IMG/VR virus record: IMGVR_UViG_3300034159_000051 | Coordinates: 62,001 to 126,000 of that record | Origin: a virus | Reading direction: 5' to 3' (one strand) | Length of the DNA: 64,000 nt | In this document: positions 1 to 64,000 of the stretch, piece after piece | How positions within the stretch are numbered: the stretch's first letter is position 1 | Layout: each line of letters begins with the position of its first letter | Notes under the pieces: model-generated | The model's input: the letters and a program-made list of their open reading frames with translations, nothing else | Databases searched by the model: none | What the model was told of the DNA's origin: nothing | Made by a program: the position numbers and the translations under genes

Positions 1-950
1 ATGTCCTTGCGGGCTTCGGCCATCAGCTCGTCGTAGCGCGGACGGAATTCCTGCCAGTCGCGCTCATGCGCCGCGACCGCATCGAACCCGCTGGCAAGAT
101 ACTGAACGCGCTCCAATGAATTGTAAGGAGAGGTAATGTCTCTCACCATGCCGCACAGCGCGGCGAGCGCGGCCTCGTGACCGGCGATCCGCTTGCCTTC
201 GGCCTGGATGAGCGCTTCCGCCTGCTCGGCCTCCTGGCGCTTCCTGGCGTCCTCCTCGGCTGCACGCTTGACACGCTCGGCGCGGAACGCTTCCAGCTCG
301 GCCCGGTCCGCCTCATCCCGCGTAAGTTTATCAATACTTTCCTTTAGAGACTTGATCGTAAAGACCTTGGCCTCGACGCGGTCGACATCCCCATTGATCG
401 CCTCCACGGTCGCCAGCCGGGCGCGGAGCGTCGCGCTGGTGTCGTCGGCGCTGATCATGCGGGCGGCGTCGAGAAAATCCAGGTCTTCCTTGATTTTCGC
501 TTCGCGCTTGGCTTCCTCAGCCTTCCAGACGTCAAGGTCTTTCCGAACCCGCTTAACCAGCGCGTCTATATCCTCAAGGATATCCTTTTTATCATCGTTC
601 ACGGCTTTGGTCTTATCGCGATACTCTTTCGTCAGCTGCTTCGCCGCCTCCTCGATTGGGGACTTGCGCAGCGTCAACTGCTGGTAAGCGAAGGAGGTGA
701 TCTCGTCGCGCTCGGCCTTCGTTCCGACGGTAAGCTTCCGCGCCTCAAAATCCTTGACGCGGTCCTTCAGCTCAGCCAGGAAAGCGGCGCGGATTTCCGC
801 TCTTATCAGAACCGACGAAGGCCTGCCATTGACATAGTCAATGGCGGACGATTTCAGCTCCAAGACGGCGATTTCCTGGCCGGTTGCGATCTTCGTCAGC
901 CCCGTCTCTTCGGAAGCCTCAGCCACATTTGGCATAGTCGAATTGTCCAT
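1..950 (-). CDS. Coiled-coil phage protein, 3' part cut by window edge
   Basis: Open minus-strand frame that runs off the left edge. The start ATG at 950 follows an AAAAGGGATCAG box. The visible 316 residues are rich in Ala, Glu, Lys and Arg and look strongly helical (KEEAK/AEEDARKRQEAEQ-type stretches), so a long coiled coil is likely. I do not recognise the family. It is the last visible gene of the Erf/YqaJ operon, so a recombination or DNA-metabolism accessory role is possible but not shown. Confidence 0.75.
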   Translation of the reverse strand, partial: MDNSTMPNVAEASEETGLTKIATGQEIAVLELKSSAIDYVNGRPSSVLIRAEIRAAFLAELKDRVKDFEARKLTVGTKAERDEITSFAYQQLTLRKSPIEEAAKQLTKEYRDKTKAVNDDKKDILEDIDALVKRVRKDLDVWKAEEAKREAKIKEDLDFLDAARMISADDTSATLRARLATVEAINGDVDRVEAKVFTIKSLKESIDKLTRDEADRAELEAFRAERVKRAAEEDARKRQEAEQAEALIQAEGKRIAGHEAALAALCGMVRDITSPYNSLERVQYLASGFDAVAAHERDWQEFRPRYDELMAEARKD

Positions 951-970
951 GATGATCTGATCCCTTTTGT

Positions 971-1237
971 TTACATCCTGTCTTTTTCGACGCGGGCGAT
1001 CCGCGACAGGATCTCCGGGACGCTTTCCCTGACTGCAACCGATTCCTCGGAGCCAAGAACATTGAGCCACGACTGATAATCATTTCGAAGCGTTGGCGTG
1101 TAGGAAACGATCGTATCGATCCGAATGATCGCGGAACGGTTATCCGCCAGCGTCAGGACGATGCTGCGCGTTTTGTAAAGCTCCGCCTCCATCATCGAAA
1201 GGACTTCCGCTGTGGTTGGAATAATCACGTCTTTCAT
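971..1237 (-). CDS. Hypothetical protein, 88 aa
   Basis: Small ORF starting MKDVIIPTTAEVL. The leader box AAGGGATCAGATCG lies just upstream of the ATG. The mid part (TRSIVLTLADNRSAIIRI) looks like beta strands. No family recognised. It lies between the coiled-coil gene and another small gene, all on the minus strand, so it is probably co-transcribed with the recombination genes. Confidence 0.7.
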   Translation of the reverse strand: MKDVIIPTTAEVLSMMEAELYKTRSIVLTLADNRSAIIRIDTIVSYTPTLRNDYQSWLNVLGSEESVAVRESVPEILSRIARVEKDRM

Positions 1238-1249
1238 CGATCTGATCCC

Positions 1250-1531
1250 TTATGCGCAGTCGCGAAGAATGTTGCAGATGGTCAGGCTGTCCCGACTTGG
1301 TTTCATTCGCCCGGACGGGCTATAAACATCTAGCTTCATGCCGACTGGTTTTTCGGCATCCTCGCGCCCAGCGAGCGCGGCCTCGTAGATGTCGAGAACT
1401 CGCTCCAATGCGAGCGTAGGATTGACGCGACTCATGCCGCCACGGCCGCGCGCCTCCTTAATGAAGTGGCGCAGTTCTCCGATGGAGATGTCTCCGCTTC
1501 TGGCGATGCGCTGCGCTTCTCGTTTATTCAT
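1250..1531 (-). CDS. Hypothetical protein, 93 aa
   Basis: Starts MNKREAQRIARSGDISIGEL behind an AAAAGGGATCAGATGA box. Basic N-terminus, mostly helical by composition. 14 bp downstream of the YqaJ-type exonuclease gene in the same direction. Function unknown. Confidence 0.7.
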   Translation of the reverse strand: MNKREAQRIARSGDISIGELRHFIKEARGRGGMSRVNPTLALERVLDIYEAALAGREDAEKPVGMKLDVYSPSGRMKPSRDSLTICNILRDCA

Positions 1532-1545
1532 TCATCTGATCCCTT

Positions 1546-2178
1546 TTATACGCCGTAGGCGCGAACGCGCTCGACGACGTCTGCAAGCTCATTGTTAAAC
1601 CTATCTACTTCGTTTGACAAGAGCCGAATATAGGCCGATTCCCGGTAGGCCCTCACCTTGTAATGCATCGTCTTCGCGCTGGGCGGCTTGCGATAGTAGA
1701 CAAAGAGATCTGTCCATTCCCTTTCTGCGACCCAGAGCTGGCCCTGGACCTGGGCCTTGAATTTTGGCGGGAAATCGGCCTTGAGAATCATCTCGATAAT
1801 CAAGTCAGGCAGGCAGGTTTTGATCTCCAGCATGCCGGCGGCGGCGATCAGGGAATCGGGCGACGCGCCCTTCTCGCCATTCTTGATGAACCCGACCTGC
1901 ACCGGCTCAGAGTCAGTCAGGAAGGCGTAAAACTCGCGCGCCTCGGCCTCCAGGTCTTTTCCCCGCTGCATGTGACGGTTGGAGTAGCTCTCCATCGGCT
2001 CGCCGGAGATAATCTCCCCGGCGAGCTGCAGCATGTATTTTCGGCGCGTCAAGCTTTCGGGCGTATCGCGTCCTTTGGCAGAGACGGTCCCGAACCTAGA
2101 GGCCGTCGGGATGCCTTTCCTGACCTGAAACCATCGATCAGTGCCTTGCTCAATATCGTCAAAGATTTCAATCGTCAT
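1546..2178 (-). CDS. YqaJ/lambda-Exo-type recombination exonuclease
   Basis: 210 aa. Start taken at MTIEIFDDIEQGTDRWFQVR because that ATG (2178) overlaps the Erf stop (ATGA); a longer frame upstream has no support. The opening EQGTDRWFQVRKGIPTASRF is the classic YqaJ entry motif. AASPDSL-like residues followed by LEIKTC give the D...ExK nuclease core, then QVQGQLWV. This family degrades one strand of dsDNA ends to make 3' tails for an annealing protein. Translational coupling to Erf supports a two-component recombinase. Normal length for the family. Confidence 0.92.
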   Translation of the reverse strand: MTIEIFDDIEQGTDRWFQVRKGIPTASRFGTVSAKGRDTPESLTRRKYMLQLAGEIISGEPMESYSNRHMQRGKDLEAEAREFYAFLTDSEPVQVGFIKNGEKGASPDSLIAAAGMLEIKTCLPDLIIEMILKADFPPKFKAQVQGQLWVAEREWTDLFVYYRKPPSAKTMHYKVRAYRESAYIRLLSNEVDRFNNELADVVERVRAYGV

Positions 2179-3125
2179 TTTTGGTTCTGCGCCCGAAGAG
2201 TCTCTCCCTTCTTTTTGCTGAGAGCCGCCACAGCGCGGTCGAAGTGCTGGGCGTGGATCTCTGCATAATTTCCAAACGCGACGCCGAACGCCTTGCTTGC
2301 CCATTTGCAGAAGGCGGCTTCGTTCACCTCGACCTCTTTGGCGAGCAGTTTTATCTGGATCAACTGCTCCTCGCTCAGCTTCTCCGGGCCGGACCCGCCG
2401 TTAGCATCGGCTGTCGCTGCATCGGCCGTCTCCTTGTCTTTTCGGCTGGCGAGGCCGAGGGCCGTCCTAAGCGTCGCCGTTTGCAGGATCGTGAGGGCTG
2501 AGTTGACCGCCTTATGGGGCGGTTTGTTGCCGGATGTATCTGGCCCCCCCCATAATTTAACTTTGATGCTGTGCCCGCCATGATGGGTGACGATGCAGGT
2601 CACCGTGATTTTCTGGCTGTACTCCCCAGGATTGTCGAGCGGTATCAGCTCTTGCTCGATTTCGAACCGGTGACTGATGCCGTACTTGCTTAGAGCCGGG
2701 ACGGCCTTGTCGTAGATCTCGGCCATCGTCGTATAGTCGTAGTCCGTATCCTTCTTGTCGGCCGCGCCCGCCTTCGCGGCGTAGCCGACATGAGCGTCCT
2801 TATCGAGCACTGTAATCTCGCCCTTGGCGAGGGCGAAAGCTTCGTCGAACTTACGCTTGGCTTCTGCGGCGGCAAAGCGCTCGTGCAAGGTCACAAGCTT
2901 ATCGATCGTCGCAAGAGCAGCTTCCCCGCCCGTCAAAGCAAGCTGTTGGATTGTGCTCATAATAGCCACGGACTGCGTTTGTTGAACCGGGGCTGTTTCT
3001 GCGACCTGGATGGGGACGCCATATCGTCCGCCAGAGACTACCTCGTGGCTTGTTTGGCGGTTTTCCTGGTGGTTTCTTTTATCGTTTTCCACGGGCTCGA
3101 AATCGTTTTTGTCGCCTGACGCCAT
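2175..3125 (-). CDS. erf: ERF-family single-strand annealing protein
   Basis: 316 aa. Start ATG 3125 preceded by GAAGGGATCAGGCA. The core carries DYTTMAEIYDKAVPALSKYG, HRFE, then VTCIVTHHGGHS and PHKAVNSALTILQTATLRTA, matching the conserved central and C-terminal blocks of ERF proteins. ERF proteins anneal complementary ssDNA in phage recombination or genome circularisation. The first about 55 residues are polar and may be a linker; MSTIQQLALTGG about residue 55 could be an alternative start. It overlaps the exonuclease start by 4 bp. Confidence 0.92.
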   Translation of the reverse strand: MASGDKNDFEPVENDKRNHQENRQTSHEVVSGGRYGVPIQVAETAPVQQTQSVAIMSTIQQLALTGGEAALATIDKLVTLHERFAAAEAKRKFDEAFALAKGEITVLDKDAHVGYAAKAGAADKKDTDYDYTTMAEIYDKAVPALSKYGISHRFEIEQELIPLDNPGEYSQKITVTCIVTHHGGHSIKVKLWGGPDTSGNKPPHKAVNSALTILQTATLRTALGLASRKDKETADAATADANGGSGPEKLSEEQLIQIKLLAKEVEVNEAAFCKWASKAFGVAFGNYAEIHAQHFDRAVAALSKKKGETLRAQNQK

Positions 3126-3232
3126 TGCCTGATCCCTTCGTTTCTTGGTATCGCTCCGAATGCAAGAATTATACTTACAAGCAGAATCACAGTCCAGCTA
3201 ATAGTTAGAATTACGCCCTTTAAAATCTTCAT
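3038..3232 (-). CDS. Possible small membrane protein, 64 aa
   Basis: MKILKGVILTISWTVILLVS begins a clear single membrane-spanning helix, with GTGAGG seven bases before the ATG. The C-terminal half overlaps erf out of frame for 88 bp, which is unusual here. The real product may be shorter or the ORF may be fortuitous. The hydrophobic start and ribosome site are the only support. Confidence 0.4.
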   Translation of the reverse strand: MKILKGVILTISWTVILLVSIILAFGAIPRNEGIRQWRQATKTISSPWKTIKETTRKTAKQATR

Positions 3233-3289
3233 CGCCTCACCCCATTTTTGGAGGAACGCGTGACTATTTCTCTCCGTTCTGATCCCTAT

Positions 3290-3315
3290 ATGAACGCCAA
3301 TCTACTGGCGTTCAT
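3290..3315. promoter_or_regulatory. Perfect palindrome ATGAACGCCA-N6-TGGCGTTCAT
   Basis: Ten-base arms with a six-base spacer, in the gap upstream of the minus-strand 3232 gene and erf. A near copy with a five-base spacer lies at 9444-9468 in front of the Rha gene. Two matching dyads in front of two transcription units suggest a shared operator. The S24-type repressor encoded at 5948-6586 is the obvious candidate ligand, by inference only. Confidence 0.6.
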
Positions 3316-3338
3316 TTGTAACTTCGAGGGGCGGAGCC

Positions 3339-3689
3339 TCAAGCCGCCCGGTTTTTCTCTTTGATCTGCCGATCAATTCTATTAAGATGCTCGGCTACGT
3401 CTCGACTGAAGCACTCGCTGTGCTTTTTGACCGTTCGCGCAGCCTTTCCTGACGCCGCAAACGCAAACCCGAACTGCGTGTCGTATGAGAGGGCGAGGCC
3501 GCGGGATTCGAGATCGCGCCACGCTTCGAGATCCGGCCCATCGCGCCCGGTCAAATACGTGTTCCGGGACGCAATGCCGAGCGGGTTTTGCGCCAAGCCA
3601 AGGCCGTGGCGGATCATGTTGCGCTGGTGCTCGCTCAGAATTGCGGGCGCTTCGAGCGTTTCCATCATCTCGCAGAAGTTCCTGCTCAT
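3339..3689 (-). CDS. Hypothetical protein, 116 aa
   Basis: Starts MSRNFCEMMETLEAPAILSE with AAAGGCGG upstream. Overlaps the stop of the repeat protein by 4 bp (ATGA). Mixed composition, basic C-terminus. No family recognised. Confidence 0.7.
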   Translation of the reverse strand: MSRNFCEMMETLEAPAILSEHQRNMIRHGLGLAQNPLGIASRNTYLTGRDGPDLEAWRDLESRGLALSYDTQFGFAFAASGKAARTVKKHSECFSRDVAEHLNRIDRQIKEKNRAA

Positions 3690-4078
3690 GACGCCGCCTT
3701 TCGGTTGTCGCGTAACCGCTTATCGCGCTCTGGGCTTTTGACCCGACCCTGGCCCGTTGGTCCTGGCCGATTATCGACTAAGCGTCGATCGTGATCCGGG
3801 TTTTTAACCCGGCCCTGGCCCGTTGGTCCGGGTCGATTCGTCGCCAAACGCCTGTCGTGCTCCGGGTTCTTGACGCGACCTTGTCCGGTCGGACCCGGTC
3901 GATTCGTCGCTAGACGCCTGTCGCGATCGGTGTCCTTGACACGACCTTGGCCTGTCGGACCCAATCTGTTCGATGCAAGGCGCTTGTCCCGCGAAGGGTC
4001 TTTGACGCGGCCCTGGCCGCCTTGCTTAACAGCAGGCTCATCCGCGGTCGGAGCCTCTTTTTCTTTGGTTTTCGCCAT
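3686..4078 (-). CDS. Tandem-repeat basic protein (five about 21-aa repeats)
   Basis: 130 aa. Start MAKTKEKE at 4078, behind GAGGGATCAAACA; an in-frame ATG five codons earlier lacks a ribosome site. After a short acidic head come five copies of a unit GQGRVK-x-P-x-x-D-x-RL-x-x-NRPGPT. The repeats are Arg/Lys/Gly/Pro rich and probably disordered, so nucleic-acid or scaffold binding is possible. The DNA repeats are also near identical (about 63 bp), so copy number may vary between isolates. Function unknown. Confidence 0.8.
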   Translation of the reverse strand: MAKTKEKEAPTADEPAVKQGGQGRVKDPSRDKRLASNRLGPTGQGRVKDTDRDRRLATNRPGPTGQGRVKNPEHDRRLATNRPGPTGQGRVKNPDHDRRLVDNRPGPTGQGRVKSPERDKRLRDNRKAAS

Positions 4079-4089
4079 TGTTTGATCCC

Positions 4090-4431
4090 TCATTTTTCAA
4101 GCCAAGTAACTTCCCACGGCCGCATGCCTGGGACGCCGTTCTGCCGCCGCATGGCGCGGTGGATCGGAAGCGGCTCTTTGGCGGGTTCTGGAGCGGATAC
4201 CGCGGCCGGCTTGTCCACACCTGCGTACTGGTCGGACGGCGTTGCGCAGTCGATTTCGATCAGCCTCGCGCGCCAATAGTCGCGGAGACGCTCGCGGCCA
4301 TAGGCATCCTGGATAGCCACATCGGCCACGGTCAGAAGCATGCACCAATGGCAGGGCGGGTGCTGATGGCAATGGCACTCGCCGCCTAGTTTTTCCTCGA
4401 TTTCATTATATTCATTATCCTGGTGGGTCAT
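4090..4431 (-). CDS. Cys/His-rich hypothetical protein, 113 aa
   Basis: Start MTHQDNEYNEIEEKLGG chosen because GGGAGGG lies eight bases before this ATG; eight more in-frame codons upstream lack such a site. Contains CHCHQHPPCHWC, a compact cluster that could bind zinc. Overlaps the next upstream gene by 4 bp. Function unknown. Confidence 0.7.
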   Translation of the reverse strand: MTHQDNEYNEIEEKLGGECHCHQHPPCHWCMLLTVADVAIQDAYGRERLRDYWRARLIEIDCATPSDQYAGVDKPAAVSAPEPAKEPLPIHRAMRRQNGVPGMRPWEVTWLEK

Positions 4432-4658
4432 AGCGTCTTCCCTCCCTGCCACCATGCCGCGACGATTTCATAAGGAAGATCGACGCATCTATTAGGGCGC
4501 CCATCAAGAGGGGTTATAATAGTCGCAGTTTGACCATTGCTAACAATGTAAGCAATTTCGTTTCGCGTGTAATAAACCAACACGTTTTTCCCATCCGGGG
4601 TAGTTATAACAAGGTCTTCTCTAGCCAACCCTCCAGGGATTTCCACAATTCCACTCAT
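4428..4658 (-). CDS. Hypothetical protein, 76 aa
   Basis: Starts MSGIVEIPGGLAREDLVITT; GAGGGAGG ribosome site upstream. Beta-rich composition. Coupled by ATGA overlaps on both sides. Not recognised. Confidence 0.7.
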   Translation of the reverse strand: MSGIVEIPGGLAREDLVITTPDGKNVLVYYTRNEIAYIVSNGQTATIITPLDGRPNRCVDLPYEIVAAWWQGGKTL

Positions 4659-5203
4659 AGCGCCTTGCCTCCCTCGCCAAATTCATGAACCGTCGCCTCG
4701 CAGTCGTCCTCGCCTTCATCATCAGCAAGGTGATCGTAATCATAGATCACGACGCGAGCCGGGCCGGTGCTGGAGACGCCGGAAACGACACCGCCGCTGA
4801 CCTCGATCTTGATCTCGGGAATGACGGGCAGAGGAGTTGCATCATCTCGGATGGCGTCTGCGATTTTCTTCGCCGTTACGCATGTTACGGTGGCAATTAG
4901 AGCGGTCGTTGGTCCAGGTGTGGTCGGCTTCGTATTCGCCCAGATGTCGGCGATCTTCCCGGCGCGCTCCCGTTCAGCCATTAGCGCCAGTTGGACGATG
5001 CTGCGTGTATTCGCAATGGCTTTATCGGGGCACCCATCCAGATTGGACTGGATGATCTCAAGATTGGACTGGATGATTTCCAGAACGATTTCATCGAGCG
5101 TCTTGTTTTTCGGCGCGGAGCGGATAACGGAGCCGGTTTCGGCCTTTTTCGCAAAAAGCGCGGATTTCGCGAGGTCGCCAAGGCTATTTTTGTCGTCGGT
5201 CAC
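4655..5203 (-). CDS. Hypothetical protein with duplicated LEIIQSN motif, 182 aa
   Basis: GTG start at 5203 overlaps the previous stop and follows GAGAGGATCAAGCC, a variant leader box. The frame is open further upstream but without start support. Middle part has LEIIQSN twice in a row (a 24-bp direct duplication at about 5036-5083). The C-terminus is acidic (LADDEGEDDCEA). Function unknown. Confidence 0.7.
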   Translation of the reverse strand: MTDDKNSLGDLAKSALFAKKAETGSVIRSAPKNKTLDEIVLEIIQSNLEIIQSNLDGCPDKAIANTRSIVQLALMAERERAGKIADIWANTKPTTPGPTTALIATVTCVTAKKIADAIRDDATPLPVIPEIKIEVSGGVVSGVSSTGPARVVIYDYDHLADDEGEDDCEATVHEFGEGGKAL

Positions 5204-5424
5204 GGCTTGATCCTCTCGATTGACCAAAGCGCCACGCCTCCGACAGAATGCTTGAGCCGGACAACCGGCTGGCCATGGCCGAGCCGCCAAGGCTCTCCGT
5301 CGATTTCGGTCTCGATAAATTCGTCCTTGCCGCGGATAGGGCGATACCGAACAGGCGTCCCGTCCGGGTGTTTGGCGATCCACGCCTGCAATTCGGGTTC
5401 TGACATCGGCTTGGGCGGCTTCAC
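5200..5424 (-). CDS. Hypothetical protein, 74 aa
   Basis: GTG start at 5424 after CGAGGTGAAACC gives VKPPKPMSEPELQAWIAKHP. The region has a compact acidic/aromatic composition (DEFIETEIDGEPWRLGHG). The longer frame to 5631 has no ribosome site. Not recognised. Confidence 0.65.
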   Translation of the reverse strand: MKPPKPMSEPELQAWIAKHPDGTPVRYRPIRGKDEFIETEIDGEPWRLGHGQPVVRLKHSVGGVALWSIERIKP

Positions 5425-5479
5425 GGTTTCACCTCGATAATGGAGTTTTGGGATGCAAAGATGCTCGACCGTAGCGCGT

Positions 5480-5848
5480 TCACGCGGCGACCCTCTCCAG
5501 GGCGCGTCGCACATCGAAGCAACGGCTTTCGATGTCGGTCCGCAGGCGGCGCTCGGCCTCAAGGGCTTGACAGACAGCCAAGTGATCGAAAGAGGAGTAC
5601 CTTTTGTCGCGCCGTTCAAACCAAAAGACATAGTTATCGTCCTGCATAGTCAGGCGTTCGATAACTACATCAAGAAATCGAATGAGGCGACCTCCGAGCA
5701 ATTTTCCATCCACCGTGAACCGACGGAGAAGCACCTTGACGGAGACGCGCTCGCTCGGCGCCAAAAAGTCAAACGGCCTCAACATGCTCTCGCGATCGTA
5801 ATGCTCTGCGAAATTTCGCGGGTCTCGTAAAATCGGTTTCGTAGTCAT
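5480..5848 (-). CDS. Hypothetical protein, 122 aa
   Basis: Start ATG 5848 with ACAGGGATCAGAACAG leader box. Contains VFWFERRDKRYSSFDHL. It is the first gene of the leftward group after the repressor; a TTGCCA-N17-TACTTT promoter-like sequence lies at about 5905-5935. Function unknown. Confidence 0.7.
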   Translation of the reverse strand: MTTKPILRDPRNFAEHYDRESMLRPFDFLAPSERVSVKVLLRRFTVDGKLLGGRLIRFLDVVIERLTMQDDNYVFWFERRDKRYSSFDHLAVCQALEAERRLRTDIESRCFDVRRALERVAA

Positions 5849-5947
5849 CTGTTCTGATCCCTGTTACCGGGCTCCGGTTGAAACCGAAAGCCTATATACT
5901 AAAAGTAGGCAGTTTCTAGACGCTTGGCAAGCGGAATTTTTTAAAAG

Positions 5948-6586
5948 TTAAGAATTTTGCCCAAGACGGCGAAGCCATGCGTCCACGGGGCATAAGATTC
6001 CAAGCAAATAGGAGTTGTACCACTCGATCTGCGTCAGGCTGACGACAGGCGCCTCTTTCGTGGTCGGCGCGAGGATGATGCGCTTGCCGACGAACGAAAG
6101 GCGGCGTAGTAATAGAGCGTCCCCGACCCTCGCCAGCACGATGTCATCCTGTTCCGGGTCCAGATGTCGCGCGAAAAAGAGGATGTCGCCGCGTTTGATC
6201 GAGGGCTCCATTCCGTCATCCGGCGCCGCCATCGCAAACCCGCCATCGAGCTTGAAACACGTTCCGGCGTAGCGCTTGGCGCGGACCGCCCCGGCGATCG
6301 CCGCGTCAACGGTCTTTTCCACAGTCAAAATGAGCGGGAGCAGATGCGGCAGCGGGGCCGTGAAATAGCTGGGCGGCTTCCGAAGCGCTTGCGCCAGGAT
6401 TTCGAGCAATTGTTGGCTCCAGCGCCTTTTTTTGCCGTGCTCCCATTGGGAAAGCGTCTGCGGCGAAATGCGCCGACCAAGAAGCGGCTCCAGCGCATCA
6501 ATAAGATCAGAGGCCTTCCATTTTAGCTCGAATCGAGCCATGACGATTCGTTGACCGACGAGCCTCCCAGGCGACGGCGCTGGCAT
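5948..6586 (-). CDS. HTH/S24-type phage repressor with substituted catalytic residues
   Basis: 212 aa. N-terminal Xre-like HTH: LIDALEPLLG, ISPQTLSQWEHGKKRRWSQQ (about residues 30-60). C-terminal S24 fold: PDDGMEPSIKRGDILFFARH (about 122-140) then LLLRRLSFVGKRIIL. In self-cleaving LexA/CI proteins these blocks read xDSMEPT and xVKRL; here Ser is Gly and the Lys is Arg, so autocleavage is probably lost while dimerisation is kept. It is divergent from the membrane gene at 6827. Likely the lysogeny or immunity regulator; how it would be inactivated is not visible. Confidence 0.88.
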   Translation of the reverse strand: MPAPSPGRLVGQRIVMARFELKWKASDLIDALEPLLGRRISPQTLSQWEHGKKRRWSQQLLEILAQALRKPPSYFTAPLPHLLPLILTVEKTVDAAIAGAVRAKRYAGTCFKLDGGFAMAAPDDGMEPSIKRGDILFFARHLDPEQDDIVLARVGDALLLRRLSFVGKRIILAPTTKEAPVVSLTQIEWYNSYLLGILCPVDAWLRRLGQNS

Positions 6587-6826
6587 GGTCGCTCCTTTGA
6601 AAAACTGGAGCCGACGAATCTTGACAAGTTAATCGGCGGGATTTAAATTTTAAGACGACGAGGCAAAAGTCAAGCTTTTCTTAGTAGCGTTTGTTCGGGT
6701 TAGCGTTGTCCAGATATATGCCCGATAAGACCGGGTCGCGGCGACAAACGCGACCCGTGTTAATTTTTATCCACGACACGGCGCATGGTGGCTTGCGCCC
6801 AGCTTGCAAAAGCGAGGGAAAGCCGC
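6587..6826. promoter_or_regulatory. Divergent control region with GGGTCGCG hairpin
   Basis: Non-coding gap between the repressor and the rightward membrane gene. It holds TTGACA at about 6622 and AT-rich stretches typical of opposing promoters. An eight-base inverted repeat GGGTCGCG/CGCGACCC sits at 6733-6756 and is followed by a short T-rich run, so it could act as a terminator, attenuator or operator. Confidence 0.5.
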
Positions 6827-8122
6827 ATGCACAAAGATCAGCCCAATCACCCCTATAAAGGCGTTTTCGCCGCCGTCGCCCTTATCGCCGTCATCATCGG
6901 CCTGCTTTCGGCTGGCGTGAATGGGTGGTTCGGCTGGCAGACCGGGAAAAACACCGCCTTCGTCGGCTGGATGCATTGGGGCTACGTCGCGGCGCTGGGA
7001 TCTGGCCTCTTTGACATTCTCAAAGATTTCCTGCCGATTTTGGTCGTGATGGCGCTTACCCGCAAAGGCTGGGATTGGCGCTTGCGCCTGATCGCCATTG
7101 TGGCGCCGACCGCGCTATGGATTCCGCTCGCTTACAATTCATGGACTTACGCCAGCGGTGCCGCCATGCTGATCCAGTCTAACATGGCGGGCGTTCATTC
7201 GACTGAGGTCGAAGATAAGCGCCTGCTCATGAACGAAAAAAAGAGCCTGTCGGCCAGGAAAAACGGCTGGGCGGCGGAAACCAAAGAGCCGACCGCGATC
7301 GAATCCGAGATCCAGGCCCACATGCTTGATCCAAAATGGAGATCGGCGGGGGAATGCGTTTTTGCGACAAATGACAAGGAGCGCGCCTATTGCAAACGCT
7401 ACCATGAGCTTGTCGCCGCCAAAAAACTCGCAGAGAGGCAGTTGGCCGAGCAGAAGAAAACAGACGACCGCTTGACCGCAATCGAGGAGAAGCTTTCGGG
7501 CATGGCGGCCGTCCTCGTTACGCCAGAGACGGCGAGCCTGCCGATCGAGGATGAGGAGACGCGCGCCAGCAAGGCCCACCTATGGGCCGCCCTTCTGGAG
7601 GGCATCCCGACGGGGCTCCCGGTCATCCTTTACGTTTTCGCCGTGCTTCTGACGACGGAAGCCGAGGCGGCGGCCAAGAAAAGGGCGGAGGAGGAGCAGG
7701 CTTTAGCGGCTATCCCTATGGTCGCAGCCAAGCCTGCACGCCGGGCGGCCGCGCCGAAGATCGCGCTAGAGCCAATGACTGAGCCGGAGGCTCAAAGAGC
7801 GGTCGAGGCCTTGCAGCCGGACGCCCCGGCCGAGCCCCTGGCTCTGCCGAAGCCAAGCGCCGAAGCCGATACTCGGGCGTTTGAGGCCGCGGTCGAACCC
7901 TTAACCGGAGACGTCGCTTTGCCCGCCATCATAGCGGCGTGCGAGGCCGCCGCCGGCCGCCCGGTCGACTCGCGGACGGTCGCCGCCTTCCTCCGCGGCA
8001 AGGCCGGCGTGAGAAAGCTTGAGACGCGGGCGTCTTACGAAGGCAAGCGCGCGGTTTGGTATGCCTTCAGCGGGGCCGGCAAGCGCAAAGGACCGCGCCT
8101 TGTCGCCAGCCGGGCCGCTTAG
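6827..8122 (+). CDS. Membrane protein with coiled-coil and C-terminal helical domain
   Basis: 431 aa. Start MHKDQPNHPYKGVF at 6827, after GAGGGAAAG; an in-frame start 14 codons earlier has no good site. Hydrophobic helices at about residues 10-30, 60-80 and 90-110, a Glu/Lys-rich helical stretch at about 130-225, a fourth membrane helix near 250-270, then an Ala/Pro/Glu-rich linker. The end (PAIIAACEAAAGR...AAFLRGKAGVRK) resembles a small winged-helix-like module. First rightward gene after the repressor. Function unknown. Confidence 0.8.
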   Translation: MHKDQPNHPYKGVFAAVALIAVIIGLLSAGVNGWFGWQTGKNTAFVGWMHWGYVAALGSGLFDILKDFLPILVVMALTRKGWDWRLRLIAIVAPTALWIPLAYNSWTYASGAAMLIQSNMAGVHSTEVEDKRLLMNEKKSLSARKNGWAAETKEPTAIESEIQAHMLDPKWRSAGECVFATNDKERAYCKRYHELVAAKKLAERQLAEQKKTDDRLTAIEEKLSGMAAVLVTPETASLPIEDEETRASKAHLWAALLEGIPTGLPVILYVFAVLLTTEAEAAAKKRAEEEQALAAIPMVAAKPARRAAAPKIALEPMTEPEAQRAVEALQPDAPAEPLALPKPSAEADTRAFEAAVEPLTGDVALPAIIAACEAAAGRPVDSRTVAAFLRGKAGVRKLETRASYEGKRAVWYAFSGAGKRKGPRLVASRAA

Positions 8123-8520
8123 CGCCGCGCCGCCTGCTGTTGGATGAATGCGGTCTGCCGGCACTCTTCGCAAGCGTCGCTCGCATTCGCCGCGCTCAGA
8201 ATTGAGCTTGTGCGCCGCGTCTCATAGCGCCCGCAGACGCAGCGCACGACCCAGAGGGCGCCGCGGTTCGGCCGGCTCTTTCCCGTCGCGGAAAGGCCGG
8301 CCACAGTCAAGCGCCCGACGCTTCTGTTGATCAGGTTCGGCGTCGTCGAGTTCCTGGGGATCGGACGCATCGGAAGAGGGACGTCGGAATGTTGCTGGGT
8401 GATCTTCTTCTTGGATTCGAAGACTTCGTCGACTTGCGCCGTCACGCGCCCGGCTTTGGCGTCGAGCGGGGAAGAGGCAAAGATGCGATCGAACTGTGTG
8501 GTTCGTGGTCCTTTGGACAT
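8119..8520 (-). CDS. Zinc-ribbon-like hypothetical protein, 133 aa
   Basis: Start MSKGPRTTQFDRIF at 8520 with AAGGGATCAGCGTT upstream. The C-terminal half carries RCVCGRYETRR and later CEECRQ, giving CxC...CxxC that could hold zinc, a pattern seen in small phage DNA-binding proteins. Convergent with the membrane gene (4-bp overlap of the 3' ends). Confidence 0.75.
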   Translation of the reverse strand: MSKGPRTTQFDRIFASSPLDAKAGRVTAQVDEVFESKKKITQQHSDVPLPMRPIPRNSTTPNLINRSVGRLTVAGLSATGKSRPNRGALWVVRCVCGRYETRRTSSILSAANASDACEECRQTAFIQQQAARR

Positions 8521-8682
8521 AACGCTGATCCCTTGATCACACCCCTGAAAAAGAACAGGGCCGCCCAAGCAGCAGTTGCCAGCGGGCAGCCCTTTTCTAA
8601 AGGGATCAGAAGCCGGCCTCCATCCTCAGCGTCGCGTTAACGTCGCAAGTAGGAGAGGCTCTGATAGAGGGAATATAGCAGG
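8521..8682. other. Divergent intergenic region with orphan leader box
   Basis: No gene seen. A plus-strand AAAGGGATCAGAA box occurs at about 8606 without a following start codon, perhaps a relic of a lost gene. The opposite leader box for 8520 is at the left end. Confidence 0.4.
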
Positions 8683-9138
8683 ATGCTCCAAGGTTTACAA
8701 CCCCGCCTAACAGCCGCGCAATATCGCGCGCTGATCACGAAGAAGACCGCGGCGCCGAAGCGCTCCAAGGCCGGCGCGCGGCCGGACATCTCCCTGTCGA
8801 TCTATTTTCGATCGGCCTGGGAGGCTAATTTCGCTCGCTACCTGAATTTGCTGATGAAGATGGGCGTCGTTGAGAGCTGGGCGCATGAACCGGAAACTTT
8901 CTGGTTCGAGGGCATCAAGCGCGGCACCTGCAGCTACAAGCCGGATTTCAAAGTCTGGTATGTCGGCGACCCGAAGCCGGAATACGTCGAGATCAAGGGC
9001 CGCGTCCTGCCGACGGATAAGACAAAATGGAAGCGGATGGCGAAATATCACCCCGGCGTCCGGCTCGTGATCGTCGGCAAAAAAGAGTATGCCTGGATCA
9101 GGGCAAAGTGGGCCGGGGCGATCCCGGCATGGGAGTAA
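8683..9138 (+). CDS. DUF1064-like PD-(D/E)XK nuclease
   Basis: 151 aa. RSAWEANFARYLNLLMKMG is followed by a Tyr-Lys-Pro-Asp-Phe block (CSYKPDFKVWYVG) and EYVEIKGRV, the E...D...ExK arrangement of small phage nucleases of the DUF1064 group. These may act as junction or structure-specific nucleases in phage DNA metabolism. The start ATG 8683 follows a GAGGGAATATAGCAG stretch. Confidence 0.8.
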   Translation: MLQGLQPRLTAAQYRALITKKTAAPKRSKAGARPDISLSIYFRSAWEANFARYLNLLMKMGVVESWAHEPETFWFEGIKRGTCSYKPDFKVWYVGDPKPEYVEIKGRVLPTDKTKWKRMAKYHPGVRLVIVGKKEYAWIRAKWAGAIPAWE

Positions 9139-9141
9139 GGT

Positions 9142-9360
9142 ATGACGCAGAAATTCAAAGATGCAACCACGGCAAGAAAGTACGTGAATGATTTCAAGCA
9201 CATTCTCGGGCGCGATGTGTCTTTCGTCGAGACCTCTATGCATAGAACCATCCATTTCGACACAATGACCGACGAGGACGCCATCTGGGTCGCAGAGCAG
9301 CTCCGCGAAATAGAGCTTGAGGCGGCGCAGCGATCACGCGGCAGAAGAGGCGCAAATTAA
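9142..9360 (+). CDS. Hypothetical protein, 72 aa
   Basis: Starts MTQKFKDATTARKYVNDFKH three bases after the nuclease stop, with GGAGTAAGGT at the start. Charged, helical. Likely co-transcribed with the nuclease. Not recognised. Confidence 0.7.
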   Translation: MTQKFKDATTARKYVNDFKHILGRDVSFVETSMHRTIHFDTMTDEDAIWVAEQLREIELEAAQRSRGRRGAN

Positions 9361-9427
9361 TTTTTTAGGCAAATGTAAGCAGAAGCGAGCAAAAGCGAGC
9401 AGCCGGAGCGCCGCCCCGGAAATTGGT

Positions 9428-9468
9428 TTGACACTCAATTTTGTTGAGCGCCAGAATTTGGCGTTCAA
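9428..9468 (+). promoter_or_regulatory. Promoter with overlapping palindromic operator for the Rha gene
   Basis: TTGACA at 9428-9433 and CAGAAT at 9452-9457 (18-bp spacing) make a plausible promoter. The imperfect palindrome TTGAGCGCCA-N5-TGGCGTTCAA at 9444-9468 covers the -10. It matches the 3290-3315 palindrome in nine of ten positions on one arm. A repressor bound here would block the Rha gene. Confidence 0.55.
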
Positions 9469-9487
9469 ACCGCCCGGAGCCAAATCG

Positions 9488-10351
9488 ATGACCCTTCCCG
9501 CCGAGATCGTAGTAGTTCGCGACGGCACCCCTATGGTGTCAACTTTACAAATCGCTGAGCTTTACGAAAAAGAACATAAAAACGTACTTTCAGCCATAAA
9601 AAACCTGCAAGTCTCTGATTCTTTTAGAGAACTTAACTTTAAGCTCTCTGATTACAGCGTGGATGGCCAAGTGAGGCGTTACCCTATGTTTTGGGTAACC
9701 AGAGACGGGTTCTGGCGCCTATCGATGGCGTTCAGTCAGACACCCAAAGCGGCGGATGTATGCGAAGGCATTATCGAGGCGCTAAACTGGGCTGAGAAGC
9801 AGATCCTTAAGGGCAAGGGATCTGTCCTTATCACCGATATGGATGCCGAACAGCTTTTCCAGCTCGCAGCGGAGCGCGCCCGGAAAGAGCGGATCGAGCG
9901 AGATCAGGCGATCGCCAATGAAAAGGCGACCATTGAGGAAACGAGAAAACTCATAACCCAAGAACGTGGCCACCAGGAAAGGACCAACCAGCAATGGAGG
10001 GATGAACTAACCAAGCTGGGAAAAAAAGCTCTTTACCTAGCGAACAATCTGGCGAAGTCAGCTCAGCAAGAGCAGTTCGACCTGACGGTCATCCAGGGCG
10101 GGAAAAAACTTGGAAATGTGTGTGAGTGGTTCGGCGAAGAAATGACCCCAAGCACTAAGCCGGGCTTCACCCTCAGTCGAGACAAAACATATATGCAATA
10201 TTTAGCTTGGTGCGAAAGCAAAAATAGAAAACATGTTAATTTGAATGAATTTATAGCCACCCTTGTGAGGGAGCTTGGGGTCGGGTTCAATTCGACCTCT
10301 GGAGTCTTTATCGGCATTGCCCCAAAAAGCGATAATTCCAAAACTGGGTAG
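9488..10351 (+). CDS. Rha-family phage regulatory protein
   Basis: 287 aa. Start MTLPAEIVVVRDGTPMVST at 9488 with CCCGGAG upstream. The N-terminal domain has STLQIAELYEKEHKNVLSAI, FRELNF, then MFWVTRDGFWRLSMAF: the pRha pattern (target recognition, then a RDGF block). The C-terminal half is helical and polar, followed by GGKKLGNVCEWFGEEMTP and a small domain probably for ligand or antirepressor function. Rha proteins are phage regulators first noted in lambdoid phage; the exact target is unknown. Confidence 0.85.
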   Translation: MTLPAEIVVVRDGTPMVSTLQIAELYEKEHKNVLSAIKNLQVSDSFRELNFKLSDYSVDGQVRRYPMFWVTRDGFWRLSMAFSQTPKAADVCEGIIEALNWAEKQILKGKGSVLITDMDAEQLFQLAAERARKERIERDQAIANEKATIEETRKLITQERGHQERTNQQWRDELTKLGKKALYLANNLAKSAQQEQFDLTVIQGGKKLGNVCEWFGEEMTPSTKPGFTLSRDKTYMQYLAWCESKNRKHVNLNEFIATLVRELGVGFNSTSGVFIGIAPKSDNSKTG

Positions 10352-10500
10352 CAGTTCGCCTTGACGAACGAGGTCCGGTTTCATAATTTACAATTCCTGT
10401 GAGGCTCATCCGTGGTGCCACGCCAAGCAATCACGCAGCAGCAAGTTTCCTGACGCTCATCTACGGCGCCACAACGCCGAAAAACGACGATGCTGAAAAC

Positions 10501-10528
10501 AAAAAGGCCAGCCTCTGCTGGTCTTTTT
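10501..10528 (+). terminator. Rho-independent terminator
   Basis: GGCCAGC/GCTGGTC stem (one G.T pair) with a CTCT loop followed by TTTTT and preceded by AAAAA. It closes the Rha transcript before the next HTH gene and can work in both directions. Confidence 0.85.
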
Positions 10529-10643
10529 GCGTTTCTGGGCCTTGTTCCCGCACAGCTTGCCCACCGGCGCGGAAAGTCTCTTGCCAAAGCAAATGGAAAT
10601 AGCTTATAAAGGCTGCAAAAGCCAGCAGGAGAGCACACGGGTT

Positions 10644-10838
10644 ATGGAATATCTTCCTTCGCAAGAAGCCGCCAGGAAGCTCGGCGTTTCCGATCAAACG
10701 CTTCGAAATTGGGCTAAAGCGGGAAAGATTGATTTCATTCGGACAGCCGGGAACCAGCGCCGGTACAATGTCGAGTCCATCATGAGAGAAGCGCGAGAGC
10801 GCGCGGCTGAGGATTGCAGAGGCAGGGATCAGGCATAA
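10644..10838 (+). CDS. MerR/excisionase-type HTH protein, 64 aa
   Basis: Start MEYLPSQEAARKLGVSDQTL at 10644 with AGGAG 11 bases upstream; earlier in-frame starts have weaker sites. The helix-turn-helix (EAARKLGVSDQTLRNWAKAG, then AGNQRRYN) is the winged helix found at the N-terminus of IS607-type resolvases and in phage excisionase-like regulators. It stands alone here, between a terminator and the replication block. Confidence 0.85.
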   Translation: MEYLPSQEAARKLGVSDQTLRNWAKAGKIDFIRTAGNQRRYNVESIMREARERAAEDCRGRDQA

Positions 10839-10842
10839 GAAA

Positions 10843-10871
10843 AAGGACGGAGCCGCCACAGCACCGTCCTT
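10843..10871 (+). terminator. Hairpin downstream of HTH gene
   Basis: Perfect eight-base stem AAGGACGG/CCGTCCTT with a 13-base loop, four bases after the HTH stop codon. It lacks a strong T-run, so terminator or mRNA-stability element. Confidence 0.5.
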
Positions 10872-11172
10872 GAATTAGAAAACCCAACGGAACCCGACCA
10901 GGAAATCCAAGGGCACCTCACGAGGTCAATCGCTTAACCGGCTCGCGCCGATCACGAGGTCATGCCTCCATGAAGAAAGGCACTGTCATGATATATACAG
11001 GTGCTAGTCGCAGCCGTCAATTCCTTGAAGGAATTTCGGCATGATGCGCAGCGAAAATTCCCATCACGATGTCGATGATTTTCAGCAGCCGCGGGCCGTA
11101 GACGCCGAGCGGGATGATGTTCCTTGCGTCTCTTCTTCCTTTCGAGAGCAACACGATTTTGGAGGCGCCCCC
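10872..11172. other. Leader region of the replication genes with direct repeat
   Basis: About 300 bp without a convincing gene. It contains the ten-base direct repeat CACGAGGTCA at 10919-10928 and 10953-10962, the palindrome TTCCTTGAAGGAA at about 11020, and GTGCTAGT at about 11001, which is like half of the ssb/RHH operator. It could hold an operator or origin elements for the initiator gene that follows. Confidence 0.4.
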
Positions 11173-12522
11173 GTGACCACAGAAACGCCGGTGGTCGGCG
11201 ACCGCAATGCGTCTGAAGGGTGGATCAATGCCCACCGCGCCATGCGCAAGAACCCTACCGTTGGGTTCCTGAATGAGGATGGCTCCCGCAGGCGAAACGC
11301 AAAAAAAACGTGCGAGGGAATGGCGTGGTTAGACCTTTGCATGGAGGCCGGCTGGAAACCACAAACTTACAATAATAAAGGAAGAATGATCACCCTTTTG
11401 CGCGGCCAGTTTGTTGGCGCTCGCGCATGGTTGGCCGCCCGATGGGGATGGACCGAAGATGAGGTGAAATGGTTTCTTAAAAAACTTGTTCGAGACGAAA
11501 TGATCACGCTCGGATCTGGCGATCGTGCCGAAGAATCGCACCAGGATCACACCGGAACTGCGCCCAATCAAACAGACAAGAGCGCCCAATCAAACACCAA
11601 AAAGAGGGCTCACTTCGCAAACGTCATAACCGTCTGTAATTACAACATTTATCAGACGGCAAAAGAGCTTGAAACGCTCCTTTCCAGGCACCCAACACCC
11701 AATCAAGCGCCCAATCGAAACGATACGAGCGCCCATCCAGCGCCCATCCAGCGCCCACATATAGAAGAAGGAAATAAGGAAAAAAAAGAAGAGAGAGAGA
11801 GAGAGGATATCGGCGAACAGCGCGAAGTCGCGCCGCCGCCCCCACCGGTGGAAGCGCTCGCTCCGGTTCGGATGAACTGCACGGCGATCATCGCGCCCGG
11901 GTTCTCGATCCCCTACTCATCGATCGCCGCCGCGGCGACATCGACCGGCCTCGATCCGGATCGAGCGAAGGAGCTTGCGTTCTCGATCGCCGAGGAATGG
12001 CACGAAAACGGGAGAACGCCGCGGTCCCCCTCTGGAATGCTCCTGACCGCGTTCAAGAAGCACGTTGAGGCCGGGAAGCCGAAAGAGGACGAGCCGGTGC
12101 TCTTCGATCTCGGGCCGCCCGACGTGCGGCCGAAGCGCGTCACAAAGGCGGGCGTCCGGCTCGACGCGGATTTCGTTCTGCCGGAGAGTTGGCGCGCCTG
12201 GGCGAAGCAGGAGCACGCCCTTCAGGACGGCCAGATTGACGCCGAGGTCAAAAAATTCGTGCGTTGGTGGACGGGAGCGGACGCCAAGAACGCGGCCAAA
12301 AAAGACTGGAAACGCACCTGGGAAAATTGGGTGGACCGATCCGTAAGCTCCGGGCGGATCGCAAAGGCGGTTGCGACGCCGCAGCAACAGCAAGTCTTCA
12401 ATCCGCTCCCGTATCAGGAATCGAACTGCTCAGATGTTGTTTGGCAGAAGAGACTCAAGCAGTTTCTCGAAAAAGGCGCCTGCACGCTTGAGCAGGCTGT
12501 CGCTCGCGGGTTCCGGCCATGA
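11173..12522 (+). CDS. Phage replication initiator (DUF1376/O-like)
   Basis: 449 aa from GTG 11173, which has GGAGGCG upstream; the frame is open to 11041 but without a site. N-terminal winged-helix part: LLRGQFVGARAWLAARWGWT and VKWFLKKLVRDEMI, then HFANVITVCNYNIYQ, the usual layout of alphaproteobacterial phage replication initiators. A low-complexity linker (NQAPN, PAPIQRP, EEREREDI) joins a C-terminal part with SWRAWAKQEH and WENWVDRSV. It probably recognises the origin and loads the helicase encoded just downstream. Confidence 0.82.
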   Translation: MTTETPVVGDRNASEGWINAHRAMRKNPTVGFLNEDGSRRRNAKKTCEGMAWLDLCMEAGWKPQTYNNKGRMITLLRGQFVGARAWLAARWGWTEDEVKWFLKKLVRDEMITLGSGDRAEESHQDHTGTAPNQTDKSAQSNTKKRAHFANVITVCNYNIYQTAKELETLLSRHPTPNQAPNRNDTSAHPAPIQRPHIEEGNKEKKEEREREDIGEQREVAPPPPPVEALAPVRMNCTAIIAPGFSIPYSSIAAAATSTGLDPDRAKELAFSIAEEWHENGRTPRSPSGMLLTAFKKHVEAGKPKEDEPVLFDLGPPDVRPKRVTKAGVRLDADFVLPESWRAWAKQEHALQDGQIDAEVKKFVRWWTGADAKNAAKKDWKRTWENWVDRSVSSGRIAKAVATPQQQQVFNPLPYQESNCSDVVWQKRLKQFLEKGACTLEQAVARGFRP

Positions 12523-12992
12523 AAAGCGCTTACGATCTTTGCTCGGAAGAAGGATTTCGCCTCAAAAGTTACAGCTACGGAAAGCAATACACCACCTGCC
12601 CGAAATGCTCAGCCTCTCGGCACGGTTCGAACCGGAAGGCGAAATGCCTGGGCGTCAAAATCGACGAGCTTGGCATAAAGTGGGCCTGCCATCATTGCCA
12701 GGACCACGGCTACAGATTTTACGACGAAGGGGATCAGAATGCAGGAAACAGAGGCCTTTTCCCAACGTGGGTTAGACGCGGAAGTGGCTTCGGACCTCGG
12801 CGCGACATTCGAGAGCGGGAGGTTCGTGTTTGCGTACAAGAGCCACGGCAAGCCTACATTTCGAAAGATCAGGAGGCCCGGCAAGGAGTTCCACATCGAG
12901 CCGAGCGGGGCTCCTCTGCATTTTTGGAACATCGACAGCGTTCGGAAGCTTGGGTCGAAACCGAAGCATCCTCTCGTAATCACCGAAGGTGA
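12519..12992 (+). CDS. Zinc-binding primase N-terminal domain, overlapping the helicase gene
   Basis: Starts MKSAYDLCSEEGFRLKSY overlapping the initiator stop (ATGA). The first 70 residues carry CPKCSASR and CHHCQDHG, a four-cysteine zinc finger like that at the front of T7 gp4. From about 12739 the frame is a shadow of the helicase gene (254-bp out-of-frame overlap), so the meaningful product is the first 70-75 codons. Either the domain is made as a separate protein with a nonsense tail, a +1 frameshift near GAAGGGGATC fuses it to the helicase, or a base change separated the two. Confidence 0.7.
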   Translation: MKSAYDLCSEEGFRLKSYSYGKQYTTCPKCSASRHGSNRKAKCLGVKIDELGIKWACHHCQDHGYRFYDEGDQNAGNRGLFPTWVRRGSGFGPRRDIREREVRVCVQEPRQAYISKDQEARQGVPHRAERGSSAFLEHRQRSEAWVETEASSRNHRR

Positions 12993-14157
12993 GTTCGACA
13001 CCTGCGCCATCAAGCAATCCTGCAATGGGGTCTATGTCCTCAGTGTCCCGAACGGGGCCAACGGCCAGCAATCGGCTGGCGCCATCTACCCGAACAAGGA
13101 CACCGGGTTCAAGTATCTTTGGGATGAAAACGGCCGGCTGATCCACGAGATCGACCAGTTTGACAAGATCATCTTGGCCACCGATGGCGACGAAAAGGGG
13201 ATCCTGCTCCGGCAAGAGCTTTCCATCCGCATCGGACCCGGCCGCTGTTGGTATGTTCTCTATCCGGAGGGCTACAAAGACCCGAACGACATCCTTCTGA
13301 AATGGGGGGAAAGGGGCGTCGCCCGGCTGATCGATATTGCGCGTCCGATCCGGCCGGGCCATCTGCTCAAACCGAGCGAGCTTCCAAACACAGGCCCTAT
13401 CACCACCTATTCGACGGGTTGGGCCGGGCTTGATCCGCTTATGATGGTTACTCGCCCTGAACTTATGGTTGTGACCGGCGTTCCAGGCCACGGGAAAACG
13501 CTATGGGCTCGCCTGCTCTCGTGCCATTTGGCGCTCGCGCATGGTTGGCGCACGGCCTTCCTGAACCCAGAAGACCCCCATGAGCGCCTTGTTCGGGACA
13601 TCAGGAGATTCGCAGACGGGAAACTCGCCGAACTGCAGGAGAAGGGCTGGAAAAGCGCCTCCGACTGGATCGATCATCATTTTCGCATCTCAAACCCCCC
13701 GATCGACGAGCGCATCACGATGCCGTTCGTCTTCAACGAGATGGAGACATCTGCGTTCCAGCATGATTGTCAGGTGTTCGTCACCGACCCTTGGTCCGCC
13801 ATTTCTCACAACAGGGGAAACAGGACGGACACCGAATATACAGAGGATATTTTAGAGGATATAAAGGCCAAAGGACGAAGACTTAACCTTCTAAATAATA
13901 TCATCGCTCATCCAAGGAAAATCGACGAAGGCGTAAAGCCGGATCTCAACACGATCAACGGCAGCTCCCATTGGAGAAACAAGGTCGACCATGGCGTCTC
14001 TGTCTATCGCTCGACGCCTGACGACGATTTTGTCCAGGTTTGTCTCAGGAAGTGCAAGGATCACGAAACGATGGGCGTTCCGGGCACGGCCTGGATGACT
14101 TACAAACGGGAGACCGGAGACTACACCGTAGACGACATAAACAAGACAGATAAATAA
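12739..14157 (+). CDS. Twinkle/T7 gp4-like TOPRIM primase-helicase
   Basis: 472 aa. Its own ATG 12739 follows GAAGGGGATCAGA, the standard leader box of this genome. TOPRIM: PLVITEGEFDTCAI (about residue 80) and ILATDGDEKG (about 135-145). RecA-like helicase: Walker A GVPGHGKT (about 245), Walker B-like QVFVTDPWSAI (about 345), then a C-terminal ATPase core. Such proteins unwind the fork and may prime. The zinc finger is encoded in another frame upstream (see 12519), so this form resembles the short T7 gp4 lacking the finger. Confidence 0.9.
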   Translation: MQETEAFSQRGLDAEVASDLGATFESGRFVFAYKSHGKPTFRKIRRPGKEFHIEPSGAPLHFWNIDSVRKLGSKPKHPLVITEGEFDTCAIKQSCNGVYVLSVPNGANGQQSAGAIYPNKDTGFKYLWDENGRLIHEIDQFDKIILATDGDEKGILLRQELSIRIGPGRCWYVLYPEGYKDPNDILLKWGERGVARLIDIARPIRPGHLLKPSELPNTGPITTYSTGWAGLDPLMMVTRPELMVVTGVPGHGKTLWARLLSCHLALAHGWRTAFLNPEDPHERLVRDIRRFADGKLAELQEKGWKSASDWIDHHFRISNPPIDERITMPFVFNEMETSAFQHDCQVFVTDPWSAISHNRGNRTDTEYTEDILEDIKAKGRRLNLLNNIIAHPRKIDEGVKPDLNTINGSSHWRNKVDHGVSVYRSTPDDDFVQVCLRKCKDHETMGVPGTAWMTYKRETGDYTVDDINKTDK

Positions 14158-14168
14158 AGGGATCAGAT

Positions 14169-14519
14169 ATGAAACACCGTAACCACAAAGACCGCTGGCG
14201 TCACGATGACGCCGACGAAAACGAAGGCTACGAATCCGGCCCAGATTGGAGAAAGGCGCAAGCCGACGAGCTGGGCCGGATGAACGGCGCCGCCGGGCAC
14301 ATTGACGCGATCCCCGCGGCGCCCAAGGAAAGGCCCACCTTTACGACGCCGCCCGGGCCAGCGTTGGACATGATCAACGTCATTGCCGAGGATTTGACCG
14401 CAACGCTGCAGCGCTCCGACGCGCTAGAGAGGCGAAGCCAGATCGCCTTGTGGCTGATCTTCGTCGGCGTAGCCTCGGGCGCTGCGATCGGCTTTTATCT
14501 GGGGCTTATCAGCAAATGA
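14169..14519 (+). CDS. Tail-anchored membrane protein, 116 aa
   Basis: ATG 14169 after AAAGGGATCAGAT. Charged N-terminal 80 residues, then one C-terminal membrane helix (IALWLIFVGVASGAAIGFYL). Four-base overlap with the methyltransferase gene. Function unknown. Confidence 0.75.
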   Translation: MKHRNHKDRWRHDDADENEGYESGPDWRKAQADELGRMNGAAGHIDAIPAAPKERPTFTTPPGPALDMINVIAEDLTATLQRSDALERRSQIALWLIFVGVASGAAIGFYLGLISK

Positions 14520-15112
14520 GCCAAGTTTCCTCTGGTTATGAGCGCAAGGAGCACGACCTCTACCCGACGCCGGCGTGGGTGACGGAGGTTCTGATTGCGC
14601 ATATTGAGCGCTCTTGCGAGCTGCGGTATGGCGGCGTTCATGAATGCGCAGCAGGCGAAGGCATGATGGCCGACGTCCTCGACGCGGTCCCAGGCATGCG
14701 ACCGACTTATCGGAGCGACATCCGGCATTGCGCGGGCCTTGATTTAGTTGGGGATTTTTTGACGCTCGATCGCTCCCCGCGGCCGAACATCATCACAAAC
14801 CCGCCCTTCGGCCAGCGTGGCGCTCTGGCCGAGCAATTCATTGAGCACGCCTTGCGTTTGACCGAGGACTCCGTGGGAATGGTCGCTATGCTGCTTCGGG
14901 TCGATTTCGATAGCGCCAAGACACGGCGCCACCTTTTCGGAGACAACCCGGCTTGGTCCAAAAAACTCGTGCTCACCTCGCGCATCAAATGGTTTGACAT
15001 GCCACCGGAGCCCGGGAAGAAAAAAGCCGGGCCGAGCGAAAATCACGCGTGGTATATCTGGGATTGGAAGCACGAGGGGCCGGCTACGATCGCCTATGGG
15101 GGTCGCTCATGA
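14516..15112 (+). CDS. DNA N6-adenine methyltransferase
   Basis: 198 aa. ATG 14516 overlaps the previous stop. Motif IV NPPF (TNPPFGQRGALAEQF) at about residue 95 and an AdoMet-type HECAAGEGMMADVL at about 43 identify a beta-type amino methyltransferase. No specificity domain, so probably an orphan protective methylase. A second NPPF protein is encoded at 49629-51170. Confidence 0.85.
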   Translation: MSQVSSGYERKEHDLYPTPAWVTEVLIAHIERSCELRYGGVHECAAGEGMMADVLDAVPGMRPTYRSDIRHCAGLDLVGDFLTLDRSPRPNIITNPPFGQRGALAEQFIEHALRLTEDSVGMVAMLLRVDFDSAKTRRHLFGDNPAWSKKLVLTSRIKWFDMPPEPGKKKAGPSENHAWYIWDWKHEGPATIAYGGRS

Positions 15113-15318
15113 GCGACAATCCAAAATTCGAGACGTGGTGCTGCTTGGCCAAAAGCGCGATCACGATGGACGGCAAACCGCTCCCGTTGGTGACGGAGCT
15201 GCTCTACAAGGTCTGCAACGACGACCCAAAAAAGTTCGATCGCGCTCTGGCTATGCTTCGCGCGGCGTTTGAGGCCGGGGAAAAAGCGGCCGCACCGGTC
15301 AAGGAAGGCCAGTCATGA
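15109..15318 (+). CDS. Hypothetical protein, 69 aa
   Basis: MSDNPKFETWCCLAKSAITM; ATGA overlaps on both sides place it inside the methyltransferase operon. Helical. Not recognised. Confidence 0.7.
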   Translation: MSDNPKFETWCCLAKSAITMDGKPLPLVTELLYKVCNDDPKKFDRALAMLRAAFEAGEKAAAPVKEGQS

Positions 15319-15878
15319 GCGAAGGAATCGAAGCGGCTGTCATCCAGGAAGAACTCGCGAAAAAAATCGGGCGGCTCTGGATGCAAGTGAAGCCGTCGCC
15401 AGACGCGCAAAAGATCAGGGCGCGGCTCTCTACGGCCTTCGATGGCGAAGAGTCAAAGGACGGATGGCTCGGAGACAACCTTCCGGATCATGTATGGAGC
15501 CTTGTCGATATCGCAGTTCAGGCTGGAATCGGCCACGCTAACGCGGAGGCTCCGTGGCTCGCATGCGAGAAATGCGGTGAGGAGCACGAGCCGAACATCG
15601 CGGAGATTTTTAAAACGCACGTTTCCCGAATCTACGAACAGGCGGCGGAGGCCGAACGCAGGGCTTCTGCGGCCGAGTGCAGAATCGCAGAGCTGGAGGC
15701 GGCCGGGAGGGCTCTTTACGATCACGCCGTCGATGTCCGCATCCACCAGGACGGATTTTACTATGCGTGGTGGAATAAGTTTTCGCCAGACAGCCGGGAA
15801 AGGCTGAAAACCCTTCGGATCGGGCTTATGGCTGCGTGCGCAAAATGGCGCGCCGCCATGAAAGGCAGGAAAGCATGA
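15315..15878 (+). CDS. Hypothetical protein with CxxC and coiled coil, 187 aa
   Basis: N-terminal helical part, a CEKCGEEHEP knuckle at about residue 80, a coiled coil (AAEAERRASAAECRIAELEA) and a C-terminal YYAWWNKFSPDSRERL block. Coupled to its neighbours by ATGA overlaps. Function unknown. Confidence 0.7.
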   Translation: MSEGIEAAVIQEELAKKIGRLWMQVKPSPDAQKIRARLSTAFDGEESKDGWLGDNLPDHVWSLVDIAVQAGIGHANAEAPWLACEKCGEEHEPNIAEIFKTHVSRIYEQAAEAERRASAAECRIAELEAAGRALYDHAVDVRIHQDGFYYAWWNKFSPDSRERLKTLRIGLMAACAKWRAAMKGRKA

Positions 15879-16387
15879 CGGTTTTCAGCGGACGAACCCT
15901 CCGAAAGGCCGGTATTTTCGAACCATTCTCAGAGCGAAGGCTGGACAGAGCGTCGGGCATGACCGCCGGCCTGTCGCTATGCGGGTACGATATCTGCATA
16001 GACGGAGACACGACGGTTTATCCTGGATTCACAGTCCTTGCGGGATCGCGCGAGCGCTTCGCCATCCCGAAACAGGCGATGATCGTCATTTGCGACAAGA
16101 GCACCTTGGTAAGAGAGGGCATTTTCGTCAAAAACACGGTGGCGGAGCCTGGGTGGTCCGGTTGGTTGACGCTGGAGCTTTCCTACGCTCCGCTCATCCA
16201 TCCCAATGATGGATTCTTTAGGGTTCTCGGTAAGCGTCTCCTTTTGGCGACCGGTTTTTATCCGCCGTACATCTTGAAGGCGGGAACGCCGATCGCCCAG
16301 GTGATCGCTCACGAAATCGACCTTCCGACGGAAGGCTATTGCGGCAAATACCAGGACCAAAAGCGCGGCCCGCAGCCGGCGCGCTAG
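15875..16387 (+). CDS. dCTP deaminase/dUTPase-family protein
   Basis: 170 aa, ATG 15875 overlapping the previous stop. GYDICID, then ICDKSTLVREGIFV and AEPGWSGWLTLEL match the trimeric dCTP-deaminase/dUTPase fold (active-site Ser/Arg block and the Gly-rich sheet). These enzymes adjust dUTP/dCTP pools; deaminase versus pyrophosphatase cannot be told from this alone. Confidence 0.85.
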   Translation: MTVFSGRTLRKAGIFEPFSERRLDRASGMTAGLSLCGYDICIDGDTTVYPGFTVLAGSRERFAIPKQAMIVICDKSTLVREGIFVKNTVAEPGWSGWLTLELSYAPLIHPNDGFFRVLGKRLLLATGFYPPYILKAGTPIAQVIAHEIDLPTEGYCGKYQDQKRGPQPAR

Positions 16388-16398
16388 ACCGCGGCTGT

Positions 16399-16427
16399 TT
16401 GCCTTTCCTCGGAAAATCGTCTATATT
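16399..16427 (+). promoter_or_regulatory. Promoter TTGCCT-N17-TATATT
   Basis: Best plus-strand example of the shared promoter: TTGCCT at 16399, 17-bp spacer, TATATT at 16422. The AAGGGATCAG box and TTG start of the GapR-like gene follow within 30 bp. Confidence 0.75.
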
Positions 16428-16454
16428 CAAACCCATAAACAAGGGATCAGAACA

Positions 16455-17153
16455 TTGAGCCAGCATGAATCTCTCACCTTGCTCGATCATGTTGTCGAGC
16501 ACGAGCGCCTTCAGGCCATCATCAACGACCTCAAGGCCGATCAGAAATCCGTCATCAAGGCGGCCCGCGCGCAGGGCTTTGATTCAAAAGGGTTTCGCGA
16601 GGTCATCAAATACTATCGCATGAGCGAAAGCGAGCGCGAGGAGTTTGAGGCCATTCGCGAGCTTATGATGCGCGAAATGGGCTGGCTGGCGGACACGCCA
16701 CTCGGCTCCGCCGCTATCCGCCGCTTTGAGAACGCCTACCTTCCAAAATCGCCTGAGAACGGCGCCAACGGCCATTCTGGGCCGCAGGAAGGCGGAGAAG
16801 CCCCAGAAGGCTCCGACGCCGCCCCGAAGCGTCCGGGCCGCGCACCGGCCGTCCCAAGGCCACCAGAAAAGACTCAAGAGGAAAAGGAGGCTGAACTTAA
16901 GGAAGAGTTCAGATTAGCTCTTGAGGCCGGGACTGAAGCCGGAAAGCAGTGGGTCGAAAACGGGCAAGACCCAAAATATGGCTTTTTAAGCAACCCGTAT
17001 CTTGGGTTTAACCCGTGTCGCCTTGAATGGGCCAAGGGTTGGCGCTCCGCAACGGGAAGCGATGGCATGGAGTTGCCGCCACACCTCAAAAGTAAAAAGA
17101 AACCCAAAAAGAAGAAGGACGACGACAAAAAAGACGGGAAGGATGGGGAATAA
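16455..17153 (+). CDS. GapR-like (DUF2312) DNA-binding protein with basic tail
   Basis: 232 aa, TTG start at 16455 after AAGGGATCAGAACA. The first 60 residues (ERLQAIINDLKADQKSVIKA, GFDSKGFREVIKYYRMS) match the GapR/DUF2312 domain, an alphaproteobacterial DNA-binding fold that clamps overtwisted DNA. A Pro-rich linker follows, then a second helical part and a Lys-rich tail (KKKPKKKKDDDKKDGKDGE). It may organise or relieve torsion on replicating phage DNA. Confidence 0.85.
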   Translation: MSQHESLTLLDHVVEHERLQAIINDLKADQKSVIKAARAQGFDSKGFREVIKYYRMSESEREEFEAIRELMMREMGWLADTPLGSAAIRRFENAYLPKSPENGANGHSGPQEGGEAPEGSDAAPKRPGRAPAVPRPPEKTQEEKEAELKEEFRLALEAGTEAGKQWVENGQDPKYGFLSNPYLGFNPCRLEWAKGWRSATGSDGMELPPHLKSKKKPKKKKDDDKKDGKDGE

Positions 17154-17410
17154 TGAAAGATTTGACCCCCCTTTACAGGGACATCGAAAAGCTATTGCGT
17201 GAGATCGTCACCCAGCACGGCAAAGCTCTTATCGAGACGCAAAGCGAGTACGGCGCCGGCGCAATCTCCATCAACGTCACAGCGAAAGTTGGAATCGGCG
17301 GGAAAAACCATGAATTCTCACTCACGCTGGATGTGGACCGGGACGACAAAGACGAAACCGACGACGATGACGACGAAGAGGAGTGCTCCGGAGAATGGAA
17401 AATCCAGTAA
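17153..17410 (+). CDS. Hypothetical protein with acidic tail, 85 aa
   Basis: MKDLTPLYRDIEKLLREIVT; ends in an acidic run (DETDDDDDEEECSG). The acidic tail may shield basic DNA-binding partners such as the GapR-like protein just upstream (one-base overlap). Not recognised. Confidence 0.7.
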   Translation: MKDLTPLYRDIEKLLREIVTQHGKALIETQSEYGAGAISINVTAKVGIGGKNHEFSLTLDVDRDDKDETDDDDDEEECSGEWKIQ

Positions 17411-17622
17411 AAATTGTGTCTCGCCCGACCCTCGAAATCAAGGTCACGCGCGGGGATACCCTGGAAACAAACAGCGACGTCCAGGTGTGGGTGAACGATT
17501 TTCTTTTTGTCTCAATCCATTATGATTGGCGCTTCACCTCAAACGCTCATCAATGGGATCTGGGAGAGCAAATCGCTGGTGCTCTAAGGAAGGCCGTCAA
17601 AGAGCACCCTGGGGTATCGTAG
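17395..17622 (+). CDS. Hypothetical protein, 75 aa
   Basis: Start MENPVKIVSRPTLEIKVTRG, inside the end of the previous gene (16-bp overlap), with CCGGAG just upstream. Short beta-rich protein. Not recognised. Confidence 0.65.
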   Translation: MENPVKIVSRPTLEIKVTRGDTLETNSDVQVWVNDFLFVSIHYDWRFTSNAHQWDLGEQIAGALRKAVKEHPGVS

Positions 17623-17670
17623 CCGTCCGGTTTTTGTGGTATCGTGGCTGGATTAAAAGAAAGGGATCAG

Positions 17671-17991
17671 ATGACAAAAGAAAAACCAGTGAAGCCGCCG
17701 CGCGGCGTTGTCGCCATCATCGCCGGTCCGGATGGCCACGTTTGGGCGACCGCCAATGATTTCAACGATTACAGCCGAGACCGAGATAGCGAACAGCTCT
17801 GGGCGCAAACAATAAAAGTGAAGGAATTTGTCGCCTTCGAGCTTTTTAATCGGTCATGTAACCAGAATATCATCGGCGTAATTGAAGCGCACGAGCGCGA
17901 GGCCTTTATGCAGAGGCTCATTAGCAAAAGAGGCTTTCGCCTCACCATTCAAGCAATCGGCTACGAGGGATCAGATGACAAGCAATTATAG
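17671..17991 (+). CDS. Hypothetical protein, 106 aa
   Basis: MTKEKPVKPPRGVVAIIAGP; ATG fused to the box AAAGGGATCAG. Overlaps the AAA+ ATPase start by 17 bp. Not recognised. Confidence 0.7.
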   Translation: MTKEKPVKPPRGVVAIIAGPDGHVWATANDFNDYSRDRDSEQLWAQTIKVKEFVAFELFNRSCNQNIIGVIEAHEREAFMQRLISKRGFRLTIQAIGYEGSDDKQL

Positions 17992-18970
17992 GCGACCTAG
18001 CGATCTTCCGGGGCGCTACGCCCCAAGAGGCGGCGCCGCCGACGACAAAAAGACGGCGATGCAGCGCCAAGAAGAAAGAATCAAAGAGATCCTGGGGCCT
18101 TGGTGCACCGTCAAAGACAAGAATCCGCCGCATCCTATTTTCCCGCGCCATGTCCGTGATTCTCTTCAGAAATGGATGATCGAACTCACGCCCGAGGCGG
18201 CGGCCGGACTAAAAGCGCTCAAAACTGAGCCCAGGCGGTCCGCCCTGCTTCACGGGAAACCGGGAACAGGAAAAACCTCTTATACGCACACATTCGCGGC
18301 GCATATGGGGCTTCCCCTGGCGATCGTCGATTCCAACCGCGTCATTGAAAAATGGGTAGGAGAGTCGGCGGCGAACTGCGGGCGTCTCCTCAAGGCGATG
18401 GATAGCGTCTACGATCAATGCCTCATTTTCTTCGATGAGATCGACGCCCTGGCGACGGCGCGAACCGGCGAGGGCGGGGCATCCAGAGAGCGCGAGCAGG
18501 CCATGAACGTTCTCATGACCGGTCTGGAGGATTACAAGGGCATCTGGGTCGCAGCCACCAACCTTGAGTCGAACCTGGACGGCGCATTCTGGCGGCGTTT
18601 CAATTTGCAGGTCCATATTCCGATGCCAGGGCCTGCGGAGCGCTTTGCAATCATCCGAATGTACGCGGAGCCGCTTTATCCAAGCGATGACGCCACCCAG
18701 CTTTTGGTCGACGCCACCGCAAACGCATCGCCGGCGCTCATCAAGGATTTGATCCAAGGCGTGAAACGAAACATCGTTTTGTGGCCGATGATCTACCCAG
18801 GCCGCGAGTTGATCCCATCTGATCTATTTAGGGATGTCATCACCTCCCTCTCTCCGCCTCCAAAACAAGAAAAGCCGCCGCTATGGCTTACGGAGAGCGC
18901 CGTTGACGATCTCGATAGAATGGACTGGCCCTGGCGGGATACGCCGCCCGAAGGAGAAGACGAGGAATGA
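17975..18970 (+). CDS. AAA+ ATPase (Cdc48/FtsH-like module)
   Basis: 331 aa; start MTSNYRRPSDLPGRY at 17975 behind GAGGGATCAG. Walker A HGKPGTGKTSYTH (about residue 88), Walker B LIFFDEIDALAT (about 145), second region GIWVAATNLESNLD with arginine finger FWRRF. C-terminal lid, then an acidic end. No protease domain. Probably remodels a protein or nucleoprotein partner; the co-transcribed genes give no function. Confidence 0.88.
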   Translation: MTSNYRRPSDLPGRYAPRGGAADDKKTAMQRQEERIKEILGPWCTVKDKNPPHPIFPRHVRDSLQKWMIELTPEAAAGLKALKTEPRRSALLHGKPGTGKTSYTHTFAAHMGLPLAIVDSNRVIEKWVGESAANCGRLLKAMDSVYDQCLIFFDEIDALATARTGEGGASREREQAMNVLMTGLEDYKGIWVAATNLESNLDGAFWRRFNLQVHIPMPGPAERFAIIRMYAEPLYPSDDATQLLVDATANASPALIKDLIQGVKRNIVLWPMIYPGRELIPSDLFRDVITSLSPPPKQEKPPLWLTESAVDDLDRMDWPWRDTPPEGEDEE

Positions 18971-19362
18971 CAACCCCATCCAGAACGCCGCGAGATGTTA
19001 TGAAGGCGCCTGGGAGTGTCCGGGCCGCTCTAGAGCGCAAAACGGCTGCGCCTCCAGAAAATCCCGCATTCGAGCCGTACCAAAGGCCGGGCGGCTTCAA
19101 GGGCGGCCCCAAAAAAAGCAGGCACTTTGACGAGCCGGATTATATCCGGCCGTTCATCCTCGCGACCCAAGACGGCAAGCCCAGCGCCGATCGTGGCGTA
19201 GGGATCGCGCGCGATTGCGTCGGCGGCGTGTGCGCCGGTGCGCAACCGAATGTCACAATCCTTTATCCGAGAGGAGGGAAGGGAGTCCCGGTCGTCGGGG
19301 ACTGGAGAGACATATATAGATGGTGGATCAAAGGCTATCCGAAATGCAAGCTCCCGGTTTAG
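18967..19362 (+). CDS. Hypothetical protein, 131 aa
   Basis: MTTPSRTPRDVMKAPGSVRA, ATGA-coupled to the AAA+ gene. Gly/Pro rich N-terminus, then a compact domain with DCVGGVCAG and WRDIYRWW. Possible partner of the ATPase by position only. Confidence 0.7.
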   Translation: MTTPSRTPRDVMKAPGSVRAALERKTAAPPENPAFEPYQRPGGFKGGPKKSRHFDEPDYIRPFILATQDGKPSADRGVGIARDCVGGVCAGAQPNVTILYPRGGKGVPVVGDWRDIYRWWIKGYPKCKLPV

Positions 19363-19370
19363 CCGCTGGC

Positions 19371-19399
19371 TTGCGTAGCGATTAAGCGGAGGTTATAGT
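19371..19399 (+). promoter_or_regulatory. Promoter TTGCGT-N17-TATAGT
   Basis: Shared-type promoter reading right. Transcripts starting about 19406 would include the 14-bp stem structure at 19466-19533 before the next gene. Confidence 0.65.
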
Positions 19400-19465
19400 C
19401 TTTGAAAGAGGGTCGGCCCAGAGAACATATCCATTCATAGGCCGTATTGCGGTTGCCGACTTTCT

Positions 19466-19533
19466 TTCAAAGCCGCGCCGGGGCCAAGCGCTGCCTGTAA
19501 CCCGATACCGGTTTTCTCTGGCGCGGCTTTGAA
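19466..19533 (+). ncRNA. 5'-leader RNA hairpin with 14-bp perfect stem
   Basis: TTCAAAGCCGCGCC (19466-19479) pairs perfectly with GGCGCGGCTTTGAA (19520-19533), enclosing 40 nt that can form an AACC/GGTT inner pairing. It lies in the leader of 19552 and ends about ten bases before its leader box, so it could control access to the ribosome site or be a separate small RNA. It does not fit the 50-nt array consensus. Confidence 0.6.
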
Positions 19534-19551
19534 CAAACGAAAGGGATCAGA

Positions 19552-20346
19552 ATGGAACACAACAAAGCAACGGAGACGCCAAGGTTCGCTACGCCTCCGG
19601 TGTTTGCCGTCTCTCAATTCGAAAAACAGCGCATGCTCATCCTCCATGCATGGTATTCCGATTTTATCGCTGAGGGCGGCAAGCCGGTTGAATTTATGCG
19701 CGAGGTTATCGTGCGTATCCACCGCGTTCAGACCGTTTTTGACGGCAAGCTGTCCGTCAACGCGTTGTTCGAACCCATCCCGCCCCGGGCGGATGATAAC
19801 CCCTTCGATTCCTCTTCGGCTGGCCCGGTTTCTGGCGCCGACGGCCACACCACCAACGCCAGCCGATCCCCCAATGAGCAGGGCCGAAAGGATGGCGCCG
19901 AAAGGCTGGTCGCTGATCGCCCTGCTCAGCATGAAAGCGCCTCCGGCCAGGAAGCAGACGCTCAAGGTCGCGAGCCGAGCGCCGGAAGCGCTCCCCAAGA
20001 CGGCGGGCGAGGTCATAATGACCTTGCCGGCAACGGCCGCCACGTTAGCGCCTCGCCCGTCCGTCGAAACACCGGTCCCAATGAGCTGCAGCGGGAAATC
20101 GCCCGAGAAGTCGCCCAATCGGCCGCCAAGACGATCCTGGAAACATTCCGGTTCGCGAACGGGTCCGCCCTCGGCGAGGTTTATCTTAACGACCTCGAAA
20201 ACTACGAGATGAAAAGCTCCGTTGACGCCTTTGTCGCCCGGCAAATCCGGCTCGCGTTCAAAGGCCACCCAAATTGCCGGGTCAAGGAGCTGCCTCTTGG
20301 GACCATTGAGGCGATCGTCAGCCGAGCCAACAAAGAGGCCGAGTGA
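19552..20346 (+). CDS. Two-domain hypothetical protein with an RNA-array insert as linker
   Basis: 264 aa, ATG 19552 after AAAGGGATCAGA. N-terminal helical domain (about 1-80, VEFMREVIVRIHRVQ) and C-terminal domain (about 175-264, VARQIRLAFKGHPNCRVKEL). The 85-residue linker between them is low complexity (Gly/Ala/Ser/Arg/Asp) because it is translated from four tandem array-type hairpin units (19816-20058). Overlaps the next start by one base. Function unknown; the insert is the notable feature. Confidence 0.75.
   Translation: MEHNKATETPRFATPPVFAVSQFEKQRMLILHAWYSDFIAEGGKPVEFMREVIVRIHRVQTVFDGKLSVNALFEPIPPRADDNPFDSSSAGPVSGADGHTTNASRSPNEQGRKDGAERLVADRPAQHESASGQEADAQGREPSAGSAPQDGGRGHNDLAGNGRHVSASPVRRNTGPNELQREIAREVAQSAAKTILETFRFANGSALGEVYLNDLENYEMKSSVDAFVARQIRLAFKGHPNCRVKELPLGTIEAIVSRANKEAE
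19816..20058 (+). repeat. Four array-type hairpin units inside a coding region
   Basis: Unit a 19816-19866 (stem TCGGCTGGC/GCCAGCCGA, inner GCC-GAC-GGC). Unit b 19876-19927 (GAGCAGGGC/GCCCTGCTC, inner GCC-GAAA-GGC). Unit c 19936-19992 (12-bp stem with one mismatch). Unit d 20005-20058 (GGGCGAGG/CCTCGCCC, inner GCCG-GCAA-CGGC). Linkers 9, 8 and 12 nt, as in the main array. All plus strand and in frame with the host gene. Confidence 0.8.
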
Positions 20347-21209
20347 TGGGCGAGGATATCGAAAGGCTCGTCGAGCAGATCCGCTATTGGCACCGGCAGC
20401 GCTGTTTCGCGATGGAACAGCGCAAGCGATCGGTTTTGGCCACGGCGGCTTTTTTGCGCATCGACCTCGGCTGGAACCCGGACCTTCCTAAAAAAGAGCG
20501 CGACGTCATCTCCGCCAAGGCGCTCGACATGCTTAAGCCGGGCGGCGTCGCCCCAGAACATCCTATGTTCGAAATGATCATGGCCTCCCATGCCGCGCGG
20601 GCGCCGTTTCTCGGCGTAGAGACAAAGGCGACGAAACAAATGGAAGCGCTCGCCAAGACGTTGCCGGTCTGGAACGCATGGGCGCGCGACGTCCGGGCGT
20701 TCGGCCCGCGATCGCTTGCCGTCATTGTCGGAGAGGCTGGAGACATTGGCTCCTACAGCACGCATTCGAAGCTTTGGAAACGCATGGGCCTCGCCGTCAT
20801 CAACGGCGTGCGGCAGGGCGGCCTGAAAAAGACGGCCAAAGCCTCGGAATGGATCGAGCACGGCTACAACGCCAAGCGCCGCGCATCGTCCTTTGTGATC
20901 GGAGATTGCCTTGTGAAGCAGGGCGCGGAGTTCCGCGAAGTCTATCTCGCCAGGAAGGAATATGAGCGCGCCAAGGCCATCGAGCGCGGTCTGATCGTTG
21001 CGCCGGCCGCCAAGATCCCAAAAGGCCAGGAGGAGCATTACATCTCCGACGGCCACATCCATAAGCGCAGCCAGCGCTACATGGAAAAGAAGCTCCTGCG
21101 CCGGTTATGGCAGGAATGGCGGAAGATCGGCAGGGAGGACATGACCCAACCTGGAGACGCCGACATCCCGCCGCTCGCTATGGAGCGCGTTAACGAGATC
21201 GCCGCATGA
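20346..21209 (+). CDS. Protein with IS110-type Transposase_20-like domain
   Basis: 287 aa, ATG 20346 directly after the previous stop. The middle (FGPRSLAVIVGEAGDIGSYS, KLWKRMGLAV, then RASSFVIGDCLVKQ) resembles the helix-hairpin-helix C-terminal domain of IS110/IS116/IS902 transposases. The N-terminal DEDD/RuvC domain is absent, so it is not a transposase. Conserved fold could bind DNA or RNA. Its stop lies six bases before the first array unit, so it may be co-transcribed with the array. Match is by eye and moderate. Confidence 0.65.
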   Translation: MGEDIERLVEQIRYWHRQRCFAMEQRKRSVLATAAFLRIDLGWNPDLPKKERDVISAKALDMLKPGGVAPEHPMFEMIMASHAARAPFLGVETKATKQMEALAKTLPVWNAWARDVRAFGPRSLAVIVGEAGDIGSYSTHSKLWKRMGLAVINGVRQGGLKKTAKASEWIEHGYNAKRRASSFVIGDCLVKQGAEFREVYLARKEYERAKAIERGLIVAPAAKIPKGQEEHYISDGHIHKRSQRYMEKKLLRRLWQEWRKIGREDMTQPGDADIPPLAMERVNEIAA

Positions 21210-21215
21210 GCGGCG

Positions 21216-22558
21216 CGCGGGAGGCCAGTTCAGCTACGCCGAGCGGCCGCTTGGTTATCGCCTCCCGCGACTCGGTTAAGCAGGGCCAGCGTACTGACGC
21301 CGAGAGGCTGGTTATGGATCGCCCTGCTTTCGAATCAGGAGAGGCCATTGGCTAAGAGCCGCAAGGACATACTGCATCCGCCTCTCCTTTCCTTTTTCTC
21401 GGGTCACAGCAAACGAGCCGATAGGCCACGTCAACCTTTCCCGAGAATCCGGTTAAGCAGGGCCTTGCCAATAGATCCGAAAGGCCATGGTCCGGACGCC
21501 CTGCTTTCCCTTTTGCGAGGCCCAACACCAGCCGCCGAAAGGCCATCCTTTCTGCGCCTCGCAATCCCTTTTCCTTGGGCCAATACGTTCGCGCGAAAGC
21601 CAAGCTCGCATCGCCCAAGGTTCCCACTTTGCGAGGCCAAACTCGCGCTGCCGAAAGGCCATGGTTTCAGCACCTCGCAATCCCCTATGGGCGGGTCCAA
21701 GTCTCGTCGCCGCAAGGCCGAGGACCGAATTCCCGCCCAACCCAACGACGGAAGGCCAGCGATCGCGCTCCATCGAAGGTCATCGAATTGGCGCCTTCCG
21801 TCCCCCTCATTCAAAGTTTGCCGGGCCATTCATGAATTGCCGCACAGCCAAAGAGCTAACGCCCGGCGCCTTCTTTGTAGGGCCAGAACTATCGCGCCGG
21901 AAGGCCGCGTCGACTCTGCCCTGCAAAACTATTTCGCGAGGCCAGCTAGCGATTGGCGAAAGCCCAAACCAAAAACGCCTCGCGATCCTCAACGACGGAA
22001 GGCCATATTACGCGCGCGCTACAGCGCCATGGACTTTTCGCCTTCCGTCTTTCTATTCAGAGTTTGCCAGGACAGCCTTCTAATGCCTAACGGCCACCCC
22101 TGCTTTTCCTGGCGCTCTTCACAAGAGTGGTCCCGTAGCTCAACTGGACAGAGCGCCAGCCTTCTAAGCTGGGTGTTGGGGGTTCAAGTCCCTCCGGGAT
22201 CGCCAACCCTTTGCCGGGCCGGATTACTATCGCCGCAAGGCTATCCACGAAGCGCCCGGCGATCCCTTTGCGAGACCTCCATACGGATGCCGAAAGGCCA
22301 AAAATGGGACGTCTCGCATCCCTACAGCCCGGCCACCTCCTGCGCGCCGAGAGGTCAGTCAAACCACGCCGGGCTACTTCTTGCAGGGCCAAATCAGATG
22401 CGTCGAGAGTCCATTTTTCCGGCCGCCCTGCATCCTATCCGCTTCGGCGGGCGCGCGGCCGCGGATGGAAAGTCGAAAGGCCGCCCTTGTCTTGCCGCGC
22501 GCAACCCTTTGCCGGGCCACTGCCTAAGCGCCGAAAGGTCAGGTTATCACTGCCCGGC
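21216..22558 (+). ncRNA. Array of 21 about 50-nt structured RNA units plus an embedded tRNA
   Basis: Units (outer-stem to outer-stem): 21216-21269, 21279-21328, 21337-21388, 21396-21447, 21456-21505, 21513-21564, 21573-21620, 21629-21680, 21688-21739, 21747-21802, 21820-21867, 21875-21926, 21934-21985, 21994-22049, 22066-22113, [tRNA 22129-22205], 22213-22260, 22269-22318, 22326-22375, 22382-22432, 22451-22502, 22511-22558. Each has a 7-11 bp outer stem that changes between units while pairing is kept (for example CGCGGGAGGC/GCCTCCCGCG, AGCAGGGC/GCCCTGCT, TTGCGAGGC/GCCTCGCAA), then usually CA, about 10 nt, an inner GCC-GNRA-GGC hairpin, CA and about 10 nt. The inner stem also covaries (GGC-GAAA-GCC at 21955). 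Linkers are 6-9 nt, sometimes 15-18. No family recognised. Confidence 0.85.
22129..22205 (+). tRNA. tRNA-Arg (TCT)
   Basis: 77 nt with encoded CCA. Acceptor GGTCCCG/CGGGATC (one G.T), anticodon stem CCAGC/GCTGG, loop CTTCTAA with anticodon TCT at 22163-22165, T loop TTCAAGT. It takes the place of one array unit: 15 nt after the previous unit and 7 nt before the next. Reads AGA, a rare codon in GC-rich alphaproteobacteria. Confidence 0.95.
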
Positions 22559-22583
22559 GATTCATTTACAAGGATGCGATTTC

Positions 22584-22883
22584 TTGAACGACTTTCCGAA
22601 AGCTCTCAATGAATGGCAATCCAAGCTCTACGATCTCGGATACCCGGGGCCTTATGAAGCGGGATCGATGATGATTGCCGCTACGCGAAAAAGAAGAATC
22701 GATAATTTTAGCCTTGTTAGATATTCCCCCAGGGACTGGCATGCCGAAGTAACATTCAAGCCCGACCAAAGGCCGGCAACTGTTGATCACCCTTATGGCT
22801 CCCTTGAGGGAAAGGGCAAGACCCCAGAAGAAGCCGTCGCAAATCTCATGATTGCGCATCCTGAACTTTGGCGGGTAGCATAA
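22584..22883 (+). CDS. Small protein inside the RNA array, 99 aa, TTG start
   Basis: TTG 22584 with AAGGA ten bases upstream begins LNDFPKALNEWQSKLYDLG; the product continues through SPRDWHAEVTFKPDQRP to stop 22883. A 511-codon open frame extends upstream to 21348 but that part is translated array and is not a gene. The compact fold-like sequence and ribosome site support a real gene interrupting the array. Function unknown. Confidence 0.65.
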   Translation: MNDFPKALNEWQSKLYDLGYPGPYEAGSMMIAATRKRRIDNFSLVRYSPRDWHAEVTFKPDQRPATVDHPYGSLEGKGKTPEEAVANLMIAHPELWRVA

Positions 22884-22893
22884 TGCATCCTCT

Positions 22894-23195
22894 TTGCGAG
22901 GCCCATGAACTGGAGCCGATCGGCCTCATATGATTCGCCTTGCAATCCGAACGACGAAAGGCCATCCGACCTACGCCGAAAGGCTAGTTTGTAATCGCCT
23001 TCCGTCACCCCTTCCGCCTCTGGCGGGCGCGCGGCCATACGGCCATAGCCGCAAGGCCACTGCAGCGTCGCCGCGCGCAAAGTTTGTCTGGCCTCCATGC
23101 GGACGCCGAAGGCCAAGCGTATAGCGCCAGACAAACCCATTCCGACGGGCCATGGGAGTCTCGCCGAAAGGTCGTTCTTCAGACGCCCGTCGGAA
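22894..23195 (+). ncRNA. Second segment of the RNA array, five units
   Basis: Units 22894-22945, 22953-23006, 23027-23078, 23082-23136 and 23140-23195. Outer stems include TTGCGAGGC/GCCTTGCAA (G.T pair retained), GCGCGCGGC/GCCGCGCGC, GTTTGTCTGGC/GCCAGACAAAC and TTCCGACGGGC/GCCCGTCGGAA. Inner hairpins GCC-GATC-GGC, GCC-GAAA-GGC, GCC-GCAA-GGC, GCC-GAA-GGC and GCC-GAAA-GGT. The last two units have 11-bp stems and only 3-nt linkers. Several stems repeat those of the first segment, pointing to duplication. Confidence 0.82.
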
Positions 23196-23309
23196 CCTTC
23201 TTGCGCTGTGACTGGCGAAGCAGTTATAGGATCCCTTGCGGTCTGAGGGAGGGAAGCCTGATCCGGTTCAGTTTTGCGTTAGTGGGGACACGCAAACACG
23301 GATCATCCT
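23196..23309. other. Array trailer, no gene seen
   Basis: About 110 bp. Contains GGCGAAGCAGTTATAGGATC, which looks like a decayed unit interior, and an inverted pair TTTGCGT/ACGCAAA at about 23273-23299 just before the next gene. Confidence 0.35.
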
Positions 23310-24197
23310 ATGATTTTAGGCCGGCGCCGAAACACGCCTATTTCGCTCGCCTCATGCGCAGGCAGCTATGGAGCCTCAGCAAACGGTCGGCTCATCGTCC
23401 GCCCTCAAGGCCCGGTAAACTCGGGCGCAGCCAACAAGAAGGATGAGGGCGACGCTCCGTGGAGACCGGAAGGACTTTCCGAAGCAGAGGTCGTTCAGCA
23501 GATCACAGAGCCACTCAGGGCCTTCTTTGAAGCTATAGAGCCCGTGCGACCGCGCAAAGCCACTGTAGCCGTCCAGTCCGATCCCTTGGGCCTTAAAACC
23601 GGAGCCTACGCCCGCAGGCCCAAGACATTTCCGAACAAGCCGACGAAGGAGCGCCTGGATCGCGCGAGGGAGGCCGGCGAGTGCCTGGACGATCGCCCGA
23701 TCCTTAGCGACAGGGGCGAGAAGCTTTCCGAGACGATAACCGAGATTACGCCGACCTTGCGCAACCTGAGAACGCGAGGCACGATCGACTCGAATGAATA
23801 TGCGGCGGCTCTAAGGCTTTGCCAGGACTGGCACGGCGCCCGGTTTCGCGGCGCGGCGACCGTCCGCTATCGCGAGCGGGTCGACGGCGAGGGCGGCCGG
23901 GATTACGAGAGCGATTACGTAATTACCTGCCGACAGAGCGTCCATTCGGCTTTGCGGTCGGTGCACAAAATTCTGAGCCCGGCGCTCGCCTGGGTCATTT
24001 CGACGATGGGGGACGCCCCTCCCCTTTCCAAGCTCGGCGAATATTACGCGCCAGACAAAGGCGTCAACGTCCAGAGCACGCGGGGGGCCGATGCGCTCCG
24101 CTTTGCGCTCGCGATCCTGTGCGAGCACTACGGCATAGACCACCGGCTTGTGCGGCTGTCAAAATCGACGGAGACCATCGTCGCAATGATGGGATGA
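23310..24197 (+). CDS. Hypothetical protein, about 295 aa (DUF6456-like C-terminus)
   Basis: The last 150 residues look conserved: DWHGARFRGAATVRYRERVD, SALRSVHKILSPALAWVIST, then GADALRFALAILCEHYGID, reminiscent of alphaproteobacterial DUF6456-type helical proteins. The N-terminal 50 residues are low complexity and the start (ATG 23310, no ribosome site) is uncertain; a start nearer 23440 is possible. Last rightward gene of the block. Confidence 0.65.
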   Translation: MILGRRRNTPISLASCAGSYGASANGRLIVRPQGPVNSGAANKKDEGDAPWRPEGLSEAEVVQQITEPLRAFFEAIEPVRPRKATVAVQSDPLGLKTGAYARRPKTFPNKPTKERLDRAREAGECLDDRPILSDRGEKLSETITEITPTLRNLRTRGTIDSNEYAAALRLCQDWHGARFRGAATVRYRERVDGEGGRDYESDYVITCRQSVHSALRSVHKILSPALAWVISTMGDAPPLSKLGEYYAPDKGVNVQSTRGADALRFALAILCEHYGIDHRLVRLSKSTETIVAMMG

Positions 24198-24211
24198 CGC
24201 ATGCAGGAAAA

Positions 24212-24427
24212 CTAACAGGGGCCGCCCTCCCTTGTCTTAAGGTCGCCGGCTCTGACAGCCTTGACCCACTCTATGGCCTTTTCCAGCGCATCGATTTGGG
24301 CCGCGCTGGCAAGATGGAGCGCCGTCCGGTAGCCCGGCGTGGTTTGCCCGATGACGAGGTGATCGCTGAAGGTATTGTACGAGACCTCGATTGCGCCGAA
24401 CTTCCTAAAAAGCGAAGCGTCACCCAT
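24212..24427 (-). CDS. Hypothetical protein, 71 aa
   Basis: MGDASLFRKFGAIEVSYNTF; overlaps the end of the nucleotidyltransferase gene by 8 bp. Helical C-terminus (AAQIDALEKAIEWVKAV). Convergent with the gene at 23310. Not recognised. Confidence 0.7.
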   Translation of the reverse strand: MGDASLFRKFGAIEVSYNTFSDHLVIGQTTPGYRTALHLASAAQIDALEKAIEWVKAVRAGDLKTREGGPC

Positions 24428-25418
24428 TGATCACCACCTCTCTGTAAACATCGGCGACAAAGTCATCGCACCATTCGTAATCAGGCTTCTCAGGAAGAGT
24501 CGATTTGATAGCCGCCGCCTCCACCTCCGCGAGGAGACGCTCGATCTCTTCCGCCACTGGCGCGTAGGCCAGCTTCCCGGTCTTGATCTCAATCAGATGC
24601 GCTGCATCTGGCCGAGGAAAGGTCACAAACCCCGTCGACAGGTATTCCAGGCACTGCGTCCCGACGCGGACGGCGTGGCTGAGCGCTTTCCAGTCAATCC
24701 CCTCGTTGCGTTCAGCCTGGAGCGCCCGCTCGCCATATTCATCGACGATGCGCTTGTAGATCGCATGCGCCTCTTTCAGAGACACGGTGAACGGCGCTTT
24801 GCGCTCACAAACAACGAGGTGGCGGATCACTGCGCCATTGCCGGGGTTCTCGATATCCTCGATTCCGGCGTGCTCCGTCGAATGCGTAAAACTCTCCACC
24901 GCCCAAGCGAAGTCGGAGAGCTTCCGAATCGGACCGTTCTTTTCGATAAAGCTAGCGAGCAGATTTGTGATTCCACGAGCTGCGGCGACGCGAGATCCCT
25001 TGATGCCGTATTTTGCAGCCTGCTTGCGGCAATACCCAAGGAACGGCGCGCACTGGCGTGACACCAGCCGATGTCGGTTGTCCCAGATCTCCGCCCACTC
25101 CTCGGAAAAGTCGTGATCGGCTCCGCATTTGAGGAGCGGCGTCGCGAACAGCATATCCAAGGCGACTGTCTGCCCCTCGCAGAACAGCCTCAAGAACTTA
25201 GCGAGCGAGTAGCTCTCAAAGTCGGTGTCGCCGGCCGTGTTTTTTCGAGTATGCCCTCCGACGCTCGTTTTGGCTTGCCGGTTGATCGTCTCTTTGGCCC
25301 GGCCGAGCAGGATATCGCGCGCGCCTGGGATATGGACCTCTTTGATGTCAAGGTCGGATTCCGGTGTGGCCGTCCCGTAAAGGTGCGACCCAAATTTCAT
25401 AGAAATGATTGTTCTCAT
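24420..25418 (-). CDS. COG3541/RlaP-like nucleotidyltransferase
   Basis: 332 aa; start MRTIISMKFGSHLYGTATPE at 25418 with AGAGGAA upstream. GSHLYGTATPESDLDIKEV is the nucleotidyltransferase active-site block G-S-x(9-12)-D-x-D of the polymerase-beta superfamily; DMLFATP and helical C-terminal half follow. COG3541 proteins include the RlaP group proposed from comparative genomics to work in RNA end repair beside TROVE, ligases and related proteins; here a TROVE gene and tRNAs lie 2-5 kb away on the same strand. Substrate unknown. Confidence 0.82.
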   Translation of the reverse strand: MRTIISMKFGSHLYGTATPESDLDIKEVHIPGARDILLGRAKETINRQAKTSVGGHTRKNTAGDTDFESYSLAKFLRLFCEGQTVALDMLFATPLLKCGADHDFSEEWAEIWDNRHRLVSRQCAPFLGYCRKQAAKYGIKGSRVAAARGITNLLASFIEKNGPIRKLSDFAWAVESFTHSTEHAGIEDIENPGNGAVIRHLVVCERKAPFTVSLKEAHAIYKRIVDEYGERALQAERNEGIDWKALSHAVRVGTQCLEYLSTGFVTFPRPDAAHLIEIKTGKLAYAPVAEEIERLLAEVEAAAIKSTLPEKPDYEWCDDFVADVYREVVING

Positions 25419-25431
25419 TGAATAAATTCCT

Positions 25432-25668
25432 CTATTTCCAAAATTTAGCATGTGGATATTGTTTGCTGACAAAGCGTTTCGCAGCTTCGCGGTTTTCCGC
25501 GGCGACGTATTTTGCGATGCTTCCGCTCATCGTAAAGCACATGAAGAACTTCGATGTGCGATACTCTTTCCTTGTGATGTAGACGCGGCGGAGATAAACC
25601 ACCTCCCCCGGCTTCGGACCGTCCAATTTTGTCCGCAATACTTCCTTCGACCGTGACAGCGTTCTCAT
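25432..25668 (-). CDS. Hypothetical protein, 78 aa
   Basis: MRTLSRSKEVLRTKLDGPKP after a CAGGGATCATTCACTA leader box. Basic, with VVYLRRVYITRKEYRTSKFF. One-base overlap with the HD gene stop. Not recognised. Confidence 0.7.
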   Translation of the reverse strand: MRTLSRSKEVLRTKLDGPKPGEVVYLRRVYITRKEYRTSKFFMCFTMSGSIAKYVAAENREAAKRFVSKQYPHAKFWK

Positions 25669-26213
25669 TAGTGAATGATCCCTGAGTAGTTTCCGAGGAT
25701 GTCGCGCAGGCGCTTCAGCAGAATCGGGTCTGCGCCATCCAGAACATCAAGTAAGGCGTTCATCTCTCGAAGGTACACCTTGGCGAAATTTGGGTCTTTT
25801 TCGAAGATCGAATGCGCGTTCGATATGCAATCCGCTGTCTTGAGCGTCTTGGCGTCATCCGGCGCCGTAGCCAACCGCTCAAGCGTGCGCTGCTTCCGCG
25901 CGGCCCGGTTGAGGCCGGGGGCCGCTTTGTCGTCGGTCAGCCAATAAACGAGATCGCGAACCTCAGAACCGAATATCTCTTTGATCAAGTCTAGCGTGAT
26001 TTCGGTATCCTCAACGACATCATGCAGCCACGCCGCCGCCTCCATCTGAACGGTGTAGCCGCGCCCTTCGCGAGCAGTCGATTGAAGGATTTGAACCACC
26101 TCGGCAGGATGGACGATGTATGGTTCCTTGCCGTCTGAATATTTCCGCGTCTGCCCGATCGCAGCATGAGCTGCGGTCGCAAATAGTCTGGCGCGCTCGA
26201 CGATATCTGTCAT
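25668..26213 (-). CDS. HD-domain hydrolase, SpoT/MESH1-like
   Basis: 181 aa; AAAGGGATCAGATCGA before ATG 26213. RARLFATAAHAAIGQTRKYSDG, then YIVHPAEVV, AAAWLHDVVEDTEIT (HD pair) and KTADCISNAH match single-domain (p)ppGpp hydrolases of the SpoT/MESH1 type. It could lower host alarmone levels during infection. No synthetase domain. Confidence 0.85.
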   Translation of the reverse strand: MTDIVERARLFATAAHAAIGQTRKYSDGKEPYIVHPAEVVQILQSTAREGRGYTVQMEAAAWLHDVVEDTEITLDLIKEIFGSEVRDLVYWLTDDKAAPGLNRAARKQRTLERLATAPDDAKTLKTADCISNAHSIFEKDPNFAKVYLREMNALLDVLDGADPILLKRLRDILGNYSGIIH

Positions 26214-26242
26214 TCGATCTGATCCCTTTGTTTGTGGCCGTT

Positions 26243-26476
26243 TTACCAGGAATAACGAAGAAGAACCAACTCATCATCCTCGACGCCGTTCTCGCGCAAA
26301 TGCGCCAGCAAAGGCGCGTTCTTGACCGGGTCGCCGAACTTCCGCTCATTCGCAATCGACATGTGGATGACATACACGTCGTTGCCAAGATCGCGCTCCA
26401 TCCACATCCGCTCGATCACTTCCCTGACCGCTTGCGGCGTCGTGAGATCGACGTCCAAATACCAGACCTTCTTCAT
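26243..26476 (-). CDS. Hypothetical protein, 77 aa
   Basis: MKKVWYLDVDLTTPQAVREV after AAGGGATCAGAAGAG. Alternating helix/strand, ending DDELVLLRYSW. First gene downstream of a strong minus promoter (26504-26532). Not recognised. Confidence 0.72.
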   Translation of the reverse strand: MKKVWYLDVDLTTPQAVREVIERMWMERDLGNDVYVIHMSIANERKFGDPVKNAPLLAHLRENGVEDDELVLLRYSW

Positions 26477-26503
26477 CTCTTCTGATCCCTTAGTTATTTT
26501 TTG

Positions 26504-26532
26504 AATTTAACCGATTTAACTACAAATGGCAA
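26504..26532 (-). promoter_or_regulatory. Promoter TTGCCA-N17-TAAATT
   Basis: On the minus strand TTGCCA (26532-26527), 17 bp, TAAATT (26509-26504), then the leader box of the 26476 gene. Drives the leftward 24212-26476 group. Confidence 0.75.
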
Positions 26533-26541
26533 AACCTAAAT

Positions 26542-26619
26542 TGGTAGACTCGGCGGGAGTTGAACCCGCGACCTTGGAGTTAAAAGCTCCCTGCTCTAAC
26601 CGGGCTGAGCTACGAGTCT
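26542..26619 (-). tRNA. tRNA-Lys (TTT)
   Basis: Acceptor AGACTCG/CGAGTCT, discriminator A, encoded CCA. Anticodon loop CTTTTAA gives TTT. Standard D and T arms. First of four clustered minus-strand tRNAs, lying directly behind the promoter of the 26476 gene. Confidence 0.95.
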
Positions 26620-26629
26620 GCGTCGGTAA

Positions 26630-26704
26630 TGGTGCCCCCGCGAGGACTTGAACCCCGAATCTCCCGCTTACAAGGCGGATGCCTTACCGTTCGGCTACAA
26701 GGGC
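26630..26704 (-). tRNA. tRNA-Thr (TGT)
   Basis: Acceptor GCCCTTG/CGGGGGC with two G.T pairs, encoded CCA, anticodon loop CTTGTAA (TGT, reads ACA). 10 bp from the tRNA-Lys gene. Confidence 0.93.
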
Positions 26705-26837
26705 GCAAATTGTGAAAAGGGAAAGGACGGCGCGCGGACGCTGAAGCTTGGACGCTTAGCGTTTGGTGGTCGTTCGTGTCTTTCGGGGCGCGGTCATCAT
26801 TCTGGATGGATAGCCTGTTTTGGTGACCGGGTCAAGG

Positions 26838-26913
26838 TGGCTGGAGCGGAAGGACTCGAACCTTCGCGTGGAGGCTTCAAAGGCCCCTGCCTTACCAACT
26901 TGGCTACGCTCCA
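26838..26913 (-). tRNA. tRNA-Gln (TTG)
   Basis: Acceptor TGGAGCG/CGCTCCA, discriminator G, encoded CCA, anticodon loop CTTTGAA (TTG, reads CAA). 133 bp separate it from tRNA-Thr; nothing is recognised in that gap. Confidence 0.94.
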
Positions 26914-26915
26914 AT

Positions 26916-26993
26916 TGGCGCGTTCGGCAGGACTTGAACCTGCGGCCCCCGGTTTCGTAGACCGGCGCTCTGATCCAACTGAGCTACGAACGC
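26916..26993 (-). tRNA. tRNA-Arg (ACG)
   Basis: Acceptor GCGTTCG/CGAACGC, encoded CCA, anticodon arm CCGGT-CTACGAA-ACCGG (ACG, wobble-reads CGN). Two bases from tRNA-Gln, so the two are processed from one transcript. Confidence 0.95.
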
Positions 26994-27163
26994 GCAAACT
27001 GGTGCCATAGAGTGCTTTCGAGACACCGACCAAACGCAGATCAGCGGGATGGCAGTGCAGACACCATCCAAAGGCGCTCGGATCGAACGAGCCGCTACCC
27101 CTGTCCCCCGCGGATTTCTCCGCCGCTGACGCGCATTCTTGTCTCATTGCGCCCGGCCGCCTG

Positions 27164-27385
27164 TCAAGATTTCTGGAATAGCCGGCGCCATTCCGCTTTC
27201 GCGGTGTCACGGCGGTTCAAGGGATGGTCGTCGCTCCACTCGCCGATGTCCGCCTCGCGAATGTTCAGGACTTCCGGCGCAATGCAGCGGTTCGCGTAGC
27301 GCGTATGCTCCAGGACGTCTTTGATCTCGTCCGGCCCGATTTCATCTAAGTCGATGATTTTAATTGTCAGTTCGTAGGCTTTCAC
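27164..27385 (-). CDS. Hypothetical protein, 73 aa, GTG start
   Basis: GTG 27385 after AAGGGATCGGACC gives VKAYELTIKIIDLDEIGPDE. Contains NRCIAPEVLNIREADIGEW, a pattern I have seen in small phage proteins but cannot name. Shares its 5' end with the next gene (26-bp overlap). Confidence 0.7.
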   Translation of the reverse strand: MKAYELTIKIIDLDEIGPDEIKDVLEHTRYANRCIAPEVLNIREADIGEWSDDHPLNRRDTAKAEWRRLFQKS

Positions 27386-27572
27386 GGTCCGATCCCTTGT
27401 TTTTCTCGGCGAGGTAGCTGCGCATCGCCTCCGCAATAGATTCCGGCACCTCATTGAGGCGCTGATACCGCCATAGCGTTGTATAATGGAGGCGCAACCG
27501 TCGACAGAGAGGCGCTTTCCAGCGCCGCCCGTAGAGTTTTATGGCCGCTTGTTCGAACTCGGCCCCTGTCAT
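27360..27572 (-). CDS. Small HTH protein, 70 aa
   Basis: ATG 27572 overlaps the TROVE stop (ATGA). KLYGRRWKAPLCRRLRLHYT followed by TLWRYQRLNEVPESIAEAM reads as a helix-turn-helix that would bind DNA. Translationally coupled to the Ro60-like gene, so possibly its regulator. Confidence 0.72.
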   Translation of the reverse strand: MTGAEFEQAAIKLYGRRWKAPLCRRLRLHYTTLWRYQRLNEVPESIAEAMRSYLAEKNKGSDRESLRTDN

Positions 27573-29209
27573 CCCTGGATGAAATCCCTGATCAGGGTTG
27601 GGACGGCTCCATCCATCCCGGCGATATCCAGCATGCCGCCGTCGTTCGGGTCTGCGATCGAGAAGTTCGTCGCGGTCATCGCGGCGACGATCAGTTTCGC
27701 CGGGATGCCGGATTTCTTGCGGTAGCTCTGCAAAGCCTGGACCGGGTGAATATCTCCGAACCACGTTTCGTTGTCCGTCCAGATCACGAAGGCGTCGTAT
27801 TTCCATCCGTGCTTTTCCGCCTCGATCATCGGTAAGGCGCAGTCAGTGCCTCCCATTTTCTGGGTTGCGATATAGGCGACCACGTCATCGAGACGCTGAC
27901 GCGGAGAGATCTGCATCGGCGTCAGGCCGCAGCCGATCTTGCCGTGATATACGCCATCAAACCGGCTCGGATACGGCCCCGTTGTGAAGCCGTAGCAGGT
28001 CGCATTCGGCTCAATGGCGAGCGTCGACAAGGCCATCGCCGCCGACGCCTCACGGCACGACAGGGCCGATCCTGCGATCTGGTCCGTCATGGATCCCGAC
28101 AGATCGAGAGAAACCATGATGCGCTTGTTCGTCGGATCGACGTTCTCAAATGCGGCGTAGAACGCTTCGTCCAGGGCATCGACGATGCGCGGGACCGGAG
28201 TCCAGGATTTTCCGCCGCGCACGCCGTGTCCGCTCCTATAGACGACAAGCGCCTGCAAGATCGAAAACGGATGCACGCGTTCGGCGCGCAGGTCATCCTT
28301 GAGCCGGAGCGCGACGTGTTGCCAGTTCTGCGGATCGATCGCGCCGCACGATGTCATCGTCGCGAGGTTACGGATCAGGGCCGTCAATTTGAGGTGAGGA
28401 ACCATCGCGCGCCAGACGTTCGGGTCGGTGAGCGCCTCGGTCGGGATCGCCTCCCACGGCAGGCGGTGGATCGCTATCAGGGCGCGCAAAAGGCGGTTTT
28501 GCTCCGTGTCCGAAACATCAAGATCCATCGCCTGAATGTGGGCCTGCACAATCGGCGGCAGGTCGGCGTGGTTATGCTCTTTCCCGCGCGCCCAAAGGTA
28601 AAGCGCCTGTCTGGAGACGTCGTCGCCTGCTCCGCGCCCGGCCAGCTCGATTGCGCGCTTGTGCGTGAAGCCAACATTAGACCGGTACTTGATCATCTGA
28701 TAGGCGAGCTGTTCAGTTGTCCGCGCCCGATACCACGCTGCGATGACGCGCTTCATGGCGCGGCTCGAAAGACCGCGGCCGAGGCCCTCGCAATCTTTGA
28801 ACCACTGGAAAAGCGTGCTCGCTGTGCGGCATACTTTCGGAACCATAGCGAAGGCGGCGCGGCGCGCTTCGTCATTATCCATCGAGGCGGCTCCGAGCGC
28901 GAGCGCGAAGATCCCGGCGTCTTGTTTGGCCGCACGCCCTTCGTGGGAGATTTTGGCGATCGCCTCGGCTGTGCGCCACGGGTCCGCGGCCCAGCACGAA
29001 AGGACGGCGCCGGCGTTCTCGCGGGTCAGGTTTTTGGCTTGCTGGTAATAGGTCGATTCAGAGCTGCCAAGCTTAATGAATCGATCGAGACGGGTCCAGT
29101 CATCGACCGGGAAGGCGTAACCGCCGGCGTGGTTCGGAACCTGGATTCGGTTGGGAATCGGCTCGTTTTGCGACGTTCTGTTTGGGGAATAAAGTTTCGT
29201 GTAAGACAT
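27569..29209 (-). CDS. rsr: TROVE-domain protein (Ro60/Rsr homologue)
   Basis: 546 aa. N-terminal TROVE domain (about 25-350) made of HEAT-like helices: GYAFPVDDWTRLDRFIKLG, ESTYYQQAKNLTRENAGAVL, then ALALGAASMDNDEARRAAFA and YRSNVGFTHKRAIELAG. C-terminal vWA domain with MIDAS DLSGSMTDQ (about 370), GGTDCALPM and WTDNETW. Ro60 rings bind Y RNAs and ends of misfolded RNAs and can steer a nuclease. Full length for the family. Four Y-RNA-like units lie immediately upstream on the same strand, as is usual for bacterial rsr loci; the ATG is 65 bp from the last unit. Confidence 0.93.
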   Translation of the reverse strand: MSYTKLYSPNRTSQNEPIPNRIQVPNHAGGYAFPVDDWTRLDRFIKLGSSESTYYQQAKNLTRENAGAVLSCWAADPWRTAEAIAKISHEGRAAKQDAGIFALALGAASMDNDEARRAAFAMVPKVCRTASTLFQWFKDCEGLGRGLSSRAMKRVIAAWYRARTTEQLAYQMIKYRSNVGFTHKRAIELAGRGAGDDVSRQALYLWARGKEHNHADLPPIVQAHIQAMDLDVSDTEQNRLLRALIAIHRLPWEAIPTEALTDPNVWRAMVPHLKLTALIRNLATMTSCGAIDPQNWQHVALRLKDDLRAERVHPFSILQALVVYRSGHGVRGGKSWTPVPRIVDALDEAFYAAFENVDPTNKRIMVSLDLSGSMTDQIAGSALSCREASAAMALSTLAIEPNATCYGFTTGPYPSRFDGVYHGKIGCGLTPMQISPRQRLDDVVAYIATQKMGGTDCALPMIEAEKHGWKYDAFVIWTDNETWFGDIHPVQALQSYRKKSGIPAKLIVAAMTATNFSIADPNDGGMLDIAGMDGAVPTLIRDFIQG

Positions 29210-29273
29210 AAGCGCTTTCTCCTAAAAGCCTATGCCCTGCCAAGTTTTTGATCGGGTTTTGATCGAAAAGGAA

Positions 29274-29408
29274 CGCGAGCAGATCGGCGAAAATCGGGTT
29301 TTTTAAGCTTTGCTCTCCCAACTGAGCTATCCCTGGGATTGCCCCAAGGAGATGGACTCGAACCACCGACCCAAGCATCCTGTGAAAACCGAAATTCTGG
29401 GGCTCGCG
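29274..29408 (-). ncRNA. yrlA: Y-RNA-like unit 1 with tRNA-like module (YrlA type)
   Basis: Outer stem CGCGAGC/GCTCGCG, then CCCAGAATTTCGGTTTT and, at the other side, AAAACCCGATTTTCGCCGATCT (inner stem TCGGTTTT/AAAACCCGA). At its tip is a tRNA-like body in permuted order: T arm GGTGG-TTCGAGT-CCATC, acceptor TCCTTGG, a 7-nt closing loop, acceptor CCAGGGA (7 bp, one G.T), D arm GCTC/GAGC, and an anticodon-stem-like AAGC/GCTT that leads into the outer stem. This closed acceptor arrangement is what bacterial YrlA Y RNAs use to mimic tRNA. Confidence 0.85.
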
Positions 29409-29432
29409 CACCTTTCTCAAATCAAAACGGTC

Positions 29433-29540
29433 GGCATGAGCAGAAAAGCGGAGATCGGAAATGGAGGGGTCGAACCTCCGACGCCGGGTCCAAGACCCAA
29501 CGCATCATCCTGCGAAAACCGAAATCCTGGGGCTCATGCC
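29433..29540 (-). ncRNA. Y-RNA-like unit 2 with T-arm-like hairpin
   Basis: Outer stem GGCATGAGC/GCTCATGCC (9 bp), conserved CCCAGGATTTCGGTTTTCGC and TTTCCGATCTCCGC, inner stem TCGG/CCGA. The apical part holds a T-arm-like hairpin GGAGG-TTCGACC-CCTCC and GGGTC/GACCC but no D arm. 24 nt upstream of unit 1. Confidence 0.78.
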
Positions 29541-29555
29541 TCCCTTTTTCCAGAA

Positions 29556-29616
29556 CGTGAGCAGATTGAGCGGAATCGGGGCTGTTTCAAAGAGAACCGA
29601 AACCAAGGGGCTCACG
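29556..29616 (-). ncRNA. Y-RNA-like unit 3, short
   Basis: Outer stem CGTGAGC/GCTCACG, conserved CCCTTGGTTTCGGTT and CCCCGATTCCGC, inner stem TCGG/CCGA with a GTTTC/GAAAC tip. Minimal 61-nt version, like short Y RNAs that only bind Ro60. Confidence 0.75.
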
Positions 29617-29631
29617 CAAAAACTCAGCGGG

Positions 29632-29696
29632 GCGAACAGAGTGATCGGCGATGGGGATTATCATCCGCAATGGTAACCCAAAGCCATGGGGCTCGC
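29632..29696 (-). ncRNA. Y-RNA-like unit 4, first in the transcript
   Basis: Outer stem GCGAGC/GTTCGC (one G.T), conserved CCCATGGCTTTGGGTTA and TAATCCCCATCGCCGATC. The inner stem here is TGGGTTA/TAATCCCCA, replacing TCGG/CCGA of other units with pairing retained, which supports a real fold. Confidence 0.75.
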
Positions 29697-29712
29697 TCCG
29701 AACCTCGAGGCC

Positions 29713-29741
29713 AAACTATTGCAATTTGCAATAGTTGGCAA
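29713..29741 (-). promoter_or_regulatory. Y RNA/rsr promoter with 23-bp palindromic operator
   Basis: Minus-strand TTGCCA (29741-29736), 17-bp spacer, TAGTTT (29718-29713). The spacer and -10 are covered by AACTATTGCAA-T-TTGCAATAGTT (29714-29736), a perfect 11-bp inverted repeat. A repressor bound here would shut off the Y RNAs and rsr. The small HTH protein of 27360-27572 is a candidate by position. Confidence 0.65.
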
Positions 29742-29762
29742 GCGCTAAAATTCGATTCGAAT

Positions 29763-30365
29763 TCACGTCGAAACCTTGGCGGACAAGGAAAGGACGTATT
29801 CATCGACCCATGCGATCGTCGTTGCGTTCGCCTGGGGCGTTTGGTTGTTGTAAAGGCTGGCGAGCCAGTCGTACCCATCTTTGGTTTCTGACGCGTCTTC
29901 CCTTTCGCACGCCGCAACCATGGCATCCTCGAATGTTTTATCGTTATATCCTCTCGGAATCCCGTAAAGCGTAAAGATCACGCTGGAACCGATCAGAGGA
30001 GCGATGAACCATGTATGAAATTTTTCAGAGGCAATCGCCTGCCGGAGCGCTCCCGGAAAATCTTCCGGCATCTGAGAAAGTAGCGCAAAGAACGATTTCT
30101 TGAGGTCGACGTCTGTTTCCTCGCCATTGATTCCTGATCCGCGCCAGTCAAGGTTGCTGGTTTTAAAGATGTGCCTGCATGGATTATCAATGTGCTGGTG
30201 GCATTTGCAGATAGAGCAATGGACGACGTCGCAATCGCAATCATCGCACAAGCTGTTATCCCGAAAGACCTCGCCCTCGTGTTGGCACCACGCGCAAGTG
30301 CCTTTCTTGTATTCTGAACTCTCGTCTACCTGCATCATCCCTTTATCGCCTGTGAATTCCATCAT
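29763..30365 (-). CDS. Cys-rich zinc-finger-like protein, 200 aa
   Basis: ATG 30365 is fused to AAGGGATCAG. N-terminal cysteine-rich region: CAWCQHEGEVF, CDDCDCDVVHCSICKCHQH, then CRH (about residues 24-64), reminiscent of RING/B-box-type zinc folds. The C-terminal 130 residues are alpha/beta with no recognised motif. First gene upstream of the Y RNA locus. Confidence 0.78.
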   Translation of the reverse strand: MMEFTGDKGMMQVDESSEYKKGTCAWCQHEGEVFRDNSLCDDCDCDVVHCSICKCHQHIDNPCRHIFKTSNLDWRGSGINGEETDVDLKKSFFALLSQMPEDFPGALRQAIASEKFHTWFIAPLIGSSVIFTLYGIPRGYNDKTFEDAMVAACEREDASETKDGYDWLASLYNNQTPQANATTIAWVDEYVLSLSAKVST

Positions 30366-30413
30366 CTGATCCCTTGATTTTCGTCGGTCGGAATGCTACC
30401 TGAAAAGCCATAG

Positions 30414-30446
30414 CCCGGACCTCGCTTGAGGAGCCGGGTTTTTTAT
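30414..30446 (+). terminator. Terminator-like hairpin before ssb
   Basis: CCCGG plus CCTC-GCTT-GAGG plus CCGGG, then TTTTTTATT. It sits between divergent genes and upstream of the ssb promoter, so it insulates ssb or ends a short plus-strand transcript. Confidence 0.75.
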
Positions 30447-30459
30447 TGTCCGCTCTATC

Positions 30460-30498
30460 TTGCTTGTGCTAGCACAATACGTTATTATACTAGCACAA
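30460..30498 (+). promoter_or_regulatory. ssb promoter with TTGTGCTAGCACAA operator
   Basis: TTGCTT at 30460, 17-bp spacer, TATTAT at 30483. The 14-bp perfect palindrome TTGTGCTAGCACAA (30464-30477) fills the spacer and a half-site TAGCACAA follows at 30491-30498. The same half-site (TTGTACTA) is repeated at the RHH gene promoter at 37321-37353. Confidence 0.7.
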
Positions 30499-30535
30499 GC
30501 AAGACGAGCGTTAAAAGCAAAAGAAAGGAGTCCTC

Positions 30536-31012
30536 ATGGCGGGCTCAGTGAACAAGGTCATTCTTATCGGCAACCTCGGGTCGGACCCAGAAATTCGACA
30601 CACCCAGGACGGACGATCCGTCGGCAACCTGCGCCTCGCAACGACGGATAGTTGGCGCGACAAGCAATCCGGCGAACGCCGAGAGAAAACCGAGTGGCAT
30701 AGCGTCGTCGTGTTCAACACGCACTTGGTCGACAATGTCATTAAGAAGTTCCTGAAAAAAGGCATGAAGGTCTATATCGAGGGCCAGCTTCAAACCCGTA
30801 AATGGCAGGACAACGCCGGGAACGACCGCTACACGACTGAAGTCGTTTTACAGAACTACAATGGCCAGATCACACTACTCGACGGCAAGAAGGGCGGCGG
30901 GGATGCCTCCTCCGAGGCTTCCGAATATGATGACGGTGGGTCGTCCTCTCAGTCGAAGACGGAGACCAAGAAGCCGCCGGAAAAGGACTTCGACGACGAA
31001 ATCCCGTTTTGA
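30536..31012 (+). CDS. ssb: Single-stranded DNA-binding protein
   Basis: 158 aa. OB fold MAGSVNKVILIGNLGSDPEI, TEWHSVVVF, KVYIEGQLQTRKWQ; disordered Ser/Lys-rich linker; acidic tip DFDDEIPF that recruits repair and replication partners. Ribosome site AAAGGAGTCCTC before the ATG, unlike most genes here. Normal family length. Confidence 0.96.
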   Translation: MAGSVNKVILIGNLGSDPEIRHTQDGRSVGNLRLATTDSWRDKQSGERREKTEWHSVVVFNTHLVDNVIKKFLKKGMKVYIEGQLQTRKWQDNAGNDRYTTEVVLQNYNGQITLLDGKKGGGDASSEASEYDDGGSSSQSKTETKKPPEKDFDDEIPF

Positions 31013-31208
31013 TGGTGGATTCGTTTCGCCCTGGGTTTGACAGGAAATCCAAATCGAGGCAGTTTAGAAGCGCCTAGCTTTGAAAGCACGCCCCCGGCTC
31101 GTGTCCTGAATATGCCGGGAATGATTTTAAATTCTCAGCGCGACGGCGCGGGAAACGTTAGCCCGTTCGACCGGGCAGCCAGAGGAAGCCACAACTTCCC
31201 TCTGGCGT

Positions 31209-31286
<78 letters not shown>

Positions 31287-31290
31287 AGTT

Positions 31291-31514
31291 TCTATGAGGC
31301 TCCCCCGGTGAGGAGCGTTGCGCGCGGAGGAGGGACCGATGCTTTGGCGACAGAGCTAACGGGACCACCTAAATCGGCAACAGACGCGAAAGTGAGCCGG
31401 GAACGAGGCGTATAGCGATCATGATCCGCCTCAAAAACAAGTCTGGGCCGTCTCCTTGGATCGAGGGGGGGTAGCCGCGGGACTGCCGGGAGATAAATGC
31501 CCCGGCCTCATAGG
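31291..31514 (+). ncRNA. 224-nt structured RNA, RNase P-like core
   Basis: Ends pair as CTATGAGGC/GCCTCATAG (31292-31300, 31505-31513). Blocks occur in the order expected of bacterial RNase P RNA: GGAGGAGGGACCG (about 31326), GGCGACAGAGCTAAC (about 31354), GGCAACAGACGCGAAAGTGA with GCCGGGAACGAGGC (about 31377-31410), ACAAGTCTGG (about 31437), and AGATAAATG with CCCCGGCCTCATAGG near the 3' end. It is shorter than normal (about 350-400 nt) and the P4 match is weak, so identity is tentative. Confidence 0.5.
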
Positions 31515-31517
31515 TGA

Positions 31518-31550
31518 AAGCTCCGGTGTCACAGCCGGAGCTTTTTCTTT
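31518..31550 (+). terminator. Strong rho-independent terminator
   Basis: AGCTCCGG/CCGGAGCT stem with an eight-base loop, then TTTTTCTTT. It ends the tRNA-fMet/structured RNA transcript. Confidence 0.93.
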
Positions 31551-31581
31551 ATGACCAACCCGAACCGCAAGGAATCCGGCA

Positions 31582-31842
31582 ATGACGATGGCAGACAGAT
31601 CTTGCGAGATCGCCCTGGGCAAATGGATGGAGTTCGGCGGCATTCGCCCGTATTACCGGCCTGATGGCATCCCGACGCGCATTGACAGCAAGTGGCATAC
31701 CCCGGCGGAGGCCGCAATCATCGCTGCAATGGTGGCGGTCGAGCGTCACCCCGGCGGAAGCCCGGCGCTCACGGAAGCGGTGACTTTACTCGCCAGGGCT
31801 CGCGACCGCGTCGCCGATCACGTTGAGGGGAAAACGGAGTAA
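31582..31842 (+). CDS. Hypothetical protein, 84-86 aa
   Basis: MTMADRSCEIALGKWMEFGG; AAGGAATCCGGCA upstream. Begins just after the terminator. Contains PAEAAIIAAMVAVERHPGG. Start may be the second ATG (31588). Not recognised. Confidence 0.55.
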   Translation: MTMADRSCEIALGKWMEFGGIRPYYRPDGIPTRIDSKWHTPAEAAIIAAMVAVERHPGGSPALTEAVTLLARARDRVADHVEGKTE

Positions 31843-32276
31843 GTTCCCCGGCGAGCCGAAAGCAGCTTAAAGAATTCCCGGCGTTGTTTGCCCCACCCTC
31901 GGCGCCGGGCTGTGTGCGTCCCCGTAAGATGGACCGCAGCGGGATCTATCCCCCGAAAACAACCCGCTGCGGCCAGTTCGTTTTGTGGTCCGACCACAAA
32001 ACGAAAAACCAGAATCGAATGGCTCGTGATGCCAGATTATTCTGGTTCTCATGGATCTCGAATCTGGTTCGGAGGTGTGGTTCTGACTATGGTTCGAATG
32101 CGGTCTCGGGTGCAGCTTAAAGCCATCGAATAATCTGGCGCCGGAGCCGTAAAAACGAACCTCAAAAACGAGTGTCTCACCGGCTGTCTCAAGGGTGTCT
32201 CACGGCCCCCATGAGACACGAAAAATGGGCCGATGAGACAGGAGGAGGAGAGACCTGTAGCCCTCCTCCTGCGATT
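31843..32276. other. Dyad- and iteron-rich non-coding region
   Basis: No gene seen. Contains CCGCAGCGGG-N19-CCCGCTGCGG (31934-31972), a 25-bp palindrome CGTTTTGTGGTC-C-GACCACAAAACG (31979-32003), several CCAGAATCGAAT/AATCTGG dyads (about 32010-32140) and five 8-mers TGTCTCA or its complement at 32172, 32184, 32195, 32212 and 32234. Such density suggests an origin, partition or transfer site next to an FtsK-type gene. GACCACAAAA also recurs inside the FtsK gene at 32328 and 32498. Confidence 0.6.
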
Positions 32277-34148
32277 TTAGCCCGGAAGCTGCCAGAGTGT
32301 CTCGCCCCCGTTCATTTGCGGCGTTGCGACCACAAAACGGGCGCGCCGGAGTCTGTACAGCGTCGCCCGGCAAACGCCAGATTCCGCGAGTAGCCGGCCA
32401 GTTGGCAGCGGTCCACATTTTAAGGCGCGCTCGACCTGCTCTTCGGCGGTCTCGGCCTTTTGTGGATTCAGGTCCGCGCGCGCCTCAAGCGCGAGCTGTT
32501 TTTGTGGTCGGTCCCGTAGCAGCGCCGCGCCTCCGCCGACGACATGGTTGGCCGGTCCGGGCTGGCCGCGAGCGCGCTGGATCGCATCCCGGATGTCGCG
32601 CGCGGTCACATTCGGCCCCTGGATGCGCTGGAGCTTGCGGCCCTCGACCATCAGGAGCATATCGCCTTGGCCGAGGAGCTGCTCGGCTCCCGCCTCGCCG
32701 ATGATCGTGCGGCTGTCGATCGCCGACGTCACCTGAAAGCTGATCCGGCTCGGGAAACAATTCTTAATCGTGCCCGTCACCACATCCACACTCGGGCGCT
32801 GCATCGCCATGATAATATGGACGCCGGCCGCGCGGCCCATTTGGGCGATCTGCTGGATAATGCCCATAAGCTCCGGCCCGGCCGTCTCGACAAGTTGGGC
32901 CATCTCGTCGATAACGACCGCGAGGTAGGGCATGGGCTCGCCGTAGCGACCTTCATTGTATTCGGAGATTTTGCGGACGTCGTACCGCTCCATGATCTCA
33001 TATCGGGTTAACATTTCTTGGCGCACGCGCTCAAGAGCCGGGACGGCCATCTCCGGGTCGGTGACGACCGGCAATGCAAGATGCGGGATGCCGTTGTAGC
33101 GCGTCAGCTCCAGCCGCTTTGGGTCGATCATCACGAACCCGATCTCGGCGGGCGTCAATGTCGCCAGGATGGACAGGATCATCGCCTGCAGGCCGACCGA
33201 TTTCCCGGATCCGGTAGTTCCGGCGATCATCAGGTGCGGCATGGTTTGCAAATCCGCGACCACAAGCGATCCGTTGATTGCCTTTCCGAGGGCGAGCGGG
33301 ATTTCCGCATCGGTGGTTCGGAAGGCGGCCGAGGCGACCACATTCGAGAACTTAACCTCTTCGCGCGTTTCGTTCGGAAGCTCGATCGCGATCGAGCTGG
33401 AGCCGGTCGACGTATTGACGCGCACGCCATCGACGCCCAGCCTGGACGCAAGGTCGCTGGCCATGCCGACGACGCGGCTCGCGCGGATATGGGACGCCGC
33501 CTCGACCTCGTAAACCGTGACGGACGGTCCAACCTTCGAACCGACGAGCCGGGCCTCTATCCCGAACCCGCGCAGGGATTCGATCACGGCGCGGCCTTTC
33601 GGGTCCATTTTTGCGGCGGCCGTTCTCTTCTTCGCGGCGTCGGGCGATGCGAATTGCGGCGGCCGGCTCACGGATGCAGGCTCAAACCGCTTGAGCGCGA
33701 CGACCTCGCGATGTCGGATTGATCCCGGCAATGGGAATAGAAACTCGGTATCATGCCCGCCGATGGCGCTGATCGCCGATCCGGCAAGCGCTTGCGCGCG
33801 CCGCGCATCAAGCTGATGGATCAGGCGCCACAGGAACGTGAGGTAAGGGCCGGCCTGGACCGCAGCCATCGCGCGCGCCGGAAATGGGCGAACATTCTCG
33901 ACGTGCGTCTCGACGGCGATATGGCTCGTGTACTGCAGATCGCGCACCAGGACGCAGACGCCGGATGGATGCCGGATATTGGCGGCCAGCCATTGTTTTG
34001 TCTCTAGCGCGCCCGGCGCAAGCCGGATCGGCTTTTTCCCGACGACGATCGTCCAGAACTGTGCGCTCCCCTTCGGCGCGAATTTCAAAAGGAAATCGAA
34101 GGCCGCTTTCGCGGCTCTCTGATCTTCATCAGAGGCTATCTTCCCCAT
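32277..34148 (-). CDS. FtsK/SpoIIIE-type DNA translocase
   Basis: 623 aa. N-terminal alpha domain, then Walker A GTTGSGKSVGLQ (about 300), MIDPKRLELTRYNGIPHLAL, Walker B LAVVIDEMAQLV and QIAQMGRAAGVHIIMAMQRP as in FtsK. The C-terminus ends in a winged-helix gamma-like domain (LLAESGVCRATLYRLRRARF). It would pump double-stranded DNA. No N-terminal membrane helices; the adjacent 34129-35313 membrane protein may supply the anchor (20-bp overlap). Confidence 0.9.
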   Translation of the reverse strand: MGKIASDEDQRAAKAAFDFLLKFAPKGSAQFWTIVVGKKPIRLAPGALETKQWLAANIRHPSGVCVLVRDLQYTSHIAVETHVENVRPFPARAMAAVQAGPYLTFLWRLIHQLDARRAQALAGSAISAIGGHDTEFLFPLPGSIRHREVVALKRFEPASVSRPPQFASPDAAKKRTAAAKMDPKGRAVIESLRGFGIEARLVGSKVGPSVTVYEVEAASHIRASRVVGMASDLASRLGVDGVRVNTSTGSSSIAIELPNETREEVKFSNVVASAAFRTTDAEIPLALGKAINGSLVVADLQTMPHLMIAGTTGSGKSVGLQAMILSILATLTPAEIGFVMIDPKRLELTRYNGIPHLALPVVTDPEMAVPALERVRQEMLTRYEIMERYDVRKISEYNEGRYGEPMPYLAVVIDEMAQLVETAGPELMGIIQQIAQMGRAAGVHIIMAMQRPSVDVVTGTIKNCFPSRISFQVTSAIDSRTIIGEAGAEQLLGQGDMLLMVEGRKLQRIQGPNVTARDIRDAIQRARGQPGPANHVVGGGAALLRDRPQKQLALEARADLNPQKAETAEEQVERALKCGPLPTGRLLAESGVCRATLYRLRRARFVVATPQMNGGETLWQLPG

Positions 34149-35313
34149 CTTGCGAATTCCAAAGCACTAGGCCATCATATGTGGTGCCACCCTGTGTGCC
34201 GCGGTGTACTTTGTGCTTCCCATAGCGCGCGCTAAATTCTCTCTGGAATTCAGGTTGGCTAAGGGGAGGTTTTTGCCCCGGATATCCAATATCTGTAGAC
34301 CAATCGACGAAGGATTGCCAGATCGCGGGCGGTTTGAGCATCGTCGCCGTCTCGTCCAGGCCGACGCAATCTGCGCTCCACATGCCAAAATAATTGGGAG
34401 CAGCGGTCGGAGCCGGGTCCAGAATATCGACAATGGGCTCAGCTATGGTCGCAGGTGTCGGGGCGGGTGGCGTCGAAAGCAAGATCATCTTCCCGATGAC
34501 GCCGCCGGCGACGGCGAATCCGAGCAGGCCGAACAGCAGGGCGGCGGCCGGACCCCAGACCGCAATAAACCAGCGCGCGGCGGTTATCGCCTCTCCCGAC
34601 AACATCGCCTCGATCCCCGCGGCTCCGGTCGCAGCAAGAGCATCCAGGCGTCGGCGCTCGGCTAATTCGGCGCGGGTGCGTCTCCAATCATCGCAAAAGG
34701 CCCTCTGGAAGTCGGCTTCGAATGCATCGCGCGAAAAGTTGCGGCATTCCCCGGTGCGCTCTACGAGGCCATCCATCGTCATTTGATATTCGACTCCGGT
34801 CCTCGGGTTTTTGAAAAAGAAACGTTTCACGGGAAACGATTCGATTTCCAATAGGATCGCGCTCTCTTTTCTCGGTTCGAAATCGATAAGAGGGCGGTCC
34901 TTTTTCGGCTCGGCCTTGGGCGCGCTATGCATTGCGTAATAGGCGTGTGCGCCGGCCGAAAAAACAGCGATCGGCAGGCAGACAAGAACAAGGAGGACGA
35001 GCGCTGCGTAGGCGATCGGCCGGTCATCCTCGGCCCACATCAAACCCGCGATGATCGGGAGCGCGCCAAGGGCCGCGGTCAACGCGACGACAAGAAGACC
35101 GATCCCTATTTTCCAGGGCAATGTCGTCGCCAGCGCAGTCGATACGGTGGCGCTCATAAAGGCCACATAGGTCAAGGCGATGGCGGCCGGGATCGCCACC
35201 GTCCAGACAAAAAACCAGATATGCGCGTTACTGGTTTTGCGCTGCTCGACGCTTGGCGCGCCCGCCTCTCCGAAGACCACGGTTTTTGATGTTGGCAGGT
35301 CGGCGAGGGTCAT
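34129..35313 (-). CDS. Polytopic membrane protein, 394 aa
   Basis: MTLADLPTSKTVVFGEAGAP, then hydrophobic segments at about 28-50, 65-90, 98-118 and 232-258. Between them a soluble part with FPVKRFFFKNPRTGVEYQMT. Overlaps the FtsK gene by 20 bp and the next gene by 4 bp. Likely the membrane partner of the translocase. No family recognised. Confidence 0.8.
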   Translation of the reverse strand: MTLADLPTSKTVVFGEAGAPSVEQRKTSNAHIWFFVWTVAIPAAIALTYVAFMSATVSTALATTLPWKIGIGLLVVALTAALGALPIIAGLMWAEDDRPIAYAALVLLVLVCLPIAVFSAGAHAYYAMHSAPKAEPKKDRPLIDFEPRKESAILLEIESFPVKRFFFKNPRTGVEYQMTMDGLVERTGECRNFSRDAFEADFQRAFCDDWRRTRAELAERRRLDALAATGAAGIEAMLSGEAITAARWFIAVWGPAAALLFGLLGFAVAGGVIGKMILLSTPPAPTPATIAEPIVDILDPAPTAAPNYFGMWSADCVGLDETATMLKPPAIWQSFVDWSTDIGYPGQKPPLSQPEFQREFSARYGKHKVHRGTQGGTTYDGLVLWNSQDGEDSL

Positions 35314-36008
35314 GGTCCTGGCCTATTTGACGGCGGCGGAAGGCGGCGCGTCTGCTGCCGCGGCGGGAGCTGCGCCTGCTGCGCCTGCTGCGGCGGAGAG
35401 AGCCGGACGCTGTGGATCTGCTCCTGATGGGAGACATACGGCGAGTCTTGCCGGTGGCTTCCGGCTTCGATCTGATTGCGATACGCATCGAGCGAGTCTC
35501 GATACGCCCAGGCCTGAAGCCATGAGCCATAGACGCAGAAGGCGAAAAACAGGACAACCACGCCAAAAAAGCAGATGATCGCCAAATTCGCTGTTACGCC
35601 CCAGATGACGCAGGCCGCGATTGCAAGGACTACGACCGCCGCAACGGACGACAAAACCAGCCATCTCACAACAGAGACAAAGTTTTCTTTCGGCGCCGAC
35701 CTCACAGCCATTGCGGCCACATAGGCGACCGCCAAGACGCAAAGGGCAGCCGCCATCCACGGCGCGTAGGCGGCCAGGGCCTTCGAAAGCGCGCTAAAAT
35801 CATAGGTCGTCGTTGTGTGGTAATGCGACACGACCGGAGCCGCGGCCGGCGCGCCGTGACCATGCATAAGCGCAGCCACGGCGCAGATCATGAAGAATAC
35901 GCCAACGCCAACGATAAAAGCCAAAGCCGCCATTGGAACCGCCATGCAAAGAGCCAAAAGGGGAAGAAACGCGAAGCCGGCCGCCTCGATCGGGCTAATC
36001 GTCCACAT
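35310..36008 (-). CDS. Membrane protein with Pro/Gln-rich tail, 232 aa
   Basis: Start MWTISPIEAAGFAFLPLLAL at 36008 (TCAGGAT upstream); the frame is open further but unsupported. Four to five hydrophobic helices (about 8-50, 78-102, 115-160), then a Gln/Pro/Arg tail. Part of the membrane block upstream of FtsK. Confidence 0.75.
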   Translation of the reverse strand: MWTISPIEAAGFAFLPLLALCMAVPMAALAFIVGVGVFFMICAVAALMHGHGAPAAAPVVSHYHTTTTYDFSALSKALAAYAPWMAAALCVLAVAYVAAMAVRSAPKENFVSVVRWLVLSSVAAVVVLAIAACVIWGVTANLAIICFFGVVVLFFAFCVYGSWLQAWAYRDSLDAYRNQIEAGSHRQDSPYVSHQEQIHSVRLSPPQQAQQAQLPPRQQTRRLPPPSNRPGP

Positions 36009-36321
36009 AGCGCAATCCTGACGCCGTATATTCAAGGTGAGAATGGTAAAGCCCGTCTGCTTTACGTTCCGGCGCTGGCGCGATCCGGCTCTCCGGTGGA
36101 CGCCCTCGCTCAATCTGGAGCTGCCACTCCCTTCGATCGAACGGACGGGCGGAAGGCGCGGGCGTCTCGTCACGGGCCTCTGAAACGGGCCTTCTCTCGA
36201 TCTCTTTGGCCGCCGGATCGCTCCGCGGAAAAACCGAATCCGAACTCAAGCCGACGTAGAACAGAAAGGTCATCACAGGGATCATCAAAACCCCAGCAAT
36301 AAAGTATATGATTGTTTTCAT
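35995..36321 (-). CDS. Bitopic membrane protein, 108 aa
   Basis: MKTIIYFIAGVLMIPVMTFL forms an N-terminal membrane helix; remaining residues are soluble and Arg/Pro/Glu rich. AGAGGAG upstream. Coupled to neighbours by short overlaps. Confidence 0.75.
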   Translation of the reverse strand: MKTIIYFIAGVLMIPVMTFLFYVGLSSDSVFPRSDPAAKEIERRPVSEARDETPAPSARPFDRREWQLQIERGRPPESRIAPAPERKADGLYHSHLEYTASGLRYVDD

Positions 36322-37235
36322 AACCGCTGTTTACTCCTCTTTTTACGCTTCGATTTTTGTTTGCGTTTCGGCGCTTCATCCGCCGTCGCATCCGGCTGTG
36401 CGGTCCCCGCGATTGTGGCGGGCGTTGGCGCGGTCTCTTGAACCGAGACAGATGGGCCTCTGGCGACCTCGACAGGAGGCCGCGGCCTCGCGATCGCAGG
36501 GCTGAAGGCAGGCTCTGCGCGACGCAATTCGCCGGCCTGCCGAGCGACCACCCCAGGCAGGAATAAGATAGCGATCGTTCCAAGCGCGGTGGCCACAGCG
36601 CCAAGCGCCAATCCCCTGAGCAGGATCGGAATTCTGGAAACGCGATCGGCCGCCGCCGCGCGAGCTTCACGGGCCTTCGTCGGAGCGGCTCTTACTTGCT
36701 CCTGCAGCCGGGCGGCGCGCGGACGAACGACGCCGGCGATCCAATCCCAAAGCCAAAGCGCGCCCCAGATGACGAATGGGAGCGCGGCGCCGCCAAGCGC
36801 GATCACAGATGCGACGCCGACCGCTGCTTCCGGCGTCATCGTCTCGGGCGTCATGGCTCCCGCCACCAAGCCAGATGTGACGGCCAGCGCTATGCTCGCA
36901 AAAACCAGCTTATGGGCCGAAATTTCATCGAAGATATCAAATAGCGCATCGAGGCAGCGCATGGCGCCTTTTGCAAAAGCCGTCCCGGCCATTATGCCGG
37001 CAAAAGCCTTCGCGTGGATATCGGGCACAGGAAAGATGAAGGCCACGGCGATCATCACAAAAAGAATCGCAAAGGCGAACGCCAGCCCTATAGAGGAGAG
37101 GATGGCCTCTTCGAGCGTTGTCGGGGTTCTTCTCCCCTCGTTGAGTCGATCCCGTGCATCAGGCAGTGCTCCCTCAACAGCATCGCGATGAGGCTCGAAA
37201 GAGTCCGGCCCTCTTTTCTCGCGACGCCTTGCCAA
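36318..37235 (-). CDS. Membrane protein with Lys-rich tail, up to 305 aa
   Basis: Hydrophobic helices at about 48-70, 108-128, 140-165 and 205-230; Pro-rich region, then KQKSKRKKRSKQRL. The TTG at 37235 gives a 148-bp overlap with the RHH gene, so the true start is probably a rare codon nearer 37100 (EEAILSSIGLAFAF begins the first helix). Member of the FtsK-associated membrane block. Confidence 0.7.
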   Translation of the reverse strand: MARRREKRGPDSFEPHRDAVEGALPDARDRLNEGRRTPTTLEEAILSSIGLAFAFAILFVMIAVAFIFPVPDIHAKAFAGIMAGTAFAKGAMRCLDALFDIFDEISAHKLVFASIALAVTSGLVAGAMTPETMTPEAAVGVASVIALGGAALPFVIWGALWLWDWIAGVVRPRAARLQEQVRAAPTKAREARAAAADRVSRIPILLRGLALGAVATALGTIAILFLPGVVARQAGELRRAEPAFSPAIARPRPPVEVARGPSVSVQETAPTPATIAGTAQPDATADEAPKRKQKSKRKKRSKQRL

Positions 37236-37288
37236 ATCTCTCGCTCCCTTTCAGTCGTGTAGGCAGAAACTTGCTTTAGACGCTCCAT
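37088..37288 (-). CDS. Ribbon-helix-helix-like regulator, 66 aa
   Basis: Start MERLKQVSAYTTEREREIWQ at 37288 with GAGGGG upstream. The strand-helix-helix pattern (VSAYTTEREREIWQGVARKE, SLSSLIAMLL-like) fits Arc/MetJ-type small repressors. Its own promoter holds two TTGTACTA half-sites, matching the ssb operator, so it may autoregulate and also control ssb. Confidence 0.72.
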   Translation of the reverse strand: MERLKQVSAYTTEREREIWQGVARKEGRTLSSLIAMLLREHCLMHGIDSTRGEEPRQRSKRPSSPL

Positions 37289-37320
37289 AGACCCCTCAAG
37301 CGGTTGCCATCCGCACCGTT

Positions 37321-37353
37321 TTGTACTATATTGTACTAGCACGCCGCCGTCAA
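37321..37353 (-). promoter_or_regulatory. RHH-gene promoter with repeated TTGTACTA operator
   Basis: Minus-strand TTGACG (37353-37348), 17-bp spacer, TATAGT (37330-37325). Plus-strand TTGTACTA occurs at 37321-37328 and 37331-37338 and continues as GCAC, resembling the ssb operator. Confidence 0.65.
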
Positions 37354-37524
37354 ATAGAGGCGACGACGTGATTGGATGAAACCTGAGTAATTCGCACACA
37401 AAGGATACGACTCACACCACACCACGACAGCTATTTGAATACGCCTATACATAGACGGTTACAAAAAGTAGGCCCCACGGCTCCCCGGCTTGTGGGGCCG
37501 GTTTATGTGAAAATGAGGTAAAGC

Positions 37525-37722
37525 GTGAGCACTGACGAAAAAGCCAAAACCTACACCCACACCGAAAAGCAGGCCGCCATCGCAACGGCAAAAGCGGAAG
37601 TCGCCGCCGCTGAGGCCGCTCTTGCGGCAGCAAAAGACAAGCTCGCCAAGGCAGAAGACCTCGGGGTCGGTCCGATGGGGAGATGGTTCAAAGATGCCGA
37701 TAGAAGGATGGGCCTGCGGTGA
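37525..37722 (+). CDS. Alanine-rich coiled-coil protein, 65 aa, GTG start
   Basis: GTG 37525 after GAGGTAAAGC. MSTDEKAKTYTHTEKQAAIA then heptad-like AAAEAALAAAKDKLAKAEDL. Isolated rightward gene between a hairpin (37470-37498) and a terminator. Small helical protein of unknown role. Confidence 0.7.
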   Translation: MSTDEKAKTYTHTEKQAAIATAKAEVAAAEAALAAAKDKLAKAEDLGVGPMGRWFKDADRRMGLR

Positions 37723-37727
37723 AACTG

Positions 37728-37757
37728 AAAAAGCCCGGCGACGAACCGGGCTTTTTG
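37728..37757 (+). terminator. Rho-independent terminator
   Basis: AAAAAGCCCGG-N7-CCGGGCTTTTT straight after the coiled-coil gene. Confidence 0.9.
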
Positions 37758-37818
37758 TTTGGAACAAATCTAAATCTAATTCGTTTTGTATTCGTTACCG
37801 TTCGGAGGTATTGCGTAA

Positions 37819-37861
37819 AGCGCCGTCCATCCTCGCATATGGACGGCGCTCCGAGTTTTTT
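37819..37861. terminator. 12-bp perfect stem hairpin with T tract
   Basis: AGCGCCGTCCAT/ATGGACGGCGCT with an eight-base loop, then CCGAGTTTTTT. Terminator-like; may mark the end of a short transcript from about 37780. The region 37758-37908 has no gene. Confidence 0.6.
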
Positions 37862-37908
37862 CCTTTAAGGAAACAACTGGGCATCTTCGATGCATTGTAT
37901 GGCCATTT

Positions 37909-38283
37909 TTAGCTCCAAGCGATAAGAGTTGCGCCGAGAGTCTTGCCTTCCTCGGCCATTTTAACTAAAGTGAGAAGTTTTTCCTCGATATAGCCTTCCC
38001 GGCGTCCGCAGTCATAGAAAGTCGCCTTCCCCGGCTCCTTCATGATGATCGTTTCGAGGTCTGGCGAACGCTTCCCGATGCCGGCGCGGAGCCGGTTCCG
38101 GCAGCGATTTATGAACCGATCGATTGAAAGCTCACCGCCGACGTAGTCTTCGCGTGGAAGCCCCATAGCTTCGAGCAGGTCGCAAGCATTAGAGTTGGCG
38201 ACGTTGATATCGAGGTGCTGAAGTTCAGCGCGCCGCAAGCGAGGCGGCTGATCTCCTCTTGCCGGAAAGAATGAGACGCTCAT
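37909..38283 (-). CDS. Hypothetical protein, 124 aa
   Basis: MSVSFFPARGDQPPRLRRAE after AAAAAGGGATCAGAATC. Contains ANSNACDLLEAMGLPREDYV and RFINRCRNRL, typical of small conserved phage proteins. Function unknown. Confidence 0.75.
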   Translation of the reverse strand: MSVSFFPARGDQPPRLRRAELQHLDINVANSNACDLLEAMGLPREDYVGGELSIDRFINRCRNRLRAGIGKRSPDLETIIMKEPGKATFYDCGRREGYIEEKLLTLVKMAEEGKTLGATLIAWS

Positions 38284-38298
38284 GATTCTGATCCCTTT

Positions 38299-38550
38299 TT
38301 AATCCAAGAAGCCCCATTGCTTCAGAAGATCTGGCGTGATCTCCGGTGGCATCCGGCTATATTCTGAAATGACAGCGCCGCTTTCTGCGGCGAACCGGAC
38401 CTGCGTGTCGTAATGAAAGCCGTCATCCCTCTTGATGCCCCAACCCGCCCTCGATGCGACGGAGACGTCCTGCTTTCCTTTTCTGAAAACAAACGGCGAC
38501 GGCCCTTTTGAGATGTGCCAGACGCCGCAGTGTTTCGTATCGATGTACAT
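38299..38550 (-). CDS. Hypothetical protein, 83 aa
   Basis: MYIDTKHCGVWHISKGPSPF after AAAGGGATCAGAA. Beta-rich, with PPEITPDLLKQWGFLD at the end. Unknown. Confidence 0.75.
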   Translation of the reverse strand: MYIDTKHCGVWHISKGPSPFVFRKGKQDVSVASRAGWGIKRDDGFHYDTQVRFAAESGAVISEYSRMPPEITPDLLKQWGFLD

Positions 38551-38568
38551 TTCTGATCCCTTTCTTGT

Positions 38569-38712
38569 TTAAAAGTCGATCTTCACGGATGCCCCAAAGA
38601 CCAACGCCGCAAGCACAAGCCACGGCGCCGACAACGCAATGGAAAATATGAGGAGCCACTTGACGGAGCCATGCACAGGCTTCCCGTTATCCGTGATTTC
38701 AAAGCGCATCAT
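38569..38712 (-). CDS. Small membrane protein, 47 aa
   Basis: ATG 38712 (or 38709) encodes MMRFEITDNGKPVHGSVKWL followed by a long hydrophobic stretch (IFSIALSAPWLVLAALVFGA) and KIDF. One membrane helix. Lies exactly between the DUF6011-type gene and 38550. Holin-like in shape but function unproven. Confidence 0.65.
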   Translation of the reverse strand: MMRFEITDNGKPVHGSVKWLLIFSIALSAPWLVLAALVFGASVKIDF

Positions 38713-38742
38713 TCTAGTCTTTCGGCTTGCAGGGGAGGGGGG

Positions 38743-39369
38743 CTATTCGCCCCATGGAAGTCCAAATTTGTCGGCGCAGATCGGGCCGTACCCGACCTCG
38801 GTGGAGCGCTCGTCTTTGAGCGGGCGATTGCAGAAGCAGCAGCAACCCGTCAGCTTTCCGTGCTCGGCCGCTACTTCAGCGGGGCGTTCGGCGAATGCGC
38901 GAAGCTGAGCCAGAAGAGCAGCTGGGCTTGTTGCGCGGGGCGACTTCTCAAAAGCGCCGCTTTGCAGAATGCGGCCAAACCAGAGCGGGCGGCCATAACC
39001 GTCGACCTGATCCTTAGCGACGACATTCAGGCTTCCCGGAACCTTTGCGGTTTCGCCGGCGACATTGATCTTGATCGAGCCGATACCGTCCACGCCAAGG
39101 ACGATCGTTGGGCGCTTAAGACCCGATTTAGAGGCGTTTTCGAAAAGGGCGAGGATACCGCTCAGATCGCCCAAGGCTTCCGTCTCGCGGGGCTTCTCGC
39201 CTTGGGCGGCCTTCTCAGCGAGACGGGTCACATGGGGCCACTGCTTCTCGGAGAGCGTTCCGCGGCGCTCGAACTGGTTGAGGAGGCTTTCGGCAAAGCT
39301 GCGGTCGCCGGTGGCAAGTTGCGGAAGGACTGCGCGAAGGTTCTGAATAGGGTTAACTTGCGCTTGCAT
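38743..39369 (-). CDS. DUF6011-type protein with C-terminal zinc knuckle
   Basis: 208 aa from MQAQVNPIQNLRAVLPQLAT at 39369 (GGAACGGAGACACCAA upstream, leader box further up). The C-terminal GCCCFCNRPLKDERSTEVGY-GPICADKFGLPWG matches the DUF6011 zinc-binding motif common in phages. N-terminal part helical; middle IKINVAGETAKVPGSLNV. Confidence 0.82.
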   Translation of the reverse strand: MQAQVNPIQNLRAVLPQLATGDRSFAESLLNQFERRGTLSEKQWPHVTRLAEKAAQGEKPRETEALGDLSGILALFENASKSGLKRPTIVLGVDGIGSIKINVAGETAKVPGSLNVVAKDQVDGYGRPLWFGRILQSGAFEKSPRATSPAALLAQLRAFAERPAEVAAEHGKLTGCCCFCNRPLKDERSTEVGYGPICADKFGLPWGE

Positions 39370-39441
39370 TTGGTGTCTCCGTTCCTGATCCCTTGACATT
39401 ATTTCTAACCAATTTCACGAAAGACGGCAAGCAAAAAATGG

Positions 39442-40230
39442 TTAGATCGCTGGTTTTTTATCTGGTGTCATGACGGTAAAGATATCGTCTCCGTCCGAGG
39501 CCCAGCGCTCGGCGAGCGTCTGGCGTTTTCTCCGGGGAGCGCCTTGCGTCGATAAACCGGCCTTGTGCATCCGGCCATTCACCGCGGCCTTGGAAATGCC
39601 GATCTCCATTCCGGCCTCAAACGTCCCAACCTCCATTGCTCGCGCGTGGAGTGTGTAAACGGCTGGGTCTATCGGTTTGCGGCCTCTCTTTTTCCGCGGG
39701 TGCGGCGACGGCGGAAGAGGAGGGTGTGTTGCACGGTAGACCGCCCGGCACACATCGGAGCAAAGCGTTCTCCCCTCGGCGCCGGTATCGTTCTGGCACA
39801 CCAAGCATGGCCGAATTGGCTTCTTGTCTATTCTGTAGCACTCCAGACAGCAGTACTTTTTTCGAGGCCGATGCTTGGTCATGTAAAAACGGTTTTCGCA
39901 CTCCGCCCGCGCGCACTTGCGCGCCGCCGGAGGGGGCTGAACAAGGGGATGCGGGCGGGGCGGGATCGTTCCTGCGTCTCGGCGTAGGCATACGCCAACA
40001 TAAAGGTAATATCGGCCGCTCTCCATCCATTCACGGCTCGCGAAATGGCACGCCGCCAGGAAGGCGGCATCGAACGACGCCGCGTCGTATTCTTCGGCAT
40101 GGTTCCACCGCTCTCTCCATTGGTCATAATCGACATGGACCAGGGACGAGCGAATAAACGACTCGCTCTTGATGATGCACCGATCCTCGATGAATTGCTC
40201 CATCCCGGCCCGGCATAGCCGCTGCAACAC
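39442..40230 (-). CDS. Zinc-finger/HTH protein, 262 aa, GTG start
   Basis: GTG 40230 after AAAAAGGGGATCAGATC; TTG next to it is also possible. Middle has several Cys pairs (CARAECENRF, KYCCLECYRI, CLVCQNDTG, CSDVC) suggesting two zinc knuckles. The C-terminal part has EVGTFEAGMEIGISKAAVNG, an HTH-like pattern. Possible transcription or DNA-binding factor. Confidence 0.75.
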   Translation of the reverse strand: MLQRLCRAGMEQFIEDRCIIKSESFIRSSLVHVDYDQWRERWNHAEEYDAASFDAAFLAACHFASREWMESGRYYLYVGVCLRRDAGTIPPRPHPLVQPPPAARKCARAECENRFYMTKHRPRKKYCCLECYRIDKKPIRPCLVCQNDTGAEGRTLCSDVCRAVYRATHPPLPPSPHPRKKRGRKPIDPAVYTLHARAMEVGTFEAGMEIGISKAAVNGRMHKAGLSTQGAPRRKRQTLAERWASDGDDIFTVMTPDKKPAI

Positions 40231-40263
40231 GATCTGATCCCCTTTTTGCGGCATAGGCCGCCG

Positions 40264-40410
40264 TTATTTTCCAAACTTGCCGCGCGGGGTCAGATCCCGC
40301 TTAAGCAGCGGGATGATCCCGAACAGAAACCAGCCCTCCATCCTCCACTCAACATAATCGTTGCCGAACGGGATTTTCCTTTTCTGAACCCAGAGCTTGT
40401 ACACGATCAT
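40264..40410 (-). CDS. Small basic protein, 48 aa
   Basis: ATG 40410 overlaps the previous stop (ATGA). MIVYKLWVQKRKIPFGNDYV then EWRMEGWFLFGIIPLLKRDL. Amphipathic/hydrophobic middle. Unknown; missed by a length cut-off of 60 residues. Confidence 0.65.
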   Translation of the reverse strand: MIVYKLWVQKRKIPFGNDYVEWRMEGWFLFGIIPLLKRDLTPRGKFGK

Positions 40411-40823
40411 AGGGCGCGCTCATCCGTCTCGGCCCAAAAGGCGGCAAGCCGGCCGTAAATCCAATCAGCCATGTCACGCGCCTTTCCGAAGCCCTCGTAA
40501 TGAGCGATTTCGTGCCTGTGTTCTTTTGATGAAAGTTCGGGTGGGTTTCCCGAGACTGTAAGCTCCTCCCAGAGCATGGCGAAGATGTTCGAAGAACGGT
40601 TCTCGAAAAATGCGACATTGATCTGCCTGTCTCCGCTCCCGGACCGCATCGACACGACATACCCTTGTTCATGGCCATTATGCCACCGCGCGACGGTTGG
40701 CTCGGCTATGTAGCGGAACAAGTCTTTGCTCCATGATCCTGAGATGTTCTCGTGTCTGCTGAGATAGGCGAGGACAGCTCTCGCTTGCGGGCTCGCCCCG
40801 TCTGGATTCTGAAAAAGCTTCAC
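40407..40823 (-). CDS. Hypothetical protein, 138 aa, GTG start
   Basis: GTG 40823 after AAAGGTATTGGAACC. Compact alpha/beta protein with NVAFFENRSSNIFAMLWEEL and YEGFGKARDMADWIY. Not recognised. Confidence 0.72.
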   Translation of the reverse strand: MKLFQNPDGASPQARAVLAYLSRHENISGSWSKDLFRYIAEPTVARWHNGHEQGYVVSMRSGSGDRQINVAFFENRSSNIFAMLWEELTVSGNPPELSSKEHRHEIAHYEGFGKARDMADWIYGRLAAFWAETDERAL

Positions 40824-40848
40824 GGTTCCAATACCTTTCTAGTCAAGC

Positions 40849-40876
40849 AAAAACGGAGCGGTTTTCAGCCGCTCCG
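40849..40876 (-). terminator. Minus-strand terminator
   Basis: On the minus strand CGGAGCGG-N7-CCGCTCCG followed by TTTTTGC. It ends the DUF932 transcript. Confidence 0.85.
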
Positions 40877-40890
40877 GTCCCCTGATGAGG

Positions 40891-41001
40891 TTAAAGTGAG
40901 CACATAACGCCAAGAAAAATGGCGGTTGTGATTCCGAATATCCAAAACCAGAGATTTGTATGTTCCACGGCGTTCCAAATCCTATCTAAAAGTTGCTTCA
41001 T
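40891..41001 (-). CDS. Small membrane peptide, 36 aa
   Basis: MKQLLDRIWNAVEHTNLWFW then a hydrophobic helix (IFGITTAIFLGVMC). It fits between the DUF932 gene and its terminator; no strong ribosome site, so tentative. A GGAGCGGGG/CCCCGCTCC hairpin precedes it at 41011-41031. Confidence 0.5.
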   Translation of the reverse strand: MKQLLDRIWNAVEHTNLWFWIFGITTAIFLGVMCSL

Positions 41002-41044
41002 GCTGTGCGCGGAGCGGGGGTTCCCCGCTCCGCCTCCTGGGTTG

Positions 41045-42148
41045 CTAGGCGGCTTGGGCCAGTTGCCGCCACTCGGTCTTGTTCAGTTCGATCAAGGCTC
41101 CACCGGCCCGCTCGAAGTTCGTGGCCCGTTGGTAATCATCGAGATCCTGGCTGGCGCGGGTGATGGCGTTCGCAAGGCCGAAGCGTGTAAGCGAGCCACC
41201 GGCGATCAGATCGCGGAGAACCGCTTGCCCGTCCGTCTCGGTCAGCCCAAGGCGCTTTGCCGTCACGTTGACGACTTTCACAGGGTCGCCCGTGATCTTG
41301 TCCTCTTTCGTGGCTTCGACCTTGTCGATAAGCTTGCCGAACTCGGCCGGGTCGAAAGCCGCTTTGACGGTGTCGCGGACCTCCAAAAACGTCGCCCGGT
41401 CGCGCGCAGCGCGGGTTTCGTCGGTGATGTAAACCTGCGCTCCGGCGTCTGCGGCCAATTCGACGCGGTTGCCAGAGTGGTATTTGCGGACGCTCCGCTC
41501 TCCGAACGTTGCGAGATTTGAGCAGCCGCTATCGTAGTATCCGGTCTGAACTGCGAGCGAACCGCAGCCAAGCTCCGAATTGGAGATCGTGCCCGCCGCG
41601 TAAGCGACGCGAACGATGGTGTGGCCACCGTCTCCGAGAGCCGCGCCATGCTTGGCCAGTTCCCGCGATAATTCCGGCGACACGACTTTCAGGTATAAGC
41701 GCCGGTCGGTGATCTCGCAGGAATGAAGCTCCAGGCCGCGCTCCTTGATGGTCGGCAGGATTGTCGCCAGGAGATCAACATTTTCGAGAGGACGGTAGCC
41801 GCCCGACAAGAATGCGCGAAGCTGGCCGTCAAGGGTGCGCAGCAGCCGGGTCTTGGCCTCGACATTGATCAGGCCATTGACGTTCTGGGCCAGCAATTCG
41901 GGATAATCTTTCAGAAGCCGGTCATAGAATTTGGCCGGGATGTCGCAGAACTGACCGATTTGGTCATGAGCGAGGTTGCTGATGGCGTAGGTTTCTTCGC
42001 CCTTGATTGCAAGGAAAGCGCCGCGCTCTCCATGCACCGATTCCGGCACCACAGTCAGCGCCGTTGTGGGGGCGTGGAGGTCATGGCGCTTCTCGGATTG
42101 GCGGAGGATTTCTTGCACGAGGTCTTCAGCGTTGCGTCCGTACTTCAT
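41045..42148 (-). CDS. DUF932 phage/plasmid-like protein
   Basis: 367 aa, AAAGGGATCAGACC before ATG 42148. AISNLAHDQIGQFCDIPAKF, LLRTLDGQLRAFLSGGYRPL and RRLYLKVV(S) match the DUF932 family of phage and plasmid proteins. Function not established; often among early genes. Confidence 0.9.
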   Translation of the reverse strand: MKYGRNAEDLVQEILRQSEKRHDLHAPTTALTVVPESVHGERGAFLAIKGEETYAISNLAHDQIGQFCDIPAKFYDRLLKDYPELLAQNVNGLINVEAKTRLLRTLDGQLRAFLSGGYRPLENVDLLATILPTIKERGLELHSCEITDRRLYLKVVSPELSRELAKHGAALGDGGHTIVRVAYAAGTISNSELGCGSLAVQTGYYDSGCSNLATFGERSVRKYHSGNRVELAADAGAQVYITDETRAARDRATFLEVRDTVKAAFDPAEFGKLIDKVEATKEDKITGDPVKVVNVTAKRLGLTETDGQAVLRDLIAGGSLTRFGLANAITRASQDLDDYQRATNFERAGGALIELNKTEWRQLAQAA

Positions 42149-42178
42149 GGTCTGATCCCTTTTTGTTTGGAAGGCTGG

Positions 42179-42247
42179 CTAGATGTGGAAGGTGAGGGCA
42201 AGCGCCCCCCCGGCAAGTGCGATTAAGAGGCATTTCCAGAAGGGCAT
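42179..42247 (-). CDS. Membrane peptide, 22 aa
   Basis: MPFWKCLLIALAGGALALTF with AGGAGATAAGATC directly upstream. One hydrophobic helix. Short but the ribosome site is excellent and similar peptides occur at 40891 and 55789. Confidence 0.5.
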   Translation of the reverse strand: MPFWKCLLIALAGGALALTFHI

Positions 42248-42293
42248 GATCTTATCTCCTGGATGCCCAAGGATGGGCGGGACTTGAAGCATA

Positions 42294-42581
42294 TCACCCT
42301 CTCTTTGTGTCGAGGCGACGTAGGATGGTTTCGCGCTTGGCGCGTTCCGCCCGCCATTCGGCGAGCAGTTCTTGGCGCCGCCAGTCGCGGTATTGTTCAT
42401 CCTCGATCATGCCGTCCAGGTCTGAGATGCGGTCGGCGGTGAGAGCGATGAAATCTTCCAGCGTATCTTGTTGGGTGATGATTTGCGAAGCCGGGATTCG
42501 GTTTTTGATGGCTTCGAGAATCGCGCAGTTGTGGTCGAGCATACCGGCGAAGGCCGTGTTGAGAGTTTCGAAGTTTTCCAT
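42294..42581 (-). CDS. Helical hypothetical protein, 95 aa
   Basis: MENFETLNTAFAGMLDHNCA after AAAAGGGATCAGAT. Coiled-coil-like C-terminus (RQELLAEWRAERAKRETILR). Unknown. Confidence 0.72.
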   Translation of the reverse strand: MENFETLNTAFAGMLDHNCAILEAIKNRIPASQIITQQDTLEDFIALTADRISDLDGMIEDEQYRDWRRQELLAEWRAERAKRETILRRLDTKRG

Positions 42582-42604
42582 ATCTGATCCCTTTTGATGT
42601 AACT

Positions 42605-42633
42605 AATTTAGCCGCGTTTCCGTTTCTTGGCAA
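42605..42633 (-). promoter_or_regulatory. Promoter CTTGCCA-N17-TAAATT
   Basis: Minus-strand promoter of the shared type; TAAATT at 42610-42605, then the leader box of the 42581 gene. Confidence 0.75.
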
Positions 42634-42644
42634 GCGATGATTTG

Positions 42645-42803
42645 TTAAACTGGGAAGAAATCGCGGAGCTTCTGAGCCTCGATCCGCATCACCTCGGCGG
42701 TTTGATAATCCTCTTCCTCGTTCGCTATTTCATCCATTGCATCGGCTACGGCGTGGATCACGTTGGCGCAGCCGTCTTCTTCGATGAGCTTTTTTAGGTC
42801 CAT
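42645..42803 (-). CDS. Small acidic protein, 52 aa
   Basis: MDLKKLIEEDGCANVIHAVA after AAAGGGATCGAGC. Acidic helix (DEIANEEEDYQTAEVMR). Below the usual length cut-off, but leader box and composition support it. Confidence 0.7.
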   Translation of the reverse strand: MDLKKLIEEDGCANVIHAVADAMDEIANEEEDYQTAEVMRIEAQKLRDFFPV

Positions 42804-42814
42804 GCTCGATCCCT

Positions 42815-43198
42815 TTATGGTTCGTACACCATGTCTTGGTCGGCTTCCGTCACGATCTCCGCGCGGATCAACCGCTCGAAATACCCACGCCAGAACGTGG
42901 CGATTTGCCGAAGTGTGCCATCATCGCGTGGTAGCATCATCGCCACAGTCGGGTATTCTTGACACCCGCAAGGCAGCTTGCGCAGTTCGGCTTCCTTTTC
43001 TCCGTAGGAAAGGCGGCATGTATAGCTGTTTTTGTGGCGCCATGTGATCTCATCGAGCTGCTTGATCCAAGCAAGCGCCTGCTTTGCTACCTTGATATCC
43101 TTCCATGTCAAGGGAACATCATCCTCTGCTTGGTTGGACCCGAGCGAGTCTCCGGTCCGATAAGTTATCCTAATTTTGTACTCCACTTCCTGTGCCAT
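42815..43198 (-). CDS. Hypothetical protein, 127 aa
   Basis: MAQEVEYKIRITYRTGDSLG at 43198, GGGAGAG upstream. LPCGCQEYPTVAMM suggests a small metal or structural knuckle. C-terminus FWRGYFERLIRAEIVTEADQ. Unknown. Confidence 0.7.
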   Translation of the reverse strand: MAQEVEYKIRITYRTGDSLGSNQAEDDVPLTWKDIKVAKQALAWIKQLDEITWRHKNSYTCRLSYGEKEAELRKLPCGCQEYPTVAMMLPRDDGTLRQIATFWRGYFERLIRAEIVTEADQDMVYEP

Positions 43199-43253
43199 GC
43201 TATCTCTCCCGTGGCTCTCTTTTAAATGGCTTGCCGGTAGCCGGGCCGATGAT

Positions 43254-43400
43254 CTAGCACCAGCCGATTGTCGTTTCATCGTCAGCCCGAACGGCGTACT
43301 CGCCCCATTGATTAGGCTTATCCGAGACAACCACGCCGTCGAAGCTACACCCGCAAAAGACCACGCGAACGTGGTCGCCTTCGCTGTATTTCTGATCCAT
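43254..43400 (-). CDS. Small beta-rich protein, 48 aa
   Basis: MDQKYSEGDHVRVVFCGCSF; ATG 43400 sits six bases after AGGAGG (an ATG at 43406 overlaps that site). SH3-like composition (GDHVRVV, GVVVSD). Unknown. Confidence 0.68.
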   Translation of the reverse strand: MDQKYSEGDHVRVVFCGCSFDGVVVSDKPNQWGEYAVRADDETTIGWC

Positions 43401-43452
43401 ATTCATCCTCCTAAAAACTCCGCGAGCCGTGGAAGAAAGGCTCTTTCGAGCC

Positions 43453-43572
43453 TTAAATCATCGAAGCGATATGCTGAGCAATCAACGTCGCCAGATCAGG
43501 CGGGCAAGCGCCGCGCCATGAGCTGTTGTCGATGATTTCGATAATTCGTGTGAGCGTGATGAGCGCCGTCAT
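43453..43572 (-). CDS. Small protein, 39 aa
   Basis: MTALITLTRIIEIIDNSSWR after AAAAGGGATCAGAC. Leader box strongly supports expression despite its size. Unknown. Confidence 0.65.
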   Translation of the reverse strand: MTALITLTRIIEIIDNSSWRGACPPDLATLIAQHIASMI

Positions 43573-43641
43573 GTCTGATCCCTTTTGTCCTGGCCTTTCC
43601 GCCGAGGCTCGCTGTTAGTTCAAGCTCTCTGGGGTAGGCGC

Positions 43642-43836
43642 TCATCGCGCCTTGTAAAGATCGTCGTTTTTTGCAAGCAACTCTTCTACGGCCTTATCAG
43701 CTTGTCGCTGAGTATCATGTCTAGATAGAACTCTGCGTCCGATCTTTACCTGATATTCAGTCCACCCTTGGCGAAGTCCTTGCTTTGGGCTGGATTGAAT
43801 CCTTTCGACCTGTTTGATGTTAACTTCTGGCATCAT
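43642..43836 (-). CDS. Small basic protein, 64 aa
   Basis: MMPEVNIKQVERIQSSPKQG with AGGAGAAAG at the ATG. Contains WTEYQVKIGRRVLSRHDTQR, reminiscent of integrase-like DNA-binding arms (AP2-like) but too short to call. Unknown. Confidence 0.65.
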   Translation of the reverse strand: MMPEVNIKQVERIQSSPKQGLRQGWTEYQVKIGRRVLSRHDTQRQADKAVEELLAKNDDLYKAR

Positions 43837-44087
43837 CTTTCTCCTGCGTTGTGTACCTACGCCGGAGAGCTTGTTTTTGTTTTCCCGACGAGACCGGCCT
43901 TACTGGATGGCCCGCAGACCGATCCGACCACTATCGGGGCGCTTCATTATGGGGTCGGTGGAAGCGCTTCACCCTCGGCGGTTATTGGTTTAGCAGATCG
44001 CACAAAGGAAATCGGCGACTGCTTTGATGAGATCGAGCGCCCGGTTCTTCATCTTGTTCCTCCATCTGTTTGCTTCCTATGACTTAG
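43837..44087. other. Gap with only doubtful micro-ORFs
   Basis: About 250 bp downstream of a minus promoter. Two tiny minus frames (20 and 27 aa, near 44055) have ribosome-site-like GGAGGAA/AGGAAG upstream but overlap each other; neither is convincing. Confidence 0.35.
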
Positions 44088-44116
44088 AATATAGCCATAA
44101 AACAAACATATGACAA
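44088..44116 (-). promoter_or_regulatory. Promoter CTTGTCA-N17-TATATT
   Basis: Minus-strand TTGTCA (44116-44111), 17 bp, TATATT (44093-44088). Drives the leftward small-gene group from 43836. Confidence 0.8.
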
Positions 44117-44207
44117 GCCTTTTTTTATGAAAACCAATTTTTTTTGGAGAAATATAGCGGCGAAGGCTGGGCTTGAATTGTTCGCTTTATGGGCTTATTA
44201 TCCAGGC

Positions 44208-44585
44208 ATGAAAAAGCCGTACCAAGAATGGCCTGCAGAGGTCAGAGAGCGATTCAAGGGAGAGCTGAACGATCTTGTCGATCGTAGCGGCTATTCCATC
44301 AGCACGTTCGCGGACATCTTCGGCGTCGGAACGAGCCTTGTCGGGATCTGGCTTGACGTCAGAGACCCAAGGATGCCAACGGTTCCAGCATTCGAACTGC
44401 TGTCGATGGCGTGCGAATCCGAGGAGTTTTTCCGAGAGTTCGTGCGCCGGCGCGAGCGCTTCACGGGACGCGTGTTTCCCCAAAGGAAGGCGGCCGGGCG
44501 TCCGAAGATCAACAGGCTTGCGCCGGCGCTGGATCACGCATCGCGGTCCCTGGAGGCCCAGATGGACCGCTGTTTGCAGGCTTGA
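44208..44585 (+). CDS. HTH-like protein, 125 aa
   Basis: Start MKKPYQEWPAEVRERFKGEL at 44208 preferred over ATG 44127, which has no site. SGYSISTFADIFGVGTSLVG followed by IWLDVRDPRMPTVPAFELL resembles an Xre-like helix-turn-helix. Basic C-terminal half. Probably a regulator. Confidence 0.72.
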   Translation: MKKPYQEWPAEVRERFKGELNDLVDRSGYSISTFADIFGVGTSLVGIWLDVRDPRMPTVPAFELLSMACESEEFFREFVRRRERFTGRVFPQRKAAGRPKINRLAPALDHASRSLEAQMDRCLQA

Positions 44586-44605
44586 CCCAACAAAAGGGAT
44601 CGGTG

Positions 44606-44965
44606 ATGTCTGACCTTGATGAACAAGCCCTGCCGCTTGTTGAACGCTTGCGCGCGGTCCCGGTATGGATGAGAGACACATGCGGGCAAATCCCTCGCTT
44701 GTGTCTGGAGGCTGCTGCTGAGATCGAGCGCCTGCAAGCTTCCGTTATGACGGAAGATTGCGATTTTGAGATATGCGCCGTTGGTGATTGGATAGCTGGA
44801 CGCGTCACCCCCTTAAATGCCAAAGCCGCTGAATGGCTATCAAATCCGACGACTTGGTTCCCCTACAACGAGGTTGGCAAAGCCAAAAACGAATTAGAGA
44901 ATAAGGGTTTCTCCGTCAGGGTGCTAAGTCTGCGGAGCGCTGACGCATACTCTGTAAGTCCATGA
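44606..44965 (+). CDS. Hypothetical protein, 119 aa
   Basis: MSDLDEQALPLVERLRAVPV after AAAAGGGATCGGTG. Helical N-terminus (CLEAAAEIERLQASV), alpha/beta C-terminus. Unknown; co-transcribed with the HTH gene and ends before a terminator. Confidence 0.72.
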   Translation: MSDLDEQALPLVERLRAVPVWMRDTCGQIPRLCLEAAAEIERLQASVMTEDCDFEICAVGDWIAGRVTPLNAKAAEWLSNPTTWFPYNEVGKAKNELENKGFSVRVLSLRSADAYSVSP

Positions 44966-45051
44966 ACCAAAAACGAATGAAGCTTGACTGTTTCAGGGAA
45001 TAGGTTCAAAAACATCACACTCGAAAGAGTGGACATGGACAATATCTCAGG

Positions 45052-45087
45052 AAAGGCGCGGAGCATCCCCCCGCGCCTTTTTGTTTT
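45052..45087 (+). terminator. Rho-independent terminator
   Basis: AAAGGCGCGG-N9-CCGCGCCTTT then TTGTTTTT. Located between convergent genes and likely bidirectional. Confidence 0.9.
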
Positions 45088-45314
45088 TACAGCCCGGCTT
45101 TTTCTCTTAGCGCCGCAAGGCTTTCTCGCGTGATTCTGGCCGTCCGTTTAAGCGATGGATCGAGGGGATCGAGGGCGGCGAGCGCCTTTTCTTCGGACTC
45201 TGCCGCCAAAGCGAACAGCTTCCGCGCATAGCCGTCGTTTCCTTGATTCAACGCGCTGTGCGCCAGATCGGCGATCTCCATCGCTTCGCGATGATTTTCG
45301 CTCCATTCGCTCAT
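45087..45314 (-). CDS. Helical protein, 75 aa
   Basis: MSEWSENHREAMEIADLAHS; TPR-like helical repeats (ALNQGNDGYARKLFALAAES). Coupled to the next upstream gene by ATGA. Unknown. Confidence 0.72.
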   Translation of the reverse strand: MSEWSENHREAMEIADLAHSALNQGNDGYARKLFALAAESEEKALAALDPLDPSLKRTARITRESLAALREKAGL

Positions 45315-45556
45315 TCATGCGCCTTTCGGATCGATTGCGGGGCGATGGCGCGGCCGGTCGTGGCGATCGTCAGAATCTCTCCATGTGATTTCTCGCCTTG
45401 GCGTTTCGACAAGACCTTCCAGGCTCCGCTGGCGCACCACATCAGGACGCCCTTGCGCGCCGACCCGCACTCGCCATTAACCCGGCAAAAGATAGCCGTT
45501 CCGTCCGGGTAAAGCTGGCCCGTCAGCGGGCATCGATAGACTGGTTTCTCTGTCAT
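45311..45556 (-). CDS. Hypothetical protein, 81 aa
   Basis: MTEKPVYRCPLTGQLYPDGT; Cys residues C9, C24 and C30 could chelate metal. Overlaps both neighbours by 4 bp. Unknown. Confidence 0.68.
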   Translation of the reverse strand: MTEKPVYRCPLTGQLYPDGTAIFCRVNGECGSARKGVLMWCASGAWKVLSKRQGEKSHGEILTIATTGRAIAPQSIRKAHE

Positions 45557-45750
45557 TTTTCAAACAGATCCTTGATCGATTCTTTTGGATATTTTAGCCG
45601 GGTTTTATCTTTTACGTCGTCGCGCTCGGCCTCGCGTTTTTGGTGAAAGCGGAAACGCGGGCTTTTTGGAGCGCGGCCGCATGTTCCGTGTTTATGATTC
45701 CCCATCCCGCCCGATCCCTTGGCTTTGCGCGCTTGCTTTGTCCCTGTCAT
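45553..45750 (-). CDS. Basic small protein, 65 aa
   Basis: MTGTKQARKAKGSGGMGNHK; highly basic and His-rich at the front. ATGA overlaps. Unknown. Confidence 0.62.
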   Translation of the reverse strand: MTGTKQARKAKGSGGMGNHKHGTCGRAPKSPRFRFHQKREAERDDVKDKTRLKYPKESIKDLFEK

Positions 45751-45968
45751 TTCGCGCGCCTCTCGATCTCTCTCTCAGCCTCTATCGACAAGCTGGAGAC
45801 ATCACCGGCGCGCTCCTCACAATGCAGCTTGCACCTGGGGCAATTGACCATGTGGTGATGGCTCGCATCGCTGATGTACATGTCGTTTTCTGGAAGTCCC
45901 GCGCCGATGCCGCAGGCCATTTCTTGGCGGTGTGGGTCGGTGTGTTTGTCGATGCGAAGGTGAATCAT
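45747..45968 (-). CDS. Cys/His-containing protein, 73 aa
   Basis: Start MIHLRIDKHTDPHRQEMACG at 45968, with AAAGGAGG upstream. HHHMVNCPRCKLHCEER forms a zinc-finger-like knuckle. ATGA coupled. Confidence 0.7.
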   Translation of the reverse strand: MIHLRIDKHTDPHRQEMACGIGAGLPENDMYISDASHHHMVNCPRCKLHCEERAGDVSSLSIEAEREIERRAK

Positions 45969-46756
45969 GCAGCCTCCTTTCTTGCGTGCTGACGCTTCCA
46001 CGCGGGCGAGCGCTTGCGCAGCTCCCCAACCGGCAGATTGTACCAGGGCCGCGTCTCCGCGTCATAGCGCTGGACCGCCCAGACGATGGCGTAGCAGGCC
46101 CAGATGAACGAAAAATCGAAGCTCTCGCAGTGACGCTCGTAGAAGTCTTGAAAATGGAAATGCTGCGTCGTCGGCACCATGCGCCGCAGCGTTTCATCCC
46201 AGTGCTGGCTTCCGTTTTCATAGGTATGCGAGAAATCCCAGACGGCGCGCATCGCTTCGTCTTCGCAGCGATCGAGCACTTCGTCGCGGACGGCCTCGAT
46301 CAACTCGCGCCGGCGCCGCCCCCAGGCCGCGCAATCCTCGGCCTCGGGATAGTAGGGCGCGCGCATATTATGCCGCATGTAGTCGGCGACGTCGCGCCGG
46401 ACAGCCGCGTCGAACTTTTCCTGATCGAATCGGAACACACTAGTTTTGCTGCGCCCGTTCCCCGCATGCGCTTCCAACTTGCCAGACCAGTAGTCTGGAT
46501 TGATCGGGAGCGCGCCGCGATCGCAAGGCTCGCGCCGGAAGAACTCAAACATATCGTGCACCCGGGCAAAAACGTATGTCCCCATGTCGCCGCAGATGCA
46601 CAACCTGCCGGGCCACGTCAGGATGTCGAAATAATAGGTGTAGCTTCTGGGCCTCTTGAGTCGGATATGCCGCATAACGCCATCATCCCGAAGGATGATC
46701 AGCTCGTGCTGGGCGACGTCGCTCAGAAAGCGTTCTTCGGTGCAGGCGTATTTCAT
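45965..46756 (-). CDS. Conserved phage hypothetical protein, 263 aa
   Basis: MKYACTEERFLSDVAQHELI, then RHIRLKRPRSYTYYFDILTW and PGRLCICGDMGTYVFARVHD: a family seen widely in phages of Burkholderia, Pseudomonas and rhizobia, without known function. Typical length. Confidence 0.85.
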   Translation of the reverse strand: MKYACTEERFLSDVAQHELIILRDDGVMRHIRLKRPRSYTYYFDILTWPGRLCICGDMGTYVFARVHDMFEFFRREPCDRGALPINPDYWSGKLEAHAGNGRSKTSVFRFDQEKFDAAVRRDVADYMRHNMRAPYYPEAEDCAAWGRRRRELIEAVRDEVLDRCEDEAMRAVWDFSHTYENGSQHWDETLRRMVPTTQHFHFQDFYERHCESFDFSFIWACYAIVWAVQRYDAETRPWYNLPVGELRKRSPAWKRQHARKEAA

Positions 46757-46992
46757 GGCCGCACCTTTGTCGTAGCGAGCGCGGCAAGCGCTTCCTGCTG
46801 CTCAACCCAAGCGCATGCCTCGGCGGCGTCGAACCGGCCCATCACCTCTCGGGGCCGATTATCGATGAAATCAGGCTCCGGCCCTTTCGGAAGACGGAAG
46901 ATTTCGCGCTTGCCGCCGGTCGGGCAGGGCCGATGTCCGTAGCCGAGCCTGCGGAGCCGTTCTGCGATGGATAGGTCTTTTGTGTCTGTCAT
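46753..46992 (-). CDS. Hypothetical protein, 79 aa
   Basis: MTDTKDLSIAERLRRLGYGH at 46992 after CAAGGGATCAGACGA. Basic N-terminus, helical end. ATGA with the 46756 gene. Unknown. Confidence 0.7.
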   Translation of the reverse strand: MTDTKDLSIAERLRRLGYGHRPCPTGGKREIFRLPKGPEPDFIDNRPREVMGRFDAAEACAWVEQQEALAALATTKVRP

Positions 46993-47192
46993 TCGTCTGA
47001 TCCCTTGAATCCTCTTTCCCATTCGTCATGCCGGACCCCAGGCGGGTAGGGGTTCCTTGGCTTGTAGGACGGCAGCCTGATCGTCTTTCTCCGCGCATGC
47101 TCTCCCTTCCCGAAAGCGGCCTCCGTATGCGCCCCCTTACATTTGAGAAGTCGGCGTTTTGTCTTCCGAATGGATTGGCGTAAATTCGTCAT
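46989..47192 (-). CDS. Basic hypothetical protein, 67 aa
   Basis: MTNLRQSIRKTKRRLLKCKG after AAGGGGTCAGGCCT. Ends NPYPPGVRHDEWERGFKGSD, a Rmf-like pattern (WxxGW family, ribosome modulation) seen in other small phage proteins, but not decisive. Confidence 0.68.
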   Translation of the reverse strand: MTNLRQSIRKTKRRLLKCKGAHTEAAFGKGEHARRKTIRLPSYKPRNPYPPGVRHDEWERGFKGSDE

Positions 47193-47503
47193 AGGCCTGA
47201 CCCCTTCTTATTGTGCGAAGGCGTCCAGGCTGACGCCTCCTTTGTCCCGTCATTCAAGCGCGAAAGGTCGAGCGGCGCGTCCGGGTGGATGCGCCCGTTC
47301 CCAAGATCCCGATCGAACCTGGAAAAATAGATCGATCGGCGCGAGATCGGCGAGACAAGGCGCGCCGCGTAGCGCTGGCCGATGAGATCGCTCATTCTGA
47401 GAAGCGAGCGGAAGTGAGCCTCGGCCCTGGCGGGGGACATTGTCTCCAGCCGCTCAGTTAGGCGGCCGGTTTCGTGCTCGCGCAGGTCTGCTTTCCACGG
47501 CAT
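47189..47503 (-). CDS. Hypothetical protein, 104 aa
   Basis: Start MPWKADLREHETGRLTERLE at 47503 (GGAG six bases upstream and overlapping the previous stop). Arg-rich helical. Unknown. Confidence 0.65.
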   Translation of the reverse strand: MPWKADLREHETGRLTERLETMSPARAEAHFRSLLRMSDLIGQRYAARLVSPISRRSIYFSRFDRDLGNGRIHPDAPLDLSRLNDGTKEASAWTPSHNKKGSGL

Positions 47504-47697
47504 CACACGCTCCATTTGTTGCGCTCAAGCTCACCCTTGCCGATCTCAGCCAGATCAAAAAAGAGCTTCTTTAGCTCTGGCGTTTTGGCAAAGCCGACGG
47601 CGCCGAGATACATGCGGGTTACCCTGCGAACGTGCGTCAACGGCTGACGCTTGATCCATGCTTCGAAATCTTCGACGGTCATTGGTTTATCAGCCAC
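47503..47697 (-). CDS. Hypothetical protein, 64 aa, GTG start
   Basis: GTG 47697 after GAGGAGGTCTAACC: VADKPMTVEDFEAWIKRQPL. Helical. Unknown. Confidence 0.68.
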   Translation of the reverse strand: MADKPMTVEDFEAWIKRQPLTHVRRVTRMYLGAVGFAKTPELKKLFFDLAEIGKGELERNKWSV

Positions 47698-47699
47698 GG

Positions 47700-48356
47700 T
47701 TAGACCTCCTCGACGGTGAAAACTTGCTTGCGGACCGGGCGCTGCCAGAAATAGCGCTGGCCATCGTCTGTCATCTGGGCCGCGCACCCTTCCGGGCGAC
47801 CTTCTTTGATCTGCCAGTAAGGGATCCCGGTCGGTATTGGGTATTCTTCATCGCCGACGCGCTCATAGCCGTCGACAAAGGTTTCGGAGCAGGCGATCTC
47901 GCGCAACCAATCCGCCACAGAAAGCGGCACGTCTAGCAGCTTGAACACAGCCCCGGCGATGACGCGGCTGTCCCAATTCTTGCGGCTCCCGCCGGAGCGG
48001 ATGCTCCCGGAGATCAGCGCGACGTTCTGGCCGGGCTTTGCGCTGCTGTCGCGCCCCCAGGCCTTGGCAAGCTCATAAGGGCCGAATTTGACTGGCGCGC
48101 AGTTCGCAATCTGGGTTTCGTGAACGGTGACTTTGAGAGTGATGCGCTCTTGCTCGGCGTCGGCGACGTAGCCATAGCAGTCATGCAGAGCGGCCAGAAC
48201 TTCGGCCTCAAGGGAAATCGAAAGGGTCCATGACTTGTCTGGCTTGCCGGGGGCGTTGAATTTCCCGTTGAGCTGGCGGCAGCGCTTTACAAAATCGGCG
48301 CTGTAGGGCGATTGAACGGAAATCGTTTCTGCGGTACGGGTAATATTGATATTCAT
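47700..48356 (-). CDS. Conserved phage protein with HARP-like N-terminus, 218 aa
   Basis: Start MNINITRTAETISVQSPYSA at 48356; TGGAGACGATT upstream. ISVQSPYSADFVKRCRQLNG and FNAPGKPDKSWTLSISLEAE resemble the HARP-type DNA-annealing motif found in phage proteins. C-terminal WDSRVIAGAVFKLLD. Tentative. Confidence 0.72.
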   Translation of the reverse strand: MNINITRTAETISVQSPYSADFVKRCRQLNGKFNAPGKPDKSWTLSISLEAEVLAALHDCYGYVADAEQERITLKVTVHETQIANCAPVKFGPYELAKAWGRDSSAKPGQNVALISGSIRSGGSRKNWDSRVIAGAVFKLLDVPLSVADWLREIACSETFVDGYERVGDEEYPIPTGIPYWQIKEGRPEGCAAQMTDDGQRYFWQRPVRKQVFTVEEV

Positions 48357-48409
48357 AATCGTCTCCATCAGTGGCCTGGAACCCGCCAGGACGGTTTTAT
48401 GTATGGCGC

Positions 48410-48736
48410 TTAGCGCGCCCGGCGGCGCAGGCTTGTCGCGAACCCCGTCTCGCGCTCGAACAGCGGGCGAAGGTTGTCGCAGTAAATGTCTTCGTGAGAG
48501 CTTAGAACCTTGATCCCGGTCTTGACGCCGCACTTCAGGAACTCAACCTTGTAAGTGTCGGAAGGCTCAAGGGTGACGCGAAGGTGCGTGCATTTGTTCT
48601 TCGTCCCGCTTCCGATCTTCATGGAGAGGAAGTTCTCGCCGCCTGTGAGATGCTTGGCCCCGACCATCGCGTAGAAAATCTTGCCGCCGAGCTGCTCCAG
48701 AATGGTATTTGCAACTGTGAGGTCTGTCTTCGCCAT
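48410..48736 (-). CDS. Conserved phage hypothetical protein, 108 aa
   Basis: MAKTDLTVANTILEQLGGKI at 48736 after AAAGGGGATCAGACAG. ILEQLGGKIFYAMVGAKHLT and CTHLRVTLEPSDTYKVEFLK match a common short phage/plasmid family of unknown role. Confidence 0.8.
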   Translation of the reverse strand: MAKTDLTVANTILEQLGGKIFYAMVGAKHLTGGENFLSMKIGSGTKNKCTHLRVTLEPSDTYKVEFLKCGVKTGIKVLSSHEDIYCDNLRPLFERETGFATSLRRRAR

Positions 48737-48782
48737 CTGTCTGATCCCCTTTGTTCGCCGAGTCCGTCCTGGCCTCATGTCA

Positions 48783-49208
48783 TTAATTTAGCCAAAAAAC
48801 GGTCATATGACAAGAGCTTTTTATGGCTTTTTTTTCTTCCTCGTAGCCATTCTTCGTCAAACGCAAGGTGGTTCTTCCCTCTCCCTCGATGTCGATTTCA
48901 ACCATGGGAACGCCGGACCGGAAAGCCGCCTGTAGCCTTCCGTGTCCGCTCATCAGCTCGATTTGTCCATCGCCGGCGCGGCGACCAAGCATTATGAATA
49001 GGTCATCATCTATCTTCTGAACGTCTCCAGCCGTGATGCCATAGACGGAGAGGCCGACCAGATCGAGGAGGCCAAGGCTTCCCGTAGACGCCTGCAAGAA
49101 GGTTCCAAGCAGGCGGGCTCCGGCCGTTTGCTGCCCGACTTTTTGCACCATATCGAAAAATTCGCTTGGATTGATTGTGAACTCAACCTTGTAGTATTTT
49201 TGCGTCAT
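48783..49208 (-). CDS. Hypothetical protein, 141 aa (ParB-like fragment?)
   Basis: MTQKYYKVEFTINPSEFFDM after AAAGGGATCGGAAAGATTC. IELMSGHGRLQAAFRSGVPM resembles the GHGRLxAA motif of ParB-like nuclease/CTPase folds, but the rest is not recognised. A GCCCCGG hairpin lies at 49234-49254 upstream. Confidence 0.65.
   Translation of the reverse strand: MTQKYYKVEFTINPSEFFDMVQKVGQQTAGARLLGTFLQASTGSLGLLDLVGLSVYGITAGDVQKIDDDLFIMLGRRAGDGQIELMSGHGRLQAAFRSGVPMVEIDIEGEGRTTLRLTKNGYEEEKKAIKSSCHMTVFWLN
48785..48813 (-). promoter_or_regulatory. Promoter CTTGTCA-N17-TAAATT
   Basis: Minus-strand TTGTCA (48813-48808), 17 bp, TAAATT (48790-48785), inside the end of the 49208 gene and 50 bp before the 48736 gene. 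Confidence 0.78.
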
Positions 49209-49281
49209 GAATCTTTCCGATCCCTTTCAAACCGCCCCGGCTTTGGACCGGGGCTAACTTTTTAGATTCTGAATATCTCCA

Positions 49282-49611
49282 TTAAAACCTGTCGCACCGC
49301 CTTTCGTATCGTTGGTTGCCGATGAACCCGGAGCCTACCTGGATAGGGAGGCCGTGTTTTTCGCGCGCTGCGTTCTTGGCTTGATCAACCTCCCAGCGAG
49401 AAGGAAGGGAGGCCCACCGATGGACAATGTTTGCGGCCGGGATATCGCGGTCGGTCAGGCTCGTCGCCTCTCCATCGGTTGTGATATATTTTCCAATGTA
49501 AAGCTGCGCCTTTTCATCAAAGAGGCGCAGGTCCGCCAGCTTGAGACTATCGAATTTCCCCTTGTTCAGAACCAGCGCGTAGCGCGGGCCTTCAACTGGT
49601 TTTTCTGCCAT
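49282..49611 (-). CDS. Hypothetical protein, 109 aa
   Basis: MAEKPVEGPRYALVLNKGKF after AAAGGGATCAGATT. Beta-rich front, basic end. Unknown. Confidence 0.7.
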   Translation of the reverse strand: MAEKPVEGPRYALVLNKGKFDSLKLADLRLFDEKAQLYIGKYITTDGEATSLTDRDIPAANIVHRWASLPSRWEVDQAKNAAREKHGLPIQVGSGFIGNQRYERRCDRF

Positions 49612-49628
49612 AATCTGATCCCTTTCAT

Positions 49629-51170
49629 CTATAGGCAGTGCGGAGGGTAGTTCCCCCAGCCCTTGCCAATTCCAACAAGCACAGTATTAACATAGGTTCC
49701 GACGTCGGCAAACGAGCCAGCCGGAAGATCGATCATCCATCCCTTTCGTTCGGCGAGGAGCTTGCGGAAAGCCGCCGCCTTGCGCGTCTCGCGGAACTCG
49801 GTCCCCGCCGACATGATAGCCAGAAGCCAGCCGTCTGGCTTGAGAAATTTCAGCGCATGAACGACATGCGAGACATCGCGCTCATCGTCAAAAGGCGGAT
49901 TCGCTAGTACGCCGTCATAGATCGGTTCCGGGTCTATCTTCAGAAAGTCCGCGGTGGTCACTTTATTGAAGCGTCCGCTCTCCCGTAGCGCCGTCGCGAG
50001 TGCGGGCTGGATTTCGATGGCATCGAAGATGCGTCGGCAACCCTTCTCACGATGATAGTCGGGGACCTTCATCGCCGCGAAGGCAAGATTGCCGGTTCCA
50101 GCCGATGGTTCAAGGATGCGCTGAACGCCTTCGCGGTAAGGGATTTTCTCGGCTATCTTTTCAGAAAGACGAGGCGGCGTCGGGTAGAAGCCGAACGCCT
50201 TGGTTGGCGTCAGCGCCCGGCTTTCGAAGATGTCGGCTTCCTGCGTATTGCTGTCTCCGATCACCTCGCCGTAGTAGGCCGCAAGCTCCTTGTTCACCAG
50301 TTCGACCAAATCATCGCGCAAAAACCATAAGTGCGCGTGCCCGTTCTGAAAAACCCGAACGCGCAGATATTCGTTCTCGGTGCAGGACTGTTGCGGGCGA
50401 TAGCCGCTGCGGTCGTTGCGGATTGCCTGGATCATGTCAGAGCGCGCATGGCGCGGATCGCGACCATCGAGGATGTGAAAGGTCCGCTCGATGTCGCGAA
50501 ACGTGTCCACTATCGTTCCAGAATACGGAACGCTCCCGTGGTAATCGCAGAAGTGGGTCAGGATCACTCGGCCGCCTGTTGTCCCGCCTTTTGTCTTCTT
50601 GCCGACCTTGAAGCCGTCATGCGAGCGAAAGCGCCTATCGAGGTTCGAGAACGCATTGGCGATGCCGCGCCGCCAGATCATTTGAGCGTCCATCGAAAAG
50701 CGCGAGAGCGTGGCGCGCACGTTCGCCGCCGTAAATGGAGGCGCGCCCTTCTCTGCTTCTTCTCCTGTGATGACCTCGCGGGAGTTGCGCGGCCGGTCGG
50801 GCACGTATCGAAGCTGCTCGTCCAGTTCCTTCTTCGCTTGCGCGTCCATGAGTTGCTGAAGCCCGCACTTGTCCACGACATAGTGCCACATTTGCAGTGT
50901 CGAGAGCTTGCGGGCCACCCGGAGATAGGTTCCCTTCTCCGGGAGCTTTACCGCCTTGAGGAAGTCCGAGACTTCGTGGGCGTCGCTTGGGCTATGGAAC
51001 GTGAACCCAGGCGTCAGAATGTTGATGGACAAGTGCGCTTTCTGGATCGCGTTTGCCGCCGCCTCGATTTTGTCGAAAGCGTCATCATAAAGCGCCATCC
51101 CCGCGTTGAAGCCTTCTTCAAGGTCTTCAAGGTTTGGCATAGCAGCCGGGAGGTTTGTGTGGATGGTCAT
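49629..51170 (-). CDS. DUF4942 protein with N6-methyltransferase domain
   Basis: 513 aa. N-terminal 280 residues DUF4942-like (MWHYVVDKCGLQQLMDAQAK, RRFRSHDGFKVGKKTKGG). C-terminal methyltransferase: FGFYPTPPRLSEKI, ILEPSAGTGNLAFA (AdoMet motif I) and VLANPPFDDERD (motif IV). Probably modifies adenines of phage DNA; target site cannot be told. Overlaps the preceding gene by 4 bp. Confidence 0.88.
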   Translation of the reverse strand: MTIHTNLPAAMPNLEDLEEGFNAGMALYDDAFDKIEAAANAIQKAHLSINILTPGFTFHSPSDAHEVSDFLKAVKLPEKGTYLRVARKLSTLQMWHYVVDKCGLQQLMDAQAKKELDEQLRYVPDRPRNSREVITGEEAEKGAPPFTAANVRATLSRFSMDAQMIWRRGIANAFSNLDRRFRSHDGFKVGKKTKGGTTGGRVILTHFCDYHGSVPYSGTIVDTFRDIERTFHILDGRDPRHARSDMIQAIRNDRSGYRPQQSCTENEYLRVRVFQNGHAHLWFLRDDLVELVNKELAAYYGEVIGDSNTQEADIFESRALTPTKAFGFYPTPPRLSEKIAEKIPYREGVQRILEPSAGTGNLAFAAMKVPDYHREKGCRRIFDAIEIQPALATALRESGRFNKVTTADFLKIDPEPIYDGVLANPPFDDERDVSHVVHALKFLKPDGWLLAIMSAGTEFRETRKAAAFRKLLAERKGWMIDLPAGSFADVGTYVNTVLVGIGKGWGNYPPHCL

Positions 51171-51394
51171 ACTGGCACCATCGACGCAAGCACAGAATAG
51201 GTTTTGCTCGCGGTGTATGCGCCATTAGGCGTCCTGCAAAGATATCCAGGCGTCGCTATTCCGAGAATAGCGTGGGTTTCTTGGTGAACCCATACGGACC
51301 GATAAGGCTCGGGCCTTGGGTGAACATTAAGCGGGCCGATGATGGCGAAAAACTTCTCTTTCGTCACAGGGACGTATCGATTTGAATTGCTCAT
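51167..51394 (-). CDS. Hypothetical protein, 75 aa
   Basis: MSNSNRYVPVTKEKFFAIIG after ATAGGGATCAGATCC. Coupled by ATGA to the methyltransferase. Unknown. Confidence 0.7.
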   Translation of the reverse strand: MSNSNRYVPVTKEKFFAIIGPLNVHPRPEPYRSVWVHQETHAILGIATPGYLCRTPNGAYTASKTYSVLASMVPV

Positions 51395-51405
51395 GGATCT
51401 GATCC

Positions 51406-51666
51406 CTATCGTGTCGCTGATGCAATAAGAGCAACGTAAACCTTGTCACTTCGAAAACTGGCGTGATCGACGGTCGAGGAGCCGCCTGGATTGGCGTGAT
51501 TGCGAATCAGGTGCTTGTCCGCCGCATTGTAGCTTGGAAATGGGCCGTAGCAGCGCGCATGTTCGCGCCAGTCCCAAGCGTTCTTTGGCGCGTTGTAATC
51601 CTCAAGAATATAAAACCATTGGCCGGGTGTCGGCTCGATAAATTCGCACTCGCTGTTGGTGCTCAT
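51406..51666 (-). CDS. Hypothetical protein, 86 aa
   Basis: MSTNSECEFIEPTPGQWFYI at 51666 after GAGGGATCAGACAC. Aromatic-rich (WFYILEDYNAPKNAWDWREH). Unknown; similar proteins are common in rhizobial phages. Confidence 0.72.
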   Translation of the reverse strand: MSTNSECEFIEPTPGQWFYILEDYNAPKNAWDWREHARCYGPFPSYNAADKHLIRNHANPGGSSTVDHASFRSDKVYVALIASATR

Positions 51667-51718
51667 GTGTCTGATCCCTCTTGGGTAAAGGAGGCGCGAT
51701 GCGCCCCCGCTGTTTGAT

Positions 51719-51892
51719 CTAAAGACAAAAGCCGTGCAAGACGTTAGGGTTTTCAGTCTCTTCTTTCGGAAGCTCCTCAAGCATCGCAACCCAATATTCC
51801 AAGGCAGCATCGGGCTTGTCTGCGCCTGAGGCTTTAACCAGTTCGAGCAAGGCAACGCGCTGGGCTTCTGAGATGTCGATTTTGTAAGCCAT
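51719..51892 (-). CDS. Small helical protein, 57 aa
   Basis: MAYKIDISEAQRVALLELVK at 51892, with GAGGAATC after the leader box. Below the usual length cut-off in this start. Unknown. Confidence 0.68.
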   Translation of the reverse strand: MAYKIDISEAQRVALLELVKASGADKPDAALEYWVAMLEELPKEETENPNVLHGFCL

Positions 51893-51924
51893 GATGATTC
51901 CTCTGATCCCTTTTATGTCTTTCC

Positions 51925-51953
51925 AATTTACTTGGATTTGCGGCGGTCGGCAA
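51925..51953 (-). promoter_or_regulatory. Promoter CTTGCCG-N17-TAAATT
   Basis: Minus-strand member of the shared promoter set, in front of the 51892 gene. Confidence 0.75.
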
Positions 51954-51985
51954 GCGAGGTCTACCTCGCCCGCCAATGATTGCAA

Positions 51986-52225
51986 TTAAGCTTTGATATG
52001 AATGCCAGCGTCTTTGTGGCCGTCCTGTTTATAGAAAGCGCCAGTTTCGCTTGCCGCTCGAAGAATGAACGGCGTGCCATTCCCGAGTTCTGTATTTTCA
52101 AGAGTTTGCGGGAACTGCCCTTTGGCAAGGCCGAGTCTTCTGCAGGTCGAATTAAAGAAGCGCGGCTTGGTAGAAAAATGATCTTTGTTTGTGGTGTTTT
52201 TGGAAGTGAGCATGATGGAGTGCAT
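51986..52225 (-). CDS. Hypothetical protein, 79 aa
   Basis: MHSIMLTSKNTTNKDHFSTK at 52225, AAAGGACC upstream and the leader box behind it. Basic. Unknown. Confidence 0.68.
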   Translation of the reverse strand: MHSIMLTSKNTTNKDHFSTKPRFFNSTCRRLGLAKGQFPQTLENTELGNGTPFILRAASETGAFYKQDGHKDAGIHIKA

Positions 52226-52259
52226 GGTGATGGTCCTTTTATCTGATCCCAATCTTTGT

Positions 52260-52288
52260 AATTTACCCAGATTTTCGCCGGTCGGCAA
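52260..52288 (-). promoter_or_regulatory. Promoter CTTGCCG-N17-TAAATT
   Basis: Minus-strand shared-type promoter, overlapping the 3' end of the 52487 gene; its leader box serves 52225. Confidence 0.75.
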
Positions 52289-52487
52289 GCCGCACTCTCC
52301 GGTTTGGGTTGGGTATTTTCCGCCGCCGTGCCTCGATCAAAACATCCCACTCGGCCCAAAGCTTGCGGACGTAAGGGTCATCGGCGGGTTTATCCTTGTG
52401 GATGGCCATGGTTTCCCGAAGATCGGCAAGCGCAAAATCGATCTCGGGCAGGGAGTAGTATTTGGTTTTGGCGGCAAAGTCGCTCAT
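52263..52487 (-). CDS. Small phage protein, 74 aa (paralogue A)
   Basis: MSDFAAKTKYYSLPEIDFAL; shares AxxDLRETMAIHKDKPADDP and VRKLWAEWDVLIEAR with the 53287 gene, so the two are duplicates. Helical. ATGA with the upstream gene. Confidence 0.75.
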   Translation of the reverse strand: MSDFAAKTKYYSLPEIDFALADLRETMAIHKDKPADDPYVRKLWAEWDVLIEARRRKIPNPNRRVRLADRRKSG

Positions 52488-52756
52488 GGGCGACCGCCTT
52501 TCTGATCCACAACGCCGATGGCGATTGCCATAATTTCCTCGCGGACTTTCGTCAACGCTTTGATCCGCGCAACGTGCGCCGCACGAGCTCCCTCAAAGGG
52601 GTTTGGCTCAATCACGTAATAATCCCGTTCGTTCGGCGCGGCTCGCTGTAGGGCTTCCTCTGCGGCTCTTAGCGCGCGATCTGCGGTCTTGAATTGTTCG
52701 AGCAACTCACCCTTCGATGTCCCGTTCAAATGAACGCGGGGAATGATGACGGTCAT
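52484..52756 (-). CDS. Helical hypothetical protein, 90 aa
   Basis: MTVIIPRVHLNGTSKGELLE; Ala-rich helix (ADRALRAAEEALQRAA). ATGA overlaps. Unknown. Confidence 0.7.
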   Translation of the reverse strand: MTVIIPRVHLNGTSKGELLEQFKTADRALRAAEEALQRAAPNERDYYVIEPNPFEGARAAHVARIKALTKVREEIMAIAIGVVDQKGGRP

Positions 52757-52989
52757 GATTGGCGGTCCTTATTCTGCTCGCGAACAACCTTGGCAAGCCC
52801 CTCAAGCCAAGGATCGGTGCGCTTCCCGCGCTCGCTTTCTACGACGATGCCGTAAGGGATAAGCTCGTCAGCATTCGCGCGTGTTGGATTGCGGAGATAA
52901 GCCAGTAAGGCTTTAACAAAGCCGATTTCGTCATCGGCGATAACGCCAGAGCAGTCATGACGAAGATGGAGGATGCTTTTCGTTCCCAT
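52753..52989 (-). CDS. Hypothetical protein, 78 aa
   Basis: MGTKSILHLRHDCSGVIADD after AAGGGATCAGATC. Unknown, first of a coupled trio. Confidence 0.7.
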   Translation of the reverse strand: MGTKSILHLRHDCSGVIADDEIGFVKALLAYLRNPTRANADELIPYGIVVESERGKRTDPWLEGLAKVVREQNKDRQS

Positions 52990-53024
52990 GATCTGATCCC
53001 TTATTTACAACTATCAGATCCCCT

Positions 53025-53282
53025 TCATTCTTCGCCATGAAAACCCGGCGCTCGCCGGATGCCCTGCGCAGACATTGCCCCTCGCGTCGGGCTGAGTTCA
53101 CTCAGAACCGTCTCGACCAAATGGCGGATTTGGCACGGCTTTGAGATCCCGCACTCCACGAAAGAATGGACGATGTTCAAGCCATAGTCCTTTACGCACT
53201 CCCGTAATTCAGGGGGCATGGCGTCGATCTTTTCCATGCGTTTTCTGCGGCGCGCGTCGATCCAGCTCTGATCGTGGGACAT
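53025..53282 (-). CDS. Hypothetical protein, 85 aa
   Basis: MSHDQSWIDARRRKRMEKID; GAGGTGACGTC at the start. CVKDYGLNIVHSFVECGISK is a motif of small phage proteins of unknown role. Confidence 0.72.
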   Translation of the reverse strand: MSHDQSWIDARRRKRMEKIDAMPPELRECVKDYGLNIVHSFVECGISKPCQIRHLVETVLSELSPTRGAMSAQGIRRAPGFHGEE

Positions 53283-53286
53283 GACG

Positions 53287-53484
53287 TCACCTCGCTTTCT
53301 GTTTCTTATGGCGCTTCGCCGCTTCCTCGATCATCGCGTCCCACTCGCGGAACAGCTTCTCCACATACGGGTCGCTCGGCGGCTTGTCGAGATGGAGCGC
53401 CAGCGTACTCTTGATGTCTCCGAGCGCGTAGGCCAGCTCATCGTCTTTGTAGGCGCGAGCCTTCGCCGCATAATCGATGGTCAT
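53287..53484 (-). CDS. Small phage protein, 65 aa (paralogue B)
   Basis: MTIDYAAKARAYKDDELAYA after AAAGGGATCAGATTC. About half identical to 52263-52487 (SDPYVEKLFREWDAMIEE). Tandem duplication with one gene trio between. Confidence 0.76.
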   Translation of the reverse strand: MTIDYAAKARAYKDDELAYALGDIKSTLALHLDKPPSDPYVEKLFREWDAMIEEAAKRHKKQKAR

Positions 53485-53514
53485 GAATCTGATCCCTTTA
53501 AATGAAAGACGGCG

Positions 53515-53991
53515 CTATTGCTCCGCCTCCGTTGTCGTTGAAAGATCCCTAATCCAAAAAGTGATTACGTCAAGAGCTTCGACTTTCGCCGCCGCTTTTT
53601 CCTGCTCCATGAAGTTCGACTGCACGGACGTCGAACGGGGCGGGTATTTGGCGAGCCTTAGAGCATCCTCCGTGAAAGAAAAGTAGGCTCGATTCAAGGA
53701 TTCGGTGATCTCCTGCTTTTTTTGGGAGTCTCCAACATTACTCGCGATCACGCGGTCGTACAGCCTAAGAAGGTCTTTGTAGACCCAAAGCGTTGCGGCG
53801 ATCTTAAATGCGCCTGACGACCACTCAAGAGCATGAGTCGGGTCATCCAGCAAAGAAGAGGCGAAATCGCCGATGCTTTCTTTCTGGGTGGCGATTTTTG
53901 TTATGATGTGGTCGCGGTGTTGGGCGATCACATACGCGATCGTCCGCGGAGGTTTTGCGATCTCTTCTTTTTTCTTGAGTTTCTTTGCCAT
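53515..53991 (-). CDS. Hypothetical protein, 158 aa
   Basis: Start MAKKLKKKEEIAKPPRTIAY at 53991 after AAGGGGATCAGAGAAG. Basic head, helical body (LWVYKDLLRLYDRVIA). Unknown. Confidence 0.72.
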   Translation of the reverse strand: MAKKLKKKEEIAKPPRTIAYVIAQHRDHIITKIATQKESIGDFASSLLDDPTHALEWSSGAFKIAATLWVYKDLLRLYDRVIASNVGDSQKKQEITESLNRAYFSFTEDALRLAKYPPRSTSVQSNFMEQEKAAAKVEALDVITFWIRDLSTTTEAEQ

Positions 53992-54022
53992 CTTCTCTGA
54001 TCCCCTTAGCTCTAATCCCATA

Positions 54023-54051
54023 AATATAGCCATAAAACATTTATATGACAA
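54023..54051 (-). promoter_or_regulatory. Promoter CTTGTCA-N17-TATATT
   Basis: Minus-strand TTGTCA, 17 bp, TATATT; leader box and ATG 53991 follow within 35 bp, giving a very short leader. Confidence 0.8.
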
Positions 54052-54101
54052 GCGGAACGTAAGCATTTGTTTTTATCGCGCAAGTTCCTTCTTCATGAGG
54101 A

Positions 54102-54341
54102 TCAGCATTTCTTTGTTAAGCTGTCAGGATAAACGAGACGATCAAATTCCGACGCATCGGGAAACTTGACCTCATAATCCGGTTCGCCATCCTGCGAGCA
54201 ACGGTAGAATTTGAAATCATCGCGTCCGAAGCTGCAGTCATTCTGAATGCAGTAAATTGTGCGGCGGTCGGTGTGCTGAAGGCGATAATAGGTGCGGTAA
54301 TAGCCGCGTTCTTCCCCTGCGAATTTATAGAAGATGGTCAT
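54102..54341 (-). CDS. Hypothetical protein, 79 aa
   Basis: MTIFYKFAGEERGYYRTYYR after AAAAAGGGATCAGAGAC. Tyr/Arg-rich beta composition. Unknown. Confidence 0.72.
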   Translation of the reverse strand: MTIFYKFAGEERGYYRTYYRLQHTDRRTIYCIQNDCSFGRDDFKFYRCSQDGEPDYEVKFPDASEFDRLVYPDSLTKKC

Positions 54342-54368
54342 GTCTCTGATCCCTTTTTTGATCTTTGT

Positions 54369-54397
54369 AGTTTAGCCGCATTTCGCCTTGATGGCAA
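54369..54397 (-). promoter_or_regulatory. Promoter TTGCCA-N17-TAAACT
   Basis: Minus-strand shared-type promoter in front of the 54341 gene. Confidence 0.7.
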
Positions 54398-54701
54398 TCG
54401 CCGCCAAGAGCGCGTAAGTGCGAATTATCTTCCGGCTGGTCCGCCTTGGGCGAATGTCGGCGGCGACGGCTTCGAGCGCGGCAATGTCTTTGGCTTGAAG
54501 CGCCTCCTCGACGCGGGGCCAGAACGTCGCTTTGTCTTTGGCGTAGGCCGGGCAATCGACATTCGGGCGCGGCGGCATCCTCCCGTCCTGCACTGCCTTG
54601 ATCTGCTCGATATGCTTCGCCGTTGGCTTTGCGACGAAGAAGATGTCCGCAGCCTGCTTGGCAAGCTGCGGGTCCATCGGAGCCTTGATGGGCTTTTTCA
54701 T
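54372..54701 (-). CDS. Paralogue of the C-terminal domain of the 54706 gene, 109 aa
   Basis: MKKPIKAPMDPQLAKQAADI at 54701. Its whole length matches residues about 245-342 of the next gene (both end IRTYALLAAIAIKAK or IQEYGLLAAIALKAR), so a domain was duplicated. Function unknown. Confidence 0.75.
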   Translation of the reverse strand: MKKPIKAPMDPQLAKQAADIFFVAKPTAKHIEQIKAVQDGRMPPRPNVDCPAYAKDKATFWPRVEEALQAKDIAALEAVAADIRPRRTSRKIIRTYALLAAIAIKAKCG

Positions 54702-54705
54702 CGGG

Positions 54706-55734
54706 CTACTGCCGTGCCTTAAGAGCGATGGCGGCAAGTAGGCCGTATTCCTGAATGCGCTTGCGGATCGTCCAGCCGGTGGTGAGCGCGCGGGCCTCTG
54801 TCTCGACCGCATCGCCGTTGCCTGCATCGACCAGCGCCTTGATCTTATCGAACGTCTTCTTGTGAGGCTGATACGAAGGCTGCTCAAAGCTTGGCTCGGT
54901 CGGAAGCTCGCCGCGATGGGCCGCCGCCAGGGCGTCGAGATGCTTCTGGCGAGGGTAAGCAAGCCCAAAAAACTCAGCGGCTTCTTTGATTTCGGCGGTG
55001 GCTTCGACTACGACTTTGGCCTTCGGCTCTTTCGGCGTCTTTGGCGTCTTTGCCTTCTTCTCGGCCTTCGGCGCGGACACAACAACCGGGCGAGCCTTGG
55101 CGATGATGGCGAGCGCAGCGGTCAATGCATTGAGTTGCGCCGGGGTTTCGATATTGGCGATCATCTTGCCAAGTTCATCGCGTTCGGTGGGTTTAGCCGC
55201 TATTTCCTCGCTTGGGCCATCGTGCATCCATGCAGGCTCTTGCTGGTAGTCTTCCTTGCCATCGGCGTCGATGCGGACGAGGTGCACTGTATCGCCGTCA
55301 CGGAGGCTGTATTCGTCATAGGCGGGGCCTCCTGAAAGGTGAGGGCCATTCTCGGCATCGCCATCGTCGGACCAGCTTGCCTCGACGTGGGTGTGGGTGT
55401 AGTCGCTGGCGAGCAATTCCTTATGGCGCTGATAACGGGTGTGGCCGATGCCTTCGATCTTGTCTTCCTCGAAGATGGGCGTCTCGACGACGACGGTATC
55501 TTCGCCAAGATGATCCTCGAAGATTTCGGTCCTTGCTTCGGGGCACTCGATTACCGCCGCCGCAGGCGTTTCGATGGGAGCCTGCCCGGCGGTGCGCAGT
55601 TCGATTTTCCAGCGGCCGATGAGGTTGTGGCAGGAAACAACGCGAAAATCTATTGGCTCATATCCTGCGCGAATGGCGCCGCGGTGAGCGGTTGACTTGC
55701 TGGAGTAGGTTTGTTGGGTGATATCGGCGGTCAT
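54706..55734 (-). CDS. Conserved phage protein, 342 aa, with duplicated C-terminal domain
   Basis: MTADITQQTYSSKSTAHRGA; N-terminal alpha/beta domain, a middle part with TRYQRHKELLASDYTHTHVE, a Lys/Pro linker (KKAKTPKTPKEPKAK) and the C-terminal domain shared with 54372-54701. ACGGAGAAAACC upstream. Unknown. Confidence 0.78.
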   Translation of the reverse strand: MTADITQQTYSSKSTAHRGAIRAGYEPIDFRVVSCHNLIGRWKIELRTAGQAPIETPAAAVIECPEARTEIFEDHLGEDTVVVETPIFEEDKIEGIGHTRYQRHKELLASDYTHTHVEASWSDDGDAENGPHLSGGPAYDEYSLRDGDTVHLVRIDADGKEDYQQEPAWMHDGPSEEIAAKPTERDELGKMIANIETPAQLNALTAALAIIAKARPVVVSAPKAEKKAKTPKTPKEPKAKVVVEATAEIKEAAEFFGLAYPRQKHLDALAAAHRGELPTEPSFEQPSYQPHKKTFDKIKALVDAGNGDAVETEARALTTGWTIRKRIQEYGLLAAIALKARQ

Positions 55735-55788
55735 AGGTTTTCTCCGTGAATTGGGAAGATGCCCGGCGATGCCGGGCTATGTGGCGGA

Positions 55789-55872
55789 TTAGAGTTTGAT
55801 GATGTTCGCGGCTAAGCCGGCGAGAAAAAGGATGAGGGCTACTGTTACAATCCAGGCTGCAATCGCAATCAT
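55789..55872 (-). CDS. Membrane peptide, 27 aa
   Basis: MIAIAAWIVTVALILFLAGL then AANIIKL, with CAGGAGACACCA upstream and the leader box GGGATCAGA. One membrane helix. Confidence 0.6.
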   Translation of the reverse strand: MIAIAAWIVTVALILFLAGLAANIIKL

Positions 55873-56016
55873 TGGTGTCTCCTGTCTGATCCCTTGTTTG
55901 CCGTCTTTCTGATTTAGAATTTACGGCAGGCCCGCCATGTTGGCACCAGCTTTTCGGCATGTGGATACCGATTTTTTTGCCTATCTCAAAAGCCGCAAAT
56001 CAGATAACGCGGATAT

Positions 56017-56664
56017 ATGGCAAGGAAACCGATAAAGGGATCAGAACCACAGTGGCCGGCCTATAATGTAGAGCGTCGCCCGATCACCGAGCTTCGTCCT
56101 TACGAAAAGAACCCGCGCACACACAGCGCTTCGCAAACGACCCAGATCGCGGCGTCGATGCTCGAATTCGGTTGGACCTTCCCGGTCCTGATCGATGAGA
56201 AAGGCGAACTGATCGCCGGTCATGGACGCATCCAGGCGGCATTCATGCTTGTGACGGGCGGGTTCGAGCTTGGCGGCTCCATCCAGCCGCCACGCCCCGA
56301 GTTCACCGAGGCACCCTGCATCGTCGCCAAGGGTTGGACCGAGGCGCAAAAGCGCGCCTATGTCATTGCCGACAATAAACTCACACTCAACGGCGGATGG
56401 GATGAAGACCTCCTTAAAGTCGAACTGGCCGAACTGAAAGACTTCGGCTTCGATCTCGCCCTTACCGGCTTTGCCGACGATGAACTAAACTTGATCTTTC
56501 ATGGCTGGTCATCGGACATCGATCTGATCGACAAGCATGGCGAAAACCTCGACGGCATCCTCGCCACTCTCAAAGTCAAGGTCGATCAGGAAGCGACCGA
56601 GATCGCTAAGGCTGCGATCATCAAGGCGCTCGATGAGAATGGGCTGAAGTATGAGCTTGTCTGA
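56017..56664 (+). CDS. ParB/Srx-fold protein of the deazaguanine operon
   Basis: 215 aa. NVERRPITELRPYEKNPRTH, FPVLIDEKGELIAGHGRIQA and RAYVIADNKLTLNGGWDEDL match ParB-like domains commonly fused to phage DNA methylases; here the methylase is missing. A leader box AAAGGGATCAGAA lies inside the first codons (56034), so translation may begin elsewhere than ATG 56017. It overlaps the DpdA-like gene by 14 bp. Confidence 0.8.
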   Translation: MARKPIKGSEPQWPAYNVERRPITELRPYEKNPRTHSASQTTQIAASMLEFGWTFPVLIDEKGELIAGHGRIQAAFMLVTGGFELGGSIQPPRPEFTEAPCIVAKGWTEAQKRAYVIADNKLTLNGGWDEDLLKVELAELKDFGFDLALTGFADDELNLIFHGWSSDIDLIDKHGENLDGILATLKVKVDQEATEIAKAAIIKALDENGLKYELV

Positions 56665-57508
56665 TGATGAAGGGCGGAGGCTCAATCTTCTTGTAGCCTA
56701 CCCTTATATGACCGCCAGCATCATCAAGATTTTAGCCGAGAATCAGAGTCGAGTCCGGTTCCTTCTCGATTCCGGCGCTTTCACTGCCTGGAAGGCGGGC
56801 AAGCCAATCGCGATTGATGATTATTGCCGGTTTATCGAAAACCTGCCGATCAAGCCGTGGCGATATTTTACGCTCGATGTCATCGGCGACCCCGCTGGCT
56901 CGCTCAAGAATTATGAAATTTTAATCAAGCGAGGGTTTAAGCCAGTTCCGATTTTTACGCGAGGCGAAAGCCCATCGGCGCTCGATGAGTATTACAAAAC
57001 CTCGGACGTGGTCGGCATTGGTGGGTTGGTCGGAACTCAGAAAAATCGCGGCTTCGTTAATGGCATCATGAAGCATGTTGGCAAGCGTCGGGTCCACTGG
57101 CTCGGGTTCACTAGCACCGAATATCTCAAGCAGTATCGGCCCTATATGTGCGATTCCTCATCCTGGGCCGGGGCGCTTATTTTTGCTTCCTTGAAAATCT
57201 ACGACAAGGGCGGGCGGTTCGTTGCCTGCCAGAAAAAGGACTTCGTTCGGCATCCATCGCCAGATATCGTGCGCCTTCTCCGAGAATACGAAATCGACCC
57301 CATGCTTTTTGCTAAAGCGAGCAATTGGAAGAACTCAGGCAAAGGCGATTATCCTACCGAAATGGTAGCGTTTCGATCCTTCGTGAAATTTCAGCGTGAA
57401 GTTGGGACCGAACTCGGAACCAAAATATTCATGGCCGTCGCATCTGATTGGCAGACGAAACTCTCGCTTGAAGCTTACGATTTTTGGGATCGCAAGCGAG
57501 TAGCCTGA
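56651..57508 (+). CDS. dpdA: DpdA-like DNA 7-deazaguanine transglycosylase
   Basis: 285 aa. TGT-like barrel: FLLDSGAFTAWKAGKPIAID, YFTLDVIGDPAGSLKNYEIL, VVGIGGLVGTQKNRG, then VHWLGFTSTEYLKQYRPYMC and DSSSWAGALIF. Phage DpdA proteins are tRNA-guanine-transglycosylase relatives that swap guanine in DNA for a deazaguanine; preQ0 synthesis genes follow directly. Asp in LDSGAF/LDVIGD fits the catalytic aspartates. Confidence 0.88.
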   Translation: MSLSDDEGRRLNLLVAYPYMTASIIKILAENQSRVRFLLDSGAFTAWKAGKPIAIDDYCRFIENLPIKPWRYFTLDVIGDPAGSLKNYEILIKRGFKPVPIFTRGESPSALDEYYKTSDVVGIGGLVGTQKNRGFVNGIMKHVGKRRVHWLGFTSTEYLKQYRPYMCDSSSWAGALIFASLKIYDKGGRFVACQKKDFVRHPSPDIVRLLREYEIDPMLFAKASNWKNSGKGDYPTEMVAFRSFVKFQREVGTELGTKIFMAVASDWQTKLSLEAYDFWDRKRVA

Positions 57509-57651
57509 GCGATTCAAAGCTGCATTTCGGTCTGTGGTTTTTGGCGATGAAAAAGTCAACACCTTTTTTGTATTAAGCAACGCGAAGCATTATCCAATCC
57601 CCTCGAAGCAGTTTAGGGTCCTCTCGAATTCAACCTTTAGACGGGGGTCTA
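57509..57651. other. Gap before queC
   Basis: 143 bp; no convincing promoter of the shared type and no clear preQ1 aptamer. GACGGGGGTCT lies close to the queC ATG. Confidence 0.35.
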
Positions 57652-58443
57652 ATGACGAAAGCACTTGTGGTTCTTTCAGGTGGGCAGGATAGCACGACGG
57701 TTCTATTCTGGGCCAAGCAGCAATTCGATGAAGTTCACGCGATCACCTTCGACTATGGGCAGCGGCATCGTTGCGAGATCGGCGCGGCAAAGAAGGTTGC
57801 GGAGCTGGCCGGGGTTGCCTCGCATGAGGTGATTGTTGTTGGGCCGCTCTTAAGCGGGCGCTCGCCTCTTACAGATCCCAGCACGGAGCTTGAAACCTAT
57901 ACCGACTACGCCAGCATGGACGCGACGATTGGCGAGCGCCGGGAATTGACCTTCGTTCCGATGCGTAACGCCTTCTTCCTGACGCTTGCGGCAAACCGGG
58001 CCGAAGTTCTTGGATTACATGATATCGTGACCGGCGTTTGCCAGATGGACAATGCCAATTACGATGACTGCCGCAAGACGTTCGTCGCCGCGACCGAGGA
58101 TTACATCAATAAGGCGCTCGGCCATGACCATCGCGGGACGCCACCAATCAAAATCCATACGCCGCTGATTGATTTGTCGAAGGCTGAGAGCATTCACTTC
58201 GCGCAGACGCTTCCCGGCTGCATGGAGGCCCTGGCCTATTCTCACACCTGCTACGCCGGCGAGTATCCGCCGTGTGGCAAGTGTCATGCCTGCGTGCTGC
58301 GTGCTCACGGGTTCGAGGAAGCGGGTGTTCCTGATCCGCTTGTCCTTAGAGCGTATGGTGCTGCGGCTTCCCATACCTTGCCAGAAACCGCAAACTATGA
58401 CGAAGAGAGACAAAAAGCACGTTTGGGTGGCTTGCTCGCATGA
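57652..58443 (+). CDS. queC: 7-cyano-7-deazaguanine synthase
   Basis: 263 aa. PP-loop SGGQDSTTVLFWAKQ (residues 9-23), ITFDYGQRHRCEI, FVPMRNAFFLTLAA, and zinc ligands CYAGEYPPCGKCHAC. Makes preQ0 from CDG. Ends by overlapping the folE start (4 bp). Confidence 0.95.
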   Translation: MTKALVVLSGGQDSTTVLFWAKQQFDEVHAITFDYGQRHRCEIGAAKKVAELAGVASHEVIVVGPLLSGRSPLTDPSTELETYTDYASMDATIGERRELTFVPMRNAFFLTLAANRAEVLGLHDIVTGVCQMDNANYDDCRKTFVAATEDYINKALGHDHRGTPPIKIHTPLIDLSKAESIHFAQTLPGCMEALAYSHTCYAGEYPPCGKCHACVLRAHGFEEAGVPDPLVLRAYGAAASHTLPETANYDEERQKARLGGLLA

Positions 58444-59129
58444 TTATCGATCAACCCGTCTCAAAGACGGTAAGCGCCCGCCTTCGTGCTGAAGGTATCC
58501 GCTTCTTCGCTAATGACGCCATCGGTGAGCATCTTCGTCCGGGTGAAGCCGAAGCCCTTGAAGCCGAAGTGGCGCAAGTTGCCGGGGCAATGCTCGATGC
58601 GCTGGTGATTGACCGCGCAGAGGATCATAACACCAAGGGAACGGCGAAGCGACTCGCCAAGATGTTCGTGCGGGAAATCTTTCGGGGCCGGTATCAGCCA
58701 AGGCCGGACGTGACCGACTTTCCGAACGTGAAGCATGTGGACGAGCTTTACACGGTCGGTCCCATCACTGTCCGGTCAACATGCTCGCACCATTTCGCGC
58801 CGATTATGGGAAAGGCTTGGGTAGGGGTGATCCCCTCCGAGCGCGTCATCGGTTTGTCGAAGTTCAACCGGCTTATCGATTGGGCCATGAGCCGCCCGCA
58901 GATTCAGGAAGAGGCGGTTGTCATCGTCGCAGATCTGATCGAAGAGGCGATCCAGCCGCGTGGCCTCGCCGTGGTTATCAAGGCTGAGCATCTGTGCATG
59001 ACCATGCGCGGCGTTCGCGAGCACGAAACCAACATGGTGACATCCGTTACGCGCGGCCTGCTTCGCGAAAGACCGGAAGCTCGCGCCGAGTTCTTCTCCA
59101 TCATCAAGGGGCAAGGGTACTCCGCATGA
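58440..59129 (+). CDS. folE: GTP cyclohydrolase I
   Basis: 229 aa. DHNTKGTAKRLAKMF, STCSHHFAPIMGKAWVGVIP, GLSKFNRLIDW and EHLCMTMRGVRE with zinc ligands Cys and His of type IA enzymes. First step of preQ0 synthesis. ATGA overlap with queD. Confidence 0.95.
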   Translation: MIIDQPVSKTVSARLRAEGIRFFANDAIGEHLRPGEAEALEAEVAQVAGAMLDALVIDRAEDHNTKGTAKRLAKMFVREIFRGRYQPRPDVTDFPNVKHVDELYTVGPITVRSTCSHHFAPIMGKAWVGVIPSERVIGLSKFNRLIDWAMSRPQIQEEAVVIVADLIEEAIQPRGLAVVIKAEHLCMTMRGVREHETNMVTSVTRGLLRERPEARAEFFSIIKGQGYSA

Positions 59130-59551
59130 GCGCCATTACAGCATCGCGCTACCACGACATCAGTTGTGGACACCGGGTTTACGGCCACGAAAGCAAGTGT
59201 CGACACGCGCACGGCCACAACTACCGCGTGCATTTTAACTGTCTCGCGCCAAGCCTTGATGAGATCGGCCGGGTGATCGACTTCTCGGTGATCAAGTCCA
59301 TGCTCTGCGAATGGTTAGAAACGGAGTGGGATCATAAGTTCCTGCTCTGGGAGGAAGACCCCGGCGCGGAGATCATGCGCCAGTTCGATGCCGAGTCCGT
59401 CAAGCTGGTCCCCTTCAATCCAACTGCCGAGAATATGGCGCGCTACCTCGTTGAGATCATCGGCCCGCAGCAGCTCGCCGGAACTGGCGTCACCCTTCAT
59501 TCGGTCACGATAGAGGAGACGCGCAAGTGCAGTGCAAGTTACAGCATTTGA
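59126..59551 (+). CDS. queD: 6-carboxytetrahydropterin synthase
   Basis: 141 aa, start MSAITASRYHDISCGHRVYG. Cys and zinc ligands in CGHRVYGHESKCRHAHGHNY, then IDFSVIKSMLCEWLETEWDH and PTAENMARYLVE. Second step of the pathway. Confidence 0.93.
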   Translation: MSAITASRYHDISCGHRVYGHESKCRHAHGHNYRVHFNCLAPSLDEIGRVIDFSVIKSMLCEWLETEWDHKFLLWEEDPGAEIMRQFDAESVKLVPFNPTAENMARYLVEIIGPQQLAGTGVTLHSVTIEETRKCSASYSI

Positions 59552-59949
59552 CATGGCTCGATTTTCAGGACGCGGTTGACGTTCTGTCGACCTATGTCAG
59601 GCCCGGCGCGACCGGAATATTCGGCGAGGCCCGCGGCGGGCTTCCGCTTGCTGTCGCCCTCAGTCATCGCACGACGCTGCCTTATCTTCGCGAGCCGGAC
59701 GCCAATATGATCTGGGTCGACGACATCATCGATTCTGGCGAGACCTTCAGTAAACGCCGCATCGATTTTCCGCGAGCGCAGTACCTCGCCTGGGTTGGTC
59801 GAACAAGAGCGATGGGGGCCTCGATATCCATCGCGCGCATCATCAAAAGCGACTGGATCGTGTTTCCGTGGGAAGACAAGGCCAAGGCTGCGCGGGACCG
59901 CACGGATTATCTCAAGCGCAGGGAGACGGCCAATGCTTTACCCGGTTAA
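59527..59949 (+). CDS. Phosphoribosyltransferase-like protein, GTG start
   Basis: 140 aa. GTG 59527 has GAGGAG seven bases upstream and overlaps queD by 25 bp. IFGEARGGLPLAVALSHRTT and WVDDIIDSGETFSKR form the PRPP loop of type I PRTases. An extra member of a deazaguanine operon; perhaps base or nucleotide salvage. The substrate is not evident. Confidence 0.8.
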   Translation: MQCKLQHLTWLDFQDAVDVLSTYVRPGATGIFGEARGGLPLAVALSHRTTLPYLREPDANMIWVDDIIDSGETFSKRRIDFPRAQYLAWVGRTRAMGASISIARIIKSDWIVFPWEDKAKAARDRTDYLKRRETANALPG

Positions 59950-60604
59950 CGAGATCTTTGAGAGCATCCAGGGCGAGGCGACCTGGACCGGAACGCCAAG
60001 CGTTTTTCTCAGATTGCAAGGCTGCGACATAGGATGCCCGTGGTGCGACACAAAGGCGTCCTGGATGCCGGCGTCGAGCCCGGAAGCCAAAGCGCTGAGC
60101 CTTTCAGAGATCCTCGCCAAAACGGACGCCGCCGCGACCTTCGCCATCCTCACAGAGAAGCAGATCGCAGCGATGCTCAAGACCAATTTCAGCGCGCGCC
60201 ATATCGTGCTCACTGGCGGAGAGCCGTGTTCGCACGACCTCATGCCTTTGGCCGAGGAGCTGCTCTGCGAGGGGTTTGGCGTCCAGATCGAGACGTCCGG
60301 CGCCTACGAGATCAAGGCTCCGGACGCCGCCTGGGTGACCCTTTCTCCAAAGATCGATATGCCGGGTTCTGCCGGGCCGCTCATCAACTCGCTCCTGCGC
60401 GCCGATGAAATCAAGATGCCGGTTGGCAAGATCGGCGACGTTCTTCGGTTGCAATCGCTCCTGCCGCACATCAGGCCCGGAACGTCGGTTTGGCTCCAGC
60501 CCCTTTCGCAGTCCGAGAAAGCGACGTGGGTTTGCATCAAGGCGGCGACGAAGAATGGGTGGCGCTTGTCGCTTCAGACTCACAAATTTATCGGAGTGCG
60601 CTGA
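59933..60604 (+). CDS. queE: 7-carboxy-7-deazaguanine synthase (radical SAM)
   Basis: 223 aa, ATG 59933. NEIFESIQGEATWTGTPSVF, LRLQGCDIGCPWCDTKASW gives the radical SAM cysteines, VLTGGEPCSHDLMPL and ETSGAYEI follow. Converts CPH4 to CDG. Last gene before the operon terminator. Confidence 0.95.
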   Translation: MLYPVNEIFESIQGEATWTGTPSVFLRLQGCDIGCPWCDTKASWMPASSPEAKALSLSEILAKTDAAATFAILTEKQIAAMLKTNFSARHIVLTGGEPCSHDLMPLAEELLCEGFGVQIETSGAYEIKAPDAAWVTLSPKIDMPGSAGPLINSLLRADEIKMPVGKIGDVLRLQSLLPHIRPGTSVWLQPLSQSEKATWVCIKAATKNGWRLSLQTHKFIGVR

Positions 60605-60609
60605 AACAG

Positions 60610-60657
60610 AAAAAGGAAGCCCGGCGAAGGTGGCAGACGCCGGGCTTCCTTTTTTTT
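60610..60657 (+). terminator. Operon terminator
   Basis: AAGGAAGCCCGGCG-N11-CGCCGGGCTTCCTT, a 14-bp stem, then a long T run. Ends the deazaguanine operon. Confidence 0.95.
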
Positions 60658-60856
60658 ATCATCCCGAGGCAAATCGGTAGAAAGACTATGCCTGATTTGC
60701 ATAAGTGACGCAAGCCGGCGGCCAGAACGCGCCAGAAAAAATATCCACAGGCCCTTTGAATTCCCTTGATATTCATCCGACGGTAATGTAGCTAAAAAAG
60801 CATGGGTCGCAATCTCTAAGGCTGCGTGCTCGGCTTTTCTCCCGATAAGTCATCGC
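60658..60856. other. Non-coding gap
   Basis: About 200 bp between two terminators. No gene, promoter of the shared type or repeat recognised. Confidence 0.4.
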
Positions 60857-60895
60857 AAAAGGCTGCAAGTTGTCGTGGGCTTGCAGCCTTTTTTT
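60857..60895. terminator. Bidirectional terminator
   Basis: AAAAGGCTGCAAG-N10-CTTGCAGCCTTTT plus more T residues. Ends the leftward 60894-62504 group and any rightward read-through. Confidence 0.85.
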
Positions 60896-61394
60896 ATACT
60901 GCAGCTCTCCGGTACGACGCTAGACTGCACCACAAATTCGCGACAGCGCCTTCCGCAAAGATCGACGGCGCCCCCCAGAGAAAGTCAGGATAACCGGCCA
61001 TCCAATGCGGCGTGTGTGGCTCACAGCGCTTTAGGACAATGCCGATCACGGATCCTCGGTCATCTTGACGCAATGCTGCGGGGCAGGCCCCAATAAGGGA
61101 CACAAGGTCGAGCGCGCCTTTGTAGCCCGCATTTTTTAGCGTCCGCTTCCAGCGCAAGTCACACCACAACAGCGTCAGCGCTTCCTCTTCCGTCTCCGCT
61201 TCACCGCATAAACGAAACGTATCATTTTCGAGATACCCGGCGCACAGCCGGTTTTCCGAACCTGAAAAAATAAAGCATGCGATCCCGTTGTCTCGTATGC
61301 GCTTTCCAAGAAGCCGATTGCAATCCTTTGAGATGGCCTCAACTGTCATCTCGCCGGAGTAGCCGTCACAGGCGAGGGTGGTTCGCCAGTCCAT
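60894..61394 (-). CDS. Hypothetical protein, 166 aa
   Basis: Start MDWRTTLACDGYSGEMTVEA at 61394 overlapping the previous stop. Cys-containing alpha/beta protein (LLWCDLRWKRTLKNAGYKGA). Unknown. Confidence 0.7.
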   Translation of the reverse strand: MDWRTTLACDGYSGEMTVEAISKDCNRLLGKRIRDNGIACFIFSGSENRLCAGYLENDTFRLCGEAETEEEALTLLWCDLRWKRTLKNAGYKGALDLVSLIGACPAALRQDDRGSVIGIVLKRCEPHTPHWMAGYPDFLWGAPSIFAEGAVANLWCSLASYRRAAV

Positions 61395-61732
61395 CACGCC
61401 GCCCAATCTTTCGCCTTGATCCGAAATTCTTCCGGGCAGGCAGGATGAGCGAGCACGGCGCGGCCTTCCGCTATGGCGTCGATGATCCGACGGGATAAAT
61501 CCTTCGGGCTTCCAGCCATCGCATCGTCTTTCGCTTCGAACAAGCGCCCCTCAAGGCCGCATAAGCTCTGAGGAGTTCGCCCCCAGGCGCACGGCTCGAT
61601 GTCGCATTTTTTGCCTGTGACGGGATCGATCCTCCCGGCGCAATAATGGGTGTACTTTAGAGACGCTTTCGTGTTCAAAGCCCTCGCAGTCTCTTCGTCA
61701 ACGCGGTGTTTGCAGTCCACGCAGAATTTCAT
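61394..61732 (-). CDS. Cys-rich hypothetical protein, 112 aa
   Basis: MKFCVDCKHRVDEETARALN at 61732 after AAAGGGATCAGAG. CVDCKH, HYCAG, KKCDIEPCAW form zinc-ribbon-like pairs, followed by a helical tail. A common small phage family. One-base coupling downstream. Confidence 0.75.
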   Translation of the reverse strand: MKFCVDCKHRVDEETARALNTKASLKYTHYCAGRIDPVTGKKCDIEPCAWGRTPQSLCGLEGRLFEAKDDAMAGSPKDLSRRIIDAIAEGRAVLAHPACPEEFRIKAKDWAA

Positions 61733-61784
61733 CTCTCTGATCCCTTTCTGGTTTTCGTGAGCATCTCGCATTAAGCACGCAAGT

Positions 61785-62504
61785 TCATGGTCGCCAGTTC
61801 CAGACTGGAACATCTGAAACGGCGCCGGTCACATCAGGCAAATACTTTCCATCCGCTTTGCTTGGGCGAACCCATTTTACGATGAAGTCGAACTCGCCTT
61901 TGCGCTCGACTCGCCAGACGGCGCCTTCCGGGTCGACGCAGCCATGATCCCCGTTCCCATGGAGCGCCATTGCTTCTGCAACTGATATTGGCCCGCCAAC
62001 CGAAAGTAGCTTTGGCATTGCTATCCCGTGCATTAAGCAGCGGTCGCGAAATTCATCGAACGGCTTTCTCTTTTGCTTGACCATCAAATCAAACGCAGCA
62101 AAAGGGCCAAGAGGGAGGCTGTATAGCGTCCCATGCGCCTGTGCGAGCCATTCGCCGACAAGTCGCTCACCGTCGGAAAGAACATCGCGCCAAAACTCTT
62201 CTCGCTGGCGCACCCAATATGCGAACAGCTGATGTTGTTCGTACTTGCTCGATTGAGCAAGATACCCGGCGCGCCCAAGCGCGTAAATGCTATCGCCGAC
62301 GCGCGCTATACCAACATTCGAGCCGTCCAGCTTTTCTGTGACGATAATGCGATCATGCTTATCGCGCGCCTTTTCGGTCGCGATGCGCTGCTGGCCTTCA
62401 TGACAGGCATGATCGCCCGGACCCATACGGGAACAAGGTAGATGTGGGATTGAGCCATAGTTCTTTCTGTCGAGTGGCTTAGCCGCACTCCATGTCGTCG
62501 ACAT
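61785..62504 (-). CDS. Rnl2-type RNA ligase
   Basis: 239 aa; start MSTTWSAAKPLDRKNYGSIP at 62504 behind AAAAGGGATCAGATCGAA. Motif I IVTEKLDGSNVGIAR (adenylated Lys), motif III LGRAGYLAQ, motif IV VGEWLAQAHGTLYSLPLGPF, motif V EFDFIVKWVRPS. T4 Rnl2-like ligases seal nicks in tRNA and other RNA. Fits the RNA-repair theme with the RlaP-like gene and TROVE. Confidence 0.9.
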   Translation of the reverse strand: MSTTWSAAKPLDRKNYGSIPHLPCSRMGPGDHACHEGQQRIATEKARDKHDRIIVTEKLDGSNVGIARVGDSIYALGRAGYLAQSSKYEQHQLFAYWVRQREEFWRDVLSDGERLVGEWLAQAHGTLYSLPLGPFAAFDLMVKQKRKPFDEFRDRCLMHGIAMPKLLSVGGPISVAEAMALHGNGDHGCVDPEGAVWRVERKGEFDFIVKWVRPSKADGKYLPDVTGAVSDVPVWNWRP

Positions 62505-62537
62505 TTCGATCTGATCCCTTTTCATTCAGAAGACGAA

Positions 62538-62566
62538 GATATACCCGCGTTCGCTCCAAACCTCAA
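62538..62566 (-). promoter_or_regulatory. Promoter CTTGAGG-N17-TATATC
   Basis: Minus-strand shared-type promoter for the RNA ligase group. Confidence 0.7.
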
Positions 62567-62664
62567 GCGACGCGGCATCCGAGGAAACCGCGCGACTAAA
62601 GGGTGGTGGGCGACGCGGTGCCTGCATGCCACCCACTTTTAAACATCTAAAAAGGAACAGCACA

Positions 62665-63378
62665 ATGGCGCGCACTAGCAAGAGCGCTGGCCATCCTGCT
62701 CCCGTTGTCGTGTCTCAGCCAGTACAGGACGAGGCCCCGAAGCGGAAGCGTGGAGCCCAGCCCGGAAACAAGAATCGCATCAAGGCACGCGTATCCAAGA
62801 TTGACCTTGCAGTCGATCAATCCGATACGCCGGTCGCCGCTGCTGGCGCGCCTGCTGTTGTCGGAGACGCCCCGAAGCGCAAACGAGGCGGACAGCCTGG
62901 GAATGGGAACTCGAAGGGCCATGGCAAAGGGAGGCCCCGCATTCACCCGCTCCCGGATCCCAACGTGCCCCCGAATCCGAGAGGACGGCCCGAGGTGATG
63001 ACCCTGGACGCCGACACCCTCAAGCGCATCAGCCTTCTCGCAAAGGTGCGCTCGACATTGGAAGAGGCCGCCGCGCACTTCGACGTCGCCACATCGACTT
63101 TCCATAATTTTTTGAATCATAACAAAAGCGCCATGGACATGTGGACTAAGGGCGCCGCCCAGTTCAACACGTCCCTGCGCTCGAAGATGATCGAGCTGGC
63201 CAACGCCGGCAATCCCACAATGCTGATCTGGCTCAGCAAGCAGTTCCTTGGAATGAAGGACAAGCATGAGCACTCGGGCGACGCCGCCTCGCCGATCCGC
63301 CACGAGCACAAGATAGCGCAGACACCGAAGGAAGCCGCGGATGCTTATGCCGAACTCATCCGGGGCGTCGCAGTCTAG
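62665..63378 (+). CDS. terS: Terminase small subunit
   Basis: 237 aa, start MARTSKSAGHPAPVVVSQPV at 62665 with AAAAGGAACAGCACA. Basic, duplicated EAPKRKRGAQPGNKN/DAPKRKRGGQPGNGN tails suggest AT-hook-like DNA contacts. HTH part: LKRISLLAKVRSTLEEAAAH, ATSTFHNFLNHNKSAMD, then NPTMLIWLSKQFLGMKD. Recognises pac/cos DNA. Overlaps the large subunit by about 38 bp. Confidence 0.88.
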   Translation: MARTSKSAGHPAPVVVSQPVQDEAPKRKRGAQPGNKNRIKARVSKIDLAVDQSDTPVAAAGAPAVVGDAPKRKRGGQPGNGNSKGHGKGRPRIHPLPDPNVPPNPRGRPEVMTLDADTLKRISLLAKVRSTLEEAAAHFDVATSTFHNFLNHNKSAMDMWTKGAAQFNTSLRSKMIELANAGNPTMLIWLSKQFLGMKDKHEHSGDAASPIRHEHKIAQTPKEAADAYAELIRGVAV

Positions 63379-64000
63379 CGAGGATTGGCCGCCGAACTAT
63401 CTTCGGGTCTACACGGACCGCGCGGAGCGCCTTATCAGGCTCCGCGAGCGTCCAGAATATTGGGCCGGCGCGCTCGCCTTTTATAAGGACAGGCCCAAGG
63501 AATTCATTACGGATTGGGTCGTCACTTATGACCCGCGCATCGCTACCGGCGACATCCCGGCTCGACTCCCTTTCATTCTGTTCAAGCGGCAGCGCGAGTT
63601 TGTCGATTTCCTTTGGGAGGCCGTCCAGGCGCAGGAAAACGGCCTCGCCGAGAAATCGCGCGACGTCGGCGCGACCTGGATTTGCTCGGCTTTTTCGGTA
63701 TGGCTCTGGCGGTTCTGGGGTGGCGCCTCGATCGGCTGGGGATCGCGTAAAGAGCAGCTCGTCGACAAGATCGGCGATCCAGATTCGATCTTCGAAAAGA
63801 TGCGCATCATCATCATGAGCCTGCCGCAGGAGTTATGGCCCGCGGGTTTTCGGCCTGATGTGCATATGACCTACATGAAGATCATCAACCCAGAAACCGG
63901 GTCGACGATCACAGGCGAGGCGGGCGACAATATCGGGCGTGGCGGCCGGAAGCTCGTGTACTTCAAAGACGAGTCCGCCCACTATGAGCGACCCGAGAAG
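63341..64000 (+). CDS. terL: Terminase large subunit, cut by window edge
   Basis: Open frame to the right edge from ATG 63341 (or 63347). Contains WPPNYLRVYTDRAERLIRLR, PFILFKRQREFVDFLWEAVQ, then the ATPase A site AEKSRDVGATWICSAFSVWL (KSRxxGxT form), WGSRKEQLVDK and VYFKDESAHYERP as Walker B-like. Packaging motor; the nuclease domain lies outside the window. Confidence 0.9.
   Translation, partial: MLMPNSSGASQSSEDWPPNYLRVYTDRAERLIRLRERPEYWAGALAFYKDRPKEFITDWVVTYDPRIATGDIPARLPFILFKRQREFVDFLWEAVQAQENGLAEKSRDVGATWICSAFSVWLWRFWGGASIGWGSRKEQLVDKIGDPDSIFEKMRIIIMSLPQELWPAGFRPDVHMTYMKIINPETGSTITGEAGDNIGRGGRKLVYFKDESAHYERPEK

What the first reader, a model, noticed from the sequence alone, without database searches (positions are those of the whole stretch)
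19816..20058. Four array units translated in frame inside a protein gene
Units with the same outer-stem/inner-GNRA plan and 8-12 nt spacing sit inside 19552-20346, encoding a low-complexity linker between two normal-looking domains. This recalls Rickettsia palindromic elements that insert in frame into genes, and suggests the units can spread as a segment or that the gene doubles as an RNA source.
Basis: partly seen in the sequence, partly recalled or inferred. Interest (0 to 1): 0.75.

Follow-up and report, generated by a model that had tools for sequence, protein, structure and literature searches.

The report
Guide-RNA array translated inside a gene
Four hairpins inside this phage gene are guide-RNA units of a TIGR-Tas system that also encode a floppy protein linker, and relatives in dozens of other viruses and prophages show the same double use of one stretch of DNA for guide RNAs and for protein.

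Summary
Four hairpin units (19816-20065) lie in frame inside ORF 19552-20346. All four share one grammar: variable palindromic arms, GGCC, 11 nt, inner hairpin, 11 nt, GCC. The same grammar describes the array downstream of the next gene and occurs nowhere else on the + strand of the window. It matches the stem-loop arrays of TIGR-Tas systems (Faure et al. 2025). The next gene (20346-21209) is a TasA: its profile and its predicted fold both match TasR (PDB 9MTY).

The host ORF is an uncharacterised gene that sits directly upstream of tasA in most relatives. Members without an array have the two ends joined by a short linker. In the window the units coincide with the predicted disordered linker.

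In 45 of 48 related loci that carry units, at least one unit lies in coding sequence. Reading frames stay open through up to ten units, and units avoid one codon phase. In a closely related pair, changes fall in the spacers (62%) and spare the arms (4%), mostly changing amino acids.

So the mRNA probably serves both as message and as guide-RNA precursor. Rickettsia-like palindromic elements are not supported. Translation and processing are inferred, not shown. I rate it a new variant of a known kind.

The parts
19552..20346 (+). host ORF (264 aa): uncharacterised partner gene directly upstream of tasA; its stop overlaps the tasA start
   Evidence: preceded by AAAGGGATC about 10 nt before the ATG; family aligned; no Pfam or PHROG family
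19552..19815 (+). N-terminal helical part of the partner protein (helices at residues 22-73)
   Evidence: AlphaFold2 block pLDDT up to 90
19816..19866 (+). in-gene guide unit 1: TCGGCTGGC|C|CGGTTTCTGGC|GCCGACGGCC|ACACCACCAAC|GCCAGCCGA
19875..19928 (+). in-gene guide unit 2: TGAGCAGGGC|C|GAAAGGATGGC|GCCGAAAGGCT|GGTCGCTGATC|GCCCTGCTCA
19936..19992 (+). in-gene guide unit 3 (degenerate inner hairpin): AGCGCCTCCGGC|C|AGGAAGCAGAC|GCTCAAGGTC|GCGAGCCGAGC|GCCGGAAGCGCT
19999..20065 (+). in-gene guide unit 4 (core 20003-20059): GACGGCGGGCGAGGT|C|ATAATGACCTT|GCCGGCAACGGCC|GCCACGTTAGC|GCCTCGCCCGTCCGTC
20066..20346 (+). C-terminal helical domain of the partner protein, related to the C-domain of array-free partners
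   Evidence: pLDDT about 78-93 over residues 178-264; hhalign probability 81%, E 1.2e-5
20346..21209 (+). tasA (287 aa, Nop-domain guide-RNA binding protein, no nuclease domain); alternative GTG start at 20343
   Evidence: PHROG 4285 2.4e-22; profile hits PDB 9MTY, the TasR structure, 1.1e-12; predicted fold (pLDDT 92.7) matches TasR and TasH
21216..23195 (+). main non-coding stem-loop TIGR array (16 strict units, several more with a relaxed rule), broken by a tRNA gene and by an array-free stretch at about 22590-22880
19401..19532 (+). two further unit-like hairpins in the 5' leader of the partner gene, not found by the strict scanner
   Evidence: read from sequence; not tested statistically

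Best explanation
The four units are dual-spacer guide-RNA units of a phage stem-loop TIGR-TasA system that lie, in frame, inside the coding sequence of tasA's upstream partner gene. SHOWN by sequence: the units share the grammar of the neighbouring TIGR array; the adjacent gene is a TasA; the array replaces the flexible linker of a protein family whose other members lack it; the same placement in coding sequence recurs across related viruses and prophages; reading frame and hairpins are both preserved while spacers turn over. INFERRED: one partner-tasA mRNA is translated through the hairpins into a tolerated disordered linker, and the same mRNA, or a fraction of it, is bound by TasA and cut between units by a host RNase into guide RNAs. 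TasA with a guide would then bind DNA matched by the two 9-nt spacers on opposite strands, without cutting, since it has no nuclease domain. Because cutting out guides destroys the message, the arrangement should make TasA and guide supply self-limiting (inferred). The spacer core is 9 nt, three codons, so a spacer can be swapped without shifting the frame.
For: Grammar and specificity. [quoted passage not shown] TasA identity. Units coincide with the predicted disordered linker (units cover residues 89-171; block pLDDT falls to 41-56 over about residues 81-170). Recurrence: 340 strict units in 52 loci, of which 27 lie in partner ORFs, 139 in TasA N-terminal extensions, 26 in TasA C-terminal tails, 7 in the Nop domain and 140 in non-coding DNA; 45 of 48 loci with units have at least one coding unit. 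Frame: N-extension arrays have 4/48/99 stops in frame 0/+1/+2 over 3005 codons, partner linkers 0/5/22 over 454, non-coding arrays 0.020 per codon (P about 3e-21 and 1e-4). Codon phase of box C in coding N-extension units is 57/51/1; the window's four units are all in one phase with spacings 60, 63 and 66; linker spacings are multiples of three in 12 of 13 cases against 20 of 49 in non-coding arrays (Fisher P 0.0012). Evolution: in L047/L052 spacers differ at 78/126 sites, arms at 5/142 and the Nop domain at 57/687; array codons changed 43 non-synonymous to 7 synonymous, Nop domain 10 to 40. A conserved N-terminal peptide precedes the array in L041, L071 and L004, so translation should start upstream of it.
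Against: No RNA or protein data exist for this phage. In the window alone an 83-codon open stretch is expected 36% of the time in this array type, and a 511-aa open frame runs through the non-coding array by chance. Pairwise BLAST does not join the window's partner to its homologues; the link is by synteny, structure prediction and profile comparison. Unit 3 has a weak inner hairpin. N-extension counts depend on assumed start codons. Not every locus has its array in coding sequence: in L034 and L016 nearly all units are outside it. No spacer target was found in the phage's own genome.
Confidence: 0.83

Rival explanations
1. The units are an ordinary non-coding TIGR subarray lying between a short upstream ORF and a separate short gene for the C-terminal domain; the long ORF is open by chance because GC-rich palindromic arrays contain few stops.
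For: Stop rate in this genome's non-coding arrays is only 0.012 per codon, so 83 open codons have P about 0.36; a 511-aa open frame crosses the non-coding array and the tRNA; a second + frame is open for 227 aa over the region.
Against: Array-free relatives have the N- and C-parts as one protein; across eight array-bearing linkers there are 0 stops in frame against 27 in the other two frames; all four units share one codon phase and their spacings are multiples of three, as in L001; TasA N-extension arrays of up to ten units stay open from a start overlapping the partner's stop.
Confidence: 0.1
2. The units are mobile palindromic elements of the Rickettsia (RPE) type inserted in frame into a gene.
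For: They are palindromic, in frame and between structured parts of a protein.
Against: They obey a box C/box D dual-spacer grammar; occur only around tasA in the window; elsewhere in the 129-kb record the scanner gave one lone + hit and two minus hits of background type; units are not copies of each other, and in close relatives spacers change while units stay in place.
Confidence: 0.02
3. The linker matters as protein (for example a hypervariable binding loop), and the hairpins are a by-product or only slow the ribosome.
For: Changes in the homologous arrays are mostly non-synonymous, as expected for a diversifying protein segment.
Against: Synonymous shuffling destroys the hairpins; arms are nearly invariant between L047 and L052 although no protein constraint needs them to be; units of the same grammar occur in non-coding DNA next door.
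Confidence: 0.04

Closest known systems
TIGR-TasA stem-loop arrays (Faure et al., Science 2025, PMC12045711)
   Same: TasA with a Nop domain and no nuclease; variable palindromic arms in place of edge repeats; two spacers with box C and box D; a conserved inner repeat; array in subarrays near tasA
   [quoted passage not shown] here units lie in frame inside the partner gene, and in relatives inside tasA itself. I did not find the partner family described here in the parts of the main text I read.
TIGR dual-repeat arrays with TasR, TasH or TasA
   Same: Box C CCA and box D UG flanking 9-nt spacers are visible in the relatives' units (e.g. L005)
   Different: No constant edge repeat; each unit has its own palindromic arms
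TnpB and its omegaRNA (Nety et al. 2023, PMC10278001)
   Different: One guide scaffold per element against many spacer-bearing units; here the units sit in disordered linkers and tails and the spacers change freely
IS110 bridge RNA
   Same: Related Nop-type protein domain, dual guide segments in internal loops of a hairpin
   Different: Single non-coding RNA, DEDD transposase domain, recombination activity; none of these is present here
Rickettsia palindromic elements (from own knowledge)
   Same: Palindromic, in frame, tolerated in protein-coding genes
   Different: Mobile repeats of similar sequence across many unrelated genes; not seen here

Membership tests
TIGR-Tas, stem-loop array type | Adjacent Tas protein with a Nop domain | tested here: met
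   Profile hit to 9MTY E 1.1e-12; Foldseek probability 1.00 to TasR and TasH
TIGR-Tas, stem-loop array type | Tandem units with variable palindromic arms | tested here: met
   15 of 15 motif-selected units have at least 8 of 9 arm pairs
[quoted passage not shown]
   11 nt between GGCC and GCC in all four units, i.e. CCx-9-YG
TIGR-Tas, stem-loop array type | Array transcribed and processed into unit-length RNAs bound by Tas | not testable with these tools
   needs RNA sequencing and pull-down
TIGR-Tas, stem-loop array type | Guides direct binding to DNA with the two spacers on opposite strands | tested here: inconclusive
   no site with at most 2 mismatches of 18 in the phage's own 129 kb; the natural target is unknown
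Rickettsia palindromic elements | Similar copies inserted in many unrelated genes across the genome | tested here: not met
   all strict + strand units in the window are at the tas locus; rest of the genome
IS110 transposases | DEDD catalytic domain N-terminal to the Nop-like domain | tested here: not met
   TasA begins with the coiled-coil helices; 287 aa with no RuvC/DEDD fold seen

The most novel reading that the evidence does not exclude
Stem-loop TIGR systems commonly write their guide-RNA arrays into protein-coding sequence (partner linker, TasA N-extension, TasA C-tail). Spacers turn over in place under a reading-frame constraint, and the trade-off between translating and dicing the mRNA is a built-in feedback on TasA level. 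The upstream partner gene is a conserved, undescribed component of these systems.
Probability: 0.45. Interest if true: 0.85.

Novelty: new variant of a known kind. Interest (0 to 1): 0.77.

Why it matters
I know of no other guide-RNA array that is translated through many spacers. If true, TIGR arrays may have been missed wherever they hide under gene annotation, so counts of stem-loop TIGR systems are probably too low and annotated Tas N-termini and linkers need re-reading. It offers a way into two questions that Faure et al. leave open: how tigRNAs mature (here the precursor would be the mRNA) and how spacers change (closely related pairs such as L047/L052 show spacers replaced while arms and frame stay). 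It also names a conserved partner gene of unknown fold to study next to tasA.

Tried and rejected
Rfam: only tRNAs match. Pfam and PHROGs give no family for the partner, and Foldseek against the PDB gives no significant match for its model. The partner found no relative by tblastn in phages or by the viral-contig scan; relatives were reached through tasA and synteny instead. No TasA match in plasmids. Spacer targets in the phage's own genome: none, with shuffled pairings giving 0-2. A sigma-70 and terminator scan of the locus was uninformative. My first scanner with a different inner-box rule lost real units and gave noise on the minus strand; it was replaced by the rule. Tandem Repeats Finder does not see the array because spacers and arms vary. 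H/ACA-like guides were considered from the internal-loop shape and dropped once the TasA match and the box C/D grammar were clear.

Full report
WHAT IS THERE. The ORF 19552-20346 (264 aa) contains four hairpin units at 19816-19866, 19875-19928, 19936-19992 and 19999-20065. Each unit reads: variable arm, GGC (or GGT), C, 11 nt, inner hairpin, 11 nt, complementary arm beginning GCC. A strict scanner for this grammar finds 20 units on the + strand of the whole 64-kb window. All lie between 19816 and 23195, four in the ORF and 16 after the next gene, and the scanner finds only 2 on the minus strand. Permuting synonymous codons in the gene, which keeps the protein and codon usage, leaves a mean of 0.10 units (maximum 2 in 200 trials), so the hairpins are not a by-product of the protein. 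Windows picked only by the inner motif show at least 8 of 9 outer-arm pairs in 15 of 15 cases in the array region, with several pair types at many positions; the same motif elsewhere in the window averages 4.0 of 9. The inner loop is a true GNRA in only two of the four in-gene units.

WHAT SYSTEM. The gene after the ORF (20346-21209) is a TasA. A profile of it and three relatives hits the TIGR TasR structure 9MTY at 1.1e-12. Its AlphaFold2 model (mean pLDDT 92.7) matches TasR 9MTY, TasH structures and, more weakly, IS110-type proteins. Faure et al. (PMC12045711) describe two array types. The second is made of stem-loops with variable palindromic sequences in place of edge repeats, two 8-12 nt spacers, box C and box D, and a TasA without nuclease, shown to be processed into single-unit RNAs. 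The window's units fit this. In relatives such as L005 the boxes are plain: C-CA, 9 nt, TG, loop, CCA, 9 nt, T-G. The window's 11 nt are therefore best read as one box position, a 9-nt spacer and one box position.

IS THE HOST GENE REAL. The ORF has no named family. Loci fetched through tasA (56 viral, 13 genome loci) mostly carry an ORF of about 150-320 aa just upstream of tasA, often overlapping its start. Most of these partner genes are array-free, with a helical N-part, a short linker and a C-part; the pattern is seen best in L028-L035. The C-part of array-bearing partners (profile A7) matches the array-free family (A6) at E 1.2e-5, probability 81%. Pairwise BLAST fails, so the homology claim rests on synteny, architecture and this profile match. 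AlphaFold2 on the window's partner gives a confident helical N-part and C-domain. Block pLDDT falls to 41-56 over about residues 81-170, and the units cover residues 89-171.

IS IT TRANSLATED. In the window alone, openness proves little: the genome's non-coding arrays have 0.012 stops per codon, so 83 codons stay open with P about 0.36, and a 511-aa open frame crosses the non-coding array. The case comes from relatives. Over eight array-bearing linkers (454 codons) there are 0 stops in frame and 5 and 22 in the other frames. In many relatives the array lies in TasA's own N-terminal extension, with up to ten units between a start that overlaps or abuts the partner's stop and the Nop domain. There the stops are 4, 48 and 99 in frame 0, +1 and +2 over 3005 codons, and the four lie in L014, L071 and L004, upstream of plausible starts. 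Coding N-extension units avoid one codon phase (57, 51, 1), and linker spacings are multiples of three in 12 of 13 cases against 20 of 49 in non-coding arrays (P 0.0012). The window's four units share one phase with spacings of 60, 63 and 66; L001 has five units at exactly 66. In L041, L071 and L004 a conserved N-terminal peptide (SEICAVVETTTRKR-like) precedes the array. The annotators of the Rhizobium phage in L004 also start the gene upstream of the array.

HOW IT EVOLVES. L047 and L052 carry closely related tasA genes (57 of 687 Nop-domain sites differ). Their in-frame arrays align without gaps. Spacers differ at 78 of 126 sites and arms at 5 of 142. Array codons changed 43 times with and 7 times without an amino-acid change, while Nop-domain codons changed 10 and 40 times. 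L061 and L062 show the same in the partner linker, with arms and inner loops largely kept and spacers different. It shows selection on RNA structure, turnover of spacers, and a protein segment that tolerates almost anything except a stop or a frame shift. A 9-nt spacer is three codons, so exchanges are frame-neutral.

HOW COMMON. In 52 loci with a tasA (some of them close relatives of each other) the strict scanner gives 340 units: 27 in partner ORFs, 139 in TasA N-extensions, 26 in C-tails, 7 over the Nop domain, 140 in non-coding DNA. Of 48 loci with units, 45 have at least one coding unit. Counts in N-extensions depend on start choice. Three actinophage loci also carry units of this grammar; in L079 two of them lie inside an annotated CDS.

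MECHANISM PROPOSED. Shown by sequence: placement, grammar, frame constraint, spacer turnover. Inferred: the polycistronic mRNA is both translated and used as guide precursor. TasA binds units as they fold, and a host RNase cuts between them, as suggested for the stem-loop array studied by Faure et al.. Guided TasA binds DNA without cutting. Dicing the message lowers its translation, so the arrangement should be self-limiting. The nearest precedent for a guide made from an effector's own mRNA is TnpB (PMC10278001). Targets are unknown; none was found in the phage's own genome.

LIMITS. There are no expression data, and the window's own partner has no close relative for a codon-level test. I could not open the supplement of PMC12045711; its main text places arrays upstream or downstream of tas genes, and my searches of the held library found no later report of coding arrays.

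Noticed in passing
22129-22205: A tRNA-Arg (tct) gene sits in the middle of the non-coding TIGR array, suggesting the array is part of a longer processed RNA or that the tRNA was inserted into it.
   Followed up: no
22561-22893: A stretch of about 330 nt with few or no units interrupts the array; it may hold a small gene (an ORF in this region ends at 22883).
   Followed up: no
19401-19532: Two long hairpins in the 5' leader of the partner gene look like further, less canonical units.
   Followed up: partly
L005, L009, L012, L047: Units also lie in the C-terminal tail of TasA after the Nop domain (up to five in L009), ending near the stop codon.
   Followed up: partly
L079 2097-2211: In a Mycobacteroides prophage two units lie inside an annotated 74-aa hypothetical gene just before tasA; that gene may be only array.
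   Followed up: no
L001, L063, L064: Rhodoplanes elegans carries two copies of the tas locus that are identical over the 2.1 kb compared, about 63 kb apart on one contig.
   Followed up: no
3732-4019: A separate tandem array with a 66-nt period, not examined further.
   Followed up: no
16455-17153 and 17882-18970: A GapR-like DNA-binding protein and an AAA ATPase lie upstream of the tas locus.
   Followed up: no

Follow-up and report, generated by a model that had tools for sequence, protein, structure and literature searches.

We found that an array of RNA hairpins and the gene directly upstream of it form a stem-loop TIGR-TasA system on the genome of a tailed phage, an identification to which we assign a probability of about 0.97. 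TIGR arrays are paired-guide RNA arrays, first described in 2025 (Faure et al. 2025, PMC12045711), and the window analysed here (64,000 nucleotides, positions 62001-126000 of a virus record of 129,260 bases in total) holds a large new member of this known kind. The original prediction had described the hairpins as a candidate undescribed RNA system. This proved wrong, because the array shows every published feature of stem-loop TIGR arrays that can be tested from its own sequence, together with the expected neighbourhood (PMC12045711). Three observations are new beyond the main text of that paper: units lying in ORFs, turnover of spacers in place and target matches in Brucellaceae.

The array begins just behind the end of tasA and is broken up by a tRNA gene and a small ORF:

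20343-21209, plus strand: tasA (start GTG at 20343 or ATG at 20346), whose 288-aa product is an RNA-binding protein of the Nop type and lacks a nuclease domain

21216-23195, plus strand: main stem-loop TIGR array, 26 units of 48-56 nt each, linkers mostly 3-8 nt

21216-21269, plus strand: unit 1, the type example, with P1 CGCGGGAGG, box C CCA, spacer A GTTCAGCTA, box D CG, loop CCGAGCGG, box C' CCG, spacer B CTTGGTTAT, box D CG and P1' CCTCCCGCG

22066-22114, plus strand: unit 15, the final unit ahead of the tRNA gene, with box C ACA and box D TT

22129-22205, plus strand: tRNA-Arg(tct) between units 15 and 16 (ARAGORN, Rfam)

22585-22883, plus strand: probable small gene between units 21 and 22, with a TTG start after AAGGA (from sequence, ORF list and translation)

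23140-23195, plus strand: unit 26, the final unit (from the unit listing)

The 26 plus-strand units originally placed at 21216-23195 were borne out with unchanged coordinates. Each consists of an outer stem (6-10 bp), box C (CCA or near), spacer A, box D (CG or near), an inner hairpin, box C', spacer B, a second box D and the returning outer stem; the inner hairpin was CC-GNRA-GG in most units of the main array. The spacers, two variable 9-nt stretches per unit between the conserved CCA and CG boxes, had been overlooked. Their length was 9 nt in 51 of the 52 slots (spacers A and B, 26 units). Among the 22 units of equal layout, the spacer windows carried about 0-0.26 bits per column, compared with up to 2 bits for boxes and inner stem. 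Earlier suggestions of decoy or sponge RNAs or of Ro60 substrates found no support; the units resemble dual-spacer guide RNAs. The tRNA-Arg gene at 22129-22205 (plus strand) lies within both the array and the open frame described below, and cuts by RNase P and RNase Z could aid processing of the array.

In the published description of TIGR systems, box C is CCA and box D is UG, the two spacers pair with opposite strands, and the boxes may diverge if both ends change together (PMC12045711). Here the gene for a Nop-domain Tas protein adjoins the array, box C and box D frame two spacers in each unit, their 9 nt falling in the expected range of 8-12 nt, and variable but palindromic stems replace the edge repeats. 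Box C CCA was kept and box D was mostly CG at both ends in the window; TG was found in many relatives. The constant edge and loop repeats of dual-repeat loci were absent, with outer stems varying from unit to unit. A CRISPR array was rejected, near-identical direct repeats of about 25-36 nt being absent, and an Rfam search of the window returned only tRNAs at gathering score.

Covariation was scored by comparing units of one array, using 22 units of equal layout (21 from the main array and one from the upstream ORF). Outer-stem cells were paired in 96.8% of cases versus 80.7% after shuffling, and the covariation score was 0.448 versus 0.131, a value reached by 0/500 shuffles. There were 35 double changes in the outer stem compared with 9.3 in shuffled sets, and both sides were altered in 7 of the 10 stem pairs. 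When the partner was shifted by one column, pairing fell to only 36-51%. Conserved RNA structure with covariation, as first proposed, was thus confirmed between units of one array, and the proposal that the array grows through duplication and drift was also judged right.

Scanners for the unit plan detected, also on the plus strand, five upstream units that had been overlooked (19466-20061), giving 31 guides in the window. Four of them (19816-20061) lie within a 264-aa ORF. A shuffled genome contained 0 sites scoring at least 21; the units at 19816 and 20002 scored 21.0 and 21.5. The features of this region and of the open frame are:

19466-19533, plus strand: probable extra unit upstream of the 264-aa ORF, less certain, AGCGCTGCC / ATACCGGTT

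19552-20346, plus strand: 264-aa ORF of a conserved family preceding tasA, with units in its middle part (blastp)

19816-19866, plus strand: extra unit in the 264-aa ORF, GGTTTCTGG / CACCACCAA

19875-19928, plus strand: extra unit in the 264-aa ORF, AAAGGATGG / GTCGCTGAT

19942-19986, plus strand: extra unit in the 264-aa ORF, with a short stem and less certain, GGAAGCAGA / CGAGCCGAG

20002-20061, plus strand: extra unit in the 264-aa ORF, TAATGACCT / CCACGTTAG

21210-22560, plus strand: stop-free stretch of 450 codons in the tasA frame, running through units 1-21

The 264-aa ORF matched the upstream ORFs of loci L018 and L015 (blastp, 1.7e-10 and 1e-4), and among relatives 31 units in 15 loci were nested inside such tasA-preceding ORFs. 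The tasA frame, whose openness had likewise escaped notice, contains one TGA (21207) and is then open for 450/450 codons, tRNA included. An open tasA frame through units 1-21 was reached by 0/2000 shuffles of spacers and linkers among slots; dinucleotide shuffles were also made. In relatives L018, L030, L032 and L039 the tasA frame itself continues through the downstream units. No comparably clear open-frame bias was found in mycobacteriophage or Brucellaceae arrays. Our guesses at the cause are read-through, ribosome protection or escape from Rho termination. Guides in reading frames would be an unusual case, with the same DNA used for protein sequence and for guide RNAs.

The product of tasA scored 106.9 bits (cut-off 100) against NCBIfam NF052498 TIGR_Tas_endo ('TIGR-Tas system RNA-guided endonuclease') and matched TasR 9mty with E=3e-9 in phmmer. 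It also matched the phage family phrog_4285 and had no Pfam hit. When its AF2 model (pLDDT 92) was compared with PDB folds, the top 11 matches were TasR/TasH, followed by IS110 recombinases. TasR and TasH are marked by a nuclease domain, RuvC or HNH, joined to the Nop part; such a domain is absent here. The 288 residues are almost all helical and leave no room for RuvC or HNH; the protein is therefore TasA. An alignment of eight TasA proteins was too diverse for a profile scan. The original prediction had linked the hairpins to the phage's own Transposase_20-like protein, and the link was right: the gene is TasA, judging by NCBIfam and the TasR/TasH fold.

Several other genes were observed in the window. 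A Ro60-like protein with TROVE and vWA domains is encoded at 27569-29209 (minus strand), near a cluster of four tRNAs (26542-26993). The region 56017-60680 is a probable 7-deazaguanine operon, perhaps for DNA modification against restriction; it includes a queuine tRNA-ribosyltransferase-like gene (56651-57508), and a QueC-like ORF (57652-58443) and a ParB-like ORF (56017-56664) were both judged by eye. A GapR-like DNA-binding protein (16455-17153, plus strand) is unusual for a phage and fits an alphaproteobacterial host. An FtsK/SpoIIIE translocase (32277-34148, minus strand) is also unusual for a phage.

Homologous arrays, which the original prediction had suggested seeking in related phages, were recovered: the plan P1-CCA-N9-(T/C)G-loop-CCA-N9-(T/C)G-P1' occurs beside TasA in more than 30 phage and prophage loci. 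TasA relatives accompanied by such units turned up in viral contigs, in Rhizobium phage RHph_X2_25 and, as part of prophages, in Aminobacter, Rhodoplanes, Hyphomicrobium, Falsochrobactrum, Brucella and other genera. TasA was also present in 76 mycobacteriophage records, some of them annotated 'transposase'. In mycobacteriophage loci L011 (5827-6537) and L061-L071, genes annotated as 'transposase' or hypothetical encode TasA and are preceded by about five stem-loop guide units. Microcystis phage Mvi-JY20 (L012, 6500-6900) carries an unannotated dual-repeat TIGR array directly downstream of its TasA gene.

Comparison of these loci showed spacers being replaced in place while their stems persist, as expected of guides under changing selection. 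In unit slots shared across 11 mycobacteriophage loci, in which tasA differs by 2.8% on average, differences per site came to 0-3% in stems but 56-70% in spacers, against an expectation of 75% for random sequence. Slots with the same stem in Brucellaceae prophages differed at 76% of spacer sites. A few spacer pairs persist, among them the guide GGTGAAAGC/GTCATAATT, which was retained in two Brucellaceae prophages (L209 and L213) whose TasA proteins are 70% identical. Drift of whole units is disfavoured, because it would alter stems and spacers alike.

We infer transcription, processing, DNA binding and silencing, as well as the action of the window's own spacers. The array would be transcribed and cut in the linkers, each hairpin yielding one guide RNA of about 50 nt; expression and processing at linkers have been demonstrated for a stem-loop TIGR array with 13 units (PMC12045711). 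A TasA dimer may then hold the guide RNA at both of its box C/box D pairs, spacers A and B each pairing with a different DNA strand, and the dimer would open and bend its DNA target. Given such opposite-strand pairing, which is taken from the work on TasR, one strand of a target should carry the sequence of spacer A and, immediately after it, spacer B in reverse complement.

Matches in this arrangement were found among Brucellaceae prophages. One guide, carried by a Brucella daejeonensis prophage, has an exact match in B. pseudintermedia, at codons 9-15 of a tyrosine integrase gene on the same contig as a TasA gene, about 33 kb away; this site recurs with one difference in another TasA prophage (36.7 kb), in its terminal integrase gene. 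Another guide, from a second guide-carrying prophage, has a match with one mismatch in that B. pseudintermedia region, within a small ORF ahead of a primase gene. For a guide from a third guide-carrying prophage, the match is to a 75-kb TasA prophage, again with one mismatch, and lies 10-27 nt before the start of a major capsid gene. With 73 guides and 473 kb of sequence, these three guides matched at no more than one mismatch as A plus the reverse complement of B with gap 0, the evidence having been found stepwise, with the first match prompting the follow-up and the choice of part of the target set. The 35 other combinations of geometry and gap gave 0 or 1 guide each, and same-strand spacer arrangements gave no matches at gap 0 for the Brucellaceae guides. 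Shuffled pairings gave at most 2 guides, with 0/2000 reaching three. All single mismatches are compatible with G.U pairing, and allowing G.U brought the cases to four, the added one involving two phages from the clade to which the window belongs. We regard the Brucellaceae matches to rival TasA prophages as suggestive rather than proven; the relatives yield first hints that guides may be aimed at rival prophages.

The signal is confined to TasA prophages, because Brucellaceae-type guides showed no excess over decoys in 398 whole genomes of the family (8 real versus 10 decoys). The window's guides matched their own genome at the level of shuffled pairs (four orientations, gaps 0-2), and its 31 guides had no target in 1.9 Mb of related phages. 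Against 398 Hyphomicrobiales genomes, exact matches numbered 2 for real and 2 for decoy pairs. One window guide, CCTCCTGCG / GTCAAACCA, matches L207 1501-1518 exactly, 16-33 nt before the start of an IS110 transposase; as the match rate equals that of decoys, this is probably chance. There was no excess of targets in the related loci first collected, nor for mycobacteriophage guides in six of their own genomes. Six mycobacteriophage guides had no full 18-base match in 50,697 phages, and one searched against 2.9 million viral contigs gave three metagenome matches, at chance level. A guide with an attachment-site-like resemblance to a tRNA D-arm, GTAGCTCAG/TCTATCACG (Falsochrobactrum prophage L019, unit at -186 from the start of the TasA match), was dropped, its best match having 2 mismatches. 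A literature search found no later papers on TIGR targets, preprints being outside its scope.

Taken as a whole, it is very likely that a solo-Nop TasA works with a transcribed array of snoRNA-like guide hairpins and bends and blocks its targets. Silencing of rival prophages is suggested because TasA has no nuclease and the matched sites lie at or near gene starts, and silencing had been considered for TasA by Faure et al. (PMC12045711); taken separately, the claim that TasA in this way silences genes of rival phages or prophages stands at even odds. Our fuller proposal is a tentative one, a shade below even: temperate phages would use these systems as mutual RNA-guided silencers, with guides binding rival TasA prophages where genes start or close by (integrase, early operon, capsid), spacers replaced in place and, in Hyphomicrobiales phages, guides carried in protein-coding genes of the tas operon. 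The same machinery could instead act on genes of its own phage or host, in regulation, integration or partition. Faure et al. proposed that nuclease-less TasA aids integrases or blocks transcription or replication (PMC12045711), self-targeting would be non-lethal for a protein unable to cut, and the D-arm-like Falsochrobactrum guide, with its 2 mismatches, points the same way. We consider this rather unlikely, since neither the window phage nor the mycobacteriophages gave self matches above shuffled pairs, host chromosomes showed no excess, and fast spacer turnover better suits an arms race than housekeeping regulation.

That the hairpins guide TasA to RNA, like box C/D sRNAs, with a partner recruited to modify or block it, seems improbable. 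The Nop fold and box C/D layout are indeed common to snoRNPs, and a tRNA and the Ro60 gene are nearby; however, TasR was inactive on RNA in vitro (Faure et al. 2025, PMC12045711), and the Brucellaceae matches require spacers on opposite strands. Bridge RNAs of a phage-carried IS110-type element would explain the distant fold similarity of TasA to IS110 recombinases and the shared internal-loop guide layout. This is very hard to reconcile with the absence of any Transposase_20 or IS110 transposase match anywhere in the virus record, the score of TasA against the IS110 model (16.5 bits, cut-off 140), the missing catalytic domain and the presence of many single-loop units, not one two-loop RNA. 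Equally implausible are non-functional structured repeats or decoy RNAs, given spacers fixed at 9 nt, boxes retained beside TasA in more than 30 loci and stems that stay as spacers turn over.

Faure et al. listed as open questions what these systems target in nature, what TasA does without a nuclease and how spacers arise (PMC12045711). The relatives supply candidate natural targets in the predicted geometry and evidence of spacer change in place. Mycobacteriophages carrying the system grow on a standard laboratory host. The value of these results lies in testable leads on targets and guide change.

Archaeal and eukaryotic box C/D guide RNAs with Nop5/Nop56/58 share the dyad box C/D layout and the Nop fold with the window's system, but their RUGAUGA/CUGA boxes and kink-turn were not seen in its units. 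IS110 transposases and their bridge RNAs share the Nop-like RNA-binding fold and guides split within an internal loop; the window differs in having no DEDD recombinase and an array of single-loop guides. Dual-repeat TIGR arrays (TasR/TasH) are closer in their 9-nt spacers A and B, CCA box C and homologous effector core, whereas the window has no fixed edge or loop repeats, longer outer stems and no RuvC or HNH. The TIGR-TasA of a Peromyscus leucopus gut contig (PMC12045711) likewise has a solo-Nop TasA and short linkers, and its hairpins combine palindromic stems that vary with two spacers set between box C and box D. Unlike that contig with its 13 units, the window has 31; most of them have CC-GNRA-GG as inner stem, their box D is mostly CG, a tRNA gene lies within the array and many units fall in open reading frames.
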